IMG/VR virus record: IMGVR_UViG_3300035698_022667 | Coordinates: 1-51,014 of that record | Strand: one strand, 5' to 3' | Source of the DNA: a virus | DNA: 51,014 bases | Part shown: piece by piece, positions 1-51,014 of the stretch | Position numbering within the stretch: position 1 is the stretch's first letter | Layout: every line of letters begins with the position of its first letter | Position numbers and translations under genes: made by a program | The notes under the pieces: generated by a model | Databases searched by the model: none | Seen by the model: only the letters and a program-made list of their open reading frames with translations | What the model was told of the DNA's origin: nothing

Positions 1-33
1 AATGAAGGAAACGAAAAAGGTGAGGGAGAATAA
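1..33 (+). CDS. 3' end of an upstream gene (partial)
   Basis: The first 30 bases read in frame as a Gly/Glu/Lys-rich tail (NEGNEKGEGE) ending in TAA at 31-33. The rest of the gene lies before the window. A hairpin with a T-run overlaps its stop, as expected for the end of a transcription unit. Function cannot be judged from ten residues. Confidence 0.45.
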   Translation, partial: NEGNEKGEGE

Positions 34-46
34 ATATTCTCTTTTT
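26..46 (+). terminator. Rho-independent terminator
   Basis: GAGAAT / ATTCTC inverted repeat around an AAAT loop, followed by TTTTT. It overlaps the stop codon of the partial upstream gene and precedes a late-promoter-like motif at 55-68. Confidence 0.5.
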
Positions 47-54
47 GCTTTTGA

Positions 55-68
55 ATATATAAAATAAA
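55..68 (+). promoter_or_regulatory. Late-promoter-like 14-mer
   Basis: Exact copy of ATATATAAAATAAA, ending 7 bases before the ATG at 76. The same 14-mer stands before nine other starts in this window, on both strands. It resembles the T4 late promoter TATAAATA, and a gp55-like sigma is encoded at 9942-10289. It could instead act as an A-rich translation-initiation region. Confidence 0.65.
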
Positions 69-75
69 CAACATC

Positions 76-396
76 ATGAGAGCAAAGACTGTAAATGAAA
101 TGACTCAACAACCCTTCACAAATAATACGAGAAACCATCGCATCAGTGGAACTTTTCCCTTAAGCAGAATGCAATATGAAGATTCTGATAAAAAGTCTAA
201 AAGAAAACATAAAAAAGGAGATAAAGTGAGATACAAAACATTTCATGCTGCTTCAGGCATGGATGTTACTTCGAGAGTTGAAGAAGGTGAAGAAATGGAA
301 GGTAGAATCACCAAATGCAAAAAAGGATTTATGGGAGCTATCGAATACATCATCAACGGCTTAACTGTTCCAGAATCTTATATTATTGAAAAATAA
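76..396 (+). CDS. Small basic protein with N-terminal tag (MRAKTVNE)
   Basis: This 106-residue protein of unknown function starts MRAKTVNE, a variant of the short N-terminal peptide shared by many proteins here (compare MRAKFINE at 1174 and MKAKFVSESLNE at 28604). The tag ends in V-N-E, which fits the hydrophobic-x-Glu cleavage rule of T4-type prohead proteases. The body is basic, with a Lys-rich stretch around residues 37-50. The C-terminal half looks like a small beta-rich fold and carries the only Cys (CKKGFMGAIEYIINGL). It sits behind a late-promoter-like motif and heads a run of four tag-bearing genes. A packaged internal head protein is inferred, not shown. Confidence 0.75.
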   Translation: MRAKTVNEMTQQPFTNNTRNHRISGTFPLSRMQYEDSDKKSKRKHKKGDKVRYKTFHAASGMDVTSRVEEGEEMEGRITKCKKGFMGAIEYIINGLTVPESYIIEK

Positions 397-400
397 ATTA

Positions 401-1165
401 ATGAAAAGAAAAGTTTTTATGATAGAAGAATCTTTAAATGAATTTTCGAAACGTGGGAAATCAAGAAAAACTCGTAAGAAAACTCTAAACGAACAAAATG
501 AAGAAGATGATGAAGAAGTTGAAGATCTTGAATACATTGACGATGCAGATATGTCAAGCGCAGATGAAATAAATATTGACGATGATGCATTTGATAGTGA
601 ACTTCAAAAAGCTCTTAATAATGAAGTTGCAGTTTCAGAGCCTTCTAGAAGAACTCTTAAATTTAAACTTAAAGGGAATTTGGGTAGTATAGTTAGAGGA
701 ATTCCAATGGCTAAAATGCCTGGCGATGCATTTCTATTCAAATTATCTGATGGCTCTATGAAAAAAATAGCGCTGAAAGATATTATTTTAGAAAACATGA
801 AATCTTCAAAAGATATTAACAGAGCGTTCGTAATAAACGAAAACACAAGTAAAGGAAAAGAATTAATCTGCACAAACTCAGGAGTAATACCCATAATCAG
901 CGGAGATGAAGCTCGTTCTGCTGATGTTAAAGAAGGAGATATATTTTTAGTTGGAGACAGTCCTAATAAGAATTATTATTTTGGAAAGTTAATTCTTAAA
1001 GGAAACTATAAGCACTCAAGAGAAGAAGGCATTCAACAAAGTTCTAGAGATTGGGAAAGAGTACGTAATCAGACTATTGATTATTCTGGAATAGTTTTTG
1101 GAGTTGAAAAAAGATTTGTAGATGGCGAAGATAGCGATTTCTTTGCATCATTTGAAACAAAATAA
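401..1165 (+). CDS. Tag-bearing protein with acidic linker
   Basis: I choose the ATG at 401. A TTG at 386 would extend the frame but overlaps the upstream stop, and only the ATG puts the tag at the N-terminus. Residues about 1-14 are a basic lead plus IEESLNE. A second tag-like KKTLNE follows around residue 30. Next comes a strongly acidic stretch (about 32-75, Glu/Asp-rich), then a folded domain with alternating beta-type segments and no recognised motif. Two candidate Leu-Asn-Glu cleavage sites close together suggest stepwise trimming if it is a prohead protease substrate. It overlaps no neighbour and is followed 8 bases later by another tag gene. Function unknown. Confidence 0.75.
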   Translation: MKRKVFMIEESLNEFSKRGKSRKTRKKTLNEQNEEDDEEVEDLEYIDDADMSSADEINIDDDAFDSELQKALNNEVAVSEPSRRTLKFKLKGNLGSIVRGIPMAKMPGDAFLFKLSDGSMKKIALKDIILENMKSSKDINRAFVINENTSKGKELICTNSGVIPIISGDEARSADVKEGDIFLVGDSPNKNYYFGKLILKGNYKHSREEGIQQSSRDWERVRNQTIDYSGIVFGVEKRFVDGEDSDFFASFETK

Positions 1166-1173
1166 AAAAAGGC

Positions 1174-1692
1174 ATGAGAGCAAAATTTATTAATGAAGCT
1201 GTAAGCGAAAAACAAATATCAGGCCGCAATAATTTGAAATCTACAGAAATGCAGAAAAAGAAAATATTAAAGCGTTTAATTGATGCAGGGTATTCTCGAA
1301 AACATAAAAATTTCCAAGTAGTTGAAGATGCATATAAAGCATTTAAAGAAAAAGCTCAAAAACTATTAAAGAGCAAAGCGTTTAAAGACTTTACATTAGA
1401 TTTTTCATTTGACATTGAGACATGGCTAGATGGCGGAGTAAGACACGGAAGTATAGATACAGGTGTAGGTATAAGAACGAGAGAAGTTTACGATATGTTT
1501 AAAGCTGAAGCTGACGAGCAAAAGAAAAAATATGAGTACGGTTTTAGACTTAAAAGTTTTGCAGCAGAAAAACTCAAAACACTTTGTGATAAATCAGGCG
1601 TAGAAGCTTATGGCGGAGGAAGCTCATACGGTTGTGGCGGAGGTCAAGTTTCTATTTCTTTATTACGTGGTCAAAATAATATAAGTTTATAA
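1174..1692 (+). CDS. Tag-bearing protein (MRAKFINEAVSE), Gly-rich C-terminus
   Basis: The 172-residue product starts MRAKFINEAVSE, a member of the shared N-terminal tag set, and INE and VSE both fit a hydrophobic-x-Glu cleavage site. The middle is helical and Lys-rich (residues 20-75). The C-terminus has a Gly/Ser/Cys-rich patch (YGGGSSYGCGGGQ). Phage structural proteins often contain such patches, but no family is recognised. It lies 8 bases after the preceding gene and 1 base before the next, so the three are probably co-transcribed. Proposed role: packaged internal protein; function unknown. Confidence 0.72.
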   Translation: MRAKFINEAVSEKQISGRNNLKSTEMQKKKILKRLIDAGYSRKHKNFQVVEDAYKAFKEKAQKLLKSKAFKDFTLDFSFDIETWLDGGVRHGSIDTGVGIRTREVYDMFKAEADEQKKKYEYGFRLKSFAAEKLKTLCDKSGVEAYGGGSSYGCGGGQVSISLLRGQNNISL

Positions 1693-1693
1693 T

Positions 1694-2209
1694 ATGAAAA
1701 TGGTTAAAGAAAACATGAATGAAGGCCGTGAACATTTCAATGAAGACGATGTTGTACGAGGTTCTTTTAACGAGGCTATAAAATTTCTTAGAGGTAAAAT
1801 TTATCCAAATTTAAATGATAACCAAAGATATGAGTTAAATAAACTACTCAAAACATGGTTTGAAGATAATGTATATGAATCTGTAAATGAATCTACAAAT
1901 CAACAATTCAAAACTATTAGAGATGTATACAAATATCTTAAAACATCAGAAGATTTTGATATGTCAGATTGTGTTTATATGAAAGATGGAAACTTAGTAG
2001 TCATAGACACATGGTTTTACGGAAGAGATAGAGCTTTAATAAGTATAATAAATAATTGGAGTCCAGGTGGATCTTATTGGGAATATTTCCATGATGATTT
2101 CGGAATAGACCTAAATATAGTCGATACATTCTCTGAAATTCGAGCACAAGGCAGACATAAAAAATTGTCAACTGATGGCATAGTTGGCGTAATATTAAAT
2201 AAGGGCTAA
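1694..2209 (+). CDS. Tag-bearing protein (MKMVKENMNE)
   Basis: This 171-residue protein begins MKMVKENMNE, clearly related to MKKLVKESMNE at 44295 and so part of the shared tag set. A second ESVNES occurs around residue 57. Between them lies a helical segment. The remaining two thirds (DVYKYLKTSEDFDMSDCVYM onward) look like a compact alpha/beta domain with several Trp/Tyr residues. It is the last gene of the first unit: its stop is embedded in a strong hairpin terminator. No family recognised. Confidence 0.72.
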   Translation: MKMVKENMNEGREHFNEDDVVRGSFNEAIKFLRGKIYPNLNDNQRYELNKLLKTWFEDNVYESVNESTNQQFKTIRDVYKYLKTSEDFDMSDCVYMKDGNLVVIDTWFYGRDRALISIINNWSPGGSYWEYFHDDFGIDLNIVDTFSEIRAQGRHKKLSTDGIVGVILNKG

Positions 2210-2235
2210 AGTATAAAACTTTAGCCCTTTGTTTT
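2201..2235 (+). terminator. Rho-independent terminator
   Basis: Perfect 12-bp stem AAGGGCTAAAGT / ACTTTAGCCCTT (2201-2212 with 2218-2229), 5-base loop, then a T-rich tail. It overlaps the stop of the preceding gene and separates the tag-gene cluster from the helicase gene. Confidence 0.85.
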
Positions 2236-2260
2236 CATAGTATATACATATACACATAAT

Positions 2261-3976
2261 ATGAATATCGACAATTATTTAGATGAATTCACAGAAACAT
2301 TTTTCCATGATGATTTCACATGGAGAAAAGGACAAAGAGAAGCAGTATACGAAATCATAAAAGCGTATGAAAATAAATTTAAGACTGTCATTTTAGACGC
2401 TCCTGTCGGATCAGGAAAATCTATTATCGCTATGGCAGTTGCGTGGATTTTAAATCAAGAAGCTAAAAGAGGATATATTCTTGCTTCAGATATTTCTCTT
2501 CAAGAACAATACGAAAAAGACTTCAAACGATTCGGATTCGATTGGGGTTCTATAAAGGGGATCGACAATTACATATGTATTGATAATATGGAGAAGAATT
2601 CTTTAGGAACTTGTCGTATTAGAAATAAACCTGCAAAGAAAATGTATTGTTATAGAGAATGCCCTTATTTTTCAGCAAGAGAAAAAGCAGCAGAATCGCC
2701 AACAGCTCTTCTTAACTATGCATATTGGCTTATAATGATGAACTATGTTTATCCAAGTATGGGAGATGAATCTATATTTAAACCAAGAGATTTTACAATA
2801 TGCGATGAAGGCCATAAATTACTTGACATAGTTCAAAATCATTATGCACCAAGATTTGATAAAAAGACTGTCGAGAAATTAGAGAAATTAACTCATTTCT
2901 TTGGTCTTTATAAATTGCATGATCATTCTCGAGATTTGCACGATCTTAAAACTAACATTAAGAAGTTATTCAAAACAGAAAATCAAGATGATCTACATGA
3001 AATAATGTCCGAAATCGAAGAATCATTTGAAGAATATTTTCCATCCGTTAAAAAATTAAAAGATAGAGTTAAAGAAGAATATCCTCATGATGATCCTCCA
3101 AAGGCGTGGAAAGAAACTCTTCGTATATCAGATTGGTTAAAAGATTTACATTGTAAAATAGAAGATTTTAATGATATTATAGACCAAACATCTACACGAA
3201 ATCTTATTAAAAATCCAACAGGCGAAGAAGAATTAACATTTAATTGTTTAGAAGAATCTTACATGATGCAGAAGTATTTTCATGCATCAACAGGATTCAC
3301 AGTGTTGATGTCAGCCACGTTTGCTGATCCAAAAGATTATATCAGAAGTATATCTTTAACATCAGCAAAATATATTAAAATGGAAAATTCCTTTTCATTT
3401 TTAAAATCTCCAATTTATTTTTACAACAAGAGACGAATGGGTTTTAAAGAAATAGATAAAAATTTAGATTGGATGTGTAACAAAATTGATGAAATTTTAG
3501 ATGCTCATCATAATGAAAGAGGTGTGATACATACAGCATCTTATGCTCTTACAATGAAAATTTATGTAAAACTTTCTAAAAAGAATCAAAAACGTATTTT
3601 AGTATATAGTGGAACTAAAGAAAAACGACAAGTAATAGAAATTTTAAAAAAGAATGAATCTAAAATACTAATGGGACCTAGTCTAAGTACAGGATTAGAT
3701 TTAAAAGACGATTGGAGTAGGTTTATGATAATTACAAAGATTCCATATCCTAGTTTGTCAGATAAATTTGTTGCTGCGAAATTAAAAATTTCACCTGAGT
3801 GGTATAAATGGAAGACCATAATAGAAGTATTACAGTCTATTGGACGTCATATTAGAAATGAAGATGATTGGTGCGTAGGCTATATTTTAGATGCATGCTT
3901 AGGTGATTTAATTCATCATTCAAGGAAATCATTTCCTATTGAATTTTTAAATCGCTTAAGAGTTGTGAATGAGTAG
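2261..3976 (+). CDS. XPD/DinG-type superfamily 2 helicase
   Basis: This 571-residue ATP-dependent helicase shows its motifs in order. Walker A is APVGSGKSI (about residues 47-55). A DEAH-variant box reads CDEGHKLLD. Motif III is LMSATF, motif V is GPSLSTGLDL, and motif VI is QSIGRHIRNEDD with the expected arginines. Between motifs Ia and II lie four well-spaced cysteines (YICIDN, GTCRI, MYCYRECPYF), the signature position of the iron-sulfur cluster in XPD/Rad3 and DinG helicases. It probably unwinds DNA or R-loops during replication, recombination or repair. It has its own transcription start region after a strong terminator. The final residues overlap, on the other strand, a homing-endonuclease-like remnant. 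Length and motif order look complete. Confidence 0.88.
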   Translation: MNIDNYLDEFTETFFHDDFTWRKGQREAVYEIIKAYENKFKTVILDAPVGSGKSIIAMAVAWILNQEAKRGYILASDISLQEQYEKDFKRFGFDWGSIKGIDNYICIDNMEKNSLGTCRIRNKPAKKMYCYRECPYFSAREKAAESPTALLNYAYWLIMMNYVYPSMGDESIFKPRDFTICDEGHKLLDIVQNHYAPRFDKKTVEKLEKLTHFFGLYKLHDHSRDLHDLKTNIKKLFKTENQDDLHEIMSEIEESFEEYFPSVKKLKDRVKEEYPHDDPPKAWKETLRISDWLKDLHCKIEDFNDIIDQTSTRNLIKNPTGEEELTFNCLEESYMMQKYFHASTGFTVLMSATFADPKDYIRSISLTSAKYIKMENSFSFLKSPIYFYNKRRMGFKEIDKNLDWMCNKIDEILDAHHNERGVIHTASYALTMKIYVKLSKKNQKRILVYSGTKEKRQVIEILKKNESKILMGPSLSTGLDLKDDWSRFMIITKIPYPSLSDKFVAAKLKISPEWYKWKTIIEVLQSIGRHIRNEDDWCVGYILDACLGDLIHHSRKSFPIEFLNRLRVVNE

Positions 3977-4054
3977 CTTTTTACCTTTATTCCAAGGAGT
4001 TTTTCCTTTTTTGTATTGCTCATTTTTAATCGTCCGGCTGACTTTCCTAAAACT
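3956..4054 (-). pseudogene. Remnant of a NUMOD3-type homing endonuclease
   Basis: On the minus strand, between a TAG at 4055-4057 and a TAA at 3956-3958, lies an open stretch of 32 codons. It contains KGKTPWNKGKK preceded by RKVSRTIKNEQY. The PWNKGK motif is typical of NUMOD3 DNA-binding repeats of phage GIY-YIG/HNH endonucleases, and the HNH gene at 44314-45342 carries the same motif (PWNKGKH). There is no start codon or catalytic domain, so this is read as a decayed C-terminal fragment. It overlaps the 3' end of the helicase gene by about 20 bases. Confidence 0.5.
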
Positions 4055-4108
4055 CTAATCGCTTTTTTATATATTCATTTAAAATGTTGAATAAATAAAA
4101 TAAACCTT

Positions 4109-4474
4109 ATGACAAAAAACAAAGATGAAGGCTGGTCAAAATTATTAACACCAGAACAATATAGAGCAATTGATTGGTTTATGAATAATCCACCAATATA
4201 TTTTAGATGGTTTATTCCTTTTTTTAGAGCAATATCCAAAACTATATACATATTATTAATGATATGTATTGTAATGGTAGTAGTATCTGCTGTATCAGGC
4301 GCAGAACTATTTGAACTTATCAAAACTATTCTATTCATAAATTTTGGAGTTGCAGGATTTACTCTTGTATCTCATTTAATAAAAGTATTCTATACTAAAA
4401 GATATGCGAAGAAAATAGGATTAACTCTTAAAGAGTGGGACTGGGTGACCGTTGGCCAGAAATGGGATATATAA
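4109..4474 (+). CDS. Small membrane protein, two predicted transmembrane segments
   Basis: The 121-residue protein has two strongly hydrophobic segments at about residues 42-64 (ISKTIYILLMICIVMVVVSA) and 71-92 (ELIKTILFINFGVAGFTLVS). They are flanked by basic residues (VFYTKRYAKK after the second). The N-terminus is polar and probably cytoplasmic. It sits behind a degenerate AAATAAATAAAATAAA leader, and its stop codon is part of the late-promoter-like motif of the next gene. No family recognised. An inner-membrane role such as superinfection exclusion or lysis is possible but unsupported. Confidence 0.65.
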   Translation: MTKNKDEGWSKLLTPEQYRAIDWFMNNPPIYFRWFIPFFRAISKTIYILLMICIVMVVVSAVSGAELFELIKTILFINFGVAGFTLVSHLIKVFYTKRYAKKIGLTLKEWDWVTVGQKWDI

Positions 4475-4480
4475 AATAAA
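4467..4480 (+). promoter_or_regulatory. Late-promoter-like 14-mer
   Basis: Exact ATATATAAAATAAA, overlapping the stop codon of the upstream gene and ending 7 bases before the ATG at 4488. Confidence 0.65.
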
Positions 4481-4487
4481 ACAACAT

Positions 4488-4755
4488 ATGAAACTAGTTA
4501 AAGAACATTTAAACGAAACTCAACGTTATTATGATGACGATTTAGAGATCCCTTATATTTTAGGTAAACAAGGACTAGAAAATATGAAGTATTTTGGCCT
4601 GATGGGGCAAATCTGTAGTTGATAACTGGAAAATGAGAAAAATCTCTGAAGAAGAATATAAAATCTTAATCAAAACCTATTTTGAACATGAAAAATTCAT
4701 GAAGAAAGCATTTAGAAATGCACAAGCAGATGAAAAAGAAAACAAAAATGAATAA
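4488..4755 (+). CDS. Tag-bearing protein, frameshifted (MKLVKEHLNE)
   Basis: Strict translation gives 44 residues starting MKLVKEHLNETQRYYDDD and stopping at 4620-4622. Removing one G from the GGGG run at 4604-4607 joins this to a coding-like frame (GKSVVDNWKMRKISEEEYK and on) that runs to the TAA at 4753-4755, giving about 88 residues. The tag, the intact late-promoter-like motif and the coding quality downstream argue that the full gene is real. The frameshift is then either a homopolymer error or a recent mutation. The restored C-terminus is a charged helix. Function unknown; candidate internal head protein. Confidence 0.6.
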
Positions 4756-4761
4756 ACAATA

Positions 4762-6117
4762 ATGGCATTACAACAACGCTATAATAATGAGAACATTTTA
4801 TCTCGAGCAGTAATCGCAGGTCTTTTAAATATTCTTAATAATAAGATTACTTATGAACAAATATAGGACAATGATAATGTTGAAACTGTTATTGTTCCTT
4901 GGTTCTATAATATGTCTGGTGATGAAAGATTCATGCAAGATTTTTATACTCATTATGGACATTGTGTTCCGCCTAAACCTGTCGATGGTAATTTTGATAT
5001 GATCCCAAGAGGAATTGTAACATACACAGGTTCAGTTATTGATCCTGTTAGAACAACATCTCGTTTCATTCAAGGAACTTATCTTAAAGATGTTGATGGC
5101 CAACTTCAAACATACAGATCATTTTTATATTCAATTCCATTAAATGTTAATTTTGATTGCGAACTTTGGTTTGATAATCAAATAACATCTCTTAAAGTTG
5201 AACAATTACTTCGTGAAATATTCTATAAAACAATAACATTTTATGTATATTATAAAGGTATGCGTGTTGGATGTAGTGTAGGATTTCCAGAAGATTATAC
5301 ACTTCAGAAAAATATTCAATATTCATTTGAAACTACAAATACTACTGTTCCTAAATTAAATTTCAATTTACAAGTCGAAACATATCAACCCGTTTTTGAC
5401 CCAACTACTGAAGTAAATGCGAATGAATATATGACTGGAGTTGGACTTCGCTTATGGACAAATAAAGAAAAAAATGATGGCGCGATTGTAGTTACATCAC
5501 CAGTAGATTCATCATACGCTAATCCTCTTTTAGTTCCTAAAGGCTATCCTCTTATGATAGATTGGAATTATACAGATGAAGCAGGAATAATAAATAAAAT
5601 AGATGTATACTGGAATGATGCTTCAACAGCTAACGCAACAGACCATGTAATTGAAAAGGGAGTTCCTAATCATGAATATTATGCATGGAATATTCCTGAA
5701 ACATTTACAACTTTTAAACAACCTGCAATAATTTGGGATGAAGATACAAGTATTTTTGCATACAGAAACCCTATAGTTAAAATTTTACCTGATATTCTCC
5801 TTGATACATCTATTATGATAGATGCAAGTTCTTTTAATATTTTAGACACTGGATATTTTCTAACACCAAATTCTGATACATCAGTAAAAATAGTTTTAGA
5901 GATGAAAGACACACAGGGGCGAATTGTATACACAGGAGATTCTTCAATATATATAAATATAGTAGGAAATAAGATAAATGAACTTGATCCTATTTGGATT
6001 CCTAATGGATCGATTAAATATCCTGGAGCTGTAGATTATAAGATGATTAACATAAAAATTGCAAATAGTGTCAATACTGACATATTTGGAACAGCTAAGA
6101 ACATTAAAATAGTCTAA
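4762..6117 (+). CDS. Probable virion structural protein (in-frame TAG at 4864)
   Basis: The frame opens with ATG at 4762 (MALQQRYNNENILSRAVIAG), is interrupted once by TAG at 4864-4866, and continues uninterrupted to 6117 as a long beta-rich protein. If TAG is read as Gln (one C-to-T change) the product is about 451 residues. If not, translation could only begin at the ATG at 4912, which removes a helical N-terminus that looks native. The central part (RFIQGTYLKDVDGQLQTYRS, then FYVYYKGMRVGCSVGFPEDY) has the feel of conserved T4-like virion proteins, and the C-terminal 250 residues look like Ig- or carbohydrate-binding-like beta domains. I cannot assign a T4 gene number. It lies among other structural-looking genes. 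Confidence 0.7.
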
Positions 6118-6180
6118 AATTTTTTTAAAACGTTAAATATATAAATAAATATATAATGAAATCTAATTTAATCACATACA

Positions 6181-6193
6181 ATATATAAAATAA
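6181..6193 (+). promoter_or_regulatory. Late-promoter-like motif (13 of 14 bases)
   Basis: ATATATAAAATAA followed by G instead of A, 31 bases before the ATG at 6225. It has a longer leader than most copies. Confidence 0.5.
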
Positions 6194-6224
6194 GAAAGTT
6201 TTAACAAAAAAATAATCATTAACT

Positions 6225-8378
6225 ATGATAACAAAAATCAATCAATTAAAATCTCAAACATCTGTAGCAGAAGTACAAGTATTATGTGAGTCTACCATTA
6301 ATACTATAAGTTCAGCTATCTATAACGGAGTTACTGCTGATGCACGTCGTGAAATTGAAAGAGCAGCAATAAATAATCTTTTTGAAGGTTTATCAAAATA
6401 CCCTGAGGACAAACTTATATCGGAATGGGTAAGTAACCAAAAAAGGATCTATTCTGTTAAAAATTTAGGTATTCGAAGAGCTGTTAATATTTTAATAGAA
6501 AAAGAAGCCAAACAAGATGATACATTAGCTGCTATACTTGATGATTTCAGAGAAAAATTAGATATTACTCCTGAAGTACTTATTTATGAAAGTTTTGTTT
6601 CAGCGATGAATGGATTTAGTTATCTTCCAACTGTTAACACAGAGTTATCTTCAATCGCAGAGAAAATTAAAAAATACAAAAATGATGTGGACATCACAAA
6701 GATCATTGAAGTAATGAAAGGAACTAGAAGCAATTATCTTCTTCCTCTTATTGAAGATGTTGTTGAAGGATATTTAACTAATAAAACAGAACAATCAAAA
6801 CATGTATTGAAAGAAACTTTAGTGAAATTCAGTTATGACCCTTTTATTCTTGATATTATCAATCTTGTTATGCTTGACGCAACAGATCTTAAATTAGAAT
6901 ATGCAAATGCTGCATGCGATATTGAAGAAAGATTATTTTCACCAATTATGTATTTAGGAGAAAATGAAACTATATTTAACGTAAAGGGAACCTTCTATGT
7001 TAAAAAAGGAAATAACATTAATAAAATCAAAAAAGACGAGGTTAATAAAGTTGATGAAAGTTTTAAAGACTTATGTCAAGTAGTTAATTTACCTGCAGTA
7101 GAAATTTCAAAAAAAGATATTAAAGTTTATGTAGGAAAAGATAATGCAGTTTTAACTGAATCAGAAACTCTTATTAATGGAAAAGTAATGAATGACAATC
7201 AACTTAATGAATCTTTACAAGTTGCGTCTTGGAGTGGAACTTCAGAATTTTATAATCTTATAAATGTACTAAGAGAGAATTTTAATGAAATTGCAGAACT
7301 TGATTTTATTAAAAGAGTATATCTTAAAGAAAATGAAAATTATAGTGCAGATGTATTCAAATTGAGAGATAATATTTTTATTACTACATTTGATCCTATT
7401 AATAATAAATCAACATTTTATCGTAATATCAATCCAATACAGGCTGAAAAGATTATGATGGAACATATGAGTTTTGATGTATCTAAAACTTTTGAAGATA
7501 TTCTTCCAAATAAAGAAAAAATCTTATCTGAAATTGAAACAACAAAACAAGAATATTCAGATTATATTAAATTAGTTGAAAATAAAATAGAGACTTTCCA
7601 AACACAAGAAAACAATGAAACTACGAAAGCAGTAATATCTGCTCTTACAGAAGAACTTGACGAAGTTAAAAATGATTATAAAGATTATCTTAATAAGGTT
7701 GAAGAATTCACAAGTGTAGCAGAAAACTTGAACATAACAGTTCAAGATGATCAAACACAAAAATCTTATACTGTTGTTGTTCCGACTGGAGCCATGGCTG
7801 CAAAAGGAGAAGATCCTGGAGCAGATCAAACGGGTGCTGAAGGTGATAATTTTGGAACTGAAGTTGGAATGGCAAATTTACCAGCAGCAGAAGGGCCAGC
7901 ATCAGCAGTCACATTTGATGATGATAAGTCAGAACTTTTAAGTGACGCTCCATCAGATGAATCAGATACAGTAGACTTAGATGCAGAAAGTATTGAAGCA
8001 GAAGCAGATGTAGTAGATGCAGAAACAGAATTAGAAACTCCTGAAGATAAAGAAGCGATAGATACAGGTTCAGACGAATTAGGTGTAGCTGGTGGAGATC
8101 AAGAAAGTGACGAATTAAATCTTGGCGATGAAGGTGGAGATGCTGAAAAATTAGATTTAGAAGAACCTAATGCAAATGAACCAGGAGATCCTGATAAAAC
8201 TAAAGAAGATTCTCCAGAAGAAGGCACAGACGCTGAAAAAGAAGAAGAAGGTGTAGAACCTCCAACTGCCAATTTAGAAAAAACTAATTTTAATAAGGAT
8301 AAAAATCCAGACGATTTAGAAGATAAAAAGAAACCTACAAAAGTATTTCTTAAAAGGCCAAAACCAGCTAAAAAATAA
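6225..8378 (+). CDS. Large protein with very acidic C-terminal third
   Basis: The 717-residue protein has no recognised family. Residues 1-470 are mixed alpha/beta with long helical stretches. Residues about 450-505 are likely coiled coil (ETTKQEYSDYIKLVENKIE and on). From about residue 525 to the end it is Ala/Gly/Glu/Asp-rich and strongly acidic. It finishes in a short basic tail (KKPTKVFLKRPKPAKK). An acidic body with a coiled coil and a basic end is reminiscent of phage scaffold or prohead-core proteins, but sequence alone does not prove this. It precedes another unknown gene by 8 bases; both start MITK. It has a near-consensus late promoter motif. Confidence 0.75.
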   Translation: MITKINQLKSQTSVAEVQVLCESTINTISSAIYNGVTADARREIERAAINNLFEGLSKYPEDKLISEWVSNQKRIYSVKNLGIRRAVNILIEKEAKQDDTLAAILDDFREKLDITPEVLIYESFVSAMNGFSYLPTVNTELSSIAEKIKKYKNDVDITKIIEVMKGTRSNYLLPLIEDVVEGYLTNKTEQSKHVLKETLVKFSYDPFILDIINLVMLDATDLKLEYANAACDIEERLFSPIMYLGENETIFNVKGTFYVKKGNNINKIKKDEVNKVDESFKDLCQVVNLPAVEISKKDIKVYVGKDNAVLTESETLINGKVMNDNQLNESLQVASWSGTSEFYNLINVLRENFNEIAELDFIKRVYLKENENYSADVFKLRDNIFITTFDPINNKSTFYRNINPIQAEKIMMEHMSFDVSKTFEDILPNKEKILSEIETTKQEYSDYIKLVENKIETFQTQENNETTKAVISALTEELDEVKNDYKDYLNKVEEFTSVAENLNITVQDDQTQKSYTVVVPTGAMAAKGEDPGADQTGAEGDNFGTEVGMANLPAAEGPASAVTFDDDKSELLSDAPSDESDTVDLDAESIEAEADVVDAETELETPEDKEAIDTGSDELGVAGGDQESDELNLGDEGGDAEKLDLEEPNANEPGDPDKTKEDSPEEGTDAEKEEEGVEPPTANLEKTNFNKDKNPDDLEDKKKPTKVFLKRPKPAKK

Positions 8379-8386
8379 ATCATAAT

Positions 8387-9022
8387 ATGATTACAAAATA
8401 TACTGAAAATACAGAATTGAACGAAGCTGAAGTTCTTAATGAAGAAATTCAACTCGGTGACACAGTCATGCTTAATAAAGAAAAAGGGTTTGTTATTGGT
8501 CAAATTGAGGGAAAACTCATTATTCAAGTTCAGGGTAACACACATCTAGTTAAACCTGGTGAACTTAAAGAAGTAACTAAAAGAGAAATCATTACTCAAC
8601 CTCATATGAAATTTGATGCCAAAACTCAAAAACTACTTTTTGAACAATATATTAAGTGCGGAATCTATATGGGGAATGTTCCTATTAAAATGAATGATTG
8701 TTATGTAAGATATAGTGATTGGGATAATGCAAAGGATGATCAAGTAATAAATGTTCTTATTGAAGGAGATTCACAATTAATGTCAAAAAACAAAATCAGA
8801 ATATTGCAAGATATTAATGAAATAGCAAATCAAGATAATTATATTCCAGGTGTTATTGTAGATGAAAATACTGAAGATGTTACAGACAATATTTTAATAA
8901 ACGCAATTGATTATACAGAAGCTATTGGTGATGCTGATCCTATCAGAGTTATTATTGAAGGACCTCAAGGTCAAGAATTTCAATCATTACCTAAATCCAG
9001 TGTCAGAACATTATCAGTTTAA
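8387..9022 (+). CDS. Hypothetical protein, possible tag variant (ELNEAEVLNEE)
   Basis: The 211-residue protein starts MITKYTENTELNEAEVLNEE. The two Leu-Asn-Glu sites within the first 20 residues resemble the cleavage ends of the tag family. The region after the tag (QLGDTVMLNKEKGFVIGQIE) reads as an SH3/KOW-like small beta barrel. A second beta-rich segment follows around residues 85-140. It lies 8 bases behind the acidic 717-residue gene and is probably translated with it. Possibly a head or core component; no family recognised. Confidence 0.65.
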   Translation: MITKYTENTELNEAEVLNEEIQLGDTVMLNKEKGFVIGQIEGKLIIQVQGNTHLVKPGELKEVTKREIITQPHMKFDAKTQKLLFEQYIKCGIYMGNVPIKMNDCYVRYSDWDNAKDDQVINVLIEGDSQLMSKNKIRILQDINEIANQDNYIPGVIVDENTEDVTDNILINAIDYTEAIGDADPIRVIIEGPQGQEFQSLPKSSVRTLSV

Positions 9023-9086
9023 AATAAAATACAAAGAACCAAAATAAGACTCGTACAGAGTAACATGTAAAGTTAGCGTATTATAC

Positions 9087-9566
9087 ATGGCAACTATTGC
9101 AACTAAAGCATTTGACATCAATAAATTTTGGGAAAAAACTCCTACACTTCTTAAGTATTTCTTAGTTATAGCTATTATGCTAGTGACAAGTTATTACTTG
9201 TTTTCTAAAACTATGTCTATAGGTCAAATTAAAGAGTTAGATAAAATTGAAGAATCTATCAACACTACTTACAGTTTAATTGATCAATTTCAAGAATTTG
9301 AAAAAACTCAATATACTTATAACACTCAAACTTTAACATATTTAAAAAATATTTATGTATTAGTTGAAGAACTAAATGAGAACACAAATAAAAAACTTGA
9401 TTTGATTCTTGAATCAGGAGGAGATAATACAAATCAAATAATCAACCAAATTATTCTTCTAAATGAGTCTTTTAATAAAATTCAAAAAATCTTACCACAA
9501 ACTGATGATCTTAAAGTTCCAGAATTACCTAAAACAAAAATTATTATTGAAAAAATAAATAAATAA
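9087..9566 (+). CDS. Single-pass membrane protein with coiled-coil domain
   Basis: In 159 residues there is one transmembrane helix at about residues 23-42 (LLKYFLVIAIMLVTSYYLF), preceded by a short basic N-terminus. A long polar helical, coiled-coil-like region (LDKIEESINTTYSLIDQFQE onward) follows. This N-in/C-out layout resembles inner-membrane spanin subunits but is not specific. It is followed 1 base later by a second protein of similar design, so the two are probably an operonic pair. Confidence 0.65.
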   Translation: MATIATKAFDINKFWEKTPTLLKYFLVIAIMLVTSYYLFSKTMSIGQIKELDKIEESINTTYSLIDQFQEFEKTQYTYNTQTLTYLKNIYVLVEELNENTNKKLDLILESGGDNTNQIINQIILLNESFNKIQKILPQTDDLKVPELPKTKIIIEKINK

Positions 9567-9567
9567 A

Positions 9568-9846
9568 ATGAAAAAACATAAAAAATTTAACTTTATCGGG
9601 ACTTTAATAATATCATTTGTAATATTATTAATAGTTTATACAGGGTGGGATGCATTCAAAGTACGTCCACAAATTAAAGAAAAAGTTGACACAGTCTCTG
9701 TTGAATTTAAAGAACTTAAAATTTATCTAGATGCTAAACTCCCAGAAATTGATTCTGTTCTTATTTTGCATACTGACCAAATTCAAGAGCAAAATTTACA
9801 ATTAAGCGAAATAAATAAACTTACTCAAGTACTTAGCGAAAAATAA
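9568..9846 (+). CDS. Single-pass membrane protein, partner of preceding gene
   Basis: This 92-residue protein has a basic N-terminus (MKKHKKFNF), one transmembrane helix (IGTLIISFVILLIVYTGW) and a polar helical C-terminal domain. There is no lipobox. It follows the 159-residue membrane protein with a 1-base gap and ends just before a terminator. Holin, spanin or membrane-anchor roles are all possible; none is demonstrated. Confidence 0.62.
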   Translation: MKKHKKFNFIGTLIISFVILLIVYTGWDAFKVRPQIKEKVDTVSVEFKELKIYLDAKLPEIDSVLILHTDQIQEQNLQLSEINKLTQVLSEK

Positions 9847-9869
9847 TTAACAGTTTCTTAAAAATAAAT

Positions 9870-9900
9870 GAAGCGATACAAAACCTGTATCGCTTTTGTA
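9870..9900 (+). terminator. Rho-independent terminator
   Basis: Nine-bp stem AAGCGATAC / GTATCGCTT (9871-9879 with 9887-9895), 7-base loop, then T-rich sequence. It ends the membrane-protein pair. Confidence 0.75.
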
Positions 9901-9941
9901 CATATAAATTATAAAATTAAAAATTAATAAAAATTTAACAA

Positions 9942-10289
9942 ATGGCTATACATGTAAAGAACGCGGATCTCCGGAATGAAATAATAAAATCAAAAGAAGC
10001 AGATGAATTATCACCAGTAGCATTAGATATGTTAATGTTAATGGCGAAAAAATTCTCAACAAAATTGAATTATGTTTATTCTGAGGATAGAGAAGATTGC
10101 ATTGCTTTTGCAGTTATGGATTGCTGGCAATACTGGAGAGGATATAATCCTGAAAAATCTGCAAATGCTTTTGCATATTTTACACAAGTAATTAAAAACG
10201 GGTTTGCAAAAGGCTGGAGAAAATTATATGGAAATATGCCGAAAAGCAAAAAAATATCAACTTCATCAGGAAAATTGTATAATATATAA
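9942..10289 (+). CDS. 55: gp55-like late-transcription sigma factor
   Basis: The 115-residue protein resembles T4 gp55, the divergent sigma that directs host RNA polymerase to late promoters. The best match is a sigma region-2-like block: an acidic/aromatic stretch (YSEDREDCIAFAVMDCWQYW) followed by YNPEKSANAFAYFTQVIKNG and FAKGWRKLYG. It has the same spacing as the gp55 segment that ends in the NPHAYITQACFNAF-type helix. It is shorter than T4 gp55 (185 residues). The C-terminal end KLYNI may be the clamp-contacting tail, by analogy only. A 19-base copy of its 3' end lies beyond the downstream homing endonuclease gene. Many genes here carry a TATAAATA-like motif, which supports the call. Confidence 0.72.
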   Translation: MAIHVKNADLRNEIIKSKEADELSPVALDMLMLMAKKFSTKLNYVYSEDREDCIAFAVMDCWQYWRGYNPEKSANAFAYFTQVIKNGFAKGWRKLYGNMPKSKKISTSSGKLYNI

Positions 10290-10322
10290 CATTTTTAATT
10301 AAAAAACTATTTGCTAATTAAG

Positions 10323-10336
10323 ATATATAAAATAAA
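10323..10336 (+). promoter_or_regulatory. Late-promoter-like 14-mer
   Basis: Exact ATATATAAAATAAA, 5 bases before the ATG of the homing endonuclease gene at 10342. Confidence 0.6.
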
Positions 10337-10341
10337 AACTG

Positions 10342-12186
10342 ATGACAAAAGAAGAATTTATCGCATATATTTCAAAGGATAATCCAGGGTTTTATAAAAC
10401 AAGAAAATCTCATATTAACAAAATTTCCCCTAATATTTTAATAGAAATAAATAATTTTATTAATAATAATAAACTAGTAATTATCAATTTTAGTGATTCT
10501 TTAAATTATTTTTTAAATGACTTAACAAGACAGGTTAGATGTTTGAATTGCGGAAAACCTATTCATTCGAAATCTCTATATTGTTCAGTTAATTGTAAAA
10601 ATCACGACATAAAAACCATCATATCAAAAACTCAGCAAACTTTATTAGCTAAAAATGGGTCAACATCTCCTCTTGGATCTAAAGAAGCAAAAGAAAAAAG
10701 AAAAGAAACGTGTATTAAAAGATTTAATGCTGAACATCCATCTATGAATGATGATATTAAATCTAAGATACAAAAATCAAACAAAAAAACATACGAAGAT
10801 AAGAATTTACGAAAGAATATATCTCAAAAAATAAAACAAGCGTATAGTACTGATGGCGAAAATATAATAAAGAAAAGAAAACAAGCAAACTATAAATCTA
10901 CAGGTGAATATAAAACGTTAACCTCTAAAGCTATATTAAAGGCTAAAAATACCCTTAAAGAAAGATATAATGAGAAAAATCCGTTTAAAATTCATCCCGA
11001 TACATATGAGAGAGCAAAATTAGGATCTATAAAATTTTTTAATAATAATAACAATAAAGAAAAAGCTTTAGTACAGCGCAGCAATACAATTATTTCTAAA
11101 TATGGGTCATTAGAAAAAATGAATGAAATTATTTTTTCAAGAAAAAAAGAAAAAATACTACAATCTATACTTGATTTAGGGTTTAAAGACGAAATTGTAA
11201 ATTATAATTATGATCATATCGGAAAAGTAACATGCAAGTGTGAAAAGGGACATAATTATGAAATATCATTTAGACTTTTAAGAGAAAGATTAAAAAGAAA
11301 TGACATGTGTTGTACAATATGTTCGCCCCCTTTAACTAAATGGACATCAAATGGCCAAATAGAAATGTTTAATTGGTTATCAGAACATGTATCATGCAGA
11401 CAAAATAATAGATCATTGTTAAACGGGCAAGAAGTTGATATATTTGTACCTAGTCATAATTTTGCTATAGAATTTAACGGAGTTTATTGGCACTCTGATT
11501 TATTTAAAGATAAAAATTATCATCTCAACAAAACACTAATTTTGAAAAATAAAAATATTAAGTTAATTCATGTATGGGAAGATTTATGGGAAAGTAAAAA
11601 GGAAATAGTAAAAGCTAGAATTCTTTCGAATTTACATTTAGATTCAATAAAAATTGGTGCAAGAAATTGTAGTTTGAAAGAAATTTCTAGTTCAGAAATC
11701 AATGCATTTTATGAAAAAAATCATTTGCAAGGAAAAACAAAAGGAATGTTGCACGTCGCGTTATTTTCTAATAACAAAATCGTATCAGCTATTAGTGTTG
11801 GAAAGAGAAAATTAGGAAAAAATAAAGGCAATAATTTTGAAATTCTTAGATTTTGTAATAAATTAAATATAAATTGTATAGGTTCTTTTAGCAAACTTTT
11901 TAAATATGTTAAAAATATGAACGACGGAAAATATATTTCATATGCAGATATGTCGTGGGGGGAGGGAAATGTTTATAGTCATGCTGGATTTGTTCTAAGG
12001 GAATATTCTAAACCAAATTATTGGTATTTTATCGAAAACCAAAGATTTCATAGGTATACTTATAGAAAAAGTGAATTAATAAGAAAAGGATATGATAAAG
12101 AAAAAACAGAATTTCAAATAATGAATGATGATGTTAAAGCACTTCGCATATATGATTGCGGAAATGCAGTATGGGAAACTTTGTAA
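10342..12186 (+). CDS. Homing endonuclease, Vsr/EDxHD-like
   Basis: The 614-residue free-standing endonuclease has an N-terminal zinc-finger-like CLNCGKPIHSKSLYCSVNC (about residues 73-91). A long basic Lys/Asn-rich DNA-binding region with repeated helices follows. A second Cys cluster appears at about residues 299-330 (CKCEKGH, CCTICSPP). The nuclease core is GQEVDIFVPSHNFAIEFNGVYWHSD and, about 35 residues on, LIHVWEDLWESK, matching Vsr-like homing nucleases. The C-terminal 150 residues (NHLQGKTKGMLHVALFSNNK to the end) are also present, truncated, at 34415-34927. It inserts directly after the late sigma gene and is bordered by a duplicated 3' end of that gene. Confidence 0.8.
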   Translation: MTKEEFIAYISKDNPGFYKTRKSHINKISPNILIEINNFINNNKLVIINFSDSLNYFLNDLTRQVRCLNCGKPIHSKSLYCSVNCKNHDIKTIISKTQQTLLAKNGSTSPLGSKEAKEKRKETCIKRFNAEHPSMNDDIKSKIQKSNKKTYEDKNLRKNISQKIKQAYSTDGENIIKKRKQANYKSTGEYKTLTSKAILKAKNTLKERYNEKNPFKIHPDTYERAKLGSIKFFNNNNNKEKALVQRSNTIISKYGSLEKMNEIIFSRKKEKILQSILDLGFKDEIVNYNYDHIGKVTCKCEKGHNYEISFRLLRERLKRNDMCCTICSPPLTKWTSNGQIEMFNWLSEHVSCRQNNRSLLNGQEVDIFVPSHNFAIEFNGVYWHSDLFKDKNYHLNKTLILKNKNIKLIHVWEDLWESKKEIVKARILSNLHLDSIKIGARNCSLKEISSSEINAFYEKNHLQGKTKGMLHVALFSNNKIVSAISVGKRKLGKNKGNNFEILRFCNKLNINCIGSFSKLFKYVKNMNDGKYISYADMSWGEGNVYSHAGFVLREYSKPNYWYFIENQRFHRYTYRKSELIRKGYDKEKTEFQIMNDDVKALRIYDCGNAVWETL

Positions 12187-12206
12187 AGATCCCGGGAGGT
12201 ATAAAG

Positions 12207-12225
12207 AAAACTGTATAATATATAA
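12207..12225 (+). repeat. Duplicated 3' end of the late sigma gene
   Basis: AAAACTGTATAATATATAA differs by one base from 10271-10289 (AAAATTGTATAATATATAA), the last codons and stop of the gp55-like gene. Read in frame it gives (R)KLYNI-stop against (G)KLYNI-stop. The homing endonuclease gene lies exactly between the two copies, suggesting that its insertion carried or rebuilt the sigma gene's 3' end. Confidence 0.6.
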
Positions 12226-12230
12226 AATAA
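12218..12230 (+). promoter_or_regulatory. Late-promoter-like motif (13 of 14 bases)
   Basis: ATATATAAAATAA, 39 bases upstream of the gp4-like gene at 12270. It overlaps the duplicated sigma 3' end. Confidence 0.5.
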
Positions 12231-12269
12231 TAGATGTTATGGAGAAAAATGTAAATATAAAAAAATGCT

Positions 12270-12884
12270 ATGAGTTATAATGAGTCATATAAGAAATGGC
12301 ATACGCCAAAAAAGAACATTTATAAAGAAAATGGAAAACTAAAAACCGGGCAAACTTATCAAGGGTATTATAAAGTTCAGCATCCAGAAAAATACATCGG
12401 CAATCCAAATTTAGTGATTTACAGAAGTGGATACGAAATAGCGTTTTGTCGTTGGTGCGATGCATCTCCTTCAATTACTCGTTGGGCTTCAGAACCAATA
12501 AAAATTCCTTATTATGATAGAGTTTCTAAACTTGAAGAATGCAAAAAATATGGGCTTAATCCTAATGACCCAAAAAATTGGGTTATAAAAAATTATAATC
12601 TTGATTTCTGGATTGAAATAGCAAATGGAGATGGAACATCACAAAAAATGTTTGTAGAAGTCAAGCCATCTTCGAAACTTAAAAAGCCTCTTCCACCACC
12701 TCTAGGCGTTCCTCTAAAAGCCCAAAAAAGATTTGTAATAGAAGCAAAAGAATTTTTAATAAATGAAGCAAAGTTTGCTGCGGCAGAAACATGGGCAACA
12801 AAACATAATGCTAAATTCAAAATATTTACAGAAGAAGTTTTAAGATCACAAATTGGCAAGTTCTGGGCTCCAAATAACGAATAA
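12270..12884 (+). CDS. 4: Head completion protein, gp4-like
   Basis: The 204-residue protein resembles T4 gp4 (gp50/gp4), needed to complete DNA-filled heads before tail joining. Conserved features are NPNLVIYRSGYEIAFCRWCD (about residues 48-67), then WASEPIKIPYYD, a lone D in YNLDFWIEI and VEVKPSSK. Together these form a PD-(D/E)XK-like nuclease core: Glu in SGYE, Asp in NLDF, and Glu-x-Lys in VEVK. It is followed 2 bases later by an unknown structural gene and then the portal gene, a head-gene context. Length is slightly above T4 gp4. Confidence 0.85.
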   Translation: MSYNESYKKWHTPKKNIYKENGKLKTGQTYQGYYKVQHPEKYIGNPNLVIYRSGYEIAFCRWCDASPSITRWASEPIKIPYYDRVSKLEECKKYGLNPNDPKNWVIKNYNLDFWIEIANGDGTSQKMFVEVKPSSKLKKPLPPPLGVPLKAQKRFVIEAKEFLINEAKFAAAETWATKHNAKFKIFTEEVLRSQIGKFWAPNNE

Positions 12885-12886
12885 AT

Positions 12887-13582
12887 ATGGATTCTCCTTT
12901 AGACATAAATAAACAACTATCTCACATTGAAAATATTGAAAGTGTCGCGTTCGAAAGATTATTCATAAATTATTTAGAACTTGATTTAAGGGGTGAAAAG
13001 AAATTGATAGAAATTGATTCTACAGATCAAGAATCTTTAATTCAAAAATTTAATTTTGGTCTTCCTATTCCTGGAATGATATACACATTTTGGCATGTAA
13101 ATCCAAAAGATATGGCTATACTAATGGGAGATAATTCAAATAGAAAATTTCATGACGTAGCTCCTTTGCTTTTTTGCACATATTCAAATCCTTTAAAGAA
13201 AGTTTTAGGCGGAATTAATATGAATATGCTACCGCCAAAAGAAAGACTTAAATTTTTAATTGCATATTATAAATTATATAAGTCATTTTTTAAAGATCTT
13301 GAACAAGATACTCAAAATAATATAGTTGCTATTAATAAAAAATATATAAAATTTGTGTTAACAGGACAAGGACAAAAAATAATCAGAGGATTTAATTTAC
13401 AGCAAAACGCAAGATTTGATTATGGTTATAGAAAATACTTAATGCCAAATATTCGTAAATTTAGGATGATAGAATATGAAGAATGGTCATATTTGCCCTT
13501 CTTTAATGCTAAACAAGCTTTTAAGAAAATAAACTTAAATGAAATACATCGAAAATATTGGCAGAATAAAAAGAAAACTTAA
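12887..13582 (+). CDS. Probable virion structural protein upstream of portal
   Basis: The 231-residue protein has a beta-rich N-terminal part containing PIPGMIYTFWHVNPKD. A conserved-looking turn, LGGINMNMLPPKERLKFL, follows. Near the C-terminus is RKYLMPNIRKFRMIEYEEW followed by SYLPFF. Proteins with this GxNMxxLP...R and WxxLPFF arrangement occur in virion gene clusters of T4-like and other myoviruses, but I cannot name the T4 counterpart. It sits between gp4 and gp20 homologues, so a head, neck or baseplate role is likely. Confidence 0.7.
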   Translation: MDSPLDINKQLSHIENIESVAFERLFINYLELDLRGEKKLIEIDSTDQESLIQKFNFGLPIPGMIYTFWHVNPKDMAILMGDNSNRKFHDVAPLLFCTYSNPLKKVLGGINMNMLPPKERLKFLIAYYKLYKSFFKDLEQDTQNNIVAINKKYIKFVLTGQGQKIIRGFNLQQNARFDYGYRKYLMPNIRKFRMIEYEEWSYLPFFNAKQAFKKINLNEIHRKYWQNKKKT

Positions 13583-13593
13583 TTGAATTATAA

Positions 13594-13607
13594 ATATATA
13601 AAATAAA
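13594..13607 (+). promoter_or_regulatory. Late-promoter-like 14-mer
   Basis: Exact ATATATAAAATAAA, 15 bases before the ATG of the portal gene at 13623. Confidence 0.68.
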
Positions 13608-13622
13608 TATAAAGAAAAAATT

Positions 13623-15407
13623 ATGGCAGGCTTCAATTTGAGAAATCTTGATAAAGGCTCAAGATCCTTTTTAAATAATTTACAACGCAATATTCGTTAT
13701 CTTTCGGTTTGGGGTATGAAATGGGATGATAAAATCATTAAACAATCGAAAGCAATTGGTATTACTGAACTTCAAGAAGATTCGATGTATAGTCTTTATG
13801 GACAACATCAAATGGCTTCTGGAATGGACATCAATCAAAAAGAATTTATTGCGTTCTTTGATAAAGAATATCCAACAAGACGTGATTTTCTTCGTAGATT
13901 TGCAATGAATGGAGAAATTGAACATGTTATTGAGATTATTGCAGATGAAACGATTATACAAGATGATAGAAATTTCTTTGCATATCCAAATACAAGAAAT
14001 TTGAAAGCAGTTCTTAAAGCTGAAAAATCAAAAGAAATTGTAGATGATCTTAATGAAGCATTCAGAAAAGTATACTATGCATTTGGATTTAATTCTGGGC
14101 ACGATGGCTGGCATTATGCTAAAAAATTCTTAATTGATGGGTTTCTTGCATTTGAAATAATATATGATGGAGAAGAAGAAGATGATGCTAAGAATATCTT
14201 AGGATTTAAAGAACTTGATCCTGTAACTCTTGAACCAGAAATTCGTAAAGATGAACAAGGAAATGAATTCAGAGTATGGATTCAGTTTAGAGGAGATTCA
14301 GAAAAACAAAGAGAATTAGTTGACGGAAACTTAATTTATATTTCATGGGCTAGAGGAAATTTCATTTCAAGATTATCATACGTTGAAAGACTTGTTCGTT
14401 CATTTAATATGTTACGTACAATGGAAAATTCACGTATTATCTGGAATGTTATCAATTCGCAATTTAGAATGAAAATTCTAGTGCCGATAGGAACTCAATC
14501 AGAAGTAAAAGCAAGAACTCGTTTATCAGAACTTCGAGGTATGTATAAAGAAGATGTTGCAATTGATTATCAAAGTGGTGAAGTAACAATTAATGGCACG
14601 CCAAATTTTTCATTCGCAAAAACGTATGTTATTCCAACAAAAGATGGTGGTGGGCAAACAGAAATAGATGCATTTGCTCCACAAGGTTATGACCTTAGTG
14701 GCACAATGGCTCTAGATTACTTCTGGAAGAGGTTTATCATCGAGACAAAGGTACCTAATAACAGATTTTCAAGTGGAGAAGAAGGTGGAGGAGATTCAAA
14801 TTGGTCATCAGGCGGTGATAGTATTGCAAGAGAAGAAATAAGATTTAATTATTTCATTAATCGTATTCGTTCTATACTTCAAGAAATTTTGATGAAACCA
14901 ACATGGACTCAATTTTGTTTGAAACATCCAGAATTTGCAAAAGATAAAGCTCTTAAAGGAGCAATTGGACTTGAATTTGTCGAAGAAAATTTATTTACTT
15001 CAGCTAAGAAAAGAGAATTAGCAGGTAAGGGAGCAGAAACTGTAAATAATCTTATGGGTGTTAAACAACCAGCTATAGGAGCAGAAGGAGACATATCTGA
15101 AGAATTTTATTTTGACCCTAAATTCCTTGTTGAAAAATATATGGACTTTACTGATGAAGATCTAAAACTTAATGAAAAATATAAGAAAGAAAGAAGAGAA
15201 CAACTTACAAGAGTTGGAAATGCAATGAAACGTATCAGTGGAGCTGAAAATGAAGGCACCGGAGGTGGAGATATGGATGGAATGGATTTAGGTGGAGGTA
15301 GCAATATGGGGGCTCCACCTGATATGGGTGGAGGTGGCCCTGAAGAAGGCGACGGAGAAGACCTTGGTGGAACAGAATTAGGATTATATAAACTTAAAAT
15401 AAACTGA
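13623..15407 (+). CDS. 20: Portal vertex protein, gp20-like
   Basis: The 594-residue protein forms the dodecameric portal through which DNA enters the head. T4 gp20-type features in order: a helical N-terminal region; the DFLRRFAMNGEIEHVIEIIADETI segment near residues 86-110; DPVTLEPEIRKDEQGNEF in the wing; the clip/stem region with SYVERLVRSFNMLRTMENSRI; the tunnel-loop region TEIDAFAPQGYDLSG; and VPNNRFSSGEE, matching the conserved VPxSR motif. The REEIRFNYFINRIRSILQEI helix follows. The C-terminus has a Gly/Met/Asp-rich low-complexity extension (about residues 545-585). Length exceeds T4 gp20 (524) mainly because of this tail. It has its own late-promoter-like motif. Confidence 0.93.
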   Translation: MAGFNLRNLDKGSRSFLNNLQRNIRYLSVWGMKWDDKIIKQSKAIGITELQEDSMYSLYGQHQMASGMDINQKEFIAFFDKEYPTRRDFLRRFAMNGEIEHVIEIIADETIIQDDRNFFAYPNTRNLKAVLKAEKSKEIVDDLNEAFRKVYYAFGFNSGHDGWHYAKKFLIDGFLAFEIIYDGEEEDDAKNILGFKELDPVTLEPEIRKDEQGNEFRVWIQFRGDSEKQRELVDGNLIYISWARGNFISRLSYVERLVRSFNMLRTMENSRIIWNVINSQFRMKILVPIGTQSEVKARTRLSELRGMYKEDVAIDYQSGEVTINGTPNFSFAKTYVIPTKDGGGQTEIDAFAPQGYDLSGTMALDYFWKRFIIETKVPNNRFSSGEEGGGDSNWSSGGDSIAREEIRFNYFINRIRSILQEILMKPTWTQFCLKHPEFAKDKALKGAIGLEFVEENLFTSAKKRELAGKGAETVNNLMGVKQPAIGAEGDISEEFYFDPKFLVEKYMDFTDEDLKLNEKYKKERREQLTRVGNAMKRISGAENEGTGGGDMDGMDLGGGSNMGAPPDMGGGGPEEGDGEDLGGTELGLYKLKIN

Positions 15408-15415
15408 AAATAGCT

Positions 15416-15855
15416 ATGAAAAAATTAGTCCATGAATCACTGAAAGAATTTAAATTAAAAGAAGATTATTCAGTTTTGGCAAAAACAGATCCTATTGATG
15501 TAGTTAAAGAAAAAAAAATAGCACAGGATGCTGAAGAAGATTGGGTTTATTTAATTCATCATATGCATCCCCAGAAACAAAAAATGTAAAGTATAAAATG
15601 GAGGAATTACATCATTGCCCTATGTTTGAAAAAAAGAAAATGAAAGGAAAAAAATATGATCAAATGCATGTAAAAGATAAAAAAATGTTGTTACATGCTC
15701 TGAATATTAAAAATAATGAAAAATTTCCAGATGTTTTGTATGATCATCTTGGTAATGCATTCCCTATTGTTACTGTAAAAATCGAAAATAAAAAATATGC
15801 TGTTATTACTAAGCCCAAAGAAAAATTAATACATGATGATTATGAAAAAAGGTAA
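15416..15855 (+). CDS. Tag-bearing protein, frameshifted (MKKLVHESLKE)
   Basis: An ATG at 15416 begins MKKLVHESLKEFKLKEDYSVL, a member of the tag family most like the minus-strand gene at 43939-44079 (MKKLVCESLKEFQLTESD). Strict translation stops near 15590. A second frame, open from a TTG at 15541 to 15855, reads as coding sequence (GLFNSSYASPETKNVKYKM, then HHCPMFEKKKMKGKKYDQMH). A single-base indel near 15535-15545 would join them into one protein of about 146 residues. The second part is basic and His/Lys-rich. It lies 8 bases after the portal gene, where T4 keeps small prohead-core genes. Confidence 0.55.
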
Positions 15856-16015
15856 GTATGAAAAACCAACACTTAAGAAAGTTGAGAAAATGACTTTTAT
15901 GTTTGAACCCTTTAAATGTCTTAAGACTAAACAAGATATTAATTGTGATAGTGGATGTGTTCATCATGCATCATCAGGATGTAGACAATGCAGTAGTTGC
16001 CATGGATGTAGATAG
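15842..16015 (+). CDS. Cys-rich small peptide, RiPP-precursor-like
   Basis: Of three in-frame ATGs (15833, 15836, 15842) I prefer the last, which gives MKKGKYEKPTLKKVEKMTF. This resembles leader peptides of ribosomally made, modified peptides (KYEKPxL followed by a hydrophobic patch). The C-terminal 32 residues hold seven cysteines spaced C-x8-C-x3-C-x7-C-x2-C-x2-C-x2-C, with GCRQCSSCHGCR at the end. This could be a modified peptide precursor or a small metal-binding protein. It overlaps the end of the preceding frame by 14 bases. No maturation enzyme is seen in the window. Confidence 0.6.
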   Translation: MKKGKYEKPTLKKVEKMTFMFEPFKCLKTKQDINCDSGCVHHASSGCRQCSSCHGCR

Positions 16016-16070
16016 ATTGGAGAAATTAATAATAGAAAAATTTAATTTAAAGGGATATAGCGCTAGATGA
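16002..16070 (+). CDS. Very small ORF (22 residues)
   Basis: ATG at 16002 gives MDVDRLEKLIIEKFNLKGYSAR, a short amphipathic helix, overlapping the Cys-rich peptide gene out of frame by 14 bases. Supported only by being open and closely packed between small genes. Confidence 0.25.
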   Translation: MDVDRLEKLIIEKFNLKGYSAR

Positions 16071-16089
16071 TAAAACTAAATAAATAGAT

Positions 16090-16245
16090 ATGTTAGAATT
16101 AGTACAACAATTATGGCCGATTATTCTGATAGCAGTAATAGCATTGTTATTACTAATACCAGATAGGAAAAAGAAATGAAACAAAAAGTCGGAGATTAAA
16201 GCTCTTGTTAAAAGAGTTAATAGGCCGTTAAAAAAAGAGGCTTAA
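16090..16245 (+). CDS. Tiny membrane peptide (in-frame TGA at 16177)
   Basis: Strict translation from 16090 gives 29 residues (MLELVQQLWPIILIAVIALL plus a basic end), one transmembrane helix, stopping at TGA 16177-16179. The same frame continues with coding-like basic sequence (NKKSEIKALVKRVNRPLKKE) to TAA at 16243-16245. The original product may therefore have been about 51 residues. A single transmembrane helix with a basic cytoplasmic tail could be a small lysis or membrane-targeting peptide. It ends at the regulatory region of the tmRNA. Confidence 0.45.
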
Positions 16246-16300
16246 CAAAAATTTAACATATTTGCAGTATCAAAATGCATAATATGTATTATATTATTTA
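16243..16300 (+). promoter_or_regulatory. Bipartite element upstream of the tmRNA
   Basis: TAACAAAAATTTAACAT (16243-16259) and TTATATTATTTA (16289-16300). Both parts recur with nearly the same spacing before the Pro-rich gene at 19510 (19372-19388 and 19416-19426). It probably acts as a promoter or operator. A TTAACA box at 16253 and a CATAAT box at 16278 could be host-type -35/-10 elements, though with a long spacer. Confidence 0.45.
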
Positions 16301-16317
16301 TAACAATAAGATATTAA

Positions 16318-16576
16318 GAGTTCTCGAAAGAGATAGTTATAAGGTAGGTATGGAACACCCGGTTTCGACACCGGCATCTCCACGATATCATCCAATAGTG
16401 CCCCGTTATGGCCAAGGATAATAACGTGACTGTAGGGAATAGATCTACTCAAGGGGATGAATGGATTTGACTTTATACTTAGAATAATAGTGATTATCTT
16501 AATAAACGCAATAAACGGCGAAACAGTTTATGAAATGGCTATGGCTGCGTAACACGCACTCATTTTCAGGAAACTT
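16318..16576 (+). ncRNA. ssrA: Circularly permuted (two-piece) tmRNA
   Basis: The 3' tRNA-like part precedes the 5' part. Acceptor piece: helix-2 strand TAGGTATG (16345-16352), T-arm CCGGT-TTCGAC-ACCGG (16359-16374), acceptor strand CATCTCC (16375-16381), discriminator A. After a spacer (about 16383-16452) comes the coding piece: GGGGATG (16453-16459), the conserved-type AATGGATTTGAC, and TATACTTA (16474-16481), which pairs with the first helix-2 strand. The acceptor stem GGGGATG/CATCTCC has a G3-U70 wobble, the alanyl-tRNA synthetase identity element. The tag frame at 16508-16552 reads AINGETVYEMAMAA then TAA, with a hairpin TGCG/CGCA around the stop. No T-arm or acceptor follows the tag, so the order is permuted, as in alphaproteobacterial tmRNA. 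The T-loop seems to have one extra T. It would rescue stalled ribosomes and tag nascent proteins. Confidence 0.87.
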
Positions 16577-16604
16577 GCCCCCTGCCAAACTGGGGGCTTT
16601 TTTA
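16577..16604 (+). terminator. Rho-independent terminator of the tmRNA
   Basis: GCCCCC / GGGGGC stem (16577-16582 with 16592-16597), 9-base loop, T-run to 16604. It directly follows the coding piece of the tmRNA, which fixes the 3' end of the precursor. Confidence 0.85.
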
Positions 16605-16618
16605 AAAATAATAAAGAC

Positions 16619-16837
16619 ATGAAGATATTGAAAAGAATTTTTGAAAAAAATGGTTTACTTAAATTATTAGCCGCATTTGTCATTTTAATAATTTCTATAA
16701 TATTGATACATCATTTTCCTAACGTGAAATTATTTGAAATAACAGGATACGTATCATTAGGATGGATTGTTCTTACAGGAATAATATTTATGATTGCAGG
16801 AATAATAAATTCAATTAAAGATTTTATAAAGAAATGA
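16619..16837 (+). CDS. Small two-helix membrane protein
   Basis: The 72-residue protein has a basic N-terminus (MKILKRIFEKNG). Hydrophobic segments lie at about residues 13-33 (LLKLLAAFVILIISIILIHH) and 44-65 (YVSLGWIVLTGIIFMIAGII), and it ends in a Lys-rich tail. It begins just after the tmRNA terminator and overlaps the next ORF by ATGA. Holin-like size and topology, but nothing specific supports that function. Confidence 0.55.
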   Translation: MKILKRIFEKNGLLKLLAAFVILIISIILIHHFPNVKLFEITGYVSLGWIVLTGIIFMIAGIINSIKDFIKK

Positions 16838-17217
16838 TTTCTATTATTTTATTAATCCTTGCAGGTATAAGTAATGCTATAATGGATGTATTACAATTTA
16901 AATTTGATAGATCTATATTTACATCATGGAAAAATTAATGGATCAATCCTAAAATCAGTTCACAAAATAAATGGAAATATAACGAAAATGGCGTTTGGTG
17001 TGGAGAAAAGTTTTTCGGCTCAAGTACATTTCTTGTATTCTTAACAGACTTCTGGCACTTAGCAAAATTTCTAATGTTATTATTTATAGCTGCATCAGTT
17101 ATATTCTATCTACCTCTTGTTAATTGGTGGGTAGATATTTTTATAATGTATTGTGTTTTTACTGTAACTTTTGAACTGTTTTTTAGTAAAATCCTCATTC
17201 GAAAGAAGAATATATAA
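16834..17217 (+). CDS. Membrane protein with an in-frame TAA
   Basis: ATG at 16834 overlaps the preceding stop (ATGA). The frame reads MISIILLILAGISNAIMDVL and continues to SWKN, then TAA at 16936-16938, then WINPKISSQNKWKYNENGVW through two or three hydrophobic segments to TAA at 17215-17217. A single change (for example AAA to TAA) would explain the break. The restored product has about 127 residues and several transmembrane segments. Adjacent conserved-looking sequence on both sides of the stop argues for one gene. Function unknown. Confidence 0.5.
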
Positions 17218-17218
17218 G

Positions 17219-17232
17219 ATATATAAAATAAA
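17219..17232 (+). promoter_or_regulatory. Late-promoter-like 14-mer
   Basis: Exact ATATATAAAATAAA, 5 bases before the ATG at 17238. Confidence 0.65.
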
Positions 17233-17237
17233 GAAAT

Positions 17238-17520
17238 ATGAAATACATAAAAACGACATTAAACGAAAGAGAAGAAGATAAATTTTCTGAAGGGCTTTTT
17301 TATTCATCGAGATGGATGGGATGAAGATGCATTAATAGATACTGGTATAATGGACGCGCTTAGTTTAGCAACTAAAATAGGATATGAACTTAAAAATTGT
17401 AGACGAGGAAGTTATGGAATTGTTGGTGATACAGCTGAAGACTTACTTGCAACACTAAAAGAACTTGCAACAGAACTTGACAATACAATTGAAAATGTCG
17501 AAAATCAATTAGATATATAA
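17238..17520 (+). CDS. Tag-bearing protein, frameshifted (MKYIKTTLNE)
   Basis: ATG at 17238 gives MKYIKTTLNEREEDKFSEG and stops after 28 residues. Removing one G from the GGG at 17292-17294 restores a frame (FFIHRDGWDEDALIDTGIMD, then a long helical Leu/Glu/Asn-rich segment) that ends at TAA 17518-17520, for about 93 residues. The tag's TLNE end matches the family. The next gene's promoter-like motif overlaps the stop. Candidate internal head protein with a frameshift at a homopolymer. Confidence 0.58.
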
Positions 17521-17526
17521 AATAAA
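17513..17526 (+). promoter_or_regulatory. Late-promoter-like 14-mer
   Basis: Exact ATATATAAAATAAA, overlapping the upstream stop and ending 9 bases before the ATG at 17536. Confidence 0.65.
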
Positions 17527-17535
17527 CAAACAATT

Positions 17536-18183
17536 ATGAGAGCAGGACAATTTAACTTTAAAGAGTGGATGAATAAACTTTATGAAGAAGTTGACGAAAA
17601 TGAAGATAAGGACAAAAATTCTCAAAAACCACAAGCTGAAAAATCAACTACATCATCTGAATTTATGGATGGTGGAGAAGGTATCGCTTATAATGATGGA
17701 ATTGTTATTCCTGATGAGAATAAAAAATCTTATGATTGGTTAAAGAAAGAATTCCAAAAAGGAAAAGTAGAAGTTAAAGTTGAAATGAAACTTGGTGGTT
17801 CTTCTTTTACACCAGTAAATGATATGCAGGCTGATCCAGATTCAGTAAAAGATTTCAAACCTGGAATGTTTGGAGAAGTTAAAACTGCAAATCCAGAAAA
17901 TGATGAAAAAAATGTTGATAAACCCGAAACTTCTGGTAATCTTGATCCTAAAAAAGATAAACCTGCTTTTAACAAAGGCGAAAGTGAAAAGACTCCAGGT
18001 GAAAAACCAGAAAATGGGGAAAAGCCAACTGCAAAAGTAGCACCTTTCAAGAAAAAAGAAGGCGAAGAATCAGCTGAAGATGAAAAACATGAAAAAAGTG
18101 AAACTCCGACAGAAGAGAAAAAAGAACATGCAGAAGATAAAGCTGAAGTAAAAAAAGTCGATCTCAAAACTAAAAAGAAATGA
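17536..18183 (+). CDS. Highly charged, probably disordered protein
   Basis: The 215-residue protein starts MRAGQFNFKEWMNKLYEEVD. The MRA start and the first 20 residues loosely recall the tag family (MRAK...) but lack a clear Leu-x-Glu end. A short folded-looking part spans residues 35-95 (MDGGEGIAYNDGIVIPDENK and on). From about residue 110 it is repetitive Lys/Glu/Pro-rich sequence, likely disordered. This composition is common in phage scaffold, core or internal proteins. It overlaps the next start by 4 bases. Confidence 0.65.
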   Translation: MRAGQFNFKEWMNKLYEEVDENEDKDKNSQKPQAEKSTTSSEFMDGGEGIAYNDGIVIPDENKKSYDWLKKEFQKGKVEVKVEMKLGGSSFTPVNDMQADPDSVKDFKPGMFGEVKTANPENDEKNVDKPETSGNLDPKKDKPAFNKGESEKTPGEKPENGEKPTAKVAPFKKKEGEESAEDEKHEKSETPTEEKKEHAEDKAEVKKVDLKTKKK

Positions 18184-18461
18184 GCTTAAAAAATAACGTG
18201 CTGAGTGATAGATTAAATGATTTTAAAAATAATCCAAAACTTCAGAACGAAATTAACTATCCCCATAAAAATTCAATTGTTATGGAATTTGTAAATGGAA
18301 TAATTCTTTTAATTACATTTTTCATAAAATCAGCAGCATTTGGTTTTGCATTAAAAACTATATTAAGCACAGATTGGAATTTTTTGGGATTGTTGTGTGT
18401 AGGCTTATCAATTAATTTTACAATGCAATTTATTTCTGATCTGGAAAGAGTACACAAATAG
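18180..18461 (+). CDS. Small membrane protein, C-terminus at a deletion junction
   Basis: This 93-residue protein has two hydrophobic segments at about residues 36-58 (MEFVNGIILLITFFIKSAAF) and 62-85 (ILSTDWNFLGLLCVGLSINF). Its start overlaps the preceding stop (ATGA-type). The last residues (SDLERVHK) are encoded by bases that, in another frame, are the P-loop of the downstream thymidylate kinase (GKSTQ). The original C-terminus may therefore have been lost in a deletion. Confidence 0.55.
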   Translation: MSLKNNVLSDRLNDFKNNPKLQNEINYPHKNSIVMEFVNGIILLITFFIKSAAFGFALKTILSTDWNFLGLLCVGLSINFTMQFISDLERVHK

Positions 18462-19069
18462 AATTGATAAAGAAACATTTTGAGAAAAATAACTTAAAAT
18501 ATGCATATGTTCACTTTCCTATTTATGGGCATAATGAAGCAAGTAATGTTATAGCAGCGTATTTGCGTGGTGAATATGGAAATATAAATGAAGTTAATCC
18601 AGTATTTGTAGCAAACATGTATGCAATGGATAGATTCTTATATTTTCCTGAATTACAAAAACAAATATTCGAAAATGATGTAGTTCTTTTAGATCGTTAT
18701 GTATTTTCAAATATGGCATATCAAGGTGCTAAATATGATACAGAAATTCAGGCTCAAATAATGAGAGATTGGATTAATGAATTTGAATTTGGATTTTTAG
18801 AACTTCCTTATCCTGATAGAAACATATTTTTTGACGTTCCGATTAACATAATAGAAAAAAGATTATTAGAAACAAGAGATGGAAATGATCGAGAATATCT
18901 TAATGGCAAATCTGATATTCATGAAGCAGACATAAAATTCCAGAAAAAGGTTCGAGAAAATTATTTAGCCTTAAAAGATTATAAAAATTATTCAATAATT
19001 GAAGTAGAAACATTATCTCCACCGGAAATTTTTGAAATATATAAAGAAAAATTAAATGATATTTTATAA
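18443..19069 (+). pseudogene. tmk: Thymidylate kinase, N-terminus missing
   Basis: dTMP kinase makes dTDP from dTMP. In frame from 18443 the sequence reads GKSTQIELIKKHFEKNN, the second half of the P-loop, but no start codon precedes it because a TGA lies at 18437-18439. Downstream the family motifs are intact: FPIYG, ANMYAMDRFL, VVLLDRYVFSNMAYQGAK (DR-Y/S motif), FFDVPINIIEKRL, and a LID-like region (TRDGNDREYLN). The adjoining bases TCTGATCTGGAAAG look like TCTGATGGATCTGGAAAG (SDGSGK) with four bases lost between GAT repeats. The start and first glycine of the loop are absent. The only possible start, TTG at 18464, would give an enzyme without a P-loop. Confidence 0.75.
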
Positions 19070-19093
19070 AATTAAATAAATAAAATAAAAACT

Positions 19094-19369
19094 ATGTATA
19101 AAAAATTTACATCTCGAGCTAAAACTGTTGAAGAAGCACCAGTAGAGAATATTAAAGATTATTCTAAGAATAAAGTTCTCTATACATTATCGAAAAAACG
19201 ATCCCCACAAACTGTAGTATTTGTAGAAGATTTAGAAGATCCATGCTTTATTCATGTATTATATTATAAAACAAGATCTGGAGTTATTGCAGATACAAGC
19301 ATGATTATTGCAAAAGATATTTCAGATCGATTACGACATATGAAAGGCGTGGGATGGGAATTAAAGTAA
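19094..19369 (+). CDS. Hypothetical protein (91 residues)
   Basis: Starts MYKKFTSRAKTVEEAPVENI. RAKTVEEA recalls the MRAKTVNE start of the first gene in the window, so this may be a divergent tag. The rest is a compact alpha/beta domain (KVLYTLSKKRSPQTVVFVED and on) ending in GVGWELK. A degenerate AAATAAATAAAATAAAAA leader precedes it, and a regulatory element follows. No family recognised. Confidence 0.6.
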   Translation: MYKKFTSRAKTVEEAPVENIKDYSKNKVLYTLSKKRSPQTVVFVEDLEDPCFIHVLYYKTRSGVIADTSMIIAKDISDRLRHMKGVGWELK

Positions 19370-19371
19370 TA

Positions 19372-19426
19372 TAACAAAAGTTTAACATCATTTAAAATCT
19401 TAACTAAAAAATTGATTATATTATTT
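19372..19426 (+). promoter_or_regulatory. Bipartite element shared with the tmRNA upstream region
   Basis: TAACAAAAGTTTAACAT (19372-19388) differs by one base from 16243-16259. TTATATTATTT (19416-19426) matches 16289-16299. The spacing between the parts is 44 versus 46 bases. It lies about 85 bases before the Pro-rich gene at 19510. Proposed promoter of a second temporal class, distinct from the late 14-mer. Confidence 0.5.
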
Positions 19427-19509
19427 TTATAATCTTAAAACTTTTCGAATCTGGTATATATAAATTAATATCATAACTAAAATAAAATAAAATAAAATTA
19501 ACAAAAATT

Positions 19510-19890
19510 ATGGCGAAAAAAGAAAACATTCAAGAGGCTAAAATTGTAGCACCTAACGCAGTAGCAACACAACAACTAGCACAACCACCACAACCACCAC
19601 AACCACCACAACCAGCACAATCAGCAGTAGATTCAGGACAAGTAATTGAAACTGATGCTTATGTTCCTACATATAAAATAAAAAAAGAATTCAAACAAGC
19701 AGTCATGCAATCAATTGGTGATAGACCTTTTAATGAAATTGCTGGACTTATTAACGCTATCGATGTCGAAGTTATGGATCATCAAACATTAACTCAAGTA
19801 GTTAACGGAATTGGACAATTTCCATTCATAAAAGTAGAAGGATTAATGAAAAATATTAACAATTTCGTAGAACAAGTGATCGAAGAATAA
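19510..19890 (+). CDS. Protein with Gln-Pro-Pro repeat linker
   Basis: In this 126-residue protein, residues about 19-40 are a QPPQPPQPPQPAQ linker, a triplet repeat in the DNA (caaccacca). The C-terminal 75 residues (YKIKKEFKQAVMQSIGDRPF, AGLINAIDVEVM, VVNGIGQFPFIKVEGLM) look like a small helical domain. No family recognised. It precedes the ECF sigma gene, separated by a terminator. Confidence 0.65.
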   Translation: MAKKENIQEAKIVAPNAVATQQLAQPPQPPQPPQPAQSAVDSGQVIETDAYVPTYKIKKEFKQAVMQSIGDRPFNEIAGLINAIDVEVMDHQTLTQVVNGIGQFPFIKVEGLMKNINNFVEQVIEE

Positions 19891-19902
19891 GATCACTTTT
19901 TT
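19874..19902 (+). terminator. Rho-independent terminator
   Basis: AAGTGATC / GATCACTT stem (19874-19881 with 19891-19898), 9-base loop containing the stop codon of the Pro-rich gene, then TTTT. Confidence 0.75.
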
Positions 19903-19953
19903 CCTATTACATTACATTTTACACAAATACATATTTCAAATCTAATCATATTT

Positions 19954-20580
19954 ATGAGTAAAAAAAATCCAAGTATACAAACAATAGCATTAAATTTTAT
20001 AGAAAAAAAAGATAACGAAATATTTACAATTTTAATTAATAGATTAAAACCTGGCCTTTTAGCATTTGTGTATAAATATGTTAAAGACAGAGATTTAAGT
20101 AATGAAATAGTTTCGCAGACTTTTATTGTAATTTGGGAAAAAATACATCAATATAAACCTGAATTCAACTTTTCAACATGGGCGTATGCCATCGCAAAAA
20201 ATGAAGCATTAGGAGTAATAAGAGCAAATCGTCGTACTTTATCACATGACAAATTGACTGAAAATCATTCTAAATTACTTCAATTGTATAATCCTGTTTT
20301 TAATATGAATACAGAATGTGTGGGTCCAAGTGGCGAAGAATTAGTTCAAAGATTATATGATGCAAGTATTGCAGCAATTAATCAACTTAACGAACCTTAT
20401 AAAACTGTAATGATTGAAAGAGAAGTACATCAAAAACAATTGCATAACATTGCCGAAGATTTAAGCTGGAATTTATCAACAGTCAAAACACGTTTGCGAA
20501 AAGCAAGAAAAGATGTAGCAAGTACTTTGATTAAAACACATCCAGAATTAGTAGAATCATATATTGAAAATGATGATTAA
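19954..20580 (+). CDS. ECF-type sigma-70 family factor
   Basis: The 208-residue protein shows region 2 at about residues 30-95: VYKYVKDRDLSNEIVSQTFI, then VIWEKIHQY, FSTWAYAIAKNEALGVIRANRR. The last is the core-binding and -10 recognition helix typical of RpoE-like factors. Region 4 is at about residues 145-195: LNEPYKTVMIEREVHQKQLH, NIAEDLSWNLSTVKTRLRKARK, a classic helix-turn-helix. A phage-encoded ECF sigma would redirect host polymerase, perhaps to middle genes, alongside the gp55-like factor. A gene for a membrane-anchored protein starts 4 bases after its stop. Confidence 0.88.
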   Translation: MSKKNPSIQTIALNFIEKKDNEIFTILINRLKPGLLAFVYKYVKDRDLSNEIVSQTFIVIWEKIHQYKPEFNFSTWAYAIAKNEALGVIRANRRTLSHDKLTENHSKLLQLYNPVFNMNTECVGPSGEELVQRLYDASIAAINQLNEPYKTVMIEREVHQKQLHNIAEDLSWNLSTVKTRLRKARKDVASTLIKTHPELVESYIENDD

Positions 20581-20583
20581 ATT

Positions 20584-21066
20584 ATGAAGATTTCAAATCC
20601 ATTAAGACCACGTAATTGGGGAATTGTTAAAGTCTATAGAGACTTTGAGAATTTTGCAGATTGGCGTCGTGTTATCAAAAGAGAAGAAGCAAACAAAAAA
20701 TCATTATTTAATCAATGGAAACTTGATCGTACAATTTTGTACGATATTTATGTTACAGTTTCTTTAGATGAATCGAGTTCTCAATTAGCTGAACCTGTGC
20801 AGCGCACACAATTAGTTGAATCTCTTAATCCTCTTCATCGTTATCTTGATGATCTTGGGTTTGCAGAATGTTTAAATTGTGAGTTCAATCAATTTGAAGA
20901 TGATAAGCATAATCCTACTCTTACATACTTAATTGTATATCGTTTTGGCTTCAATAAATTTTCATTAGCTTGGTTAGTTAAATTTTTAATAGTTACTTCT
21001 GTTTTAGTATATTTTTGCATCAAGTATTTACCTACATTAACATTATGGATTTCAACTTTGATTTAA
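20584..21066 (+). CDS. C-terminally membrane-anchored protein next to the ECF sigma
   Basis: The 160-residue protein has a soluble N-terminal domain (about 1-120, WRRVIKREEANKKSLFNQW and on). One long or two short hydrophobic segments lie at the C-terminus (KFLIVTSVLVYFCIKYLPTL). It starts 4 bases after the ECF sigma stop, so the two are translationally coupled. Anti-sigma factors are often membrane proteins encoded next to ECF sigmas, but no ZAS or other anti-sigma motif is visible, so this remains a guess from position. Confidence 0.6.
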   Translation: MKISNPLRPRNWGIVKVYRDFENFADWRRVIKREEANKKSLFNQWKLDRTILYDIYVTVSLDESSSQLAEPVQRTQLVESLNPLHRYLDDLGFAECLNCEFNQFEDDKHNPTLTYLIVYRFGFNKFSLAWLVKFLIVTSVLVYFCIKYLPTLTLWISTLI

Positions 21067-21070
21067 GCAA

Positions 21071-21178
21071 ATGAAAATATTAGATGAACTAAAAGATTTA
21101 ATTTCTATTAAGCAAAAACTTAATATTAATATTTATTTTTGTGCCATCTGCATTGTTGTTAATATAAAATTAAAATAA
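21071..21178 (+). CDS. Small ORF with hydrophobic C-terminus
   Basis: 35 residues, MKILDELKDLISIKQKLNIN followed by a short hydrophobic Cys-containing segment (YFCAICIVVNIKLK). It is closely packed between two genes (4-base gaps). Possible small membrane peptide; weak support. Confidence 0.35.
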   Translation: MKILDELKDLISIKQKLNINIYFCAICIVVNIKLK

Positions 21179-21182
21179 TTAA

Positions 21183-21953
21183 ATGTCTGAATTCAATAAA
21201 GAAAATATTAAATGGCAGAAGGGCTTGTATGGGCTACCTGAGTGTATATATAAAATAAAAACTCCAGGTGTATCGACTATTTTATCAGAGGGCATTCCCG
21301 ACCCAGAATGGGATGCATTTATTGCAGAAGTAGGACAAACTAAAGCTGATGCTATATTAACTGCAGCCGGCAATAGAGGGTCAGCTATGCACATGTTTAT
21401 TCAGAACTTTATTACCAAATTATCTGAAACAAAAGATGTGTCAGAAGCTCTTAGGTATACTCAAATTGAAAGTCCTAAAATTTTACTAAAAGATAAAATT
21501 CCTCAAAATAAAATCGAAGAAGGAATGAAATACTTTTATAAGTTTTACTATTCAGATTACCCTAGTAAATATTTAGATATGGTATCGATGGAGATGGGTA
21601 TCTATTCTAAGCGATTCTTTTATCGTGGAAAATTAGACATTCTTTACAAAGATAAAATCTTCGGTTTATCGCTTACAGATTTTAAATCATCAAACGGAAA
21701 AATCAAAAAGGGAAGTACAAAAGAAATAAAATACTTAAATCAGCTAGGGGCATATTCTTTATGTATTCAAGAAATGTATAAAGGAAAAGGAATTGTTTGT
21801 AATAGAGCGTCTATTTTATGTGTTGATAAAAATACCGACATTATTCAAGAAATAAGTCTCTCTGGCACAGAATTAAAAAAATACGAGGAATCTTTTGCAC
21901 AACTTGCATCTGAATGGCATGTCAAGCATAAACAAGAATACTTACTATCATAA
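21183..21953 (+). CDS. PD-(D/E)XK exonuclease, MGME1/Cas4-like
   Basis: The motifs of this 256-residue nuclease occur in order. AAGNRGSAMHMFIQNF is the conserved helix with His (about residues 60-75). MEMGIYSKRFFYRGKLDILY provides Glu and the catalytic Asp in GKLD. LSLTDFKSSNGK is the D-x-K element, and YLNQLGAYSLCIQ is the Q-x3-Y helix. These match phage and mitochondrial MGME1-type single-strand exonucleases of the RecB/Cas4 superfamily. It probably processes DNA ends in recombination or replication. Length fits a single-domain member. Confidence 0.82.
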   Translation: MSEFNKENIKWQKGLYGLPECIYKIKTPGVSTILSEGIPDPEWDAFIAEVGQTKADAILTAAGNRGSAMHMFIQNFITKLSETKDVSEALRYTQIESPKILLKDKIPQNKIEEGMKYFYKFYYSDYPSKYLDMVSMEMGIYSKRFFYRGKLDILYKDKIFGLSLTDFKSSNGKIKKGSTKEIKYLNQLGAYSLCIQEMYKGKGIVCNRASILCVDKNTDIIQEISLSGTELKKYEESFAQLASEWHVKHKQEYLLS

Positions 21954-21965
21954 AAGAAAAAGCAA

Positions 21966-22016
21966 ATGAAATATGAAAATTGGAAAAAAGCTAAAATTAA
22001 AAAAAATAAGAAATAA
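21966..22016 (+). CDS. Tiny basic ORF (16 residues)
   Basis: MKYENWKKAKIKKNKK then TAA, lying between the nuclease gene and the next gene with a 3-base gap. Its basic composition and tight packing are the only support. It may be spurious. Confidence 0.2.
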   Translation: MKYENWKKAKIKKNKK

Positions 22017-22019
22017 GAA

Positions 22020-22673
22020 ATGAAAGAAAAAAGTAATAAAGAGAAAAGTACATTAACAGTCGTTAAAGATGGTGTTGAAGAAGAAAGAGAAATGAATAAA
22101 CCGACTCCTGAAGAAATTGTTGAATTTAAAAAAGAATTTGATGATGCTATGGAAGATTTTAAAACTCATAAATGGGAAATTAGTGAAAAGGGCCATTTTG
22201 GTGCTAATGATGTTGGAATGTATCTTTATGAATTCCTTGACAAATTCTGCTTTTGGACAAAAACAGGGTGGATGGGTGTAATAAAAATGAAAGAAGAAAT
22301 TGAGAAAGGAATGGGTTTAGCTAATGCAGATCTAGGATTAGCTCTTGATTATCAAAGTCTTGAGTTTTGTGCATATATGCTTACAAATCCCGGTGGTACA
22401 GGATATGAATTAACAATTGAATTTGAAAAACAAGCCGATAAATATTCAAAAATTGCAACTGTAGTTGGAGAAACTGTCGAAGTCGCAAGAGCAACTCTTA
22501 AAAATATTCAATATCTTCAAGAAAAATGGGCAGCAGCCGAACAAGGGTTTTATTTATCAGATTTAGAACCACTCGAAAAAGAAGCTGAAGAAGGTGCCGG
22601 AAAAGGAGAAAAAGTTCCTGATATTGAAGGAAATACTATTGAAATTGATTTATCAAAAGAAGAAAAACCGTAA
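22020..22673 (+). CDS. Hypothetical acidic protein (217 residues)
   Basis: The N-terminal 45 residues are charged (EKSNKEKSTLTVVKDGVEEE). A helical core follows, with WISEKGHFG-like and FLDKFCFWTKTGWMGVIKMK segments and ATLKNIQYLQEKWAAAEQGF. The C-terminus is a Glu/Lys-rich tail. No family recognised. A terminator follows. The all-helical core and charged ends could suit an assembly chaperone, but this is speculation. Confidence 0.65.
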   Translation: MKEKSNKEKSTLTVVKDGVEEEREMNKPTPEEIVEFKKEFDDAMEDFKTHKWEISEKGHFGANDVGMYLYEFLDKFCFWTKTGWMGVIKMKEEIEKGMGLANADLGLALDYQSLEFCAYMLTNPGGTGYELTIEFEKQADKYSKIATVVGETVEVARATLKNIQYLQEKWAAAEQGFYLSDLEPLEKEAEEGAGKGEKVPDIEGNTIEIDLSKEEKP

Positions 22674-22732
22674 TTAAGTGATTGAAAAATTAAAATCAGT
22701 CTTTTCGAATGATATTGAACAATCTCAGAAAT

Positions 22733-22761
22733 AGTCTAAGCGAAAACTTAGGCTTTTTTTA
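22733..22761 (+). terminator. Rho-independent terminator
   Basis: AGTCTAAG / CTTAGGCT stem (22733-22740 with 22747-22754, one G-T pair), 6-base loop, then a T-run. Confidence 0.75.
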
Positions 22762-22806
22762 GTGATATAAATAAAGATATTAAAAATAAAATATAAAAAT
22801 AAAACT

Positions 22807-23175
22807 ATGACACCAGCACAATTTTTTTCAAAGAATATAAAATGGTTTGCATTAGCATTTCTTGTTTTGTTCCTTTTCAAATCTGTACAAAGTTGTAATC
22901 GAAATATGGGCGCAAGCATAAAAGAAAATCACACTGCATACATAATTGACTCTTTAGAAAATCATATTAGAACGTCTGATAAAATTTTAGGTGATTCTAT
23001 CAAAACTCTCAATTTTCAATTAGAAATAGAAAAAACAAAAGCTAACGCTGCAGATCAAAGAGCAACAGCAGTACAATCTACTGCTGAAAAAGTTAGGGCA
23101 AATACTACTTCAACTACAAATATAACTCTTAAAGGACTAGAAGAAATAAAAGATTCTACTAAACTTGAAAAATAA
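22807..23175 (+). CDS. Single-pass membrane protein with helical periplasmic domain
   Basis: In 122 residues a transmembrane helix at about residues 12-28 (WFALAFLVLFLFKSVQSC) is followed by a long polar helix rich in Lys/Thr/Ala. N-in/C-out topology with a coiled coil matches i-spanins, but no partner lipoprotein (o-spanin) is visible nearby. The Cys after the helix (QSCNRN) could suggest a lipobox-like site, but the sequence does not fit well. Function open. Confidence 0.6.
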   Translation: MTPAQFFSKNIKWFALAFLVLFLFKSVQSCNRNMGASIKENHTAYIIDSLENHIRTSDKILGDSIKTLNFQLEIEKTKANAADQRATAVQSTAEKVRANTTSTTNITLKGLEEIKDSTKLEK

Positions 23176-23181
23176 TTTGTC

Positions 23182-23235
23182 ATGAACACGTTTGTTGTTA
23201 AATCTAAAGAATCTCTTCTTGGTGGTAAATATTAA
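23182..23235 (+). CDS. Tiny ORF (17 residues)
   Basis: MNTFVVKSKESLLGGKY then TAA. The KESLLG core is faintly like the tag family (K.SL.E), so this may be a degenerate tag-only ORF. Weak support. Confidence 0.25.
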   Translation: MNTFVVKSKESLLGGKY

Positions 23236-23255
23236 TAGAATATATAAATTAAAGT

Positions 23256-24575
23256 ATGAAATTAAAAAATATTAAAGTTACTGGCAAAGGCCTCTATTGG
23301 GGACTTATTGGAACATTTTTTTTATTGTATGCATGTGTTGGTTTCGTATCAACATTACACTCGATAACATTTTTTCAATTAACGAATAACCTTGGATTAG
23401 CAATACTACTTGGGGTGACTTATGAGTTAGGTCAAGCGAGTGTTCTTTTTGGGATTTTGATGACTAAAAATAAAGATAAATTCTTACCTTGGGCATTAAT
23501 GTTTTTATTAACTGCATTGCAAGTTACAGCGAATGTTTATGCTTCATTTAAGTTTATGGTAAGTACAGGAAACACAGATTGGATTTATTGGCAAAAATCT
23601 ATTCTTTTTGGTGTCCAAGCCAGTTCTCCTGAAATGTATCAAATGATTATTTCTTGGATATCTGGAGCATTACTTCCAATTGTTGCATTAGGAATGACTG
23701 CTTTAGTAGCTCAAAATATAAAAATGGCTACTGAAGACAGAGAAAAGGAAGAAAAAGAAAATAATAAAACAAATTTTGATGATAAAGGTAATATTATTGG
23801 AACTAAAGTTTATGATATTGCTGAACAAAAAAGGAATGAAAATTTAGATAATGATTCAAAAGAAATAGATGCTATTATTGATGATGGAGGCGGTGAAGAA
23901 ACCAAAAAAGAAGAATATGTAAAAGATGAATTGGATGAAGAAGCTGAAAGACTAACTCCTGAAATAAATGAAGAACCTGAAAAAAAAGTTCAAGATGTGG
24001 TCGCAACTCAACAGAAAAAGGAAGAAAAAATTCCTGCGTTAGGAGAAGCAGGTTCGCCATTTAAAATTGATGCACCGACAGAGCCTTTACTTGAACAACA
24101 ATTCGAAAAAGAATACATAATTCCTGAACCTGAAAAGAAAAAACGAGGTCGACCACCTAAAAAAGATAAAGTGGTTGAGTCAAAAAAAGCACAGGAACCT
24201 CTACAAAAAGAGGAAATAAAGGTTCCAGTAAAACCAAAAAGAAAAAGAACGACTAATCCTCTCAAGAAAAAAACAAAAATACATACAGTAAAAAATCTTA
24301 AAGAGATAAATAAACCTTCTAAAGGTGAAGAAGTGATCGAGTTAATCGAGAAGATGGATAAGGTTGCAGAAAAAGAATCCATTATCCAAGATACTAAAAT
24401 AGAAGAGAAGACACCGGAAGCATTACTTGTGTCACCTGAACTCCGTACTCCTTATATAGATGGAGGAGTAGAAGTTATAGACGCAAAAGCAGTTCCAAAG
24501 AAGAAAAAATCAGAGGTTAATAAGTTTGGAATCCCAATACAAGCTGGAGAACATAGAAATTTTGATAAAATTTAG
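23256..24575 (+). CDS. Multi-pass membrane protein with AT-hook in its tail
   Basis: The 439-residue protein begins with about four transmembrane helices in residues 10-165 (YWGLIGTFFLLYACVGFVST, ILLGVTYELGQASVLFGILM, LPWALMFLLTALQVTANVYA, IISWISGALLPIVALGMTAL). A 270-residue, highly charged and probably disordered cytoplasmic tail follows. Around residue 295 the tail contains KKKRGRPPKKDK, a canonical AT-hook (GRP core flanked by basic residues), then more Lys/Pro-rich blocks (PKRKRTTNPLKKKTK). A membrane anchor with an AT-DNA minor-groove binder could tether the AT-rich phage genome or replication complex to the membrane. That is inference. It ends at a strong terminator. Confidence 0.75.
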   Translation: MKLKNIKVTGKGLYWGLIGTFFLLYACVGFVSTLHSITFFQLTNNLGLAILLGVTYELGQASVLFGILMTKNKDKFLPWALMFLLTALQVTANVYASFKFMVSTGNTDWIYWQKSILFGVQASSPEMYQMIISWISGALLPIVALGMTALVAQNIKMATEDREKEEKENNKTNFDDKGNIIGTKVYDIAEQKRNENLDNDSKEIDAIIDDGGGEETKKEEYVKDELDEEAERLTPEINEEPEKKVQDVVATQQKKEEKIPALGEAGSPFKIDAPTEPLLEQQFEKEYIIPEPEKKKRGRPPKKDKVVESKKAQEPLQKEEIKVPVKPKRKRTTNPLKKKTKIHTVKNLKEINKPSKGEEVIELIEKMDKVAEKESIIQDTKIEEKTPEALLVSPELRTPYIDGGVEVIDAKAVPKKKKSEVNKFGIPIQAGEHRNFDKI

Positions 24576-24597
24576 AGACGAAAGTCTCTTTTTTTTG
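24574..24597 (+). terminator. Rho-independent terminator
   Basis: AGAGAC-GAAA-GTCTCT (GNRA-type tetraloop) followed by seven or more Ts. It overlaps the stop of the AT-hook protein gene. Confidence 0.88.
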
Positions 24598-24675
24598 TTT
24601 GAGCAGATAATTTAAGTGCATTTGTTAAATCTTATATGTCATTTGTATACTCAAGTATGCATTTTGTTAATTTAT

Positions 24676-24705
24676 GTGTCAAAATACAAAAAAATGTATT
24701 ATAAT
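24676..24705 (+). promoter_or_regulatory. Possible sigma-70-like promoter
   Basis: TATAAT at 24700-24705 with GTGTCA at 24676-24681, 18 bases upstream. The region (24598-24745) holds no gene and precedes a signal-peptide protein. The -10 is exact and the -35 matches TTGACA at four of six bases. Weak. Confidence 0.35.
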
Positions 24706-24745
24706 TACCATAAATATATTATAAACTAAAAAAAAATTAATGATT

Positions 24746-25165
24746 ATGAAAAAATTAATGTTAAGTATGTTGTTCATATTAATTATGGGCGCAGTGACAT
24801 TTGGCAATTCTGTAGTCAAAGGAAACACACATTCAGACTTGGGAAAGTACAAGATTGAATTAACTGAAACTGTCACTGTAGATGGTGAAGAACTAACAGC
24901 TTATGTTATTAGTTACGAAAATTCTCCTTTAGAAATAAAGATAAACGTAAACAAAAATAAAAAGATCGAAAATTATGTAGCATCTTCTAACGATCTTTTT
25001 GTTAAATATGTTTACAATGGAAAATATTTTGGTATTTTAACGACCAATAACCACCAAATTTTAAATCGAGCTGAATATTTTCATCAAAAAGTTTTAACAC
25101 AAGACACAAAAACAGAAATTGAAAATATACAACTTATTGCGGGTTTATTTTCCGATGTTAATTAA
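24746..25165 (+). CDS. Secreted protein with signal peptide
   Basis: I take the second ATG (24746), which gives a classic signal peptide: MKKLMLSMLFILIMGAVTFG with likely cleavage after TFG or GNS. The mature part (about 115 residues) is beta-rich (YKIELTETVTVDGEELTAYV, LEIKINVNKNKK) without Cys or a lipobox. It is a single-gene unit between two terminators with its own upstream region. That suggests an export-dependent function such as modifying the cell envelope or excluding other phages. No family recognised. Confidence 0.65.
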   Translation: MKKLMLSMLFILIMGAVTFGNSVVKGNTHSDLGKYKIELTETVTVDGEELTAYVISYENSPLEIKINVNKNKKIENYVASSNDLFVKYVYNGKYFGILTTNNHQILNRAEYFHQKVLTQDTKTEIENIQLIAGLFSDVN

Positions 25166-25197
25166 GAATACATAATCATTTTTAAAATGAGCTGTAT

Positions 25198-25236
25198 AAA
25201 GGAGAGGACTTTAAGTCCTCTCCTTTTTTTGTTTTT
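25198..25236 (+). terminator. Rho-independent terminator
   Basis: Long perfect stem AAAGGAGAGGACT / AGTCCTCTCCTTT (25198-25210 with 25214-25226) and a T-run. The strongest terminator in the window; it ends the secreted-protein unit. Confidence 0.9.
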
Positions 25237-25306
25237 GTTAATGAATAGATATTATGAATAAAATAAGTTTTGTTCTTGAATAAATAAATAAAATAATCAT
25301 GTTACA

Positions 25307-26647
25307 ATGGCAATAGACTTATTTAATAAGACATCTAATAATTACATTCAAGCAGATTTACCTACATGTCCTGGAGATTCTGATGCAACAATTTTTGAAT
25401 TTTTACCCGGACAGCAGATTGGTGTAGTTCAAGGAAGTGATACATTGATGGCAATGGACTTTTCAGATTTTTCTCAAGATGTTACAGGATGGGTACAACA
25501 AAAAAGAATATTAGAATCAGGAGAAGTTACATTTATTCCCGGTTTAACAAAAGGAATTTCATCTGAAACAGAAATATTTCCTATTACATCTTTTGTACCT
25601 ACTGCTAGTACAGGTTATTATATGGCAATTGATTTTTCTATAGGTGTTTATAAAAATTTTAAATGGACTGAATATGAAATTGATACATCAGCAAATTATG
25701 ATTTAGGAATTGATATTGCTAGCGCTATAAATTTAGCATTGGCTGATGCGCCTGTAAGTATTACAGTTGCTTATGATGACGTCAGTACTTTTACATTTAG
25801 TGGAGACGAAGGATATTCATTTGACGTAAGTACATTTACTCTTTCACGAACAGATATTCCTCAATTAGGAACAGAATTATTAGATGCAAGTAACTGGACA
25901 ATTTCATCTTCTTGTTGGACTGGAAGTTGGACTGATGGATTTTCAAGAGATCCATCTCATTTTGATCTTGGCGATACATCAACATTATTAAATTCTTTAG
26001 TAGCACAAGTAGGAGACACATATCACATAACATATGACATTTCTACTCAGCTTACAGGTTCAATTGATGTAGCATTTGGAGGTCAATCAGATGTTTCGAT
26101 TGCAAACGGAGAAACTTGGATTATTACAGCAACTACTGTAGATTCATTAATTATAACGCCTTCTATAGATTTATCTGTAGGCTATGTTAATTTTAGTATC
26201 AAACCTTTTAATGATGTTTCTACATGTATTCTTATAAAAGATGAAGTTGCAAGTGTTCCAGCTTTTAAATACCCAAATACAGGAATGTTAGGATATTTAT
26301 TAAATATGACATACCCAATTTCAATAACAGATGATTATAGAAAATATGTAAATATTAATCATGTTCCAGATAATTTAAATATTATTGATCCTGATACACA
26401 ACTTTCTATTTTTAACAAAAAAGTTGATGTTGGGATGAATGGAACTAGTACAAGTGATATAATGAGTGCCGGAGACTATCTTAATTATGTAGATATTGCA
26501 AGTCAATGGGAAAAAGTTGGAGCATTTAGATCTTGGTTAACTGCTGAAGATCCTACAGATTCTAACACAGAAAATTTAATCACAGGATTTTATGTATTTA
26601 ATCCTCAAACATTCGCAATACAAATTGAATATATCGTAATATTATAA
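25307..26647 (+). CDS. Beta-rich virion protein with Trp-rich binding-like module
   Basis: The 446-residue protein is rich in Ser/Thr/Asp/Val beta strands throughout, typical of tail or decoration proteins. Residues about 190-275 (ELLDASNWTISSSCWTGSWT to VAFGGQSD) form a carbohydrate-binding-like jelly-roll module. A similar module, with the same ELxxxxxW...W opening, is in the tail-fibre protein at 49507-50370. The C-terminal part (SAGDYLNYVDIASQWEKVGA) looks like a conserved virion domain. It overlaps the next gene's ATG by one base. It probably sits on the virion surface or baseplate periphery. Confidence 0.72.
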   Translation: MAIDLFNKTSNNYIQADLPTCPGDSDATIFEFLPGQQIGVVQGSDTLMAMDFSDFSQDVTGWVQQKRILESGEVTFIPGLTKGISSETEIFPITSFVPTASTGYYMAIDFSIGVYKNFKWTEYEIDTSANYDLGIDIASAINLALADAPVSITVAYDDVSTFTFSGDEGYSFDVSTFTLSRTDIPQLGTELLDASNWTISSSCWTGSWTDGFSRDPSHFDLGDTSTLLNSLVAQVGDTYHITYDISTQLTGSIDVAFGGQSDVSIANGETWIITATTVDSLIITPSIDLSVGYVNFSIKPFNDVSTCILIKDEVASVPAFKYPNTGMLGYLLNMTYPISITDDYRKYVNINHVPDNLNIIDPDTQLSIFNKKVDVGMNGTSTSDIMSAGDYLNYVDIASQWEKVGAFRSWLTAEDPTDSNTENLITGFYVFNPQTFAIQIEYIVIL

Positions 26648-27726
26648 TGGCAAAATCAGAAAAAATAGAGTATAAAGGAAAAACTGTTTGGATTAATTCA
26701 GAAGATTTTCAAAATCCTGAAATTAAACAACTTTTTGTCTATAGAGATAAAGATTTAACTAGAGTCTATAAAACTATCAGAGGAACAGTTATTATTAATA
26801 AAACAGAGTTAGATGATAAATTAAAAGAAGGATATGGAGCTGGATTTTCTTTTGGCAGTGGATCAGGTGGTAAAATAGGTGGGGGATTTGGTGGAGCTAA
26901 TAATTTAGGTGGCCCAAATATGATGTACACTTATGAAATTAAACCTCTTAATCATTCATTAGAACAACTTCCAACTGTAAGTGATGATCAAGTAGAACAA
27001 ATAAACATTGGTTCAAAGGTTAGAGGAAAAGAAATTCGATCAAATGCAAATAAAAGTGATAAATATATTCTTGGACAAATTCAAAAAGTCGGAATGGCAG
27101 AGAATGGTGCAATCAAATATTATGTGATAATCGATGAAGCCACAGCAAAATTTGTTAAATTAGATCCATTAACTGTTAGCTTAGTTATTCATGATCCTAT
27201 AGAATATTATGCAGATGCAACTGATGTGGGACCAAATAGCCGAAGAGCAGAAAAAATGAAAAAAAATACTTTAGATAATCAAACTATGCAAGAAAGTAAA
27301 TTAGTTCGCGAAACTATCACAATAAATGAAAATGCTACAAATAATTGGGATTTAGGATTTGAAAATACAAAAGTTTTTAAATTTTATGATCAACATGGTT
27401 CAAAACAATTTTTACAAGGATGTAAAAATTGTAATGAAATAGTTCCAATTGAAAATACTGAAAGACGACAATACATAGGAAATGTATATCAATCATTATG
27501 CCATTGTGGCCAATGTGACAAATTTATGGTTTTTGATGAACAAAATTACAATTTGTTAGATTCTTATTTAGATAATAAATTTGAAGTTATTGAAGAAAGT
27601 CTTAACGAATCAATGGCTTATCAATGCGGTACATGCGGAGAAAGAGCTGAAGCCGAAGAAATAGAAAATAATTCTAATATGAGATGTCCAAACTGCGGAG
27701 ATTGTAATTGGGAACAAAAATATTAA
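26647..27726 (+). CDS. Zinc-ribbon protein with two internal tag sequences
   Basis: The 359-residue protein appears modular. Residues 1-205 contain a Gly-rich loop (GAGFSFGSGSGGKIGGGFGG) and an SH3-like domain. About residue 219 there is SKLVRETITINENA, and about residue 314 EVIEESLNESMAYQ, both internal matches to the shared tag. Cys pairs CKNCNE and CHCGQC follow the first. CGTCGE and CPNCGDC follow the second, forming zinc-ribbon-like knuckles. If the prohead protease cuts at the internal INE/LNE sites, three products would arise. SESLNESMSYQ-like sequence also opens the gene at 28241. Function unknown. Confidence 0.72.
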   Translation: MAKSEKIEYKGKTVWINSEDFQNPEIKQLFVYRDKDLTRVYKTIRGTVIINKTELDDKLKEGYGAGFSFGSGSGGKIGGGFGGANNLGGPNMMYTYEIKPLNHSLEQLPTVSDDQVEQINIGSKVRGKEIRSNANKSDKYILGQIQKVGMAENGAIKYYVIIDEATAKFVKLDPLTVSLVIHDPIEYYADATDVGPNSRRAEKMKKNTLDNQTMQESKLVRETITINENATNNWDLGFENTKVFKFYDQHGSKQFLQGCKNCNEIVPIENTERRQYIGNVYQSLCHCGQCDKFMVFDEQNYNLLDSYLDNKFEVIEESLNESMAYQCGTCGERAEAEEIENNSNMRCPNCGDCNWEQKY

Positions 27727-27730
27727 AATT

Positions 27731-28216
27731 ATGAAATTAGTTAGAGAATCATTATCACCAAGCGAATCTCTTTATGGATTTGGAGGATGGCTTACAACTC
27801 GAGAAGAACCCATAACCATAGGCAGAAAGTATGATGCTGGTATTGTCGCTGAATTAATAGATGAGTTTATACAAAAACAAAAATTGAAAAAGCCAAAAGA
27901 GCATTGGGAAAGAGCTTTAATTTCAATGAATGAAAAATGGAGTCCTGATGACAAGAAAGATGTTAAAGGAAAAGTTGAACGAAGTGAAAAACTTTCTAAA
28001 GAAATGAAAGATGCTATTAATCCTTTAATTACATCTAACTCAGAATATAGAGAGGGAAAAGTTTTTCGATTAAAATATCCACATTCTAAAGGATGTAGTC
28101 TCGGGGCAGATAAAGATGGATTTTTTGTTTTTACACATAGAGCGAGAAGCAAATCAAAACCTACTATTGATAAAATTCCTCAAAAAGATATTAAATTTAT
28201 AGAAAGCACAGGATGA
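27731..28216 (+). CDS. Tag-bearing protein (MKLVRESLSPSE)
   Basis: 161 residues starting MKLVRESLSPSESL. The core is helical and basic (FIQKQKLKKPKEHWERALIS, KGKVERSEKLSKEMKDAI). The C-terminal part is beta-rich (FRLKYPHSKGCSLGADKDGF). It lies 4 bases after the zinc-ribbon gene and runs into two further tag starts. Candidate internal head protein; no family recognised. Confidence 0.72.
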   Translation: MKLVRESLSPSESLYGFGGWLTTREEPITIGRKYDAGIVAELIDEFIQKQKLKKPKEHWERALISMNEKWSPDDKKDVKGKVERSEKLSKEMKDAINPLITSNSEYREGKVFRLKYPHSKGCSLGADKDGFFVFTHRARSKSKPTIDKIPQKDIKFIESTG

Positions 28217-28236
28217 AAAAATTAGTTAAAAAATAA
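28213..28236 (+). other. Orphan tag start (MKKLVKK then stop)
   Basis: ATG at 28213 encodes MKKLVKK followed by TAA. It matches the first seven positions of the shared tag but has no body, and it overlaps the preceding stop. It may be the remains of a deleted tag gene or a start left by tag duplication. Confidence 0.4.
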
Positions 28237-28240
28237 AAAT

Positions 28241-28546
28241 ATGAAAAAAATAGTTAGAGAATCATTAAACGAATCCATGAGTTATCAAGATTTTTTCGGT
28301 AAAACTGTAACTCATGAAAACGCAATACAAACTAAAATACGAAATTTTATAGTAGATATTATAACGGAAGAAAGAGGTATTTCTGAAAAAGCCTTTTCAT
28401 CAATAGATGATGTTATACTTGAAGTTAAAAATATGTGTGAAAAAAATCCTGAAGTATATGAAGAAGCTGAATCTTATAATCAAAAACGAAGATTTAATTT
28501 ATTAGCAGAAGAAATATACGAAAAATATTTCAATAAAACTGCTTAA
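28241..28546 (+). CDS. Tag-bearing protein (MKKIVRESLNE)
   Basis: 101 residues starting MKKIVRESLNESMSYQDFFG, the clearest consensus form of the tag. The stretch ESLNESMxYQ is shared with the internal tag of the zinc-ribbon protein at 26647. The body is helical (IRNFIVDIITEERGISEKAF and on) with a single Cys. Candidate internal head protein. Confidence 0.75.
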   Translation: MKKIVRESLNESMSYQDFFGKTVTHENAIQTKIRNFIVDIITEERGISEKAFSSIDDVILEVKNMCEKNPEVYEEAESYNQKRRFNLLAEEIYEKYFNKTA

Positions 28547-28603
28547 TAATTTTTTGTTCAGAAAAAAGGATTATATTTGTAAAAAATAAAACAGATTAAA
28601 AAT

Positions 28604-29269
28604 ATGAAAGCAAAATTTGTAAGCGAATCTCTAAACGAAGATAAAAAAGGATTCATAAGATTTAAAAGAAATCCACAGGAACTTAAAGAAGAATATCCTG
28701 AATTGTTTGGGACATTATCATTTAGTATTATCGCTAATGCATTACAAAATTTACCCCCTGAATTATTCATCAGCAATAAATTAGATTTGGATCGGTTTTT
28801 CAATTTCATTAAGAGATTTAAAGGGTACAAAAAATCTCTCAAAGATATGAAAGAGAATTTATTAAATGCTGCGCCTCATTTAGGAATAATTGATAGGCTA
28901 AAGTTAACTAGAGAAGAAAGAAGTGAATTGAATTTTCAAGAAAAACTTATATCCGGAGATCAAGACATAGAATCTTTTATAGGTGCAGAAATTAAAAGAG
29001 AAAATGCTGAACCTGAGGATTATGTTCTTAGAAGTAATGACGGCGGAACAGAACCTGCTTATTACAGATTCACTCAACCTACTAACAAAACATGAAGGAA
29101 ACTTATTAAAAGCTGCGTATTCAACTGTACATGGTAATCCTAGAAAAAAACTCCTTGGCGCAATTATTTAGATGCAAGACCTATATTTAAATATAATGTC
29201 GATAAGGATAGGAAAAGTGAATATTTTACGAATGACCCTGATGATTTTCAAGGAAAAGAATATAACTAA
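28604..29269 (+). CDS. Tag-bearing protein with two compensating frameshifts (MKAKFVSESLNE)
   Basis: The frame from 28604 starts MKAKFVSESLNEDKKGFIRF and runs 163 residues to TGA 29093-29095. The +1 frame then carries coding-like HEGNLLKAAYSTVHGNPRKK. After an A7 run (29144-29150) the original frame resumes with NYLDARPIFKYNVDKDRKSE and ends at TAA 29267-29269. One extra A in the A4 at 29087-29090 and one missing A at 29144-29150 would give a single protein of 221 residues. This is the last rightward gene before the strand switch. The central part is helical and Arg/Lys-rich. Function unknown. Confidence 0.62.
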
Positions 29270-29291
29270 AAAAGAGGCTTAAGCCTCTTTT
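29270..29291. terminator. Bidirectional terminator at the strand switch
   Basis: AAAAGAGGC-TTAA-GCCTCTTTT palindrome with A-run on one side and T-run on the other. It can end both the rightward tag-gene unit and the leftward unit that finishes with the glycosyltransferase. Confidence 0.85.
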
Positions 29292-29365
29292 GTTTCAAAA
29301 TCAATATATCAATAATCATCAAATACTCAAATCCCGCTTGTTTAGTTGTGATAATATAGCTAATG

Positions 29366-30190
29366 TCAAGATTTAAGCCAAGGGACATCAAACTTATGAA
29401 TTTTTACATCAAGTTTGTGAACATGTACCTGATTCGAAGGAACATTGAATAACATAATGGCGTCATCACCTTCTTTCCAGTTTTCCCAACGTTCAATAGC
29501 TTGTTCAATCAATTGCGGTTTATCTTTAAAATGCTCTTTAGCACTCCAATTTTCTAATTTCTTACGAATATCCTTCCTTATCCATGCACCGTGCCCCATT
29601 CTAATCACTTCATCAGGGAAGAGGTATGTACCAATATTCATTGGATTAAAGATTCTTCTCGTTGGATCTGTGGGTCCTGGAGCTGGTCCATTAAAGGTAT
29701 AGTTAAAGTAAGTTGAGTGAATTCCTGGAACAAAAGGACGAAATGGGTAAACTAAGTAATGATCGAAGTCTCGATAATAATTTACATAACTCCAATAAGT
29801 AACAGGCCATCCTTTTTCATTAATTTGTCTTTTTGCTTCTCTGAATTGATCAGCGTCGTAAAACTCATCTGCATCAATGTTCAGGATATGAGAATATCCT
29901 TTTGATTTCATGAGATTTATTCCCATGTTTCTTTTATCTGTTTCTTGTTCTCGATGTGGTTTAAAAGAATTCCCTTCAAATTCTATCAATTCATCTATTA
30001 ATCCAAGAGATTTAAGACGATTTAATTCTTCAAAATCTATTGGATCCATAAGATTTCCGCAATATGATTTTTTCTGATAAAATGCTGCGACCCATTGAAC
30101 TTGATCTCTTATTTCTGTTATTAAATCTTCTAGCAACTCTGAAGCATCGAAGGCGTTGATGGTCAAACTTAACGAGCGTATCTTTCCCAT
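29366..30190 (-). CDS. Glycosyltransferase family 2-like
   Basis: The 274-residue protein opens with a GT2-type core: an N-terminal SLSLTINAFDASELLEDLIT strand-helix, RNMGINLMKSKGYSHILNID, then DADEFYD. The DAD in the latter is the DxD-type nucleotide-sugar/metal motif. The C-terminal half carries aromatic-rich sequence (YWSYVNYYRDFDHYLVYPF) and HVHKLDVKIHKFDVPW. It resembles the glycan-transferring enzymes that large phages use to decorate DNA or virion proteins; target unknown. It has no obvious promoter motif. A decayed endonuclease ORF overlaps its 5' end. Confidence 0.78.
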   Translation of the reverse strand: MGKIRSLSLTINAFDASELLEDLITEIRDQVQWVAAFYQKKSYCGNLMDPIDFEELNRLKSLGLIDELIEFEGNSFKPHREQETDKRNMGINLMKSKGYSHILNIDADEFYDADQFREAKRQINEKGWPVTYWSYVNYYRDFDHYLVYPFRPFVPGIHSTYFNYTFNGPAPGPTDPTRRIFNPMNIGTYLFPDEVIRMGHGAWIRKDIRKKLENWSAKEHFKDKPQLIEQAIERWENWKEGDDAIMLFNVPSNQVHVHKLDVKIHKFDVPWLKS

Positions 30191-30417
30191 AATTTTTCTT
30201 TTTTTATTCGTTTTACTTTATTTAAATGATAATTTGTTTGCCTTGATATTTCACTAATTTTTATATTTTTATTATATAGATCATAAATTAATAAAATTAA
30301 TTTTTTATCTAATTTTTTATAAAAACTTAATAAAGAGGCTTGTCTTGCTTTTTCTATTCGTTCAGCCGAATATTTTTCGCCCCAACTTGGGTGATTTTTC
30401 CCTTCATTATTAAAATA
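30169..30417 (-). pseudogene. Homing endonuclease remnant
   Basis: On the minus strand an open frame without a start reads VYFNNEGKNHPSWGEKYSAE, a GKNHPSWG/NUMOD-like DNA-contact motif. It then gives a helix-turn-helix-like end (KISEISRQTNYHLNKVKRIK) and stops at 30169. The catalytic part is absent. It overlaps the start of the glycosyltransferase gene by about 22 bases. Confidence 0.5.
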
Positions 30418-30423
30418 GACTTT

Positions 30424-30670
30424 TTACCATGTTGTATTTTTCTTTTTACTTAAAAATTTTAATAATTTTTTACCTGCTTTTCTTTTTTCTTGTTTAGATT
30501 GACTTGATTGTTTTTTATTTTTTTTTGATATTTTGCATATATAATATATGGTTAATCCTAATGTGATAATTCCTAATAATATGGCAACATATAAGATATG
30601 ATGTTCTAGCCATAAATGTTGTCCAGGTTCAAAAAAAAACTTTTATTCCTTCATAAATTCTTTCTAACAT
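30424..30670 (-). CDS. Small membrane protein, frameshifted at a T9 run
   Basis: ATG at 30670 gives MLERIYEGIKVFF then stop. Dropping one base from the A9/T9 run (30631-30639) yields FEPGQHLWLEHHILYVAILL, a transmembrane helix, and a strongly basic tail (KKNKKQSSQSKQEKRKAGKK) ending at 30424, about 82 residues in all. It is preceded by an exact late-promoter-like motif. The frameshift lies in the longest homopolymer around, so it is probably a sequence error. Confidence 0.55.
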
Positions 30671-30672
30671 TT

Positions 30673-30686
30673 TTTATTTTATATAT
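30673..30686 (-). promoter_or_regulatory. Late-promoter-like 14-mer
   Basis: Exact ATATATAAAATAAA on the minus strand, 2 bases before the ATG at 30670. Confidence 0.6.
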
Positions 30687-30713
30687 CATCTATACAAAGT
30701 GTAGTCTTTTGTT

Positions 30714-30854
30714 TTAGATTTCGTTATAACATTTTTTGCATAGTTCTCCAGCTCCTTCAATATAATACTTGCGGAAATCTACATGTAAATTTTTTGGAAC
30801 ATCAGTAAGTTCATTACAATAAGCACATCTTCTGATTTCTCCATTGATAACCAT
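30714..30854 (-). CDS. Small zinc-ribbon-like protein fused onto thyA
   Basis: The 46-residue ORF starts MVINGEIRRCAYCNELTDVP and ends ELCKKCYNEI. Two CxxC pairs 27 residues apart suggest a zinc ribbon. Its first bases overlap the broken thyA frame at the point where thyA homology stops, so its start may be recreated by a deletion joining the two genes. Confidence 0.5.
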   Translation of the reverse strand: MVINGEIRRCAYCNELTDVPKNLHVDFRKYYIEGAGELCKKCYNEI

Positions 30855-31323
30855 AAACCTTACCGAGATCTCCAAGAGTATATCCAGTTTGTGAATAATG
30901 ATGCTGTAAGAATTCAAGAGATTCTTTTTCTTTTATAACTTGGATAAATTCTTCAATAGTATAAGGTCTTACATCCATCATCTCCCCAGATACATTATAT
31001 CCATTTTTATATAAAATTGTGGTTGAAGAATTTTCTTTTTCGGTATATTTCAAATACCAACGATATGCGTCTTTATTCCAGACGTTTACATTATTATCTA
31101 CTAAATATTTGATGTTTGTTTCGCCTCGTAACATCCATAATAATTCTGTAATAATTCCCTTCAAAAACATCTTTTTTGTAGTAAGTAAAGGAAATCCTTC
31201 GCTTAAATCCATTTTTATCATTGCATTCGATATACCAATCGTATTCGGCATATTTGCTCTTCCTGATTCTTTCTCAACTCCGTTGTCGAGAATATTCTGT
31301 AATAAATCTAAGTATTGTTTCAT
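30814..31323 (-). pseudogene. thyA: Thymidylate synthase, C-terminal half missing
   Basis: Thymidylate synthase methylates dUMP to dTMP. The first 160 residues are a clear ThyA: MKQYLDLLQNILDNG, DLSEGFPLLTTKKMFLKGII, ELLWMLRGETNIKYLVDNNV, WNKDAYRWY, then LGDLGKVYGYQWRN. After YQWRN the frame runs into QKMCLL and stops. The catalytic Cys (PCH motif) and the rest of the enzyme, about 110 residues, are absent from the window. The next bases encode a zinc-ribbon peptide in another frame. This looks like a deletion junction or an assembly collapse. As sequenced it cannot be active. Confidence 0.82.
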
Positions 31324-31392
31324 AATAATATATTTAAATATTATATAATTCTAGATACAAGAGTTTTAAAAATATATTAAAGAAAAGTTAAA

Positions 31393-34362
31393 TTATGATT
31401 TGCGTTCCCAATTTCCCTTCATTGTTGAATCAGGAAAATAGAATGCCATTAAGCCATTCTGATCCATGTTTATCTTTGCAGCAACTTTTTCACCGATGAT
31501 TTCTCCAATTTTATCCCAATCAGTTTCATTAGATTTTACAGCTACAGATGCAGCTGTTGCAGTTACCGGAGCATTTATTGGAACGCCTTTTGTTACTACT
31601 GCATGTTGAGCAGTTATTTCTGCAAGAGCTTGAAGTTTTTCGGTACTCAGTCCATCCATATTTGTGACAAGTAAACCTACATTTGTTGCAAGTAATCCCA
31701 TTGAATTTGAAAGTCTGTCCATTCCTTCTTGAGATTTTGCTAACTTGTCAAAATTTGAAACAATATCTGTAAAGCTTCCTATTTTCTTTTTAATATCTTT
31801 CGAACTTTTTTCAAGTGTTGAATTTGTTAATGCTGTATCAAGAGAAGATATAAATGTAGAAATTCCAGACACCATATTTCGAGCTACATCTGCAATTTTT
31901 ATTGGAGGACCCTCTATTTCTCCTTTTTCATTACGTCTAGGGATTGTAGAGTCATGACCATATTCTGAATATTGAACTAAAACACTTGAAAATTCTGTGA
32001 TTGCAGAAAGAATACCTGGCTTTTTTCCTTTACCCATTAAAGCAGTGCTGAATCTGAGCATTTTTCTTCCAAGTCTTCCACCTGTTTCAAAATCAGTAGC
32101 ATGCTCAGCTATACTGCTAACAAACGTTCCAAAAGATCTTGTTATATTTCCTACTATTGTTTCAATATCTACATTGGCTCCTACTCTTACTATATTTCCA
32201 TTATCATCTTTAACTTCTGGGACCCATATTTCTCCAGCTGCCCCAAAATCTGAAAATGTTTTAAGTGTACTTGCAAATTGGCTTACTCCTGAAATAATAC
32301 CTCTATCTCCAGTTAAAGCTTTCCCTAATATTTTTAATGATCTTGCTTGTTTTCTTGTTAAGTCTTCAGTATTTGCAACTAATGATTTAATAAACATACC
32401 GAATGTATCTGCAATAGATCGCGCAACTTCTTTGACATGAATAGGTTCATCTTTGCCAATAACAGGTATTAATTCTCCGTCAGGACCTTCTTGATATTCT
32501 AAAGACATTATTGTGCCTAATGTAGCAAATGCTTTAAGTCCTTGTGCAAAATTAGATAATGAAGATGAAACTCTTCCAAGCATTTTTATAACTTTCGTTA
32601 TTCTTCTAAATTGACGAACTTCTTTTAATGATAAATTCCCATCACCATCTGATCCAAGTTCTTCACCTTTGTCTAATCCTGAACCCATTACTCCGGCAAT
32701 AACTCCACCCATTACGCCGCTTACCATATCATAAATATTAGATTTAAGAGTTTTGCTATCTATATCTTTCATTACATCTTGTACATCTTTAATAGCTTTA
32801 GCAGTTAAAATTAAAGAACCTGCAATCGCTATCATTGCTAAAGAACCTAATATTGCTGGTCCTGAAACTACGGGCATGCCTAATAACCAAAATAATCCTA
32901 CAGTACTTGCTAAAAAGATTCCAAAGATTCCAAGACCTGTAGCAGCATTTTTTAGAGATGCACCTGGTCCTGCTTTTTCTGTAGTTGTTTTTCCATATTC
33001 ATTTGTTACAGTTTTAGAATCTCTAAACATTTCAAGCAAAATCTTAGATGAAAATGCGATAGCCAATACCCCTAATGATATGAGAGCCATTCCTCCTGCC
33101 ATTGCACCGGCCATCATTACACCCGGTATAATTTGAGCTTTAAATTTTCCAAGAATAGAAAATACTAATCCCATCCCACCAATTATACCTACAATTGCAG
33201 CTACGCCTACTATTGCTCCACCTATTCCGCCTTTTCCTATTCCTAAAATTTTAGGGACTAGGGCTATTGAAATACTAAATGCGACTACACCACCTGCAAC
33301 AAACATTAGAGCAATACCTATATTTTTTGCAGTAGAAATTCCGTCTTTAAGTTTTTTTCCTGATACTAAAGATAATACGCCCATCGTAAGTGCTAATCCT
33401 GTAACTACTCCTAAGATTGTAGCTGCTACTGCAACTACTGAACCAGAATTTATACCTAATAATGCTTTTGATGCGACAATAGATATTGCAAATGCAGTGA
33501 TTCCTCCTGCAATAAACATCAGAGCAATACCCATATTTTTTGCATTTGTAACTGCTGTTTTAGTTCTATTTTTATCAGCTTTCAAATCACCTGATCCAAA
33601 CAATTCATTGCTTTTTGATTCTCCTCCAGCAAGGATCATCATAGATAATGCTAGTGCGCCTGCTGTCGCAACAATAAATCCTAAGACTAACAGAGGAGGA
33701 ATTCCTAATACATCTCGAGCAAGAGCAAATGCGCCTACAAATGTTACAAGTGCAACACCCATTATCAACATAGCTTTTGCTGCATCTTTTGCAGATGATG
33801 CTAATCCTCCTGTTTTCTTAATTTTTGAACTTTCTCTTGATAATTTATTATGCGTTGATATCGCATCATTTAATCGATTTATTTTAACAAGATTTGTACC
33901 TGTTATTTCTTTATTCAATCTTGAAATACTATCTGCCAATTCTCCAACATCACCTTTTCCTTTACGTGAAAATTTTGAAGTTATCAGAGATGTTGCTACA
34001 TTTTCTCCTAAACCTTTTTCTGATTTTTGAACTGATACGTTTAAAGTATCTAATTTAATGCTTATTTCTTTAGATATTTTAACTAAATCAGTTAATAATA
34101 AATTTGTTTCTTTACATGATTCATCATTATAAGTTCCAAAAGTATTAGATAATTTTTCGAATTGCGTATTAAATTGTTTAGAGGTATCTGTTAATTCAGA
34201 TATATCTGAAGATTTTGACTTTTTAGATGTGCCAACAGACCCAATCAATAACTTTTTGATTTCTTTAATATCATCATTAGCAGATTGAATAGTGTTAATT
34301 TTAACATTGATGGCACCGAGGACACCGAGCATTTCGGTTAACAAATCAGGAGAAGTTCTCAT
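31393..34362 (-). CDS. Tail tape measure protein
   Basis: In this 989-residue protein the N-terminal 200 residues are helical and coiled-coil-like. Residues about 200-560 contain many hydrophobic helices with small residues (AMLIMGVALVTFVGAFALAR, FIVATAGALALSMMILAGG, ALMFIAGGITAFAISIVASK, repeated GIALMFxAGGxxAFSIS). The C-terminal third is helical repeats (ARSIADTFGMFIKSLVANTE, NITRSFGTFVSSIAEHATDF, ARNMVSGISTFISSLDTALT, about 100 residues apart). This composition and its position near sheath, tube and baseplate genes fit a tape measure protein that sets tail length, longer than T4 gp29 (590). Internal repeats may reflect lengthening by duplication. Confidence 0.75.
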   Translation of the reverse strand: MRTSPDLLTEMLGVLGAINVKINTIQSANDDIKEIKKLLIGSVGTSKKSKSSDISELTDTSKQFNTQFEKLSNTFGTYNDESCKETNLLLTDLVKISKEISIKLDTLNVSVQKSEKGLGENVATSLITSKFSRKGKGDVGELADSISRLNKEITGTNLVKINRLNDAISTHNKLSRESSKIKKTGGLASSAKDAAKAMLIMGVALVTFVGAFALARDVLGIPPLLVLGFIVATAGALALSMMILAGGESKSNELFGSGDLKADKNRTKTAVTNAKNMGIALMFIAGGITAFAISIVASKALLGINSGSVVAVAATILGVVTGLALTMGVLSLVSGKKLKDGISTAKNIGIALMFVAGGVVAFSISIALVPKILGIGKGGIGGAIVGVAAIVGIIGGMGLVFSILGKFKAQIIPGVMMAGAMAGGMALISLGVLAIAFSSKILLEMFRDSKTVTNEYGKTTTEKAGPGASLKNAATGLGIFGIFLASTVGLFWLLGMPVVSGPAILGSLAMIAIAGSLILTAKAIKDVQDVMKDIDSKTLKSNIYDMVSGVMGGVIAGVMGSGLDKGEELGSDGDGNLSLKEVRQFRRITKVIKMLGRVSSSLSNFAQGLKAFATLGTIMSLEYQEGPDGELIPVIGKDEPIHVKEVARSIADTFGMFIKSLVANTEDLTRKQARSLKILGKALTGDRGIISGVSQFASTLKTFSDFGAAGEIWVPEVKDDNGNIVRVGANVDIETIVGNITRSFGTFVSSIAEHATDFETGGRLGRKMLRFSTALMGKGKKPGILSAITEFSSVLVQYSEYGHDSTIPRRNEKGEIEGPPIKIADVARNMVSGISTFISSLDTALTNSTLEKSSKDIKKKIGSFTDIVSNFDKLAKSQEGMDRLSNSMGLLATNVGLLVTNMDGLSTEKLQALAEITAQHAVVTKGVPINAPVTATAASVAVKSNETDWDKIGEIIGEKVAAKINMDQNGLMAFYFPDSTMKGNWERKS

Positions 34363-34375
34363 TTATAAATATCGA

Positions 34376-34389
34376 TTTATTTTATATAT
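34376..34389 (-). promoter_or_regulatory. Late-promoter-like 14-mer
   Basis: Exact ATATATAAAATAAA on the minus strand, 13 bases before the tape measure ATG at 34362. Confidence 0.68.
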
Positions 34390-34414
34390 CCTCGTAAAAA
34401 CAAAAACATCATAA

Positions 34415-34927
34415 TTAAGAGAAGATTCATATTTATTTTTAGAAAATAATCATATTCAAGGAAAATGCGCTTCATCTATAAATTTAGGCTTATATTATAA
34501 AGAAGAATTGGTCTCTTTGATGACATTTGGAAAAACTAGAATGATAACAAATTCATATTCTAAAAATAAAAAAGAATATGAATTACTCAGATTTTGTAAT
34601 AATTTAAATACTTCTGTCACAGGAGGCGCATCAAAATTATTTAATTATTTTATAAATACTTTCAATCCTTTATCTATTATATCTTATTCAAATTTAGATA
34701 TCAGTAACGGAAATTTATATGAAATTTTAGGATTTAAAAATAAAAGCTATACAGGATTGAATTATTGGTGGGCAAATAATAAAAGACACCATAGAAGTAA
34801 TTTTATGAAGTATAAATTAGTTAAAAATGGAGCAGACCCAAACGAGACAGCAGATGAAATAATGAGAAATAAAGGATATAATAAAATTTGGGGTATCGGT
34901 AATTTAAAATATCAATGGGAGAATTAA
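34415..34927 (+). pseudogene. C-terminal remnant of a Vsr-like homing endonuclease
   Basis: Open on the plus strand after TAA 34412-34414. It reads SYLFLENNHIQGKCASSINL and continues through ELLRFCNNLNTSVTGGASKL and NYWWANNKRHHRSNFMKYKL to 34927. It aligns with the C-terminal 150 residues of the 614-residue endonuclease at 10342 (YEKNHLQGK, EILRFCNKLN, NYWYFIENQRFHRYTYRKSE). The N-terminal DNA-binding region and the nuclease core are missing. It is the only plus-strand coding remnant inside the leftward structural block, so it is a relic of invasion between tape measure and baseplate genes. Confidence 0.72.
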
Positions 34928-34946
34928 TTATTCTACCATCCTTGTC

Positions 34947-35183
34947 TTAAAATTTTGGTTGATTAAATGTTGGTGATTTAAAACTATTTTGATTCATCAT
35001 TGATTTAGATTCCCTTTCTGCATCCAACTTCTGCTTCGTATACTCTTTATTTTCTCTTTCAACATGAGCTTCATATTCTTTCAACAAGAATTGAATATCA
35101 TAAAACTCAAGTTGTCTTAATTCAAGTGGAGAAATGTTAAGTTTGAATGTAAATATAAACTCAATTTTAGACCAATTGTCCAA
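34947..35183 (-). CDS. Small protein, probable tail-assembly factor
   Basis: The 78-residue helical protein MDNWSKIEFIFTFKLNISPL has the segment ELRQLEFYDIQFLLKEYEAH in its middle. A polar tail rich in Asn/Gln/Ser (KSMMNQNSFKSPTFNQPKF) follows. It overlaps the end of the gp26-like gene by 17 bases. In tailed phages, overlapping small ORFs just upstream of the tape measure gene often encode tail assembly chaperones, so this may be one. Confidence 0.6.
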   Translation of the reverse strand: MDNWSKIEFIFTFKLNISPLELRQLEFYDIQFLLKEYEAHVERENKEYTKQKLDAERESKSMMNQNSFKSPTFNQPKF

Positions 35184-36112
35184 ATGGATTTGAAATAAGG
35201 AAAAGAGATTTAATCCCGCCTTGAAAGTTCAAAGGAGCTTTTTGCTCCGTACCCCCCTCATCAGTGTATCTGATAACAGGATCAATTGTGTCACTGAATA
35301 ATTTTTTAAATTCAACCATTATAGAAATGGTTAAGTTATCCCATTTTATAGATTCTTGTACATGATTATTATACAAATCTTCATTAAGTCCTTTCCAACT
35401 ATGAATAACAAATGGAGCGTATGCTAAATAATCTTCGTCAAACCATTCACTAGATCTTTGTTTTCTAATGATATAATTTTTAAGCCATTGAGTAACTCCA
35501 ACACTTGGAATATCTAAAGCAAGAATTTTGTTTGTTTTAGTTCTGAAGACAAAACATCTTTCATCTTCATTATAATATTTCATTAATTCAGGATCAAGAG
35601 AAATATAATTCACCATATCTTTAACAACATCAATTTTCTTCTTTTCTGAAAGTTTTACTTGAAGTTTGTTTTCTCCATTGGGAAATGTCAATTCATGAAT
35701 AGCTAAAAGTAAATAAAATCTATCTACTTCTTTTATATCTTTCCATGATAAATGAGAACCGGCTTCATTACTAGCTTTAATAGTTACACACCTCTCAATA
35801 ATATAGTTAAGCATATCATCAAGAGCAGATAAATCATCTTCTTGCAATGTTGACCAGTGTTTGATTTCTCCGCCATTAGCTGCACGAATTGCAACTACAG
35901 CTTCTTTGGGATAAAATAATCCACGAGTTGGAAGATCTCCTATTGGAAGTGGGATCCAACCAATCTGATTTCCAATTGGAGATTCTGGTCTTTGCCATGG
36001 AAGTTTTGTATCACCAACTGGTGTTATTGTCGGACCGACTTGATCGTCAGTCTCATTTTTTTCAACAAATTCTTTTTAAGATTTTTTCTTTGTCTTTTTT
36101 ATCAGTACTCAT
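35167..36112 (-). CDS. 26: Baseplate hub/assembly protein, gp26/gp51-like (frameshift near start)
   Basis: The uninterrupted part (226 residues from 35847) contains DRFYLLLAIHELTFPNGENK, matching the T4 base-plate family (gp26/gp51-like, RDRxxLLLxxRELTFG). Upstream the same frame stays open and adds conserved-looking GWIPLPIGDLPTRGLFYPKE and EIKHWSTLQEDDLSALDDML. It connects to ATG 36112 (MSTDKKDKEKIL) if one T is removed from the T5 run at 36073-36077 (one A in the coding strand). The full product would have about 314 residues. It overlaps the next gene by 17 bases. Confidence 0.7.
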
Positions 36113-36213
36113 TTTTATATTTTTGTTTTTATATTCTATATATCATTATATATGTAAAAACCAACAAAGTTTCATAAAAAAATTGATAAATTTCTTTATC
36201 CCTTAATCTTTTT

Positions 36214-36265
36214 GTTTTTTTCTTCTTTTTTCTAATTCTGTTTTTTTCTTCTTTTTTCTAATTCT
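36214..36265 (-). repeat. 26-bp tandem duplication at a gene end
   Basis: Positions 36214-36239 and 36240-36265 are identical 26-base copies (each GTTTTTTTCTTC then TTTTTTCTAATTCT on the plus strand). The repeat spans the C-terminal codons (basic KRRKKQN region) and the stop of the tag-bearing gene at 36232-36438. Confidence 0.7.
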
Positions 36266-36438
36266 TCCAATTCTGCTTTATAGTTTTGAATATCTGCAGT
36301 TATTCTAACGAATTCTTTTTCAGATACTTTTCGTCTTATTCTTTCAGTATTTCTATGAATTGCATCTTTAACATCTTTGATTTTTTTGCTAATTTCATCA
36401 ACTTCTTCGTAAAGACTTTCTCTGACTAACTTTTTCAT
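36232..36438 (-). CDS. Tag-bearing coiled-coil protein (MKKLVRESLYEE)
   Basis: 68 residues, beginning MKKLVRESLYEEVDEISKKI and then almost entirely charged heptad-like helix (KDVKDAIHRNTERI, ITADIQNYKAELEELEKRRK). It lies between the gp26-like and tube genes. Its 3' end carries a 26-bp tandem duplication, so the C-terminus may be recent. Candidate internal protein or assembly factor. Confidence 0.72.
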   Translation of the reverse strand: MKKLVRESLYEEVDEISKKIKDVKDAIHRNTERIRRKVSEKEFVRITADIQNYKAELEELEKRRKKQN

Positions 36439-36450
36439 AACGTATATTTA

Positions 36451-37044
36451 TTATACTATTGTTTCGTCCCATAAGTCGACTGCTAATGTAAATCCAGTAA
36501 TCTTATAAAGTTCTTCACTTTGATATGATAGTGCAGGTTCTGGAAGAGCTGACATAGGAAATACATTGTAACATTTCCATTGCCAGAAGGGACGAGCCGC
36601 TCTGTCATACATAGTTATTAATACCCACGGAGCAACATAATCAGCTTTGATGCCTGTTCGTCCTGTAAGAGGATCATAAACCAAGTCACACCATTTACGA
36701 AGTGTCTTAAGTGTATAAGCACTTGGAGTTCTATCAATGTTTACTTCAAAATCTAATGTTAAATCCATTGTAGTCTCTGAAGGTTTAGCGCCTGCAAATC
36801 TTCTAGCTGCCCATTTGTAATACTGAGCTACAGGAGATGCTGGAAACTTGTGTGATTTTAATCCACCTATATTTTGTACATTCTCTAACATCAAGTTAGT
36901 ACTTTCTGGTGTTGCACCCACTCCTGTTGGAAGTTGAATTTGTACTGTAAATAAATTCAAATATACCGGTTCGTAATTCTCTTGTGCGGCACGTGAAGTT
37001 CTAAAATGTGATAAGCCGAATGAGCCTTGACTTGTAAAATCCAT
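36451..37044 (-). CDS. 19: Tail tube protein, gp19-like
   Basis: This 197-residue tube subunit matches T4 gp19 in layout. It has an N-terminal strand (NYEPVYLNLFTVQIQLPTGV), KWAARRFAGAKPSETTMDLT (tube loop), FEVNIDRTPSAYTLKTLRKW, then the VYDPLTGRTGIK hairpin, WVLITMYDRAARPFWQWKCY and a C-terminal strand (LYKITGFTLAVDLWDETIV). Length is slightly above T4 gp19 (163). It is adjacent to the sheath gene, as in T4, where the order is 18 then 19 on the transcript. Confidence 0.9.
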   Translation of the reverse strand: MDFTSQGSFGLSHFRTSRAAQENYEPVYLNLFTVQIQLPTGVGATPESTNLMLENVQNIGGLKSHKFPASPVAQYYKWAARRFAGAKPSETTMDLTLDFEVNIDRTPSAYTLKTLRKWCDLVYDPLTGRTGIKADYVAPWVLITMYDRAARPFWQWKCYNVFPMSALPEPALSYQSEELYKITGFTLAVDLWDETIV

Positions 37045-37074
37045 ATTGTTTTTCTTTATTTTTATTTATTTTTA

Positions 37075-39537
37075 TTAAAATACAAATCCTCCAGATGCAA
37101 CTCCTGTTGTTTTGTTAACTGTAATTCTGTTAACAATTTTTGTCATTGCTCCGGTAACCCAAACATTAATATCTATAAGACCAAATTCGTCAGCTATTAA
37201 TGCTTCTGAATTATTTGTTTCGTCCATAGTGATTTCATATTTCATTAAGGCTCCAGCATCTTGCATTGTTTGAAGAACAGGAGTTACTGAGTTAATTATA
37301 TTCAATCTTGTGATTGGATTGTTGTAATCATATACATATTGTTGTAATATGCTATCGATTTGTATTTCTATTGTGTTAAGTAATTCTCTAACATGTAGAT
37401 TATTAAAGTCACTTTTCATTGTTTGATATGCAGTAGCATTTGAATAAATTAATATTTGACTAGATGCTGCTCTTTCAATTATTGAGTTATAACCAAATGG
37501 TTCAAGAGAATCTCTATCTGTTTTGTCTATATTATATTCAAGACCTGCAAGGTTAGGATTTGTAAGAATACCGTTTCTGTTTGCAACAATTGCAAATGGG
37601 TTTCCGCCTAAGAATTTTCTAACGTATGCATTTGCCACATCTGCAGCTGGTGGGATATTAATAAGTTTTCCACCATCACTGTATTTTAAGAATGGACCAA
37701 ATACACCGCAATATTTTGAACCATTTTCTTCACCTGGAAGAGAGAATCTCCATGATCTTTGCATATCTGGATTTCCTCCTAAAGGAATATATGAGCTATT
37801 GAATACAGGAACTGGATCTACTCCACTTACGAATGTATTGCAGAAGTAAGGGTTAGTTGAACTTGAGAATTGTGAAATTGCAGGTGCACTTATAATTGCA
37901 GTACATTTTCCACGTCCTTTAGCTAATTTTGAAAGATAAGCTTTTCCACCCATTTCAGATTGAAGACCATATGCCATTGTATCAACTACATAACGGAAAT
38001 CAATCATATCTGGATTTGTTAATCCTCTGTAAATTCCTGAATCTTCAGTTAACATTCCATAAATTTTTCTTAAACCGTCTTCTGCATTTGGTGCGCCGTC
38101 TGTATCAAATCCAGGAAGATGTTTATTTGTTAAAGTTAATCCGTCAAGTTGAATGAATTTATAATGAGTACAAACTGAAGCATCATCTATTGGTTTTTGA
38201 ATAACTACTGTTCCAGCAGTAACCGCTTCGGCTGTTGATATAATATAAGCTGAGCCATCATATGTTTTAGCTGTTACATATGTAACACCTGGAGCAACAG
38301 ATGCATCTGTTGCTTTTTGAATTAAACTTCCAACAGTTATTGAACTATAATATGATGCGTCTGATGTAATAGAAAACTGTCTTTGTGTAGTATCGGTAGT
38401 TGGATAAGTAGAAAGATCAATACTAGTATGAAATTGTTCTGTATTCATACTGATATCATAACTTAAGAAACTTATGTTTATTGAACCATCTGTAGATATT
38501 AAATTATGACCTACTAAATCAACTTCATATGGTGCAGCTTCTGATCCTCCTTCTGTAGTAGTCCAAATTCCAGCATCTTCATTCCAATTTAATTGGTCAA
38601 GTGCTTGTTGATTAATATTAAGCATAATTCCTGTTAAAGGAGTTGCTGCATTAACAATTGTTTCAATATATACTTCTGAACCTGTTTGATCTTTAAAATC
38701 AGGAATGATACATCCTGTCCAAGAACCTACTAATGTAGTATTATCTGAATTAATAAAATTATTAAGTTGAGCTGGTAAAATACCATTTGTATCAAAAAAT
38801 TGTGAATAATAAGGATCTACAGATAAAGATGAATAATTTGTCCAATCACCTTCAATTGCTATTACTTGAACGAAATAATCACTTATATAATCATAAGGGC
38901 GAATCCATTCGTAAGGAATATTTGTTGTTCCATTATACCAATCAGTTGCATAAACACTATATTGTGATAACGCTTGAGCTTTTCTAACAATAAATGATAA
39001 ACTTTTAGTTCCTGTATTAACTAGTTGAAATAAAGGAGCGTTATATTGATTTTCAGCTCCAAATTTATTGACTGTAACACCTTGTAGATAATCAGGATCT
39101 GGTTTCCAAAATCTTTCTCTATTAAAGAAATTAATATAAATATCATTCAGTACAGTATTAGTAGTATCTGATGATTTTGTACTTGAATCTACTGAAAGTC
39201 CTACAAATTCTACTCTATCTGTATTGCTTAAAGAATTAATATCATTTATATCTAATAAATTGATAGCAAATACAGGAGCTGCTAATAAGCATGTTTCAAT
39301 TGATCTTTGAAAGAAAGATCCTTTTCTTTCTAGTTTAACATCAATTCCGCCATAAAATTTATCACGATCTGTTGTTGATCTAATAAACACAGGAGTGTTA
39401 AACGGTCCTTGCATTGCAAAACCTGGTACTAATCGTAAAGATTGTGTTGTTACTGTTATACGTTCTGAATTTTCAATTTCGATAGTATAAACTCCAGCTG
39501 ATTTAAATTGACTTAAGTCGAGTGCAATTTTTGCCAT
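37075..39537 (-). CDS. 18: Tail sheath protein, gp18-like
   Basis: In this 820-residue contractile sheath subunit the N-terminal domain starts FKSAGVYTIEIENSERITVT, then RLVPGFAMQGPFNTPVFIRS, the conserved sheath opening. The C-terminal core has GGNPFAIVANRNGILTNPNL, GLEYNIDKTDRDSLEPFGYN, RAASSQILIYSNATAYQT, IEIQIDSILQQYVYDYNNPI and a final strand (WVTGAMTKIVNRITVNKTTG) that would donate to neighbours. The middle 400 residues are variable surface domains, making it longer than T4 gp18 (659). It is followed by the tube gene. Confidence 0.92.
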   Translation of the reverse strand: MAKIALDLSQFKSAGVYTIEIENSERITVTTQSLRLVPGFAMQGPFNTPVFIRSTTDRDKFYGGIDVKLERKGSFFQRSIETCLLAAPVFAINLLDINDINSLSNTDRVEFVGLSVDSSTKSSDTTNTVLNDIYINFFNRERFWKPDPDYLQGVTVNKFGAENQYNAPLFQLVNTGTKSLSFIVRKAQALSQYSVYATDWYNGTTNIPYEWIRPYDYISDYFVQVIAIEGDWTNYSSLSVDPYYSQFFDTNGILPAQLNNFINSDNTTLVGSWTGCIIPDFKDQTGSEVYIETIVNAATPLTGIMLNINQQALDQLNWNEDAGIWTTTEGGSEAAPYEVDLVGHNLISTDGSINISFLSYDISMNTEQFHTSIDLSTYPTTDTTQRQFSITSDASYYSSITVGSLIQKATDASVAPGVTYVTAKTYDGSAYIISTAEAVTAGTVVIQKPIDDASVCTHYKFIQLDGLTLTNKHLPGFDTDGAPNAEDGLRKIYGMLTEDSGIYRGLTNPDMIDFRYVVDTMAYGLQSEMGGKAYLSKLAKGRGKCTAIISAPAISQFSSSTNPYFCNTFVSGVDPVPVFNSSYIPLGGNPDMQRSWRFSLPGEENGSKYCGVFGPFLKYSDGGKLINIPPAADVANAYVRKFLGGNPFAIVANRNGILTNPNLAGLEYNIDKTDRDSLEPFGYNSIIERAASSQILIYSNATAYQTMKSDFNNLHVRELLNTIEIQIDSILQQYVYDYNNPITRLNIINSVTPVLQTMQDAGALMKYEITMDETNNSEALIADEFGLIDINVWVTGAMTKIVNRITVNKTTGVASGGFVF

Positions 39538-39636
39538 ATTTTAGTATATTATTTTTATTCTATTTATTCTATTTATTTATGTCTTGAAAGAAGAAAGTTC
39601 TTTTTTATTATATATCATAAATTTTTAAAGTTAATT

Positions 39637-41664
39637 TTAACCTTTTCTCCATGGCAAACTATGATTACTCCTTTCAAAAGAATAGCTGGGTATATATCTT
39701 TTGTTCTCAAGTTCATTATTCATAGCTTTTGTCATAGCTGATTCAGTAGATTCAGATTCTTCATACATTAATTTAAACGTGTCATCATCAGTATCACCAT
39801 TCTCAGTATGTTCTTCAATCAATTCTCCGATTAATCTTTTCTGTGGACTATCTTCAAACCCATCAAACAAATCATAAAGCCATTCTTCATATTCCGTTTC
39901 TTCGTAAAAACGACTAACATTTAATGCACTCATTACGATATCATCATGAGCTCCAACTCCTCTGTATCTTCCTCTTTTATCTTTTCCAAATGCTCTAAAT
40001 TCTTTTGCTGTTTCAACTTCATTAAGAATTAAATTTCTTTTTGAGACCATTTTCTTCCCAAGTTTACAGAAAAAATCTTTATCTGCTCCAACTTTGAATC
40101 CTGCTTTTCTTCTTGGTGGTTTTTCTCCAACAATAGGTTTTGTATGATATGTATGTAAAACACAAGCATCTTCATAATCATCATGTTGTGAAAATTTATC
40201 TAAAAAATGTTTCCCATTAAAATTCATTTCAATTAAAACTTTACAAACTTCAAGATTAAATTGGTCGAATACAATGGATCGTGTGACCTTAGCGCAATTT
40301 TCTTCATCTTTTATATTATCCCTATATAAACCTACTTGAGTTAATCTAAACATATTCTTGATGTTCGTTTCATCATTTCTAAGTCTTTTTAATTGTGAAA
40401 GACTTTTCATTTCAACTTTAAAAATTATGCATACATTATAATCGTTATCCTTTATTTCGTCTTCATCTTTTCCCTCTCCTGTATCGATAGATAACACAAA
40501 CCTATCATTAGTTTTATCAATATCTTTATTAGGATCAAATTTTGGATGCCATTTTAAATTGCGATATAAACTTTCATCTAAATCAGTTTTAGCCAATTCT
40601 TCCCAGTTATATTCGCATTGAAGTTTACTAATTAACTCTAAATCTTTCATTCCTAATAAAAGACTGTCACCTCTATTAAATAATAATTTAAATTCTTGTG
40701 CAAATCGCTCTTCTCCAAAGTCAGCAATCATTTTTTCTGCCCATGCTTCATCATGTTCAGGAACTTCATTATAATCAACTCGAATAGGTATAAATGAGTT
40801 AATCCCTTTAATAGCTTTATCCCAAATTTCAAAGAATAGATCGTATTCACTTGCAGGTGTAGATGTAATTATGCATTGTGATATTTCTGATGAAGCTAAT
40901 GTAGGATAAACTGATCTCCAGAATTCTGTTACGATATTTGCTTGAATATGAGCAAACTCATCAGCATATAGTACATGAATCGTAAAACCAATTTGCGCTG
41001 TTTTAGTAGTTGCTTGTGATAATAACTTACAGCCATTATCTAAAACCATTCCTCCTGCGCCAGCATTAAATATTCCTGGTTTTAAAAAGAACGGTAGTCC
41101 TTTAAATACATCAGTTACTTTTGATACAATTTCGAACGCTGTTGCTTGTTTATTAGCAAGAATCGCTAAGTTTCTATCATTATGAAAACACATATACCAT
41201 GCAAAAAATGCTGAAATTGTTGTGGTATTATGAGAAATTATATCATTACTATAAAATGTATGTTCTTTGCTATCAACTGTAACATCATACATACTAACTT
41301 TAAATGGTAATTTTTTAATTTTCACTATTCTATCTAATCCATAACGTGTCTGTATATAATCATTTATGCATAAATCTTTAATAAAAATTTCTTCATTTAT
41401 CGAATTGAATATTACATGATTATCAGCGCATTCTAATTCTAAACCCTTTTCTGTTTTTAAAGCCCATATACAATATGGCTGTGTTTTGTGTATTTGAGTT
41501 AGTTTTTCAAATCCTGAAGGCGTATCAATTTCAATATCATTCAATTTAATAGTATCTAATATTTTTTTAGATATATCATTTTGATCTAAATGTAAGTTTC
41601 TGTATTCAATTTTTTCTATTAATTGAATTAAAAATAAAATAATATATTTAAGCAGCGTTTTCAT
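39637..41664 (-). CDS. 17: Terminase large subunit, C-terminal part with C-intein
   Basis: The first 146 residues of this 675-residue protein are intein: IEIDTPSGFEKLTQIHK, then GLELECADNHVIF (block B with His), KVSMYDVTVDSKEHTFYSND (block F) and IISHN (block G, terminal His-Asn). Residue 147 begins the extein, TTTISAFFAWYMCFHNDRNL, which completes the Walker A motif ASRQTGK-TTT begun at 42650-43180. Walker B is HVLYADEFAHI, motif III is CIITSTPASEY, and the nuclease domain includes FVLSIDTGEGKDEDEI and ARGVGAHDDIVMSALNVSRF-like sequence. After splicing the motor would have about 652 residues, close to T4 gp17 (610). Its start overlaps the endonuclease gene by 17 bases. Confidence 0.9.
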   Translation of the reverse strand: MKTLLKYIILFLIQLIEKIEYRNLHLDQNDISKKILDTIKLNDIEIDTPSGFEKLTQIHKTQPYCIWALKTEKGLELECADNHVIFNSINEEIFIKDLCINDYIQTRYGLDRIVKIKKLPFKVSMYDVTVDSKEHTFYSNDIISHNTTTISAFFAWYMCFHNDRNLAILANKQATAFEIVSKVTDVFKGLPFFLKPGIFNAGAGGMVLDNGCKLLSQATTKTAQIGFTIHVLYADEFAHIQANIVTEFWRSVYPTLASSEISQCIITSTPASEYDLFFEIWDKAIKGINSFIPIRVDYNEVPEHDEAWAEKMIADFGEERFAQEFKLLFNRGDSLLLGMKDLELISKLQCEYNWEELAKTDLDESLYRNLKWHPKFDPNKDIDKTNDRFVLSIDTGEGKDEDEIKDNDYNVCIIFKVEMKSLSQLKRLRNDETNIKNMFRLTQVGLYRDNIKDEENCAKVTRSIVFDQFNLEVCKVLIEMNFNGKHFLDKFSQHDDYEDACVLHTYHTKPIVGEKPPRRKAGFKVGADKDFFCKLGKKMVSKRNLILNEVETAKEFRAFGKDKRGRYRGVGAHDDIVMSALNVSRFYEETEYEEWLYDLFDGFEDSPQKRLIGELIEEHTENGDTDDDTFKLMYEESESTESAMTKAMNNELENKRYIPSYSFERSNHSLPWRKG
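41227..41664 (-). other. C-terminal fragment of a split intein (146 residues)
   Basis: This is the intein part of the downstream terminase polypeptide. Blocks B, F and G are present and it ends in His-Asn before Thr+1. Residues 1-40 (MKTLLKYIILFLIQLIEKIE and on) form a hydrophobic/charged helical lead that may dock to the N-intein. Block B lies in this fragment, so the break is upstream of the usual split site. Confidence 0.85.
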
Positions 41665-42616
41665 ATAAAAAATTTATGCATTTTTTTATTGTTTCTTCTT
41701 GATTAGACCAGTATTCATCTTCCCATATTACTAAAATATCATAATTATGTGCTTTAGCAATGTCACATTTTCTTTTATCAAATTCCCTGATTTCTTTTGC
41801 AGTTTTATGACTTATTTTATGAATATAATCATCTGCATATAAGCTTTCTTTTGCATGCCAAAATACCCCATTAATTTCAATGATTTTTTTTGTATTCATA
41901 TTTGTTAAATCATATTTATATGCTCTTTTGTTTTCCTTATCGTATATAAATTTTTCTGATTTATCATAAAGTAATTTATCATTATTAATATTATGAATTT
42001 TTATTTCATTTATAATTTTCTCTGATAATTTTGAAATCCCCTTTCCTATGTATGTATCTTTATTAAATACTTTTGCTTTCCATTTTCTTTGTCTTTCTTT
42101 CCATACTTTTGTTCCCTCTTTTTCACCATATTTTATAATACATTTTTTTAAAGAAAATGTAGTTTGCCTATTTTTTAATTCAGCTTCAGCTTCTTTTTGT
42201 TTATATCCCCGCTTTAGATAATAATCTATAGTTGTTGTAAATTCTCTATTTTTTAATGCTTCTTCAATAAAAAGCGTGCGATCCTTATCTGTTAAACCTC
42301 TTTTTATATAAAACTCTTTTGAAAACGGTGAGCGGCCTTTTCGAGTTTTTTCATCAGTTTTATTTTTTGAATTAACATTTTTATCTCCTTTCCAATTATC
42401 TGATGCTTGCTTTCTATATTTTTTTTGAGACATATGTTTTCCGCTATTTTTAGAAATGTTAATTTTATCAGATACACACATTAGAGGTTCTCCTGGAAAT
42501 TCTTTTTTATAATCATTTGAAGTTTTTCCTGGATGCGAAAATTTTATATGCTTTCCGTATATTCTTTTAACTGGTTTATTGCACCATTTGCAAATAATAT
42601 AATCATCCATAGTCAT
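41648..42616 (-). CDS. Homing endonuclease gene between intein halves (Vsr-like)
   Basis: This 322-residue protein starts with a Cys2-His2-like finger (YIICKWCNKPVKRIYGKHIK, then FSHPG). Basic helical repeats follow (KEFYIKRGLTDKDRTLFIEE, REFTTTIDYYLKRGYKQKEA). The C-terminal nuclease core is TKKIIEINGVFWHAKESLYA and YDILVIWEDEYWS. It shares the E-x-NGV-x-WH and WED-x-W features with the endonuclease at 10342. A separate endonuclease gene lying between split-intein halves matches the 'fractured gene' arrangement described for phage-like environmental sequences. It presumably drives homing of the whole cassette into intein-free terminase genes. Confidence 0.85.
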   Translation of the reverse strand: MTMDDYIICKWCNKPVKRIYGKHIKFSHPGKTSNDYKKEFPGEPLMCVSDKINISKNSGKHMSQKKYRKQASDNWKGDKNVNSKNKTDEKTRKGRSPFSKEFYIKRGLTDKDRTLFIEEALKNREFTTTIDYYLKRGYKQKEAEAELKNRQTTFSLKKCIIKYGEKEGTKVWKERQRKWKAKVFNKDTYIGKGISKLSEKIINEIKIHNINNDKLLYDKSEKFIYDKENKRAYKYDLTNMNTKKIIEINGVFWHAKESLYADDYIHKISHKTAKEIREFDKRKCDIAKAHNYDILVIWEDEYWSNQEETIKKCINFLYENAA

Positions 42617-42649
42617 TTTATTCTATATATTTGGCATCTAGACAAATAA

Positions 42650-43180
42650 TTACAAATTATCTATTTTATAATAAGCAATCATTAGATTAACTTTAATTTT
42701 TTCTAAAATTGTGAGTTTTTCTTTTCTGAAATAATATAACAAATTTACAGGAAGTTTTAATTGTGCATGAGTAACTTCATCTCTTAAAATTATTTCACTT
42801 CCAAAAAGACATTTGCCAGTTTGACGACTAGCCATAATAATTAAGTTCCTATTCTCCGGGCCAAGTTCTTCTAATATGTCGATATATTTTTCTGCTGCTA
42901 ATAATCGAAGAATTGTTTTTTGTTTTTCACGTAAATTAACAATTGTACGACCTTTATCAGTCATGAATCGACAATATTTTTCTACGAAATAAACAATATC
43001 TTCAGAACACTTATGAAATTCATCTATTTCATCAGGCGTTAATTGATAAAGAATATTTCCTGCCTTTAATTCAATGTCTTGTTGATAGAAACATCCTAAA
43101 TCAGTAGGTATGCCCATTCGGAGTTTTTCTAAAGATTGTTGGACAATGACACTATTCCATATCGATACAGTATTTTGCAT
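42650..43180 (-). CDS. 17: Terminase large subunit, N-terminal part with N-intein
   Basis: Of 176 residues, 1-123 are the N-extein: ILYQLTPDEIDEFHKCSEDI, VYFVEKYCRFMTDKGRTIVN, LREKQKTILRLL, and NLIIMASRQTGK, the first half of the ATPase Walker A loop. Residue 124 is Cys1 of the intein: CLFGSEIILRDEVTHAQLKL, then a hydrophobic/charged helix to the stop. Without splicing the P-loop would lack its Thr residues and the motor could not work. It lies 3 bases downstream of the small terminase gene. Confidence 0.9.
   Translation of the reverse strand: MQNTVSIWNSVIVQQSLEKLRMGIPTDLGCFYQQDIELKAGNILYQLTPDEIDEFHKCSEDIVYFVEKYCRFMTDKGRTIVNLREKQKTILRLLAAEKYIDILEELGPENRNLIIMASRQTGKCLFGSEIILRDEVTHAQLKLPVNLLYYFRKEKLTILEKIKVNLMIAYYKIDNL
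42653..42811 (-). other. N-terminal fragment of a split intein (53 residues)
   Basis: It starts with the nucleophile Cys1 and block A-like CLFGSEIILRDEV, and ends before any block B (no TxxH). It is much shorter than the 90-100 residues of canonical N-inteins, so this is an atypical split. It resembles in kind the short N-intein reported for the AceL TerL intein. Confidence 0.82.
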
Positions 43181-43183
43181 AAC

Positions 43184-43852
43184 TTATGATTTTAAGTCTT
43201 CGGGAACTAATTTAGCATCTGTAATATCATTTGCTTCTTCTGTTTCTCGGTTAGCATTTTTAATACGCTTGACATTATTTATAAGTTCTTTAGTTCCTCG
43301 AGTTACAACGCTGCCATCACCTGTTGTTAACATTCCTGATGTTCCATTTGATTGAGGACCTAAAGCTTCAGTACGATTTTCTTTTATGCTATCTTTTATA
43401 TTTTTATATGTTGACTGAATTGCTTCAACTGTTTGTAAAAGTTGTTTGTTTAAATCTCCAATTGTTTTAGATAATTGACCAAACACTTCCCACATTCGGG
43501 GATTAATCATTCCAGCATTAACTTGTTCCATTAATGCTTTTTGCATAATTTCGTTAATTCTTAATTGATATATCATTCCAGATAAGGACATAGCATCTAC
43601 ATCAATTTTATTTTTTAAATATTCATTTCCTTTAATCATATCTTGAGGTAAAGAAAATTTAACTGAATTTAATATCATTGCTTTTGCATCACTTTCACAT
43701 GTTTGCTTTAATTTAGAAAAATCTACATCCATTATAGGTTGTGTTTCTAATTCTGGCATATCTGAACCCGGCACTGCAACATTTTTTGAAATATTTTTTG
43801 GTGCATTTGTCAGTATCTTTTCTATTTCTTTGCGTTCTTCTGTTATTTTCAT
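43184..43852 (-). CDS. 16: Small terminase subunit, gp16-like
   Basis: The 222-residue protein has a polar N-terminus, then a helical core with GMIYQLRINEIMQKALMEQV, MWEVFGQLSKTIGDLNKQLL and TVEAIQSTYKNIKDSIKENR. This resembles the coiled-coil oligomerisation region of T4 gp16-type small terminases. The C-terminus is Gly/Thr-rich then charged. It lies immediately upstream (3 bases) of the large terminase gene, as in T4-like phages. Sequence support is moderate and position support strong. Confidence 0.7.
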   Translation of the reverse strand: MKITEERKEIEKILTNAPKNISKNVAVPGSDMPELETQPIMDVDFSKLKQTCESDAKAMILNSVKFSLPQDMIKGNEYLKNKIDVDAMSLSGMIYQLRINEIMQKALMEQVNAGMINPRMWEVFGQLSKTIGDLNKQLLQTVEAIQSTYKNIKDSIKENRTEALGPQSNGTSGMLTTGDGSVVTRGTKELINNVKRIKNANRETEEANDITDAKLVPEDLKS

Positions 43853-43938
43853 ATTATTTTATTTTAAAACTATTTGTGCGTTTTGAACTAATTTAGGTGT
43901 TACGCCGCCATATTTATTTCTTGTTTTCTTCAGCCTGT

Positions 43939-44079
43939 TTAAGTATTTTTAAAGCTGTAACGTTGTTCATATCTAAATTTAATATCATCTTCTTTGCGTT
44001 GTCTGGAAGTTTGTGCTAAAGGTTCATCGCTTTCGGTTAATTGAAATTCTTTTAAAGACTCACATACTAGTTTTTTCAT
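43939..44079 (-). CDS. Tag-bearing protein, probably frameshifted (MKKLVCESLKE)
   Basis: ATG at 44079 gives MKKLVCESLKEFQLTESDEP and ends after 46 residues at 43939. The first 20 residues match the tag protein at 15416 (MKKLVHESLKEFKLKEDY). In the adjacent frame LNLDMNNVTALKILKQAEEN runs on to a stop near 43919, suggesting a one-base frameshift and a longer helical C-terminus. Candidate internal protein. Confidence 0.5.
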   Translation of the reverse strand: MKKLVCESLKEFQLTESDEPLAQTSRQRKEDDIKFRYEQRYSFKNT

Positions 44080-44085
44080 AAATTG

Positions 44086-44295
44086 CTATTTTATTGCGCG
44101 TTCCAATGTATTTAAAGAAGATAAAAAATTCTTCGCCATTTTTACTGCATTAGAAGATGTTGTTGGTAACTCATGTTTAATTGATCCGTCATTTTCAATA
44201 TCTATAAGAAATTGTTCTGTATCATTTATTAATTTTTGAACTTTTTCTAAAGAGAAATAAGGCTCATTCATTGATTCTTTTACTAATTTTTTCAT
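44086..44295 (-). CDS. Tag-bearing protein (MKKLVKESMNE)
   Basis: 69 residues starting MKKLVKESMNEPYFSLEKVQ, followed by a helical body (KLINDTEQFLIDIENDG, SSNAVKMAKNFLSSLNTLER). It sits 6 bases before the next tag-bearing gene (43939-44079) and 18 bases after the HNH endonuclease. Candidate internal head protein. Consensus tag strong. Confidence 0.72.
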   Translation of the reverse strand: MKKLVKESMNEPYFSLEKVQKLINDTEQFLIDIENDGSIKHELPTTSSNAVKMAKNFLSSLNTLERAIK

Positions 44296-44313
44296 ATTTT
44301 TAAATTATCTTAT

Positions 44314-45342
44314 TTAAATTATCCAGTCATTTTCTAAATAACTCCATAATTGATCTATATCTACAAATTTCTTTTGTTCGTTTTTATAAACTGCTTTTCT
44401 TCCTTTAATTGCTGCTGGTTTTCCTTTTTTTGCTTCACTTTGTTTTTTTCTAGTTTCTGAAGAAATGCCAATTTTGCCTTTATTCCAAGCTTTTTGCCCT
44501 TTATGAGAATCACTTTGTTTTCTTCTTGTTTCTATAGATGCTTTTGTTCCTAATTGCCTTTCGCTTTGTTTTTTATTTTGTTCTGGAGTTCGTTTCTTTC
44601 CTTTTAATTTTTCTCTACGCTTCTCGATAGTCTTTTGAGATTGTTTTCTTCCTTTCCCTGCTTCACTTATTTTTCTTCTTGTTTCCTCAGAAAGATGCTT
44701 TCCCTTATTCCACGGAATTTTTCCAAACATTGGATTTTTTTCTCCTAAATTAGCTTCTCTTTGTTTTTGCAATGTTTCTGAAGATCTTTTTATACCTCTT
44801 ATTTTATCTGCTCTTTTTTTCTTTGTTTCTTCAGACTGGATTGTGCCTTTTTTAGCATCACCTATTTTTTTACAATGTTCTGGAGATTTACATTTTCCTT
44901 TGTGCAATTTTCTTAATTTTTCTTTTGTTATTTGTGCTTTTTCTTTTCCAATGATTTCTTCTAATGTTTTTCCAAATCTAAATAATTTTAGCTTTTCACG
45001 TGTTTCTTTTGTAATAGATGTTAATTTTAACACTTCTTTAGCATACGCGTAATCTCTTGAAGAAACGTATTTATTATATTTTTTGTTATACGACATATAA
45101 TGAAATGCCTCGCATATTTTTCTATTTTTCGAATAAATATATGTTAACAATTTATGACAAACAAAATGTTCTCGCGCAGTTAATAAAACTAAATTTTCTT
45201 CATCATCGTTTCCATTCATACACCTTGGAATGATATGATGTTTTTCAAAGTAAATATAGTCATCTTCATTTTTACTTAATTTAATTCTATTTTTAAATTT
45301 TGCTTTATGAATTATAGTTTCATAAATTTTTTGATGATTCAT
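44314..45342 (-). CDS. HNH homing endonuclease with NUMOD3 repeats
   Basis: In this 342-residue protein the HNH core is near the N-terminus: FEKHHIIPRCMNGNDDEENL followed by VLLTAREHFVCHKLL (His-His, Asn, His). The C-terminal 200 residues are repeated NUMOD3-type DNA-binding motifs (SEETKKKRADKIRG, NPMFGKIPWNKGKHLSEETR, SQKTIEKRREKLKG, KAWNKGKIGISSETRKKQSE). It ends in a short VDIDQLWSYLENDW segment. It has inserted between the neck-protein gene and two tag genes. An exact copy of the 14-mer directly abuts its ATG. Confidence 0.9.
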   Translation of the reverse strand: MNHQKIYETIIHKAKFKNRIKLSKNEDDYIYFEKHHIIPRCMNGNDDEENLVLLTAREHFVCHKLLTYIYSKNRKICEAFHYMSYNKKYNKYVSSRDYAYAKEVLKLTSITKETREKLKLFRFGKTLEEIIGKEKAQITKEKLRKLHKGKCKSPEHCKKIGDAKKGTIQSEETKKKRADKIRGIKRSSETLQKQREANLGEKNPMFGKIPWNKGKHLSEETRRKISEAGKGRKQSQKTIEKRREKLKGKKRTPEQNKKQSERQLGTKASIETRRKQSDSHKGQKAWNKGKIGISSETRKKQSEAKKGKPAAIKGRKAVYKNEQKKFVDIDQLWSYLENDWII

Positions 45343-45356
45343 TTTATTTTATATAT
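45343..45356 (-). promoter_or_regulatory. Late-promoter-like 14-mer abutting a start codon
   Basis: Exact ATATATAAAATAAA directly adjoining the ATG at 45342 with no spacer. If it acts as a -10 element, transcription would begin inside the gene. This copy therefore suggests either a translational role or a start further downstream. Confidence 0.5.
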
Positions 45357-45381
45357 TCATGCTCTTAAATTAGAATCTACA

Positions 45382-47049
45382 TTATCTCTGATGAGAAATA
45401 TATGGTGCACGTAGTTTAGGATCACAATTATCGAGAATTATCGCTTGGTCAGCATCTTTCGTAAAGTATGATAACAGTTCATTTGACTGTTTTTCTTCTT
45501 CTATTGTACTCGTATATATTCTTAAATTTGTTAAATATGCTGGAGAAGTATTAATCGTGAAATTTGTGATCGAAATTTCTTCAGGAGCAAATGCCATCGT
45601 TTCGTAAAAGAATGTTTGCAATTTAGCATTTTTATCTGTATCATGTTTTTCCCAAATGTGGACATTGTATTGTCTCCAAGTATTACCAATGTTTATAATC
45701 ACACCATACCATTTATTATCAAGTATTTTTTCTGATAATATTGTAACATGTTCCTGATAACCATAATTTATTTTGATATATTGATTTGCATATACGTTTG
45801 CTGTAAATACATGTGTGTCATTTGCGTCAATACCATCTATGATATTAATCGGGTTTTTCACTGTCATTTTATATCCTGTTTTAGACATCCATGATGATAC
45901 AATAGAAGCTAAATAATTGCTTACAGCTGTATCAACTTTACAACGATAAACAGAAGGATTTGTGTCTACAGATACTACAGTCGCATAAAAATTAAGTGCA
46001 CCTGGACGAGATATCACAAATACATCTCCAACTTCAAATATTACTGGTGCAGTCACAGATATTGTATGAGTTGCATCGATGCCATCTGAAACATCTGCAA
46101 CACTAATAAAATTAACTGAATATTCTTTGTGAATAGCTGGAATAGTTCGAGGTGCAATCCAAGCTGTAATACTTCTATCATCAGTTGTATGTACAGCATC
46201 AGTCATTGTATAAGAAACTGCATTTTCTTCACCACCTGTTTGCAAATCATAAAATGATTGTGCTACAACAGTGCCATACATATTTATTGAATTTGTTATT
46301 ATTTTTGTTGACACATCGAATGTTTTATATGAATCTTTTTCAGTTGACTTTAATTGACTAAATTGTTGATCATCTACTAATTTTTTAACATCTGCATCGA
46401 CAGCATCTCCAAATAATTCTCCTGAACTAACAGTATATTGATCAATAGTATCTTTAAGAGCATCTGATTCTTTTCTTGATGCTTCAGGAGTATGTTTTTT
46501 AAGATTACATCTCCATGTTGTTTCCTGTTCCATAAATCCTCTTAAAAGTGTAGCAGATTCGACTTCATAAAGTTTATTAGCCATTGGCATATAAACGATG
46601 TCTTTTTTTTGAGGAGCTGTTCCAAATCCTGCTTTTGATTCCCAATATGCTTTATCTATTTGAATTTCTAAAGGCACTTCATATGTAAGTCCCATTAAAT
46701 CAAAATCATATTTACTATCTGGAACTGTTCCACTTGGAATAACTACTTTAAGACATATTGGTTCTTCTTCGACATTGGATAAAGTATATTCTTGAAAAAT
46801 GACATCTTGCGAGCGTTGAAGAGGAACTGCTCTAAACCAACGAGCTTCATATCCAAACATTTCATTTACAACGCCATTAATAGCAGTATATTCTTTTGCA
46901 ACAACAGTTAACTTATTGATGTCTATAACCGACCCGCCAGCGCCAACACCATTGCCTATTATAGAAGTTCCTTCAGTTAAAATTGAACTGCTACCTCGTT
47001 CAGGATATGCGGCACTTAAAGACTTATCATTATCTGGGCAATCTGCCAT
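45382..47049 (-). CDS. 14: Neck protein, gp14-like, with C-terminal beta domains
   Basis: Of 555 residues, the N-terminal 190 resemble T4 gp14: INGVVNEMFGYEARWFRAVP, QDVIFQEYTLSNV, WESKAGFGTAPQKKDIVYMP and MANKLYEVESATLLRGF. The T4 counterparts are [20 protein letters not shown] and GDLIYFPMDNSLFEINWV. gp14 joins the head to the tail. The C-terminal 300 residues are beta-rich domains (KWYGVIINIGNTWRQYNVHI, LTNLRIYTSTIEEE) similar to lectin/laminin-G-like modules and absent from T4 gp14 (256 residues). They may display binding sites at the neck. Confidence 0.65.
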   Translation of the reverse strand: MADCPDNDKSLSAAYPERGSSSILTEGTSIIGNGVGAGGSVIDINKLTVVAKEYTAINGVVNEMFGYEARWFRAVPLQRSQDVIFQEYTLSNVEEEPICLKVVIPSGTVPDSKYDFDLMGLTYEVPLEIQIDKAYWESKAGFGTAPQKKDIVYMPMANKLYEVESATLLRGFMEQETTWRCNLKKHTPEASRKESDALKDTIDQYTVSSGELFGDAVDADVKKLVDDQQFSQLKSTEKDSYKTFDVSTKIITNSINMYGTVVAQSFYDLQTGGEENAVSYTMTDAVHTTDDRSITAWIAPRTIPAIHKEYSVNFISVADVSDGIDATHTISVTAPVIFEVGDVFVISRPGALNFYATVVSVDTNPSVYRCKVDTAVSNYLASIVSSWMSKTGYKMTVKNPINIIDGIDANDTHVFTANVYANQYIKINYGYQEHVTILSEKILDNKWYGVIINIGNTWRQYNVHIWEKHDTDKNAKLQTFFYETMAFAPEEISITNFTINTSPAYLTNLRIYTSTIEEEKQSNELLSYFTKDADQAIILDNCDPKLRAPYISHQR

Positions 47050-47057
47050 AATTAGAT

Positions 47058-47071
47058 TTTATTTTATATAT
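47058..47071 (-). promoter_or_regulatory. Late-promoter-like 14-mer
   Basis: Exact ATATATAAAATAAA on the minus strand, 8 bases before the neck-protein ATG at 47049. It is inside the last codons of the small ORF at 47059-47202. Confidence 0.62.
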
Positions 47072-47202
47072 TCAACAAAAAAGAGCACTAAGGCTCTTTG
47101 GCAGGCAAAAGCAGCATATCGTAACCATGGTTTTTGTTTCTCCAAGCCGCTCAGGGCTTTTTCTGTTCTTGTTACAAATTCTTCTTTTTGCGCTTCACTC
47201 AT
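47059..47202 (-). CDS. Small ORF between fibre and neck genes
   Basis: The 47-residue product MSEAQKEEFVTRTEKALSGL ends with a hydrophobic segment (YAAFACQRALVLFFVEYIK). The open frame includes an inverted repeat (AAAGAGC / GCTCTTT, about 47090-47108) that could alternatively be a terminator for the fibre gene. Both readings are possible. Confidence 0.4.
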   Translation of the reverse strand: MSEAQKEEFVTRTEKALSGLEKQKPWLRYAAFACQRALVLFFVEYIK

Positions 47203-47242
47203 AGGTTGTTATTTTTTAAACTCAACTAATTATTCGTAATAC

Positions 47243-49510
47243 TTATTCAATTATTTCCACATAATCGTCAATATATCCTTTCCATGTATCTGGGTAAGTT
47301 CCTATATTATATGGAGTAACATAAGTGTACATTATTATTTTATTTGAGCCTGCAACCAATTGATATTCTGTTTCTGTAATAACGCTTTCATTTTCATAAA
47401 CAAGATTATCTACCACAAGCCTATTGTCTGCTGATGGGTCATGCCCTGCTGCAATTTGCAACGCACTCGATACATTACCATTAACGGTAACATTCTTTAA
47501 ATAATGATATTCTGTTCTTAAATTTGGTTGCTGCCTTAACGCTATCCCTGCATGTCCTGCTCCGTTTATTGCATCGCCCCAGTAGTTTATTGAATTAGAT
47601 GTAACATTTTCAAAATAAGTATATGATAAACCACACTCAACTCCACCTGTATAAATTGAATGTCCATCGTTATACCAAGAACCAACTAAACTTGGAGCAC
47701 CCCATGTATTAATCATTTTGACGTTTGCATGATCTGTTATATTAACATTCTGCAAATACATCTTTGTAGCATAAGTTCCTCCATTTTCATTGAACATTGC
47801 GTTATCAGTATTGCGATACTTACCTCCATGATATTCTCCAAGTCTGTGTGCAGATTTCCATGCAAGAGAAGTAACCGAATAATACATTGACATATAATAA
47901 CCATTATCCTGTAATTTAGCTCCGAATAGTGTTCTTATCTTCCCTGCAACAAAATCATCTTGTAGGTTACTTGCTGTATGATCTTTTACAACATAATAAG
48001 CAAGTACATCACCACCATATCCTAAAGTATTTGTAAACGAAAGTATTTGCCCTGCAGTATATTGTCCTGTAACCCAGTACTCAGCAATAACAGGACTGTT
48101 AGGATTTGTAGTTGTTTCGCTTATATAACTATCATTAACTACTAAATTTTTTAAAGCTAATGCAGGTGCAAGACTATTAAGTACATCATCGCCCATAAAG
48201 ATTATATCTGTATTTATAGCCTTGAATAATCCTATTAAATCTTTATTATATGTAGACGCGGCTTCAACAATATGCCCTCCTGTATGTCCATATTTAATTG
48301 TTTCATCATACATATCACCAACCCCATCCCAAATTTCCATCTGTAGATCAAACTTCATTATTGACCCATTAAGTTCAACTGTTGAAGCGTCTTGTGCCGC
48401 TGCTCTAATTAATTGAGTATTGATAATATTCATTGTACTTTGATGGTACGCATCTATTGAATAAATTCCTTTAGTATCATCATCGTTCAAAAAATTACTA
48501 TCAATTAAATTAAGGGTCGCTGAACAGAATGTTTTTATCATACCTGTCATATAAAACGTATTAAGCGTTGACTTAACAGTAAGATTTAATACGCTCTTAT
48601 CAGCATCATTAAAATCAATCCAGTCTTGAAAATGATCACAGGTATTATCCTTCCAGCTTGCTAAAGTACCTTTAACATCAGCATTATAAGGATTAGTAAT
48701 TGTCCCAACAAGCATATAAGGGGACATATCTGGCTTCCCTTCCCACATATCACAGGTAAGGTTTACAGTTGAATTTCCATAAATCCATACGCATCCTGCC
48801 TTTAATAATGGTGTAGTAATATTGACCGTTGAACCATTAATTATTGTAATTGGATAATTACCTTCTGCTATTTGATTAAAAATACAGTCATTGAAATTAG
48901 CGTTTGAAGCATCTATATATACCCTCCCATACCAACTTGCACCTCCCTGAATTTCACAATTATTGAATATCACATTACAGGCACTTAATAATCTTACAAC
49001 ATACGAGCCAGTAACTTTTATGTTATTCAAAGTACACGAAACTGCACTGCCATCAATATCGTAATCTGTCGAACTGCCTTGTCTTGAAACTAATACAGTA
49101 CCTATTCCTGTTATATTTACTCCTATCTTTAAAGTAACCTTTCCTGTATAGGTCCCCGCATCAACAATAACTTCATTCCCCGCTATTGCTCTTGTTACTG
49201 CGAGTGCTATTGTAGCATAGTTTTTCCCTGTCCCAACTGTGTATTTCATTCCACTACCTGAGTAAGTAGCAAAGTTCTGATTTATATTATTTGCCCATGT
49301 ACTGCCTCTCACACCTGCACCGACTGATAATATTGTTGGTGCAGAATATGTTTCAGACTCAATTACGCCAAAATTATCAGATACATTAGACACATTAGAT
49401 GCTGTACTTATCGTAGCCAACGAAGTGTCAGTATATTTTATTAACGTAAAGTTTGTATTAATAGCCGAAATAAATTCAGCAGGAGTCATACCTTCTACTA
49501 TGTTAGTCAT
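47243..49510 (-). CDS. Tail fibre/spike with right-handed beta-helix
   Basis: This 755-residue protein has an N-terminal virion-attachment-like region (MTPAEFISAINTNFTLIKYT, GVRGSTWANNINQNFATYSG). From about residue 90 it is a pectate-lyase-like beta-helix: YATIALAVTRAIAGNEVIVD, AGTYTGKVTLKIGVNITGIG, LNNIKVTGSYVVRLLSACNV. The helix has regular short strands with Asn/Ser turns and ends near residue 420. The C-terminal part (EYHGGKYRNTDNAMFNENGG, HAGIALRQQPNLRTEYHYLK) is a further beta domain. It is a likely receptor-binding or polysaccharide-degrading spike. It overlaps the gene at 49507 by ATGA. Confidence 0.8.
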   Translation of the reverse strand: MTNIVEGMTPAEFISAINTNFTLIKYTDTSLATISTASNVSNVSDNFGVIESETYSAPTILSVGAGVRGSTWANNINQNFATYSGSGMKYTVGTGKNYATIALAVTRAIAGNEVIVDAGTYTGKVTLKIGVNITGIGTVLVSRQGSSTDYDIDGSAVSCTLNNIKVTGSYVVRLLSACNVIFNNCEIQGGASWYGRVYIDASNANFNDCIFNQIAEGNYPITIINGSTVNITTPLLKAGCVWIYGNSTVNLTCDMWEGKPDMSPYMLVGTITNPYNADVKGTLASWKDNTCDHFQDWIDFNDADKSVLNLTVKSTLNTFYMTGMIKTFCSATLNLIDSNFLNDDDTKGIYSIDAYHQSTMNIINTQLIRAAAQDASTVELNGSIMKFDLQMEIWDGVGDMYDETIKYGHTGGHIVEAASTYNKDLIGLFKAINTDIIFMGDDVLNSLAPALALKNLVVNDSYISETTTNPNSPVIAEYWVTGQYTAGQILSFTNTLGYGGDVLAYYVVKDHTASNLQDDFVAGKIRTLFGAKLQDNGYYMSMYYSVTSLAWKSAHRLGEYHGGKYRNTDNAMFNENGGTYATKMYLQNVNITDHANVKMINTWGAPSLVGSWYNDGHSIYTGGVECGLSYTYFENVTSNSINYWGDAINGAGHAGIALRQQPNLRTEYHYLKNVTVNGNVSSALQIAAGHDPSADNRLVVDNLVYENESVITETEYQLVAGSNKIIMYTYVTPYNIGTYPDTWKGYIDDYVEIIE

Positions 49511-50370
49511 AATATTTCTTTTAAAGAGATGTTATCATAACTAAAATTCCCTCCTGCTCCCGCTGTTCTAAATCTAATAACCGTATTGCCCACTCCACAG
49601 ACAATATCGTATAATTTATCTCCATTAGGTACATTATAAGTTACTGCTAACGGACTTGTGAATATCCCGTATGCTGTTGTTGCTGCGTTTGATACATTAA
49701 ATTTAAAACGATAGCTTTTATTTAAAACTATTGGGGAACACGCCCCTGTAATATATTCTGTTGTTGCCCCTGAACGATTTAACTTACTCCCAGAAACTGC
49801 CCATGAAGTACCTAAACCAATCCATCCAGTATTATCATCAAACGTACCATTAGTCATCAATTCAATTCCAAGAGCAGTATATACACTTCTCCCTGTCGTC
49901 CTATTGCTTTTCGTATTACCATGAAAACTTAAAGTGTTATCCCACCAAACAGACAAATGAAAATCATCACGCATTTTATCAGTAACGTAGTCTTCACTTA
50001 ATATCATTATCGCTTCAATGGAATTAGGTGCAGAATCCAAATATTTAACTATTGTTCTTGTAAAGTCATAAGTTACAAGATCAGATTCGGTAACAGTTCT
50101 TCTTGAAGCAGCATAATGCCAAGCATATTCCGCATCCGCTGTTACATAAGCTGCTGTATCAGGACACTGGAAAGTATAGCTTCCTGCCGCACCTGTTACG
50201 GTAAGATAATCAGATGAACCAGTAACCTTATTATAAAGTTTACCATCTGTAATGTCTTTTGTCTCAGCAAAGAATAACACTTCATCTTGTAACTTCCACC
50301 AACTGGCCCAACTAAGTGTCATCAATGTGCCATTATGTTTTAATATTTTTCCTTCGTGTGTTAAAAACAT
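49507..50370 (-). CDS. Tail fibre protein with carbohydrate-binding-like module
   Basis: This 287-residue protein has an N-terminal part MFLTHEGKILKHNGTLMTLS. The central part (VTGAAGSYTFQCPDTAAYVT, YDFTRTIVKYLDSAPNSIEA) is beta-rich. Residues about 170-285 (GIELMTNGTFDDNTGWIGLG, LNRSGATTEYITGACSPIVL) form a carbohydrate-binding-like jelly roll, like that in the protein at 25307. It is translationally coupled to the beta-helix protein (4-base overlap). Its composition is less AT-rich than neighbouring genes, which may indicate horizontal acquisition. Likely host-recognition component. Confidence 0.72.
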   Translation of the reverse strand: MFLTHEGKILKHNGTLMTLSWASWWKLQDEVLFFAETKDITDGKLYNKVTGSSDYLTVTGAAGSYTFQCPDTAAYVTADAEYAWHYAASRRTVTESDLVTYDFTRTIVKYLDSAPNSIEAIMILSEDYVTDKMRDDFHLSVWWDNTLSFHGNTKSNRTTGRSVYTALGIELMTNGTFDDNTGWIGLGTSWAVSGSKLNRSGATTEYITGACSPIVLNKSYRFKFNVSNAATTAYGIFTSPLAVTYNVPNGDKLYDIVCGVGNTVIRFRTAGAGGNFSYDNISLKEIL

Positions 50371-50404
50371 ATTATTCTAATTTTTTTATATATTCATAAT
50401 AATT

Positions 50405-50644
50405 TTACCAATGTTTCTTTGGACATCCATTAATTGATTTATTGTCTTTATCAAGTTTAAATATACATTTAGTTTTTGCGTCTACAAAACACCCACATAA
50501 ATTACATTGACGTGTCTTTGTAAGATTTTTGCACCCTTCACATATTTTGATTCGTTTCCGAAAAAGTTTACTTTGTTTTTCTCGATAAGGTTTATAAAGA
50601 AAATACCAAAGCCAATTACAATATCCTTCTATTATTCTGTTCAT
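50405..50644 (-). CDS. Small zinc-ribbon-like protein
   Basis: The 79-residue product starts MNRIIEGYCNWLWYFLYKPY. Cysteines are arranged ICEGCKNLTKTRQCNLCGCF, then KTKCIF and NGCPKKHW. This is a Cys4-like cluster plus extra Cys, typical of small zinc-binding phage proteins encoded among tail-fibre genes. A basic aromatic N-terminal segment could contact membrane or DNA. Function unknown. Confidence 0.65.
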   Translation of the reverse strand: MNRIIEGYCNWLWYFLYKPYREKQSKLFRKRIKICEGCKNLTKTRQCNLCGCFVDAKTKCIFKLDKDNKSINGCPKKHW

Positions 50645-50645
50645 T

Positions 50646-51014
50646 TTATTGATTGAAATTTTTTAATTTTAACATAGTTGCAAAATATCCTTTAAATGTA
50701 CAACCCAACCACATGTTATCACCCTCTATAAAAGTTGAAATTGATGCACCAGTATGGTCACGACACCAATCGTAATCTCCTGTCTCTAATGGCCAATCAA
50801 TCGGATTTATAAGCACAGGTCCTTTTGTGTCTATTGTCCATAATTCAGTATCTTTATCATATGACATTAAACAATGTTCTCTGTTTGTATTTCCTACTCC
50901 TGCACCTAATGAATTATTTTGTGTTTGTCCTCCGAATAATGCCCATATGTTTTTCCCATCATCAAATGGAACAGGTTGATCACAAATATAATCCCAAGCA
51001 ACTCCATAAGGAGC
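50646..51014 (-). CDS. Tail-associated protein, partial (5' end outside window)
   Basis: The frame is open from 51014 without a stop and ends at TAA 50646. The visible 122 residues include VAWDYICDQPVPFDDGKNIW and YDKDTELWTIDTKGPVLINP. Trp/Gly/Asp-rich beta sequence, as in fibre or baseplate-peripheral proteins, continues to LKNFNQ. The ATG at 50867 is internal, since conserved-looking sequence lies upstream of it. Member of the tail-fibre cluster; exact role unknown. Confidence 0.65.
   Translation of the reverse strand, partial: APYGVAWDYICDQPVPFDDGKNIWALFGGQTQNNSLGAGVGNTNREHCLMSYDKDTELWTIDTKGPVLINPIDWPLETGDYDWCRDHTGASISTFIEGDNMWLGCTFKGYFATMLKLKNFNQ

What the first reader, a model, noticed from the sequence alone, without database searches (positions are those of the whole stretch)
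16318..16604. Phage-encoded circularly permuted tmRNA with its own degradation tag
The tRNA-like 3' half (T-arm, CATCTCC, discriminator A at 16382) lies before the 5' half (GGGGATG at 16453, TGGATTTGAC). The two form a 7-bp acceptor stem with the G3-U70 alanine identity pair. The helix-2 strands TAGGTATG and TATACTTA also pair across the spacer. The tag reads AINGETVYEMAMAA-stop and a terminator follows immediately. Permuted tmRNAs are established in alpha- and betaproteobacteria and cyanobacteria; I do not know of one in a T4-like phage. The tag ends MAMAA rather than the common LAA, so tagged proteins may be degraded differently. It could help the phage recycle ribosomes after host mRNA breakdown, or mark host proteins.
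Basis: partly seen in the sequence, partly recalled or inferred. Interest (0 to 1): 0.93.

Follow-up and report, generated by a model that had tools for sequence, protein, structure and literature searches.

The report
Two-piece tmRNA in Lak-like megaphages
A giant phage related to the Lak megaphages of Bacteroidota carries its own ribosome-rescue RNA (tmRNA) with the gene's two halves in swapped order; such swapped genes are already known in other phages, but this one looks like a separate, Bacteroidota-type lineage that may have arisen inside the phages.

Summary
The RNA is real. Rfam tmRNA_permuted matches 16332-16552 at 42.9 bits (E about 6e-9 in the record; cut-off 47). ARAGORN misses it, probably because the T-loop has only six bases. 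Eleven relatives in IMG/VR carry the same gene, nearly all about 1 kb after the portal gene. Their acceptor, T, helix-2 and stop-codon hairpins co-vary strongly (15 of 30 pairs change on both sides; 0 of 500 shuffles as good).

Two parts of the reading need correction. The tag is GETVYEMAMAA (11 aa, resume codon GGC), not AINGETVYEMAMAA: the upstream GCA is out of frame or absent in seven of ten sequences. And permuted tmRNAs in phages, T4-like ones included, are published (Melnitz, 2022).

What is unusual is the clade. By portal phylogeny the phage is sister to Lak megaphages, whose tmRNA is standard-order, and Bacteroidota hosts have one-piece tmRNA. Resume region, missing encoded CCA and leader resemble Bacteroidota and mahaphage genes, not the alpha or beta permuted lineages. 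A fourth, phage-born permutation is the best guess, but a tree of the 81 usable columns does not reject shared ancestry with known permuted forms.

Verdict: a functional two-piece tmRNA is very likely; a new variant of a known kind.

The parts
16322..16333 (+). small hairpin (CTC-GAAA-GAG type) at the 5' side of the acceptor piece; length and exact 5' end of the mature RNA unknown
   Evidence: sequence; the hairpin is kept with changed bases in relatives (GCTC/GAGC, GCCA/TGGC, GCTT/AAGC)
16345..16354 (+). helix 2, 3'-domain strand (UAGGUAUGGA)
   Evidence: pairs with 16472-16481; 5 of the 8 counted pairs change on both sides among relatives
16359..16374 (+). T-arm CCGGU-UUCGAC-ACCGG, six-base loop closed by U-A (normal loop is 7)
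   Evidence: sequence; T-stem pairs all co-vary; six-base loops also in L002 and L021
16375..16382 (+). acceptor stem 3' strand CAUCUCC plus discriminator A; CCA not encoded
   Evidence: co-varies with 16453-16459 (CATCTCC/GGGGATG, CACCTCC/GGGGGTG, CAGGTCC/GGGCTTG); G3-U70 in 10 of 10
16383..16452 (+). spacer expected to be removed from the precursor
   Evidence: variable in sequence and length (16-100 nt) among relatives; removal is inferred
16453..16459 (+). acceptor stem 5' strand GGGGAUG, start of the coding piece
   Evidence: as above
16460..16471 (+). D-like region ending UUUGAC
   Evidence: T at the UUYGAC position in 9 of 10 members, C in almost all alpha, beta and cyano permuted genes
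16472..16481 (+). helix 2, 5'-domain strand (UUUAUACUUA)
16510..16516 (+). resume-codon upstream element AAUAAAC
   Evidence: near-invariant among relatives and Bacteroidota standard tmRNAs
16517..16552 (+). tag reading frame GGC..TAA, peptide GETVYEMAMAA
   Evidence: the only tag frame open in all relatives; relatives' tags called by ARAGORN
16540..16564 (+). helix 5 hairpin around the stop codon
   Evidence: 92% of cells paired; GCAU/AUGC, GCUU/AAGC, GCGU/ACGC alternate
16577..16603 (+). intrinsic terminator, probable 3' end of the coding piece

Best explanation
This is a functional two-piece tmRNA gene of a huge myophage that is sister to the Lak megaphages and probably infects Bacteroidota. 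One precursor is transcribed and ends at the terminator. Host tRNA-processing enzymes cut out the 70-nt spacer, giving an acceptor RNA and a coding RNA held together by the acceptor stem and helix 2. Host nucleotidyltransferase adds CCA, host AlaRS charges it (G3-U70), and host SmpB carries it to stalled ribosomes, which resume at GGC and add GETVYEMAMAA for host proteases. In infection it would keep phage translation running while mRNAs are being broken down. Shown here: conserved order, co-varying helices, conserved tag frame, synteny. Inferred: expression, processing, charging, use of host SmpB. Best guess on origin: the gene arose by a circular permutation inside this phage lineage, from a Bacteroidota-type standard tmRNA such as the mahaphages still carry (about 60%). 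The confidence given is for the functional two-piece tmRNA, not for the origin.
For: Rfam RF04321: window 42.9 bits, E 6.3e-9; seven of the nine relatives scanned together are above cut-off. ARAGORN independently calls permuted tmRNA in eight of the 16 portal-linked loci and in L387. Pair counts: 92.3% of cells paired, 15/30 pairs with double changes, 0/500 shuffles, sharply lost on sliding. The tag frame is kept in 10/10 sequences. Origin: the portal tree puts the permuted clade (100/99) next to Lak (100/100), with standard-order tmRNA in Lak-A2 and LR756500 (ARAGORN and Rfam) and in Lak-B5, Lak-C1 and LR756504 (Rfam only); Lak-A2's gene lies 234 nt before the matched start of its portal. Resume region TAAACGGCGAAA matches Bacteroidia. 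CCA is not encoded in the six tested members, against 54 of 55 alpha and 55 of 58 beta genes. Leader GTTCTTTRAAATA precedes 6/6 tested clade genes and LR756500's standard gene, but none of the 158 alpha, beta, cyano and gamma genes. 60 of 61 Bacteroidota genomes have a one-piece tmRNA above cut-off. No Shine-Dalgarno excess (7 against 6.5 shuffled in 220 ORFs), as expected for Bacteroidota hosts.
Against: No expression data. The window copy is below Rfam's cut-off, has a six-base T-loop and a helix 2 with several G-U pairs, so this particular copy could be weak. No SmpB in the phage contigs, so it must depend on the host. On origin, the tree of the tRNA-like and resume segments (81 columns) cannot decide: an AU test does not reject one clade of all permuted genes (p 0.66). 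L002's 5' end is closer to beta than to Bacteroidota genes, and two relatives reach 46-50 bits with the alpha model. The UUUGAC character is also seen in pelagiphage HTVC008M.
Confidence: 0.85

Rival explanations
1. Same two-piece tmRNA, but acquired: the phage lineage replaced its standard tmRNA with an alpha- or beta-type permuted gene by horizontal transfer, and the resume region and tag later adapted to Bacteroidota hosts. (A rival on origin only; it is compatible with the functional explanation.)
For: Permuted genes of those types are common in viruses; the AU test does not reject a single permuted clade (p 0.66); some relatives score 36-50 bits with the alpha or beta models.
Against: No encoded CCA, UUUGAC instead of UUCGAC, a Bacteroidia-type resume region, and a leader shared with the standard gene of LR756500. 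L011, the first branch of the clade, has its closest 5' end in LR756500's standard gene (18 of 20 identical).
Confidence: 0.35
2. An inhibitor or decoy of host trans-translation, like the tRNA-like-domain-only RNA of mycobacteriophage DS6A, which may titrate SmpB.
For: Phage interest in blocking ribosome rescue is conceivable; a tRNA-like-domain-only molecule inhibits tmRNA (PMC4131195).
Against: A conserved tag frame, resume element and stop-codon helix would not be kept in a decoy.
Confidence: 0.06
3. The window copy is a decaying copy of a functional family.
For: Below Rfam cut-off, ARAGORN-negative, six-base T-loop, several G-U pairs in helix 2, no boxA-like leader.
Against: All acceptor pairs, G3-U70, tag frame, helix 5 and terminator are intact. 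Six-base T-loops with a U-A closing pair recur in L002 and L021, and other members also have unusual T-loops.
Confidence: 0.08
4. Chance resemblance, no RNA gene.
For: The single-sequence fold is not unusual (z -1.1).
Against: E 6.3e-9 and strong covariation across ten sequences at one locus.
Confidence: 0.005

Closest known systems
Two-piece tmRNA of OM43 phage Melnitz and pelagiphage HTVC008M (alpha-type, T4-like myophages; PMC9004378)
   Same: Phage-borne permuted tmRNA in a T4-like myophage, acceptor piece before coding piece, own tag
   Different: Alpha-type resume region (GCAAAC), tag ANFNEYALAA in HTVC008M, encoded CCA; alpha or OM43 hosts; Melnitz carries a glutamine riboswitch at ssrA
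Alpha-, beta- and cyanobacterial permuted tmRNAs (Rfam RF01849, RF01850, RF01851; merged RF04321)
   Same: Gene order, 7-bp acceptor with G3-U70, helix 2, tag in the downstream piece
   Different: Window matches none of the three lineage models usefully (alpha 8.3 bits); no encoded CCA (unlike alpha and beta), Gly or Asp resume codon in 9 of 10 members
Standard tmRNA of mahaphages (Lak-A2, Lak-B5, Lak-C1, LR756500, LR756504)
   Same: Nearest phages by portal; tags ending in MAA (DDEIDFRMAA, GNNAEMRMAA); next to the portal gene in Lak; leader TGTTCTTTGAAAATA in LR756500
   Different: Standard order, about 360-410 nt, with the middle domain kept
Standard tmRNA of Bacteroidota (GENNYALAA, GETNYALAA tags)
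   Same: Resume region TAAACGGCGAAA, Gly-Glu start of tag, CCA mostly not encoded
   Different: One-piece gene with the full middle domain
Permuted tmRNA in a prophage of Bacteroidota genome G248 (found here)
   Same: Permuted, Bacteroidota-like acceptor side, host keeps its own standard tmRNA
   Different: Another phage (rIIA, rIIB, family A polymerase, integrase nearby); tag called GKVIQMNNAPVRLAA; may be an independent case

Membership tests
permuted (two-piece) tmRNA, Rfam RF04321 | acceptor/T-arm piece encoded upstream of the 5' (coding) piece | tested here: met
   ARAGORN 'permuted' in relatives
permuted (two-piece) tmRNA, Rfam RF04321 | alanine-type acceptor stem with G3-U70 and discriminator A | tested here: met
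   10 of 10 sequences
permuted (two-piece) tmRNA, Rfam RF04321 | helix 2 joining the two pieces | tested here: met
   co-varying helix, 85% of cells paired
permuted (two-piece) tmRNA, Rfam RF04321 | tag reading frame with conserved resume element, ending in Ala-Ala-stop | tested here: met
permuted (two-piece) tmRNA, Rfam RF04321 | score at or above the curated cut-off of 47 bits (a curation threshold, not a biological trait) | tested here: not met
   window 42.9; seven of the nine relatives scanned together reach 52-65
permuted (two-piece) tmRNA, Rfam RF04321 | precursor cleaved into two RNAs, charged with alanine, acts with SmpB | not testable with these tools
   needs RNA from infected cells
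alphaproteobacterial permuted tmRNA, RF01849 | score at cut-off of 50 and the lineage's own structure | tested here: not met
   window 8.3 bits; best relative 49.8
betaproteobacterial permuted tmRNA, RF01850 | score at cut-off of 84 | tested here: not met
   best relative 44.1, window not listed
cyanobacterial permuted tmRNA, RF01851 | match to the lineage model | tested here: not met
   no match listed up to E 10 in the window or relatives (a lower-scoring overlap could be hidden by the clan rule)
standard one-piece tmRNA, RF00023 | 5' end first, 3' end last in one gene | tested here: not met
   no match in the record
a lineage separate from the alpha, beta and cyano permuted genes | tree excluding the three known permuted lineages | tested here: inconclusive
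   separate in one tree, but with beta added the AU test is not significant (p 0.66)

The most novel reading that the evidence does not exclude
A fourth, independent circular permutation of tmRNA that happened inside a virus lineage: Lak-sister megaphages of Bacteroidota changed their own standard-order tmRNA into a compact two-piece form, without the usual middle domain, while their hosts kept the one-piece RNA. Two-piece tmRNA would then be a trait that phages can invent, and phages could be a source of the permuted genes seen in bacteria.
Probability: 0.55. Interest if true: 0.75.

Novelty: new variant of a known kind. Interest (0 to 1): 0.6.

Why it matters
Permuted tmRNA is described as a trait of three bacterial clades (PMC11915505, PMC9004378). 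A Bacteroidota-type permuted tmRNA, in phages whose nearest relatives carry the standard gene, gives related viruses on either side of the permutation, so how a two-piece RNA arises becomes testable. It also shows a very small tmRNA (about 215 nt in its two pieces) working without the usual pseudoknot domain, if it is functional, and it gives annotators a class that ARAGORN and the Rfam cut-off partly miss.

Tried and rejected
Single-sequence folding was uninformative. An exact T-arm/acceptor pattern found nothing in viral contigs, and blastn of the gene found nothing in GenBank phages. Rfam lineage models do not settle the origin. The tree with only alpha and cyano permuted genes separated the window clade, but adding beta genes and running an AU test removed the significance, so I do not claim the origin as shown. 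UUUGAC as a Bacteroidota marker was weakened by its presence in HTVC008M. 'Tag -MAMAA is special' was rejected: Bacteroidota and mahaphage tags share the ending. A search of phage contigs for SmpB was negative. The supplementary tables of the tmRNA database paper could not be read, so I cannot exclude that its 79 phage sequences include a member.

Full report
What was checked. Rfam at its curated cut-offs and ARAGORN report nothing. With an E-value threshold, RF04321 (tmRNA_permuted) matches 16332-16552 over its full length at 42.9 bits against a cut-off of 47, E 4.2e-7 against all families in 801 nt and 6.3e-9 in the record. No standard-order tmRNA is present. ARAGORN probably misses the gene because the T-loop has six bases (CCGGU-UUCGAC-ACCGG); I did not test this.

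Relatives. The portal protein (13623-15407; PHROG 213) has 16 related loci in IMG/VR, on contigs of up to 405 kb. ARAGORN calls permuted tmRNA in eight of them, counting near-duplicates, and Rfam reaches its cut-off in seven of the nine scanned together. Further members were found by pattern: L021, L387 and L390. With the window this makes 12 distinct genes, nearly all shortly downstream of the portal gene. One portal relative (L009) has no tmRNA match on its 42-kb contig.

Structure. On a 10-sequence alignment with the spacer removed, the acceptor stem, T-stem, helix 2 and the hairpin around the stop codon (helix 5) pair in 92.3% of cells. Fifteen of 30 pairs change on both sides, and the covariation score is 0.427 against 0.151 in shuffles (0/500), falling to 0.06-0.16 when strands are slid. 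G3-U70 is present in all ten, while the acceptor stem varies through compensated changes (CATCTCC/GGGGATG, CACCTCC/GGGGGTG, CAGGTCC/GGGCTTG). The shuffle control does not remove relatedness; the slide control keeps it, and it agrees.

The tag. ARAGORN starts the relatives' tags at GGC or GAC (once GCA). In the window that codon is 16517-16519, giving GETVYEMAMAA. Relatives' tags are GENVYNEYRIAA, GENVYDYQMAA, GENSYALQMAA, DNTVYEMKMAA, DANIYEMQMAA, GENSYEYRMAA, GEKVTELAMAA, GEKRYMYQMAA and ANTFMNTEMMMAA.

Whose phage. The portal's closest GenBank relatives are LR756500 (462 kb), the Lak megaphages of Prevotella, and the 634-735 kb uncultured phages. Al-Shayeb et al. place the phages over 634 kb in the Mahaphage clade with predicted Bacteroidetes hosts, as for Lak (PMC7162821). 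In the portal tree the window clade is one group (100/99) and sister to Lak (100/100), although several long branches are involved. The related 405-kb contig encodes about 39 tRNAs. It has no Shine-Dalgarno excess (7 of 220 ORFs against 6.5 shuffled), as expected of Bacteroidota genes from general knowledge. Host assignment remains an inference. 'T4-like' is fair for the terminase, portal and sheath but the better label is Lak-sister megaphage.

Gene order in the neighbours. LR756500 (95.5 bits, tag GNNAEMRMAA), Lak-A2 (58.2 bits, tag DDEIDFRMAA) and LR756504 (65.2 bits) carry standard-order tmRNA, as do Lak-B5 and Lak-C1 by Rfam. In Lak-A2 the gene ends 234 nt before the matched start of the portal. 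Of 61 Bacteroidota genomes, 60 have a standard tmRNA above cut-off, with tags such as GENNYALAA, GETNYALAA and GETNYAMAA. In 296 Bacteroidota genomes a permuted gene above cut-off was found once, in G248. It lies among rIIA, rIIB, primase, DnaB helicase, family A polymerase and, further on, an integrase, so it is very probably a prophage, and that genome also has its own standard tmRNA.

Origin. Characters pointing to Bacteroidota or mahaphage ancestry: the resume region (TAAACGGCGAAA); no encoded CCA in the six tested members, against 54 of 55 alpha and 55 of 58 beta genes; UUUGAC in 9 of 10; and a leader GTTCTTTRAAATA before all six ARAGORN-called genes tested and before LR756500's standard gene, in 1 of 35 Bacteroidota genes and in none of 158 alpha, beta, cyano and gamma genes (the window, L006 and L008 lack it). 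The most basal permuted member, L011, has its best 5'-end match in LR756500. Against: the sequence tree has 81 columns, and an AU test does not reject one clade of all permuted genes (p 0.66). I therefore put in-lineage permutation at about 0.6 and acquisition with later adaptation at about 0.35.

Function. The most likely mechanism is trans-translation by a two-piece tmRNA that uses host processing enzymes, nucleotidyltransferase (CCA is not encoded), AlaRS, SmpB and proteases; no SmpB gene was found in eight phage records. A decoy role is unlikely because the tag frame and helix 5 are conserved. The likely benefit, keeping the hijacked translation machinery running, is one already suggested for phage tmRNAs (PMC9004378) and is not tested here.

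Novelty. Phage permuted tmRNAs are known (PMC9004378: 53 two-piece genes among 18,146 phage genomes) and common: capped scans here returned about 54 alpha-type, 58 beta-type and 5 cyano-type permuted genes in viral contigs. Papers found describe three bacterial clades with permuted genes (PMC11915505, PMC9004378). I found no report of a Bacteroidota-type permuted tmRNA or of permuted tmRNA in Lak-like phages, but only open-licence papers were searched and the database supplements could not be read.

Noticed in passing
window 39637-43180 (-): The terminase large subunit looks split: 42650-43180 matches PHROG 5989 positions 93-170 and 39637-41664 matches 169-336, with a 322-aa ORF (41648-42616, PHROG 22677) between. 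Intron or intein candidate.
   Followed up: no
window 10342-12186 (+) and 44314-45342 (-): Two homing-endonuclease-type genes (PHROG 3339/559; HNH with NUMOD3), the first one shortly before the portal.
   Followed up: no
L002, L003, L005, L007, L011, L016 upstream of the tmRNA; LR756500 just before its tmRNA: A boxA-like leader, GTTCTTTRAAATA, shared by permuted and one standard mahaphage tmRNA; absent from 158 alpha, beta, cyano and gamma genes. Could be an antitermination signal.
   Followed up: partly
window 16391-16419; L003 spacer: The spacer of the window and of L003 shares a hairpin-like block (TCCAATAGTGCCC...GGCCAWGGA) not seen in the other relatives.
   Followed up: no
L121/L122 (Bacteroidota genome G248, contig 1, about 966-1006 kb): A large prophage-like region with rIIA, rIIB, DNA polymerase, tRNA-Met, tRNA-Ile and a permuted tmRNA, in a genome that also has a standard tmRNA.
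   Followed up: partly
L002, L006, L008, L021, L390 and the window: T-loops of this clade are unusually free: six bases with U-A closing, or GGCGGAA, CTCGCC, AGGCATA instead of TTCGANN.
   Followed up: partly
   Followed up: partly
window 19954-20580 (+): A phage RNA polymerase sigma factor-like gene (PHROG 1740, E 5.5e-17).
   Followed up: no
MK250024 (Lak-B5) 409798-410207 and MK250029 (Lak-C1) 182229-182625: Standard tmRNAs of Lak phages that Rfam finds just above cut-off and ARAGORN misses.
   Followed up: no

What the first reader, a model, noticed from the sequence alone, without database searches (positions are those of the whole stretch)
41227..42811. Atypical split position: N-intein of only 53 residues, block B on the C-fragment
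Canonical split inteins break after block B, at the endonuclease insertion site. Here block B (ECADNH) is on the C-fragment and the N-fragment carries only block A plus a hydrophobic helix. The TerL intein from Ace Lake (AceL) is a known atypical case with a 25-residue N-intein in the same gene. This one may be a new member with a longer N-fragment and distinctive helical association segments (VNLMIAYYKI and LLKYIILFLIQLIEKI).
Basis: partly seen in the sequence, partly recalled or inferred. Interest (0 to 1): 0.78.

Follow-up and report, generated by a model that had tools for sequence, protein, structure and literature searches.

The report
Split intein broken by endonuclease gene
In this phage the DNA-packaging motor protein is encoded in two halves that should be stitched together by a split intein, which was apparently broken at an unusual place when a DNA-cutting selfish gene landed inside it; relatives preserve unbroken, invaded and emptied versions.

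Summary
On the minus strand, terminase (TerL) is split at its Walker A motif (GK|TT). The N-gene ends in a 53-residue intein fragment (Cys1, block A); a 322-aa Vsr-like homing endonuclease gene (HEG) follows; the C-gene starts with 146 intein residues carrying block B and the C-terminal motifs. Intein-less relatives fix both junctions. In 18 of 18 split loci aligned, the break is homologous: the loop between two helices before block B. Two relatives have the intein unsplit, so the 'association helices' are arms of a pre-existing hairpin. Eight relatives have lost or degraded the HEG yet stay split. Best reading: a class 1 trans-splicing intein fractured by HEG insertion at the atypical S2 position. 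It is not an AceL/GOS-TerL member: 80 of 80 AceL-type loci found sit at another TerL site (N|CEFLG) with shorter N-fragments and mostly a GIY-YIG-type ORF, although they seem to have broken the same way. Three contigs carry both split inteins, so TerL is encoded in three genes. Splicing was not assayed. Verdict: new variant of a known kind.

The parts
42812..43180 (-). TerL N-extein, 123 aa, ending ...ASRQTGK (first half of Walker A)
   Evidence: phrog_5989 terminase large subunit E 1.7e-19; adjacent to C-extein in intein-less relatives; T4 gp17 alignment of an intein-less relative
42653..42811 (-). IntN, 53 aa: Cys1, block A, helix, first arm of helical hairpin; stop TAA at 42650-42652
41648..42616 (-). 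free-standing Vsr-like (EDxHD-type) homing endonuclease gene, 322 aa
41648..41664 (-). 17-nt overlap: HEG 3' end and stop on the IntC start codon
41227..41664 (-). IntC, 146 aa: second hairpin arm, block B (ECADNH), C-terminal splicing motif, SHN
   Evidence: (TIGR01443 20.3 bits, above its cut-off)
39637..41226 (-). TerL C-extein, 529 aa, starts TTT (Thr+1)
   Evidence: (Terminase_6N E 2.1e-13)
43184..43852 (-). terminase small subunit gene just upstream (context)
   Evidence: phrog_735 E 1.2e-4

Best explanation
This is a naturally split class 1 intein in the phage large terminase, broken at the atypical S2 position (after the first helix, before block B) by an inserted free-standing Vsr-like homing endonuclease gene. 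The two polypeptides TerL-N-IntN and IntC-TerL-C associate, complete the HINT fold across a helical hairpin whose loop was the break point, and splice in trans through Cys1, the block B His, His145-Asn146 and Thr+1, restoring the Walker A motif GK|TT of the essential packaging ATPase. The endonuclease presumably spreads the IntN-HEG-IntC cassette into intein-less terL genes. Its 3' end overlaps the IntC start by 17 nt, which probably couples translation of the C half to the endonuclease. Shown by sequence: split, junctions, conserved residues, homologous unsplit forms, recurrent HEG decay with the split retained. Inferred: splicing activity, homing, coupling, and the role of the helices.
For: Junctions exact against intein-less alleles. 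Cys1 in all 18 split IntN rows aligned; block B His (H83) in all 24 IntC rows and HN in 22 of 24 (L060 ends LN, L063 ends SQ). 18 of 18 split loci aligned to unsplit L046 break at its residues 44-50. The AF2 model of unsplit L046 (pLDDT 89.1) has helices 32-46 and 50-64 with the break between them; its nearest structures are inteins (VidaL Z 16.7; Foldseek). L040 (split, HEG) and L046 (unsplit) show an insertion between AGAAAA and CTTAAAAAATATA. Of 24 contigs with both halves, frames were read in 22: 20 split, 2 unsplit. Of the 20, 10 have a complete HEG of this family, 1 another HEG, 1 an unrelated ORF, 8 a decayed or absent HEG. Purifying selection in close pairs: IntN dN/dS 0.08-0.12 in L040/L046, L048/L051, L048/L052; IntC 0.03-0.20 in five close pairs, including L048, which has lost the HEG. 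Only one TerL match in the window record. HEG relatives: VSR endonuclease in the split PolB intein of Aeromonas phages, with the same 17-nt overlap.
Against: No splicing, cleavage or expression data. The structure model is of an unsplit relative, not of the window's two fragments together. Block A of the window departs from the usual G-D-T (CLFGSE). In L043/L045 IntN dN/dS is 1.52, though their IntC is 0.03. L063 ends Ser-Gln instead of His-Asn. Fold and profile evidence for the HEG is weak on its own (Foldseek E 0.19, hmmsearch E 0.055). Unsplit L046/L050 are nested among split forms, so they could be re-fused rather than ancestral. 2 of 12 complete HEGs do not overlap the IntC start.
Confidence: 0.86

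Rival explanations
1. The halves are joined at RNA level: the HEG lies in a self-splicing intron inside a continuous intein gene.
For: HEGs often sit in introns; terL of phage ICP1 is RNA-spliced (PMC10448857, passages).
Against: No group I or II match in 36-46 kb. In relatives the halves are separated by only 28 nt in a different frame (L048, L049) or 60 nt (L030), too short for a known self-splicing intron; in L031 the C ORF overlaps the N ORF.
Confidence: 0.04
2. The terminase is a broken pseudogene and the fragments do nothing.
For: A stop and a foreign gene interrupt an essential ATPase motif; L063 has lost HN and carries a further, degenerate terL-like ORF downstream.
Against: Low dN/dS in both halves of close pairs; conserved catalytic residues across very different phages; one TerL match in the window record; the split is kept after HEG loss.
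Confidence: 0.05
3. The two TerL fragments work as a non-covalent complex without splicing, as in some split phage polymerases.
For: Association helices could hold the halves together.
Against: The break lies between K and T of Walker A, and splicing residues would then not be conserved; intein sequence would remain in the ATP site.
Confidence: 0.03
4. It is an AceL/GOS-TerL family member with a longer N-fragment.
For: Same gene, same S2-type break, weak profile similarity to CatC (E 1e-7).
Against: Different TerL site and +1 residue in 80 of 80 AceL-type loci, different cargo; both inteins occur together in one gene in L096, L108 and L126.
Confidence: 0.02

Closest known systems
AceL-TerL / GOS-TerL / Cat-TerL atypical split inteins
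   Same: TerL host; N-terminal S2-type break after the first helix; block B on the C-fragment; an ORF sits in the break in 55 of 61 loci whose N-fragment was found
   Different: insertion site N|CEFLG with Cys+1 against GK|TT with Thr+1; N-fragment 25-37 aa in print and 28-37 aa in loci read here, against 53 here; GIY-YIG-type ORF against Vsr-like HEG; no helical hairpin
Fractured genes with split inteins (Dassa et al. 2009; title seen in reference lists only), e.g. Aeromonas phage Aes123/Aes508 PolB
   Same: order N half - free-standing Vsr-like HEG - C half; 17-nt overlap of HEG end with IntC start
   Different: there the annotated IntN is about 120 aa and IntC about 40 aa (Aes508), i.e. the canonical position; here the S2 position
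Cis TerL inteins of Ackermannviridae (Vibrio phage Kuja, Klebsiella phage Magnus and others)
   Same: same TerL insertion site GK|C...HN|T, homologous IntC region
   Different: one continuous gene, another linker in place of the hairpin, no HEG in the intein
VidaL intein
   Same: closest solved fold (Z 16.7), atypical split
   Different: break at S1 with a 16-aa N-fragment (PMC13014065)

Membership tests
Class 1 split intein (trans-splicing) | Cys/Ser1, block B His, C-terminal (His)Asn, Cys/Ser/Thr+1 | tested here: met
   Cys1; H83 and HN; Thr+1; profile alignment to solved inteins
Class 1 split intein (trans-splicing) | HINT fold | tested here: met
   model of unsplit relative L046; not run on the window's own fragment pair
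Class 1 split intein (trans-splicing) | two separately translated halves | tested here: met
   ORFs with stops; recurrent in relatives
Class 1 split intein (trans-splicing) | ligates exteins in trans | not testable with these tools
   needs expression of both fragments
AceL/GOS-TerL atypical split inteins | TerL site N|CEFLG, Cys+1 | tested here: not met
   80 of 80 AceL-type loci have NCEFLG; window has HN|TTT at Walker A
AceL/GOS-TerL atypical split inteins | N-fragment 15-37 aa | tested here: not met
   53 aa here; range from PMC13014065 section 4
AceL/GOS-TerL atypical split inteins | S2 split after helix 1, before block B | tested here: met
   S2 definition from PMC13014065 passages
Fractured gene (split intein with free-standing HEG between halves) | HEG gene between IntN and IntC ORFs | tested here: met
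Fractured gene (split intein with free-standing HEG between halves) | HEG of the Vsr-like / I-Bth0305I family | tested here: met
   tblastn to VSR endonucleases of split PolB loci E 1e-7 and of Tenacibaculum phages E 2e-10; Pfam MTES_1575 in 11 of 12 and DUF559 in 8 of 12 relatives; Foldseek top hit I-Bth0305I prob 0.97 but E 0.19
Fractured gene (split intein with free-standing HEG between halves) | endonuclease cuts the unoccupied site | not testable with these tools
   biochemical assay needed
Self-splicing intron carrying a HEG | intron RNA fold spanning the insert | tested here: not met
   Rfam cmscan; 28- and 60-nt gaps in relatives

The most novel reading that the evidence does not exclude
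Natural atypically split TerL inteins, at two different TerL sites and with two unrelated endonuclease families, were created by the same event: an endonuclease gene landing in the loop after the first helix (S2) rather than at the canonical site. One locus family shows every stage: intein-less gene, unsplit intein, fractured gene, HEG decay with the split kept. At its 3' end the Vsr-like HEG carries the out-of-frame start codon of the downstream half (same 17-nt overlap in TerL and in PolB), making it a portable gene-splitting module. Some phages carry both inteins, so their terminase is assembled from three polypeptides by two natural split inteins acting in one protein.
Probability: 0.5. 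Interest if true: 0.76.

Novelty: new variant of a known kind. Interest (0 to 1): 0.63.

Why it matters
A 2019 structural paper (PMC6801210, discussion passages) calls it puzzling that endonucleases in inteins always sit at one site, and says that if free-standing endonucleases invaded at random, inteins with them elsewhere should exist. This family looks like that case, because the endonuclease is a separate gene that breaks the intein. It suggests how atypical split inteins, which are used as labelling tools, can arise in nature. It offers N-fragments of intermediate length (46-62 aa, against 15-37 and 100-130 in print) with Cys1/Thr+1 chemistry, and two inteins that coexist in one protein and so may be orthogonal.

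Tried and rejected
Intron inside the intein: Rfam search negative, and relatives have gaps too short for one. AceL membership: rejected by insertion site and +1 residue. Helices as a new docking device: a hydrophobic-moment test against shuffles was weak (first arm p<0.05 in 2 of 20, second in 8 of 20), and the helices are present in unsplit relatives. Net charge is positive for IntN in 20 of 20 rows (median +5) and mostly zero or negative for IntC (median -3), but the two unsplit forms share this, so it is not evidence for splitting. A mixed alignment of IntN and IntC fragments (A3) misplaced the N-fragments and was not used. The scan of genome contigs gave one relative, a Bacteroidales MAG contig (L077), nearly identical in IntC to L033. 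dN/dS for distant pairs is not trusted (AT-rich, saturated); only close pairs are quoted, including the unfavourable one. L044 was first read as having a broken N half; under TGA=W it is open. The insert of L044 (309 aa, HExxH-like by eye, motif recalled) had no Pfam or PHROG match. My GIY-YIG text pattern missed 13 of 55 site-B ORFs (starts MYHIY or MYNIY); I counted them by length and start, and Pfam was run on one only (L108). L128's ORF is cut to 95 aa. In the intein tree the outgroup was not one side of a branch, and 11 of 28 inner branches are open. Papers: sections or passages seen of PMC11766414, PMC13014065, PMC6801210, PMC6892783, PMC12350094, PMC10448857; abstract only of PMC6333167; the founding papers on fractured genes, AceL-TerL and GOS-TerL were not held, so what they say about genes between the halves is unknown to me. 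Literature searches whose listings showed no report of this family: (open-access library only).
Full report
WHAT IS THERE. On the minus strand the large terminase is encoded by two genes separated by a third. 43180..42650 encodes 123 residues of TerL ending ASRQTGK and then 53 residues CLFGSEIILRD...YYKIDNL. 42616..41648 encodes a 322-residue protein. 41664..39637 encodes 146 residues ending IISHN and then the rest of TerL starting TTTISAFF. The profile of intein C-termini (TIGR01443) is matched above its cut-off and Terminase_6N lies directly behind it. A small terminase gene precedes the set. The window record of 51,014 bases has one TerL match.

EXACT JUNCTIONS. [quoted passage not shown] Aligned to T4 gp17 structures, an intein-less relative places this point within the Walker A motif, between the GK and the TT (the name Walker A for this motif is recalled). 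The intein therefore starts at Cys1, ends at Asn146 of the C-fragment, and has Thr at +1. TerL cannot have an intact P-loop without joining the halves.

SPLIT POSITION. Canonical split inteins have N-fragments of about 100-130 residues and natural atypical ones 15-37 residues, the atypical breaks being at S1 (VidaL, PolB16) or at S2, after the first helix (AceL-TerL, GOS-TerL) (PMC13014065, section 4 and passages). Here the N-fragment is 53 residues, and 46-62 in the 18 split loci aligned. Block B, the C-terminal motif and HN are all on the C-fragment; the profile of C-fragments aligns these blocks with gp41-1, VidaL and CatC.

UNSPLIT RELATIVES. Two contigs (L046, L050) carry the same intein in one frame. 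L046 and split L040 are close (IntN dN/dS 0.12), and their DNA shows the gene inserted between AGAAAA and CTTAAAAAATATA. All 18 split loci aligned to L046 break at its residues 44-50. The AlphaFold2 model of L046 from 26 sequences has mean pLDDT 89.1 and shows a helical hairpin, helices 32-46 and 50-64, before the strand that leads to block B. The nearest solved structures are inteins, VidaL first. In the tree of C-fragments the unsplit forms lie among split ones, and holding all unsplit forms (these two and four Ackermannviridae) together is rejected (AU p 0.0027). Hence either unsplit inteins were invaded repeatedly at the same place or some re-fused; the data do not decide.

WHAT SITS IN THE BREAK. 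The C-fragment profile found 30 viral contigs. Of these, 24 hold both sides, and I read the frames of 22: 20 split, 2 unsplit. The two not read, L028 and L042, have the same spacing as L027 and L040 and hold the HEG. Among the 20 split loci, 10 have a complete HEG of the window's family; L004 has a different homing endonuclease (phrog_3339, E 2.5e-88); L044 has an unrelated 309-residue ORF and reads TGA as sense; and 8 have a decayed or missing HEG (L030, L031, L032, L033, L039, L048, L049, L052). Decay takes telling forms. L048 keeps 11 HEG codons in a 28-nt gap, and L049 matches it. L030 keeps the last 11 codons. L033 and the MAG contig L077 keep a 47-residue ORF. In L031 the first HEG codons now serve as the start of the C half. 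None of these eight returned to a single frame. Both halves remain under purifying selection in L048/L051/L052 (IntN dN/dS 0.08-0.10 in the pairs with amino-acid changes, IntC 0.15-0.17). Against this, L043/L045 have IntN dN/dS 1.52.

THE ENDONUCLEASE. Members match Pfam MTES_1575 (11 of 12) and DUF559 (8 of 12), and TIGR00632 vsr (5 of 12). The AF2 model (pLDDT 80.7, pTM 0.43) has I-Bth0305I and Vsr as best structural matches, but with E above 0.1. By sequence it is related to the VSR endonuclease that lies between the halves of the split PolB intein of Aeromonas phages Aes123 and Aes508 (E 1e-7). In those phages the HEG overlaps the C-half start by 17 nt, as in the window, L001, L034 and L036; overlaps of 8 or 4 nt are seen in six more, and none in L040 and L047 (10 of 12 complete HEGs overlap). 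In these 17-nt cases the out-of-frame ATG lies in the codons of an Ile-Tyr-Glu/Asp or Leu-Tyr-Glu near the HEG C-terminus. Translational coupling and a portable start codon are inferences.

COMPARISON WITH ACEL-TYPE INTEINS. A scan with CatC gave 80 loci (the best of 125). All 80 end in N|CEFLG, a different place in TerL. An N-fragment was found in 61: 55 have an ORF of the 189-residue GIY-YIG type between the halves (42 by text pattern, 13 by start and length; Pfam GIY-YIG E 2.8e-7 for the one tested, L108), 5 are split without an ORF of 40 residues, 1 is unsplit (L135); in 19 the N-fragment was not found or is off the contig. So the best-known atypical split inteins appear to have the same kind of origin at another site with another endonuclease. 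The cultured phage VP-1 has the site-B N-fragment fused in frame to a GIY-YIG domain.

THREE-PIECE TERMINASE. L096, L108 and L126 (3 of 80) carry both inteins; L096 and L108 are near-identical. L108: TerL-N-IntN(A) 985-1359; Vsr-like HEG 1391-2350; IntC(A)-TerL-mid-IntN(B) 2343-3314; GIY-YIG ORF 3342-3911; IntC(B)-TerL-C 3889-5070. L126 has HEG(A) cut to a 90-residue ORF that still overlaps the C half by 8 nt. The site-A N-fragment there is 39 residues with no hairpin, so the hairpin is a feature of the window's clade, not a requirement for the split.

MECHANISM AND STATUS. Shown by sequence: three genes, exact junctions, conserved catalytic residues, homologous break, unsplit and HEG-less relatives. 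Inferred: association and trans-splicing by the class 1 route, homing by the endonuclease, translational coupling. I rate trans-splicing after fracture by a HEG at 0.86. It works like a fractured-gene split intein and meets that kind's sequence features tested here; it is not a member of the AceL family because insertion site, +1 residue and fragment length were tested and not met.

Noticed in passing
window 10342-12186 (+): 614-aa homing endonuclease of phrog_3339 (E 5e-95), the same phrog as the alternative gene in the intein break of L004.
   Followed up: partly
window 44314-45342 (-): Free-standing HNH endonuclease with NUMOD3 repeats near the terminase genes.
   Followed up: no
L044:4394-8118: This phage seems to read TGA as a sense codon (three genes open under code 4); the gene inside its split intein is a 309-aa HExxH-like ORF rather than an endonuclease.
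   Followed up: partly
L063 (LR756500.1) 3956-6746: Relative whose intein ends Ser-Gln instead of His-Asn, with a further terL-like ORF downstream whose Walker A reads SRQMGIS, lysine lost.
   Followed up: partly
L160 (Vibrio phage VP-1) 1349-4691: Cultured phage whose TerL has a cis intein at Walker A, while the site-B N-fragment continues in frame into a GIY-YIG domain and the C half opens in an overlapping frame.
   Followed up: partly
L084, L094, L099, L112, L128 (Walker A site): The same TerL site holds a different, 987-nt cis insert (ALSLDTPIPT...THN|S); Pfam finds a LAGLIDADG domain in L094.
   Followed up: partly
L078, L079 (Aes123/Aes508 polB): The HEG in the split PolB intein overlaps the C-half start by the same 17 nt as in the window.
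   Followed up: yes
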